Source: Planctomycetota bacterium
GTDB lineage: Bacteria; Planctomycetota; Phycisphaerae; UBA1845
Direction: 5' to 3'
Length of the DNA: 6,339 nt
NCBI GenBank assembly: GCA_022561415.1
Contig: JADFRH010000022.1
Location: 7,289-13,627 of the forward strand
The translations under genes and the position numbers were made by a program. Of the stretch, positions 1 to 6,339 are shown in pieces (within the stretch, counting starts at the first letter, position 1; each line of letters begins with the position of its first letter). Under the pieces are notes generated by a model, which made no database searches, had not been told where the DNA came from, and saw nothing but the letters and a program-made list of their open reading frames with translations.

Positions 1-2
1 CG

Positions 3-890
3 TTCGCGCATCCGCGAATTAGGGATCGTAATCGTAACGATTTGTTCACGCCCCATTTAGGCGAGTTCCCGTTTCTCGATGACGTTTCGGCCGGTAACCC
101 GCCGGTCGTCTACGGCGCCCATTGGCTCCCGGCCATGCTCATGGGGGCGGACAATCTCGGATACGTGAAACGCGGCAGCGCGCCGGATGCCGTGAAGGAC
201 AAGCCCTGGTGCTGGTATCCCAATGTGCAGTCCACGTCCTGCCCAACGAACGTGACGATCGAGCGGTCACCGCTCTATATGGACCCGGGCAACACGAGGA
301 TTCGCATGACCAAAAACCTACCGGGCCGGCGTCCCCCGTACGGTGCGGCGAGCTTTCCTGAATGGGATTTCGAGGAACCGAAGCCGATCATTGCTTTGCT
401 GCCGGTGATTGCCGATGCGTTCGATCAGCCGATCCTCTACTACGTCGCCAACAAGCATGGCCGTACGTCCAACATGGTCGAGGACAAGCACGAGTTGACC
501 AGTACTCTGTACAACCAACGCACCGATCAGCAAAACGGCGTTCCCTACTACTTCCATCAGGACAACGAGGGATTCACCGGAACGCGAAGCTACCCCCACG
601 GTACGGATCTGGAATACGGCTGGAACTTCGGCGGGCGTCCGGCCGGTCACGCGATCGGTTCATCTGGCGCCGATCTGCTCCCGCGGGATCTGATCCTCGT
701 GAACAACAAAGACACCTTCGCCCGGTATATCATGGATCGCCAGCTCTTCGGGGCGCTCGGGGCCGCGCCGCAGGACAACGCCCCGCTTCGTCCGGTGAAT
801 CCCGACAAGTACCTGTTGATCAGTGCCGGACCCGACGGGCGATACGGGACCAATGACGACGTAACCAACATGCCGCCCTGGCCGGATTAG
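3..890 (+). CDS. GspG-like pseudopilin, C-terminal part (5' end outside window)
   Basis: The reading frame is open from base 3 to the TAG at 888-890 (295 codons), so the gene is cut by the left edge. The TTG at 42 is only the first start-like codon and not a likely true start. No N-terminal methylation motif is visible. What remains is the periplasmic domain, clearly paralogous to the gene at 1169: both share the blocks (F)xxPILYYxAN, HQDN/RQQDN, D(T/S)FARxI and a near-identical C-terminus, YLLISAGPDxRYGTxDDxTN (here bases about 810-869). That Asp-rich hairpin resembles the calcium-binding C-terminal loop of GspG major pseudopilins, which is family knowledge; binding here is inferred. Two Cys (in KPWCWYP and STSCPTN) are near enough for a disulfide. 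It could equally be labelled a generic prepilin-type cleavage/methylation protein. The paralogy is sure; the secretion or pilus role is inferred. Confidence 0.85.
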   Translation, partial: FAHPRIRDRNRNDLFTPHLGEFPFLDDVSAGNPPVVYGAHWLPAMLMGADNLGYVKRGSAPDAVKDKPWCWYPNVQSTSCPTNVTIERSPLYMDPGNTRIRMTKNLPGRRPPYGAASFPEWDFEEPKPIIALLPVIADAFDQPILYYVANKHGRTSNMVEDKHELTSTLYNQRTDQQNGVPYYFHQDNEGFTGTRSYPHGTDLEYGWNFGGRPAGHAIGSSGADLLPRDLILVNNKDTFARYIMDRQLFGALGAAPQDNAPLRPVNPDKYLLISAGPDGRYGTNDDVTNMPPWPD

Positions 891-909
891 TGATTCGGGG
901 CATGGGATG

Positions 910-965
910 TGTGGGACAGGCTTTCCAGCCTGTCACATTCGACCGACTGGAAAGTCGGTCCCACA
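910..965. repeat. Composite double-hairpin repeat, family C
   Basis: Terminal inverted repeat TGTGGGAC (910-917) / GTCCCACA (958-965) encloses two hairpins. Hairpin 1 is GACAGGCT-ttcc-AGCCTGTC (915-934). Hairpin 2 is GACCGACT-ggaa-AGTCGGTC (941-960). The right half is the reverse complement of the left except at two stem pairs, and both are compensated. The loops TTCC and GGAA are complementary. It lies 19 bases after the stop of the first pseudopilin. It resembles dispersed REP/BIME-type repeats; its copy number elsewhere cannot be seen here. Confidence 0.85.
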
Positions 966-982
966 AGAAATTCGGTTCGGCA

Positions 983-1064
983 GGGTGGCCCATGGCTTTA
1001 GCCGTGGGGGACACGAATCGAACTCGGAATCGGCTCCCCCACCTCTAAAAGAGGTGGGCCACCC
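983..1064. repeat. Composite double-hairpin repeat, family B (copy 1)
   Basis: Left unit 983-1011 and right unit 1035-1064 lie in opposite orientation around a 23-base spacer. The ends are GGGTGGCC (983-990) and GGCCACCC (1057-1064). Hairpin 1 has CATGGCT/AGCCGTG arms around a short loop. Hairpin 2 has CCACCTC/GAGGTGG arms around taaaa. Both units share the flanks GGGTGGCCCA and TGGGGGA, while the stem tips differ with pairing kept. The same unit recurs at 3520, 4602, 4655 and 4731 (the last reversed). Confidence 0.85.
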
Positions 1065-1081
1065 AGACGTGTAAGAGCAAA

Positions 1082-1107
1082 CGTCCGGCAGGGGCGCCGG
1101 ACGCTAC
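1082..1107. repeat. Hairpin repeat, family E (copy 1, inverted)
   Basis: A perfect 8-bp stem, CGTCCGGC (1082-1089) / GCCGGACG (1096-1103), with a 6-base loop, followed by CTAC. Read on the - strand it begins GTAGCGTCCGG, the same start as the two direct copies at 3381 and 3414. It lies about 50 bases upstream of the ribosome binding site of the next gene and has no T-run, so it is not a classical terminator. Confidence 0.75.
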
Positions 1108-1155
1108 GAAAAGCTTGTAGCGGCTGATCCCCGTGTCGGCCGTAGAAAGAAGTTC

Positions 1156-1160
1156 AGGAA
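1156..1160 (+). promoter_or_regulatory. Ribosome binding site for the gene at 1169
   Basis: AGGAA ends 8 bases before the ATG at 1169. It is one of only two good Shine-Dalgarno sites in the window, and it decides the start against the GTG at 1133, which would place this site inside the coding sequence. Confidence 0.65.
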
Positions 1161-1168
1161 CACTCGAC

Positions 1169-2212
1169 ATGATGACTCTTCGACGGAACATGAAACGCAC
1201 CGGCTTTACACTGATCGAGATGCTGGTGGTGGTCGCGATCATTGCGCTGCTGGTGGGCATCCTGCTCCCCTCATTCGGGGCCGTGCGCCGCAGCGCCAAG
1301 AAAACGCAGACCCTGGCACAGTTCAATGCCCTGGCGGCCGGGCTGGAGCTGTTCCGCAAGGAGCAGACTATCGGCGGCTCGCTGCCCCCCTCGGCCAGCG
1401 ACAACCCTGACGACTTCATGCTGATCGCCAACCCCCGGAAATCAAAATCGACCGCGAACAACAACGGTCAAGATTCCGTGAGAATCACGGGCGCCCATCT
1501 GCTTTTTCAGGCCATGGTCGGCGCCGACCAGTTGGGCACGCCGGGCTTTCGGGACCGCGATCGCGACGGTGAGTGGTGGAACAACACGCACGACACGCCC
1601 AAGGCCGGCAATAACCCCGCCGGACTCTACGCGATCGACCCGACGACCGGCAAGGAAGAGGTCAACCGTTTCGGCGGCGCCGGCTACGTCGACGACAAGA
1701 TGACGGCCGCCGCGCAGTCCTTGGACACGCTCGATCCGGAAGGTCTATCGGCCGTAGGCGACGCGGCCGTCGATGAGCCGATGTTCGTCGAGTCTTTCGG
1801 GATGCCGATTCTCTATTACCGCGCGAATCGAAGCCTCTATCGCATGACCACGGACGTTACCGATTCCACGAAGCCCGGCATCTACCGTCAGCAGGACAAC
1901 GCGCTCATTACAGGAGCCGAGGGCGAGGGGACAGCGTACGCCGGGCTCGACTTCGGTCCGGGCGAGGTCGACGGGCGCTACCACGCGATCAAGGTCGCCC
2001 TGTCGCCGGCGCCGAACGAAGATGAGATAGACGTCTGTGACACCGGCACGAATTATGTGGACTCCTTTGCCCGTTTCATTTGCGATCACTCGATACGTGC
2101 CCGGCCAACGCCGGTTCGCAGGGATTCGTATCTGCTCATCAGCGCCGGACCGGACAACCGCTACGGCACGGAAGACGACATCACCAACTGGGACCGCAAG
2201 CCCCACGAATAG
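1169..2212 (+). CDS. GspG-like pseudopilin with N-terminal methylation motif
   Basis: A complete 347-residue pseudopilin. The leader is 12 residues, basic (RRNMKR) and ends in Gly; cleavage is expected at G12|F13, giving FTLIEM with the invariant Glu5. A hydrophobic helix follows (residues 13-33, LVVVAIIALLVGILLP), then a polar helix (RRSAKKTQTLAQFNALAAGLELFRKEQ region) and a large ectodomain. The ectodomain has an Asp-rich stretch (FRDRDRDGEWW), the block FGMPILYYRAN, and the C-terminal hairpin SAGPDNRYGTEDDITN at residues 325-340. That hairpin resembles the calcium site of GspG. Family role: membrane-anchored subunit processed and methylated by a prepilin peptidase, then assembled into a periplasmic fibre. 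ATG 1169 is chosen because of the AGGAA 8 bases upstream and the normal leader length; GTG 1133 and ATG 1172 are alternatives. It is a paralog of the preceding partial gene. Much longer than classical GspG (about 140-150 residues), as is common for such proteins in planctomycetes. Confidence 0.9.
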   Translation: MMTLRRNMKRTGFTLIEMLVVVAIIALLVGILLPSFGAVRRSAKKTQTLAQFNALAAGLELFRKEQTIGGSLPPSASDNPDDFMLIANPRKSKSTANNNGQDSVRITGAHLLFQAMVGADQLGTPGFRDRDRDGEWWNNTHDTPKAGNNPAGLYAIDPTTGKEEVNRFGGAGYVDDKMTAAAQSLDTLDPEGLSAVGDAAVDEPMFVESFGMPILYYRANRSLYRMTTDVTDSTKPGIYRQQDNALITGAEGEGTAYAGLDFGPGEVDGRYHAIKVALSPAPNEDEIDVCDTGTNYVDSFARFICDHSIRARPTPVRRDSYLLISAGPDNRYGTEDDITNWDRKPHE

Positions 2213-2228
2213 GCGGGTGGGCACCCAG

Positions 2229-2327
2229 TCAGAGCACCGGGCGCAAGCCCGGTGACCAAGGTGCCGCGCGGAAGGCGCGCCGCTTCGACGAAGGAACTTG
2301 TCCGTGGGCTCGCGCCCACGGCTCTGA
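2229..2327. repeat. Composite double-hairpin repeat, family A (copy 1)
   Basis: Outer inverted repeat TCAGAG (2229-2234) / CTCTGA (2322-2327). Hairpin 1 is CACCGGG-cgcaag-CCCGGTG (2235-2254). Hairpin 2 is CCGTGGGC-tcgc-GCCCACGG (2302-2321). The 47 bases between the hairpins differ from the 30 bases at the same place in copy 2 (3432-3513), while the terminal halves are the same. The right half is the reverse complement of the left with three compensated stem-pair changes. It starts 17 bases after the stop of the upstream gene. Confidence 0.88.
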
Positions 2328-2365
2328 TGGGCTCGTTCAGTATCGCGACTGGTTTTTCCGTACCG

Positions 2366-2381
2366 TCCCGGCGCGCCGGGA
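2366..2381. repeat. Perfect 16-bp palindrome
   Basis: TCCCGGCG followed directly by CGCCGGGA, with no loop. It could be an operator-like site, a remnant of another hairpin repeat, or chance in a GC-rich spacer. No second copy is seen in the window. Confidence 0.5.
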
Positions 2382-2397
2382 TAAGGACGCGGCGTTT

Positions 2398-2425
2398 GGC
2401 TGAAGGCTGATAGCTGACGGCTGAC
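2398..2425. repeat. Short GGCTGA-type tandem repeat
   Basis: Four imperfect units: GGCTGAA, GGCTGAT, then a shorter AGCTGAC and GGCTGAC. It ends about 15 bases before the ATG of the next gene and leaves that gene with no obvious Shine-Dalgarno site. It is probably a dispersed low-complexity repeat; function unknown. Confidence 0.6.
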
Positions 2426-2439
2426 AGCTTTTCAACGAC

Positions 2440-3348
2440 ATGAACAACAACCCGATCCACCCATCCCGTCGCGCCTCCGCGTTCACCATCATCGAACTGC
2501 TCGTCGTCATGGGCATCATCGTCGTTCTGGTGGGTTCGGTAATGGTCGCGGGTAGTGCGCTGATCACGAAGTCCAAGATCACCAACACCCGGGCCACGCT
2601 CATCGTCGTGCGCGACGCGGTCGAACAGTTCGCCCGCGAGCAGAAGGCCAAGCCGACTCTGACCAGGAGAAAGCAAGGGGGGCTGAAGTATAAAGATCGA
2701 TTCGGCTTCTTCCCGCCGGATGAGTTGGAGTGGTTCGACGGAATACGAGGCGCCAACATCATTCCTGACGTGGGCACGTTTGACGACATGCTGTTCTTCG
2801 TCACCACGCCGACGGCGCCCGAGACGGCGTCTGAGCACCGCGACCTGGCCGCTATGATCCTGGCGATCGAGCTGTTCGGCAACGAGTCGAAAGACATTCT
2901 CAATCGCATCGCCGGGCGGAACCGAACGGCCGGCCCGGTGGATGGCACGGACGACCCGTCGCAGTTCCTCGATCGCAACACCGACGGCGCCTGGGACGCC
3001 GACGACGTGCAGATTCGCTACATCGTCGACGACTGGGGAACGCCGATCGGCTACATGTCTCAGCGGGACTGGGTGTTGAACGCCGATGCCGCGACTAGAT
3101 CGCAGAACCATCAAGATTGGAACAGGGTTTCGACCCAGCTCATCAGGCTCAACAGCAACCAGCCGTTGATTTTCTCGTACGGTCCCGACGGGCGGGACCA
3201 GCTCACGAAGGACGCCATGGGCACAGCGGCCGACGCCTCGATTCCGACCGACTTTGCGCAGGATCCGCCGGCGCCGCCGAACAAACTCGACCACGCCTAC
3301 AACGCCGACAACGTCTACGTCGACGAGACGCTGAAAGAAAAGCTATGA
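2440..3348 (+). CDS. Prepilin-type pseudopilin with EF-hand-like loop
   Basis: A 302-residue pseudopilin starting at ATG 2440. The leader is 14 residues with RR at 10-11. Cleavage is expected at A14|F15 (FTIIEL, Glu5 present), so the -1 residue is Ala where Gly is usual. A hydrophobic helix follows at about 15-40, then the polar helix with ATLIVVRDAVEQFAREQ. Residues 178-189 (bases 2971-3006) read DRNTDGAWDADD, matching the D-x-N-x-D-G-x-x-D-x-x-D spacing of EF-hand or dockerin loops. Downstream, DDWGTPIGYM matches the (F)xxPILYY block of the two upstream paralogs. FSYGPDGR (about residues 245-252) matches their GPDGRYG hairpin, but the following DD pair is lost and replaced by a longer tail. 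It is therefore a third, diverged copy. The stop overlaps an ATG in another frame (ATGA, 3345-3348). Pseudopilus subunit role is inferred from the N-terminus. Confidence 0.88.
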   Translation: MNNNPIHPSRRASAFTIIELLVVMGIIVVLVGSVMVAGSALITKSKITNTRATLIVVRDAVEQFAREQKAKPTLTRRKQGGLKYKDRFGFFPPDELEWFDGIRGANIIPDVGTFDDMLFFVTTPTAPETASEHRDLAAMILAIELFGNESKDILNRIAGRNRTAGPVDGTDDPSQFLDRNTDGAWDADDVQIRYIVDDWGTPIGYMSQRDWVLNADAATRSQNHQDWNRVSTQLIRLNSNQPLIFSYGPDGRDQLTKDAMGTAADASIPTDFAQDPPAPPNKLDHAYNADNVYVDETLKEKL

Positions 3349-3380
3349 CGGTCTGCTCCACCAACGGGGTGCCCCATTCT

Positions 3381-3428
3381 GTAGCGTCCGGTCCCCGTGC
3401 CGGGCGTCATCCCGTAGCGTCCGGTCCC
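3381..3428. repeat. Family E repeats, two direct copies (second truncated)
   Basis: GTAGCGTCCGGTCCC occurs exactly at 3381-3395 and 3414-3428, 33 bases apart. The first copy continues with CGTGCCGGGCG and can form a CGTCCGG/CCGGGCG hairpin. The second stops within a few bases and runs into the family A element at 3432, as if the A element had inserted into or replaced its right half. The inverted relative is at 1082-1107. Confidence 0.8.
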
Positions 3429-3431
3429 AGG

Positions 3432-3513
3432 TCAGAGCACCGGGCGCAAGCCCGGTGTCGCACGCGGCACGTAAGGGAACGACCTGACCGTGGGCTCGCG
3501 CCCACGGCTCTGA
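3432..3513. repeat. Composite double-hairpin repeat, family A (copy 2)
   Basis: Same ends and hairpins as copy 1: TCAGAG (3432-3437), CACCGGG-cgcaag-CCCGGTG (3438-3457), CCGTGGGC-tcgc-GCCCACGG (3488-3507), CTCTGA (3508-3513). The central 30 bases are not alignable over their whole length with the 47 central bases of copy 1. It lies between the stop of the upstream gene and the methylation motif of the next. Confidence 0.88.
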
Positions 3514-3519
3514 CAGGCC

Positions 3520-3548
3520 GGGTGCCCTCTGGCTTCAGCCGTGGGGGA
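3520..3548. repeat. Single family B hairpin unit overlapping a gene start
   Basis: Starts GGGTGCCC and ends TGGGGGA, with GGCT-tc-AGCC as stem core. It has no inverted right-hand partner: the sequence passes directly into the methylation motif of the gene whose proposed start (GTG 3522) lies inside the unit. In that frame the unit reads GFSRGG, the same peptide read from the unit at 4602. Confidence 0.8.
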
Positions 3549-4469
3549 CACACATTCCGCGGCGGTTTCACGTTGATCGAAATGGTCGTCGTCATCGGCA
3601 TTATTCTGCTGATCGCCGCCATGGTCGTGCCTTCGGTCACGACGCTGTGGAACGAGCGGAAGATGTCCGAGACCATCAACACGGCAAAGGGTGTGCTCAT
3701 GACCTCGCGCGTCAGGGCGCTGGACTCGGGCGGGGCCGAGTCGGGCTTCTTCGTCTACGTCGATGATCGCGGAACCCAGCGCATCACGGCCATCGAGCAG
3801 CCGCCCGACGAGCTCGACGACCCGGCCTGGCAGGACGTGTTTCGGATCACCCCGGACGCTCGCGACCAGGTGCTTCCCAGGCCGATCCGCGTCGTGCCGC
3901 GCTATGTCGCGGAAGATCCCACCGCGACCGGCGTGTCGTCCTATGCGGTTTTCGACGATCTGGAGCTTGCCAACAACAGTTTCGATTCACCCTCGGCCTC
4001 GCCGTTCGACCAAGCCCAGCGGCACCGCAACTTCTTCACCGTGATTTTCTCGACGAGCGGCGAGCTGCTCGTCGATCGTGACGTGCTCATTCAGGACGAG
4101 GATGAGGACGGCGATGGCTTGGGCGATCGAACCGGACTGACCGTCGGAATAGGCCCGACTCTTGGTAATCCGACCACCCTGCCGACGACGATAGATTACT
4201 ACCTACGTGACGGCGTCAGAGCCTCGTTCCTTGCCAGTCAAGATGGTGTCATAGAGCCTATCGAGTTCCTCGTGGTCGATCCCGACCCCGCGCAGGATAT
4301 CGCCATCAACTTCCCCTCGGTTGACGGACTGTTGGTCTACGATGATGCATTGTTCAACGAGTTGCCCGATCCCGCGACGAAGCGGCAGTTTCTGCTCGAC
4401 ACGGCCACGCCGCTTTACGTCAGCCGTTACACGGGCATGGTGATTCGCGGTCCCGTTGGGGAAAATTAG
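3522..4469 (+). CDS. GspH/FimT-like pseudopilin with Asp-rich loop
   Basis: Pseudopilin with a 300-residue mature part, F at 3567 to the TAG at 4467-4469. Cleavage is expected at GG|FTLIEM with Glu5 present. A hydrophobic helix follows (VVVIGIILLIAAMVVPS), then a polar helix with WNERKMSETINTAKGVLMTSRVRA, the arrangement of GspH/FimT minor pseudopilins. The segment FTVIFSTSGELLVDRDVLI also fits that family. At residues 192-202 (bases 4095-4127) DEDEDGDGLGD has the Asp/Gly spacing of calcium loops. Start uncertain: GTG 3522 gives an ordinary 15-residue leader but has no Shine-Dalgarno and lies in a repeat. ATG 3345 overlaps the upstream stop (ATGA, possible translational coupling) but gives a leader of 74 residues translated through repeats. 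No in-frame start lies between 3522 and the cleavage site. Minor pseudopilins of this type usually sit near the fibre tip; that role is inferred. Confidence 0.85.
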   Translation: MPSGFSRGGHTFRGGFTLIEMVVVIGIILLIAAMVVPSVTTLWNERKMSETINTAKGVLMTSRVRALDSGGAESGFFVYVDDRGTQRITAIEQPPDELDDPAWQDVFRITPDARDQVLPRPIRVVPRYVAEDPTATGVSSYAVFDDLELANNSFDSPSASPFDQAQRHRNFFTVIFSTSGELLVDRDVLIQDEDEDGDGLGDRTGLTVGIGPTLGNPTTLPTTIDYYLRDGVRASFLASQDGVIEPIEFLVVDPDPAQDIAINFPSVDGLLVYDDALFNELPDPATKRQFLLDTATPLYVSRYTGMVIRGPVGEN

Positions 4470-4500
4470 TGTTGCGACACACCTCAATCGATGGGTTATC

Positions 4501-4600
4501 CGAGCCGCGCCCGTCAGGAAGCGACGGTTGGCATGGCCAAGTCCCGGCGCAACGGGACCGCCATGTTGTCGAAGCGCCGACGCGCCCGATTCTGTCGGGC
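4501..4600. repeat. Cluster of short hairpins in the spacer before gene 5
   Basis: Three independent stems: CCGTC-aggaagc-GACGG (4511-4527), GTCCCG-gcgcaa-CGGGAC (4541-4558) and GCCCGA-ttctg-TCGGGC (4584-4600). None recurs in the window, so I cannot tell whether they are dispersed repeats or local structure. None is followed by a T-run. Confidence 0.5.
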
Positions 4601-4601
4601 C

Positions 4602-4651
4602 GGGTTGCCCATGGCTTCAGCCGTGGGGGATCCGAATCCACGCCGGATTCG
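4602..4651. repeat. Family B hairpin unit (single) plus adjacent hairpin
   Basis: The unit 4602-4630 starts GGGTTGCCCA and ends TGGGGGA, with CCCATGGCT-tc-AGCCGTGGG as stem (one G-T pair). It is followed by CGAATCC-acgcc-GGATTCG (4633-4651). The composite element at 4655 begins four bases later, in the same orientation as this unit. Confidence 0.8.
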
Positions 4652-4654
4652 CAT

Positions 4655-4768
4655 GGGTGCCCCACCCTTTTCCTTTGGAAAAGGGTGGGGGACGGATTCA
4701 CGAGCCGGAAGCGTTTCGGAGAACCGTCCGTCCCCCACCCTTCGCCGGAGGCGAAGGATGGGGCACCC
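4655..4768. repeat. Composite double-hairpin repeat, long-stem B variant (D)
   Basis: Terminal inverted repeat GGGTGCCCC (4655-4663) / GGGGCACCC (4760-4768). Hairpin 1 is a perfect 13-bp stem, CCCACCCTTTTCC-ttt-GGAAAAGGGTGGG (4661-4689). Hairpin 2 is CCACCCTTCGCC-gga-GGCGAAGGATGG (4735-4761) with one mismatch. The flanks GGGTGCCCCA and TGGGGGA match family B. GACGG and CCGTC just inside the hairpins can also pair. The element ends 21 bases before the chosen start of the next gene and lacks a U-tract. Confidence 0.88.
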
Positions 4769-4789
4769 GCCGGACGTCGGATTCCGCGG

Positions 4790-6058
4790 ATGCCCCGTCC
4801 CGCCTTCTCGCTGCTCGAGCTGATGATCGGCATCGTCATTCTCGGGTTCGGGTTGGTCATGGTCGCCACCATGTTTCCCGTCGCGTGGTCGCGGGCCCGA
4901 ACGCTCAGTCAGTACACGGTCGAGCGGGCCATCACCGAAAACGCCCACACTACGGTCCGCGCGCTCGTTCGTGTGTCGTCGGTCTCACGAAACGTCACGA
5001 GCTTTGAGGGCGACCCGTTGTGCGACCCCGGCATCGATGGTGTGGTATCTGCTAGCGACAAGGCGATCTCGGCGTGTGGAGGCGTTCGTAGTGATGACCG
5101 CGTGCATGCCTTGCACATGGAAAACGTCCAGATTGCGAACCGACGGTTTGCGGACGAAAACCCCTGGAAGCTGGCCGATCCGGGCGATCCGGGCGATCGG
5201 TTGGTATATCTGGGGGATCGCGACGACGGAGAACTGGTCGGGCAGGACGTTGTCGAGCAGTCGTTTTTCCGCAAGCGGATCAGCTTTCACGAGCGGCTCT
5301 TCCCGCCGATGAGCCGTCGCCAAGAGGTGGACCCCTTGACGGGCGAGTTTACCGGCGCCGACGAACGGTGGGATAATGAACTGGACACGCGCCGGTTTTG
5401 CTGGGCCGTGTTCCACAGGCTGCGCGCGCCGGTGGTCGATGATTCAAGCGGCACCAAGATCAATTGCGTTACGGACGAACTCGGCGGCGCCCGCTCTTTC
5501 GACATGTACTACGTAACGCTGCGCCGGGGGCAGTCCACGTTTCGCTACGCGCGACAGGATCCCGGTTTCACGCCGAATCCTTGCGATCTCACCATCTCGC
5601 CGGTGCCGCCGGCCGCGCTGGATCCGGATAAGGATGTGATGTTCCCGGTCCCGTGGCGCGTGCAGGTTCAGTTTCGAGACGAGTTTGCGTTCGACGACGT
5701 GCCAACTGGGATCCCGACCGAGATTGACGTTCCCCCCGACGGAGGGAGCTTCGATGACAGCGAGACCTTGATGTTCATTCAGATGTTCCAGCGAGGCACG
5801 CGATTCATCGACGAGATCAATGGTCAGGTCTATGAGGTGATTGAACAGCGCGTGTCGTCGGCCACGGGCAAGGACAAGGCGACCCTGACGCTCGATCGTG
5901 AAGTGCTGTTCGACGATCTCCACATACCGAACGCCGATCCCCGATGTGAACCTTGCGACGACACTCAACTCATTGCAGACCGCCAAGAATCACTTGCAAA
6001 CGGCGCTCTCTGCGATAGACGCCGCTGGCGATCCAGTGACAGCCGGAAACAGTCTTGA
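4790..6058 (+). CDS. PilV/GspI-like pseudopilin with aberrant C-terminus
   Basis: ATG 4790 gives 422 residues with a 5-residue leader MPRPA and cleavage at A5|F6 (FSLLELM, Glu5 of the mature protein present). A hydrophobic helix (MIGIVILGFGLVMVATMFPVAW) and polar helix (TLSQYTVERAITENAHTTVRAL) follow, the style of PilV/GspI-like minor pseudopilins in planctomycetes. The frame is also open back to GTG 4469, which overlaps the upstream TAG, but that would add 107 residues translated from repeats (containing HGFSRGG), so I reject it. The ectodomain has several Cys and a block typical of this group, GTRFIDEINGQVYEVIEQR, leading to TLTLDREVLFDDL. After about residue 384 (base ~5940) the sequence turns Cys/Arg-rich (RRRWRSSDSRKQS) and overlaps a better-looking ORF in another frame. 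The native C-terminus is therefore probably lost by a junction or frameshift. The SD is weak or absent. Confidence 0.82.
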   Translation: MPRPAFSLLELMIGIVILGFGLVMVATMFPVAWSRARTLSQYTVERAITENAHTTVRALVRVSSVSRNVTSFEGDPLCDPGIDGVVSASDKAISACGGVRSDDRVHALHMENVQIANRRFADENPWKLADPGDPGDRLVYLGDRDDGELVGQDVVEQSFFRKRISFHERLFPPMSRRQEVDPLTGEFTGADERWDNELDTRRFCWAVFHRLRAPVVDDSSGTKINCVTDELGGARSFDMYYVTLRRGQSTFRYARQDPGFTPNPCDLTISPVPPAALDPDKDVMFPVPWRVQVQFRDEFAFDDVPTGIPTEIDVPPDGGSFDDSETLMFIQMFQRGTRFIDEINGQVYEVIEQRVSSATGKDKATLTLDREVLFDDLHIPNADPRCEPCDDTQLIADRQESLANGALCDRRRWRSSDSRKQS

Positions 6059-6119
6059 CAGGGCCAAGGTATCAATATCGGTAGCAATGGCCTTACTCGC
6101 GCCATTAGTGGAGAACTAA
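5946..6119 (+). CDS. Small helical protein, possibly phage-type, maybe 5'-truncated
   Basis: Read from GTG 5946 this gives 57 residues (MNLATTLNSLQTAKNHLQTA... ending MALLAPLVEN) with regular Leu/Ala spacing, as expected of one or two amphipathic helices with a GDPVTAG turn. It overlaps the aberrant tail of the pseudopilin gene in another frame. It is the more protein-like of the two readings and is separated by one base from a well-formed gene at 6121. There is no Shine-Dalgarno before 5946; the frame is open back to GTG 5898 inside pseudopilin sequence. The true start may have been lost at a junction near 5930-5945. I do not recognise the family. Small paired ORFs of this kind are common in phage lysis or tail modules, which is only an analogy. 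Confidence 0.5.
   Translation: MNLATTLNSLQTAKNHLQTALSAIDAAGDPVTAGNSLDRAKVSISVAMALLAPLVEN
6110..6113 (+). promoter_or_regulatory. Ribosome binding site for the gene at 6121
   Basis: GGAG lies 7 bases before ATG 6121, inside the last codons of the preceding ORF. Such a strong site contrasts with most pseudopilin genes in the window and supports a tightly packed two-gene unit of different origin. Confidence 0.65.
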
Positions 6120-6120
6120 T

Positions 6121-6339
6121 ATGGAAGCCGTACTCATTCTCAAAATTCTCAACTTCATTCAGGCCGGCTTTGGCTGGCTTGCCGAGCGGGGCATCCAAAA
6201 GGAGAGGGTGCAGTTCCTCATTGACCGAGCGGTGAACGAAAACCGCGATGTGACAACGGCCGAGGTTCAGGCCGAGCTGGACGCCACGCAAAAAGAACTC
6301 GACGCGAGCGCCGAATCTATTGCTGGCATGGGCAGTGGA
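6121..6339 (+). CDS. Small amphipathic/coiled-coil protein, 3' end outside window
   Basis: ATG 6121 opens a frame with no stop through the right edge (73 codons seen). Residues 3-20 (AVLILKILNFIQAGFGWL) form a hydrophobic to amphipathic segment that could associate with the membrane. They are followed by a charged region (ERGIQKERVQFLIDRAV) and by NRDVTTAEVQAELDATQKELDAS, whose heptad-like Leu/Ala pattern suggests a coiled coil. It begins one base after the TAA of the preceding ORF and has GGAG 7 bases upstream, so the two are probably co-translated. I do not recognise the family. The size, packing and make-up recall small phage structural or lysis-cassette proteins, with low certainty. Hand-counted GC is 124/219 (57%), a little below the pseudopilin genes sampled. 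Confidence 0.65.
   Translation, partial: MEAVLILKILNFIQAGFGWLAERGIQKERVQFLIDRAVNENRDVTTAEVQAELDATQKELDASAESIAGMGSG

What the first reader, a model, noticed from the sequence alone, without database searches (positions are those of the whole stretch)
910..4768. Four composite repeats share one architecture: inverted ends enclosing two hairpins, with compensated stem changes
Elements 910-965 (C), 983-1064 (B), 2229-2327 and 3432-3513 (A), and 4655-4768 (D) have unrelated or distantly related sequences but the same plan: [end][hairpin 1][spacer][hairpin 2][inverted end]. In each, the right half is the reverse complement of the left except in the hairpin arms, and there the differences are compensated. 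C has two pairs (A-T to C-G, G-C to A-T). A has three pairs. B has three, one being a wobble to a Watson-Crick pair. D has two (T-A, T-A to C-G, G-C), plus one C to T change that leaves a wobble. Such covariation implies the folded form is selected or needed for copying. REP/BIME elements moved by RAYT (Y1 tyrosine) transposases are the established analogue; that the same applies here is inference.
Basis: partly seen in the sequence, partly recalled or inferred. Interest (0 to 1): 0.8.

Follow-up and report, generated by a model that had tools for sequence, protein, structure and literature searches.

The report
REPIN mobile repeats in a planctomycete
The repeats are small mobile DNA elements called REPINs (pairs of facing hairpins) that fill the gaps of a pilin-like gene cluster in an uncultured planctomycete; related genomes carry many copies, some beside matching transposase genes, and some such transposases sit in frame inside housekeeping genes.

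Summary
Five two-hairpin elements lie at the stated coordinates, with paired arm changes. B and D are one family (head GGGTGG or GGGTGC).

They are REPINs of dispersed families. B/D halves occur in 42 of 51 genomes of a related family (up to 356 in one), A in 8 and C in 14 of 114 genomes of the order. B/D and A arms covary beyond all shuffles. All 11 loci of one Y1 transposase clade have B/D REPs in their flanks, against 1 of 15 relatives; B heads mark one subclade. A-type REPs flank class-3-like Y1 genes on both sides in four genomes.

In B/D doublets the two arms nearly always differ. By DNA energies this brings the two-hairpin fold within 4.3 kcal/mol of the single long hairpin in the window; identical arms would favour the long one by 14-27. 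C homodimers in two genomes are counterexamples.

Unexpected: the likely C transposases lie in frame inside PurH and other host genes.

The window's own genome is not held.

The parts
910..965 (.). C REPIN: two inverted C-type REPs (head TGTGG), 6-nt spacer, unlike arms
   Evidence: sequence; the same REP in 14 of 114 order genomes
983..1064 (.). B REPIN: two inverted B-type REPs (head GGGTGG, base CCCA/TGGG, tail GGA)
   Evidence: B/D halves in 42 of 51 genomes
1081..1107 (-).
   Evidence: similar GTAG-headed hairpins stand beside another Y1 class (L274, L279)
2229..2327 (.). A REPIN copy 1 (head CAGAG, loops GCAA and GCGA), long spacer
   Evidence: A halves in 8 of 114 order genomes
3381..3407 (+). 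GTAG-headed solitary REP
3414..3428 (+). 5' part of a second GTAG REP, cut off just before A REPIN copy 2
   Evidence: direct repeat D17
3432..3513 (.). A REPIN copy 2
3520..3548 (+). degenerate solitary B-type half; holds the in-frame GTG (3522) that I take as the likeliest start of the next pilin-like gene
4602..4630 (+). solitary B-type half (GGGTTGCCCATGG...)
   Evidence: direct repeat D1
4655..4768 (.). D REPIN: two inverted D-type REPs (head GGGTGC, longer apical stems), same family as B
   Evidence: (I1); D-type REPs flank the Y1 genes of L310, L318 and L328
3..890 (+). 3' part of the first gene; by my reading its C-terminal end (SAGPDGRYGTNDD) resembles that of the second gene
   Evidence: no Pfam match
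1172..2212 (+). pilin-like gene with N_methyl (PF07963)
   Evidence: 677 homologues, 120 listed; those naming an organism are planctomycete
2440..3348 (+). pilin-like gene, N_methyl just under the Pfam cut-off (20.4 against 21.2)
3522..4469 (+). pilin-like gene, N_methyl just under the cut-off (20.5); start taken as GTG inside a REP half (other in-frame starts: ATG 3345, GTG 3369, TTG 3573)
4790..6058 (+). pilin-like gene (MPRPAFSLLELM...), N_methyl 22.0, starting just after the D REPIN

Best explanation
The elements are REPINs: non-autonomous mobile elements, each made of two inverted REPs (a head plus a hairpin), of several families that share one planctomycete genome. Shown: the plan in the window; dispersal of each family in related genomes; covariation of the B/D and A arms; Y1 transposase genes flanked by B/D-type REPs, and by A-type REPs in a few genomes. 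Inferred: when the DNA is single-stranded, each REP folds into its own hairpin; the cognate RAYT binds head plus basal stem, cuts and joins the strand, and so copies the unit to new gaps. The apical stem only has to fold, hence paired changes and changes of length, while the RAYT reads head and base of the stem. The two arms differ so that they do not lock into one long hairpin. B heads (GTGG) and D heads (GTGC) appear to go with different members of one RAYT clade.
For: Copies: B/D in 42 of 51 genomes, 0-356 halves each, 1 match in all for the reversed control pattern; A in 8 of 114, control 0; C in 14 of 114, control 1. Covariation above 500 of 500 shuffles and above all slid controls for B/D and A. 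B/D RAYT clade: all 11 loci have B/D REPs within 350 nt (9 on both sides), against 1 of 15 related Y1 genes; 3 loci have GGGTGC heads and 8 GGGTGG heads, with one GGGTGC copy each also at L315 and L345. In a tree of 10 of these 11 and 8 of the 15 relatives, the clade has support 100/100 and the 7 B-headed rows lie on one side of a branch (92/77; 9 of 500 label shuffles as low). Both members scanned exceed the NF047646 REP_Tyr_transpos cut-off (84.7 and 94.0 against 80); nearest solved protein by sequence 4er8, TnpA-REP, E 4e-10; HxH and Tyr invariant in 6 of 6 aligned. A-type REPs on both sides of class-3-like genes in G291, G077, G227 and G168 (up to 3 mismatches). Unlike arms: G288 2 of 50 doublets with the same arm core, 23.3 expected, 0 of 20000 permutations as low; G095 0 of 17, 0 of 20000; G291 0 of 8, 403 of 20000. 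Five window elements: two-hairpin minus long hairpin -4.3 to +1.6 kcal/mol; +14.1 to +26.8 if the arms were made identical in silico. The gap after the second pilin-like gene holds an A REPIN in the window, a B REPIN in G291 and no match in 104 nt in G077.
Against: No genome is held for the window, so no RAYT was seen in it. Six of 8 A-bearing genomes lack an A-class gene at E 1e-10 and G310's lies inside ValRS. C doublets with identical arms exist: 4 in G307 and 1 in G311, long hairpin favoured by about 14 kcal/mol. Copies share ancestry, so the permutations overstate independence; the exact test on 16 A doublets is not significant (P 0.15). The best-scoring Y1 gene of each of 30 genomes has no B/D REP in the fetched flanks of up to 1.5 kb. 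Head constancy in relatives is by construction of the patterns. Movement was not observed.
Confidence: 0.9

Rival explanations
1. The hairpins are cis-acting RNA elements of the pilin cluster (attenuators, terminators or mRNA-stability hairpins), kept for regulation and not mobile.
For: They sit in all four gaps of a same-strand cluster; roles of REPs in mRNA stability and termination are hypothesised in the literature (start of the abstract of PMC3733652).
Against: The same families are dispersed through related genomes and B/D flanks RAYTs; the orthologous gap has no match to the four families in G077; no Rfam family reaches its gathering score.
Confidence: 0.1
2. The elements are MITE-like ends of a double-strand (DDE or TIR-type) transposon and the hairpins are incidental.
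For: Inverted ends with a spacer are also MITE-like; one Y1 class (RB) seems, by my reading, to carry short terminal repeats instead of REPs and has B/D near 2 of 3 near-identical copies in G288.
Against: Paired changes inside each half, and Y1 (single-strand) transposase genes with the same REPs on both sides. B/D near the RB class looks incidental: the third copy (L165) has none within 400 nt.
Confidence: 0.04
3. A rival for the unlike arms only: they are kept not for RAYT folding but because identical arms make long perfect palindromes that nucleases such as SbcCD remove.
For: Proposed by Di Nocera et al. 2013 (passage of PMC3733652). The five identical-arm C doublets fetched all have 24-nt spacers, while the four with 4-nt spacers (all in G304) and the window's 6-nt one have unlike arms.
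Against: Does not by itself explain why in most unlike doublets the two folds come out close in energy (-4.3 to +1.6 in the window; -1.6 to +6.8 in 14 of the 15 unlike doublets). The two ideas are not exclusive and these data do not separate them.
Confidence: 0.45

Closest known systems
REPINs / BIMEs with RAYT (TnpA-REP) transposases (PMC3116915, PMC8266576; passages seen)
   Same: Two inverted REPs with a spacer, predicted to form hairpins, dispersed in extragenic space, RAYT genes flanked by the same REPs, GTAG-type head.
   Different: Heads here are GTGG, GTGC and CAGAG besides GTAG; several families meet in 6 kb; in the B/D doublets examined the two arms are nearly always unlike; B/D apical stems vary in length.
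Class 3 TnpA-Y1 proteins with CnGA-footed hairpins (PMC6006769; passages seen)
   Same: A-type head CAGAG (CCGAG and CGGAG in G077) fits the CnGA foot; the flanking Y1 protein has a Y....Q motif; the class is reported mainly from Planctomycetes.
   Different: Here A halves also form paired REPINs, and relatives of this class lie inside ValRS and PurH frames.
Intragenic REPs and Rickettsia RPEs (PMC3733652; passages seen)
   Same: Palindromic repeats read through in frame within coding genes.
   Different: Here the REPs bring a whole RAYT domain with kept catalytic residues into PurH, tRNA synthetases, PriA and others.

Membership tests
REPIN (paired REPs mobilised by RAYT) | two inverted copies of one palindromic unit separated by a short spacer | tested here: met
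   window C, B, A1, A2, D; B/D doublets in 3 of 7 genomes asked (G288 66, G095 23, G291 8; the pattern fixed 12-nt arms)
REPIN (paired REPs mobilised by RAYT) | head 5' of each hairpin | tested here: met
   GGGTGG/GGGTGC, TGTGG, CAGAG, GTAG heads in the window. The search patterns fixed the heads, so their constancy in relatives is by construction
REPIN (paired REPs mobilised by RAYT) | dispersed, multicopy in the genome | tested here: inconclusive
   met in relatives; own genome not held, though A is already present twice in the window
REPIN (paired REPs mobilised by RAYT) | RAYT gene flanked by the same REP | tested here: met
   relatives only: B/D 11 of 11 loci of one clade; A on both sides in four genomes; C exactly in one locus. 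Not tested in the window's own genome
REPIN (paired REPs mobilised by RAYT) | excision or new insertion observed | not testable with these tools
   no reads or strain pairs; only different occupancy of an orthologous gap
RAYT (NF047646 REP_Tyr_transpos), B/D-flanked genes | score above NCBI's curated cut-off | tested here: met
   2 of 11 loci scanned, both pass: L311 84.7 and L310 94.0 against 80
RAYT (NF047646 REP_Tyr_transpos), A-flanked gene | score above NCBI's curated cut-off | tested here: not met
   L172 22.5 against 80, IS200 model 33.3 against 55; resembles class 3 TnpA-Y1 instead
RAYT (NF047646 REP_Tyr_transpos), domains inside host genes | score above NCBI's curated cut-off | tested here: inconclusive
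   1 of 4 scanned passes: P0138 150.1; P0121 75.3, P0185 74.7 and L177 40.9 stay under 80
class 3 TnpA-Y1 | Y....Q motif and flanking hairpins with CnGA foot | tested here: met
   AVAYVTECQ in L172 and CAGAG/CCGAG/CGGAG heads, held by eye against the description in PMC6006769; the paper's own profile was not available

The most novel reading that the evidence does not exclude
A class of RAYT lives as an in-frame insert inside housekeeping genes. A REP-RAYT-REP unit, whose REPs are read through as disordered linkers (GTGFQPV ... HRLEAGAT and the like), is translated as an internal domain of PurH, ValRS, AlaRS, PriA and, by Pfam label, further tRNA synthetases and RecG, while host and transposase keep their catalytic residues. 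The transposase would thereby gain expression and protection from deletion, and mobilise the C-type REPINs of these genomes in trans.
Probability: 0.55. Interest if true: 0.85.

Novelty: new member of a known kind. Interest (0 to 1): 0.6.

Why it matters
It brings REPIN biology to an uncultured planctomycete lineage and gives a natural experiment: members of one RAYT clade with one-base-different heads (GTGG, GTGC), so head specificity can be tested directly. It also turns the preference for unlike REP pairs (said to have no obvious explanation in PMC3733652, passage) into a measurable prediction: unlike arms keep the two-hairpin fold, the presumed RAYT substrate, competitive with one long hairpin. 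The in-frame RAYTs in PurH and tRNA synthetases would, if expressed, be an unusual way for a transposase to persist.

Tried and rejected
Rfam at gathering scores: no match. A first A-type pattern with a wrong loop length was my typing error and its near-empty result means nothing; the right pattern was run. The best-scoring Y1 genes (L131-L160) have no B/D REP in the fetched flanks. The RB class (L165, L166, L168) was first taken as the B/D mover and rejected: by my reading of the flanks it carries AATAGGGGAC-type terminal repeats. A first energy calculation was invalid (the constraints removed the hairpins) and was redone. The covariation count on fetched loci alone had few sequences (12 B/D, 20 A, 5 C) and was replaced for B/D and A. 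A class-level reading of the A doublets (16 of 16 unlike) was defined after seeing them; the exact test is not significant. In one search the anchor stopped at the preceding gene for some loci, so only the window, G077 and (by eye) G291 are used. In-frame RAYTs in print: searches listed no paper that I recognised as describing them (listings only); PMC6006769 says that unexpectedly long Y1 proteins were discarded as gene fusions or annotation errors (passage). The library lacks most subscription journals, so this absence is weak.
Full report
WHAT IS IN THE WINDOW. The window holds five same-strand genes of a pilin-like cluster (the first truncated and without a Pfam match; N_methyl in the other four, two of them just under the Pfam cut-off). 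Among the 120 listed of 677 homologues of the second gene, those that name an organism are planctomycete, and the closest held genomes match it at 57% (G077) and 55% (G291) identity. All four gaps between these genes contain repeats: 910-965 (C), 983-1064 (B), 1081-1107 (GTAG REP, minus strand), 2229-2327 (A1), 3381-3407 and 3414-3428 (GTAG REP and a cut-off one), 3432-3513 (A2), 3520-3548 and 4602-4630 (solitary B-type halves), 4655-4768 (D). TGGGGGA) and are one family; the wobble changes in B and D are one-sided; a GTAG-headed family was not listed.

DISPERSED FAMILIES. No genome is held for the window, so relatives were searched. The B/D half occurs in 42 of 51 genomes of the family of G291, 0 to 356 copies each (most in G288); the reversed control pattern matches once in all 51. 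The A half occurs in 8 of 114 genomes of the order (77 in G178, 46 in G291; control 0). The C half occurs in 14 of 114 (62 in G312, 43 in G307, 40 in G188; control 1). An earlier A search of 13 other genomes found none, and one search used a mistyped pattern.

COVARIATION. The patterns fixed head and basal stem (for A also the inner stem), so only the free arm positions test pairing. On 48 distinct B/D halves, 94.0% of cells pair (shuffled 83.5%), 33 cells change on both sides (12.0), covariation score 0.258 (0.088), 0 of 500 shuffles as high; the best slid control scores 0.085. On 35 A halves: 94.6% (80.0%), 41 cells (16.1), score 0.346 (0.091), 0 of 500; best slid control 0.099. Of the other measures, the number of pairs with a change on both sides is not remarkable (20 of 500 shuffles as high for B/D, 497 of 500 for A). 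Related sequences can exceed shuffles without structure, as the tool warns; the slid controls keep relatedness and are far lower. The halves were copied from tool listings that show only the first places per genome. C had 5 distinct halves and was not tested.

THE MOVERS, B/D. Y1_Tnp (PF01797) is found in 49 of 51 genomes. The best-scoring Y1 gene of each of 30 genomes is not near B/D. Forty stretches round mostly weaker Y1 hits of 12 genomes, chosen as rich in B/D or C or holding A, were then fetched without regard to their surroundings. A clade of about 191-193 aa proteins (MPS.LRR...) stands out: in all 11 loci B/D REPs lie within 350 nt, on both sides in 9; among 15 related Y1 genes found by the same search, one (L313) has such a REP. 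One of the 11 (L316) is a 78-aa fragment whose score does not separate it from the relatives; it was assigned by its N-terminus. L335 is split into two pieces. In a tree of the other 10 and 8 of the 15 relatives the clade has support 100/100, and the 7 B-headed rows lie on one side of a branch (92/77), the 3 D-headed rows (L310, L318, L328) on the other; 9 of 500 label shuffles are as low. L315 and L345, B-headed, each also have one GGGTGC copy. Both members scanned pass the NCBIfam cut-off for REP-associated tyrosine transposase; the closest solved protein by sequence is E. coli TnpA-REP 4er8 (E 4e-10); HxH and Tyr are invariant in six aligned members. That the head guides the cut is from PMC8266576 (passages), where changing GTAG to GTGG or GTAC moved cutting to other dinucleotides.

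THE MOVERS, A AND GTAG. A-type REPs, with up to three mismatches, stand on both sides of a class of about 175 aa in G291, G077, G227 and G168, and on one side or inside the open frame in G127 and G240. In G077 the heads read CCGAG and CGGAG. This matches the published class 3 TnpA-Y1 (Y....Q motif, CnGA foot, Planctomycetes; PMC6006769 passages); the protein fails the REP_Tyr_transpos and IS200 cut-offs. Against the link: of the 8 genomes with exact A halves only G291 and G310 show this class at E 1e-10, and G310's copy is inside ValRS. GTAG-headed hairpins like those of the window stand beside a further class (L274, L279).

UNLIKE ARMS. In B/D doublets with 12-nt arms the core of the two arms is the same in 2 of 50 (G288; 23.3 expected by re-pairing, 0 of 20000 as low), 0 of 17 (G095; 8.3 expected, 0 of 20000) and 0 of 8 (G291; 3.2 expected, 403 of 20000). 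These are the listed 50 of 66, 17 of 23 and 8 of 8 doublets; four other genomes asked had none with arms of this length. Spacers differ among copies (45 distinct of 50 in G288), yet common descent still inflates the test. Sixteen A doublets read all have unlike triplets, not significant in an exact test (P 0.15). C is mixed: of 13 doublets fetched, 5 have identical arms (G307, G311), all with 24-nt spacers; the four with 4-nt spacers (all G304) and the window's own 6-nt one are unlike. The C places came from a capped list that leaves out G312, the richest genome. DNA energies (ViennaRNA, Mathews 2004 DNA parameters) put the two-hairpin fold of the five window elements within -4.3 to +1.6 kcal/mol of the long hairpin; making the arms identical in silico would favour the long hairpin by 14.1 to 26.8. 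Of 15 natural unlike doublets 14 range from -1.6 to +6.8 and one (L381, a single-base difference) stands at 14.1; the five identical ones 13.7 to 15.0. Di Nocera et al. wrote that the heterodimer preference has no obvious explanation and suggested protection from enzymes such as SbcCD (PMC3733652 passages). My preferred reading, that unlike arms keep each REP foldable as RAYT substrate, is inference and is not separated from theirs by these data.

MOBILITY. The gap after the second pilin-like gene has an A REPIN in the window, a B REPIN in G291 and no match to the four families in 104 nt in G077. Excision or insertion itself was not observed.

AN UNEXPECTED FINDING. Looking for the C mover led to L326 (G237): a PurH frame in which C REP (+), a Y1 domain and C REP (-) follow each other in frame. 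Pfam reports AICARFT_IMPCHas in two stretches, MGS and Y1_Tnp in L326, L336 and L337, the best AICARFT stretch lying after Y1_Tnp (Y1_Tnp is just under its cut-off in L336), and Y1_Tnp in the middle of ValRS in L177; NCBIfam shows purH matching P0121 in two stretches, the best one at residues 7-279 before the RAYT match at 319-447. A six-frame search with this domain over 114 genomes gave 48 matches in 35 genomes; by my count 40 lie in open frames of 480 aa or more. For the A-associated class my count is 26 of 69, while in the RB search the longest open frame is 366 aa. A long frame alone does not prove a host gene; hosts were checked by family models only in the proteins and by the listed Pfam labels. 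A protein search limited by length to large proteins, and so unable to return free RAYTs, gave 204 hits; by my tally of the Pfam accessions (names recalled) the 120 listed comprise 38 PurH, 35 class I tRNA synthetases, 18 DUF1156 proteins, 6 AlaRS, 6 PriA, 5 ThrRS-like, 2 RecG and 10 others; a second search with the ValRS insert gave 26 (18 synthetases, 8 PurH). In these 146 proteins, all 122 domains of the C-associated class keep an HxH-type motif, and 114 and 119 of them have more than 100 residues before and after; of 26 domains of the A-associated class 23 keep the motif. REP-like peptides on both sides, by a pattern I wrote after seeing examples, were found for 51 of 122 and 0 of 26. In 25 of the 38 PurH-RAYT proteins, aligned, both His, the Tyr and PurH's KH are invariant (25 of 25); distances of insert and host correlate weakly (r 0.23, 7 of 2000 permutations as high), which fits repeated insertion or exchange at one loop better than strict coinheritance. 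By my reading PurH of RAS2 (P0259) carries the other class in the same loop. AlphaFold gives mostly confident host and RAYT parts; the REP-encoded linkers (285-320, 463-514) and a host stretch (204-261) are under pLDDT 50, mean 72.6, pTM 0.44, so the arrangement of the parts is not predicted. The model matches PurH and, more weakly, 4er8, as does the sequence profile. The C link is exact only in L326; C-like repeats with more mismatches occur in L351 and L353, and one C-like hairpin stands beside an RC-class gene in L153. By my count 8 of the 14 C-bearing genomes have this domain at E 1e-10, some weakly, against 27 of the other 100. Most sources are metagenome assemblies or unnamed, though two are chromosome-size records (P0162, P0259). 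Whether the fused proteins are made, and whether a second intact host gene exists, is untested.

VERDICT. Ordinary in kind, real and well supported: REPIN families with RAYTs. The parts that go beyond the known are the head-matched RAYT groups, an energetic account of unlike arms, and in-frame RAYTs in housekeeping genes.

Noticed in passing
L326 (G237), L336 (G291), L337 (G311), L177 (G310); P0121-P0266: RAYT-type domains inserted in frame in PurH, tRNA synthetases, PriA, RecG and others, many flanked by REP-encoded linkers, catalytic residues largely kept.
   Followed up: partly
window 3520-3548: The likeliest start codon (GTG 3522) and leader (MPSGFSRGGHTFRG) of the fourth pilin-like gene lie in and just after a degenerate B-type REP half; other in-frame starts are ATG 3345, GTG 3369 and TTG 3573.
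   Followed up: partly
window 3414-3432: A second GTAG REP is cut off directly before A REPIN copy 2, as if the A element had inserted into it.
   Followed up: no
P0138, P0139: AlaRS-like proteins with two RAYT domains in one frame.
   Followed up: no
G288 doublets C57, C100, C155, C176, C204: A few arms combine the 5' side of one arm class with the 3' side of the other, as template switching or inversion between the two hairpins would give.
   Followed up: no
L165, L166, L168 (G288): A Y1 class with AATAGGGGAC-type flanking repeats instead of REPs (my reading); three copies 95-100% identical in one genome.
   Followed up: no
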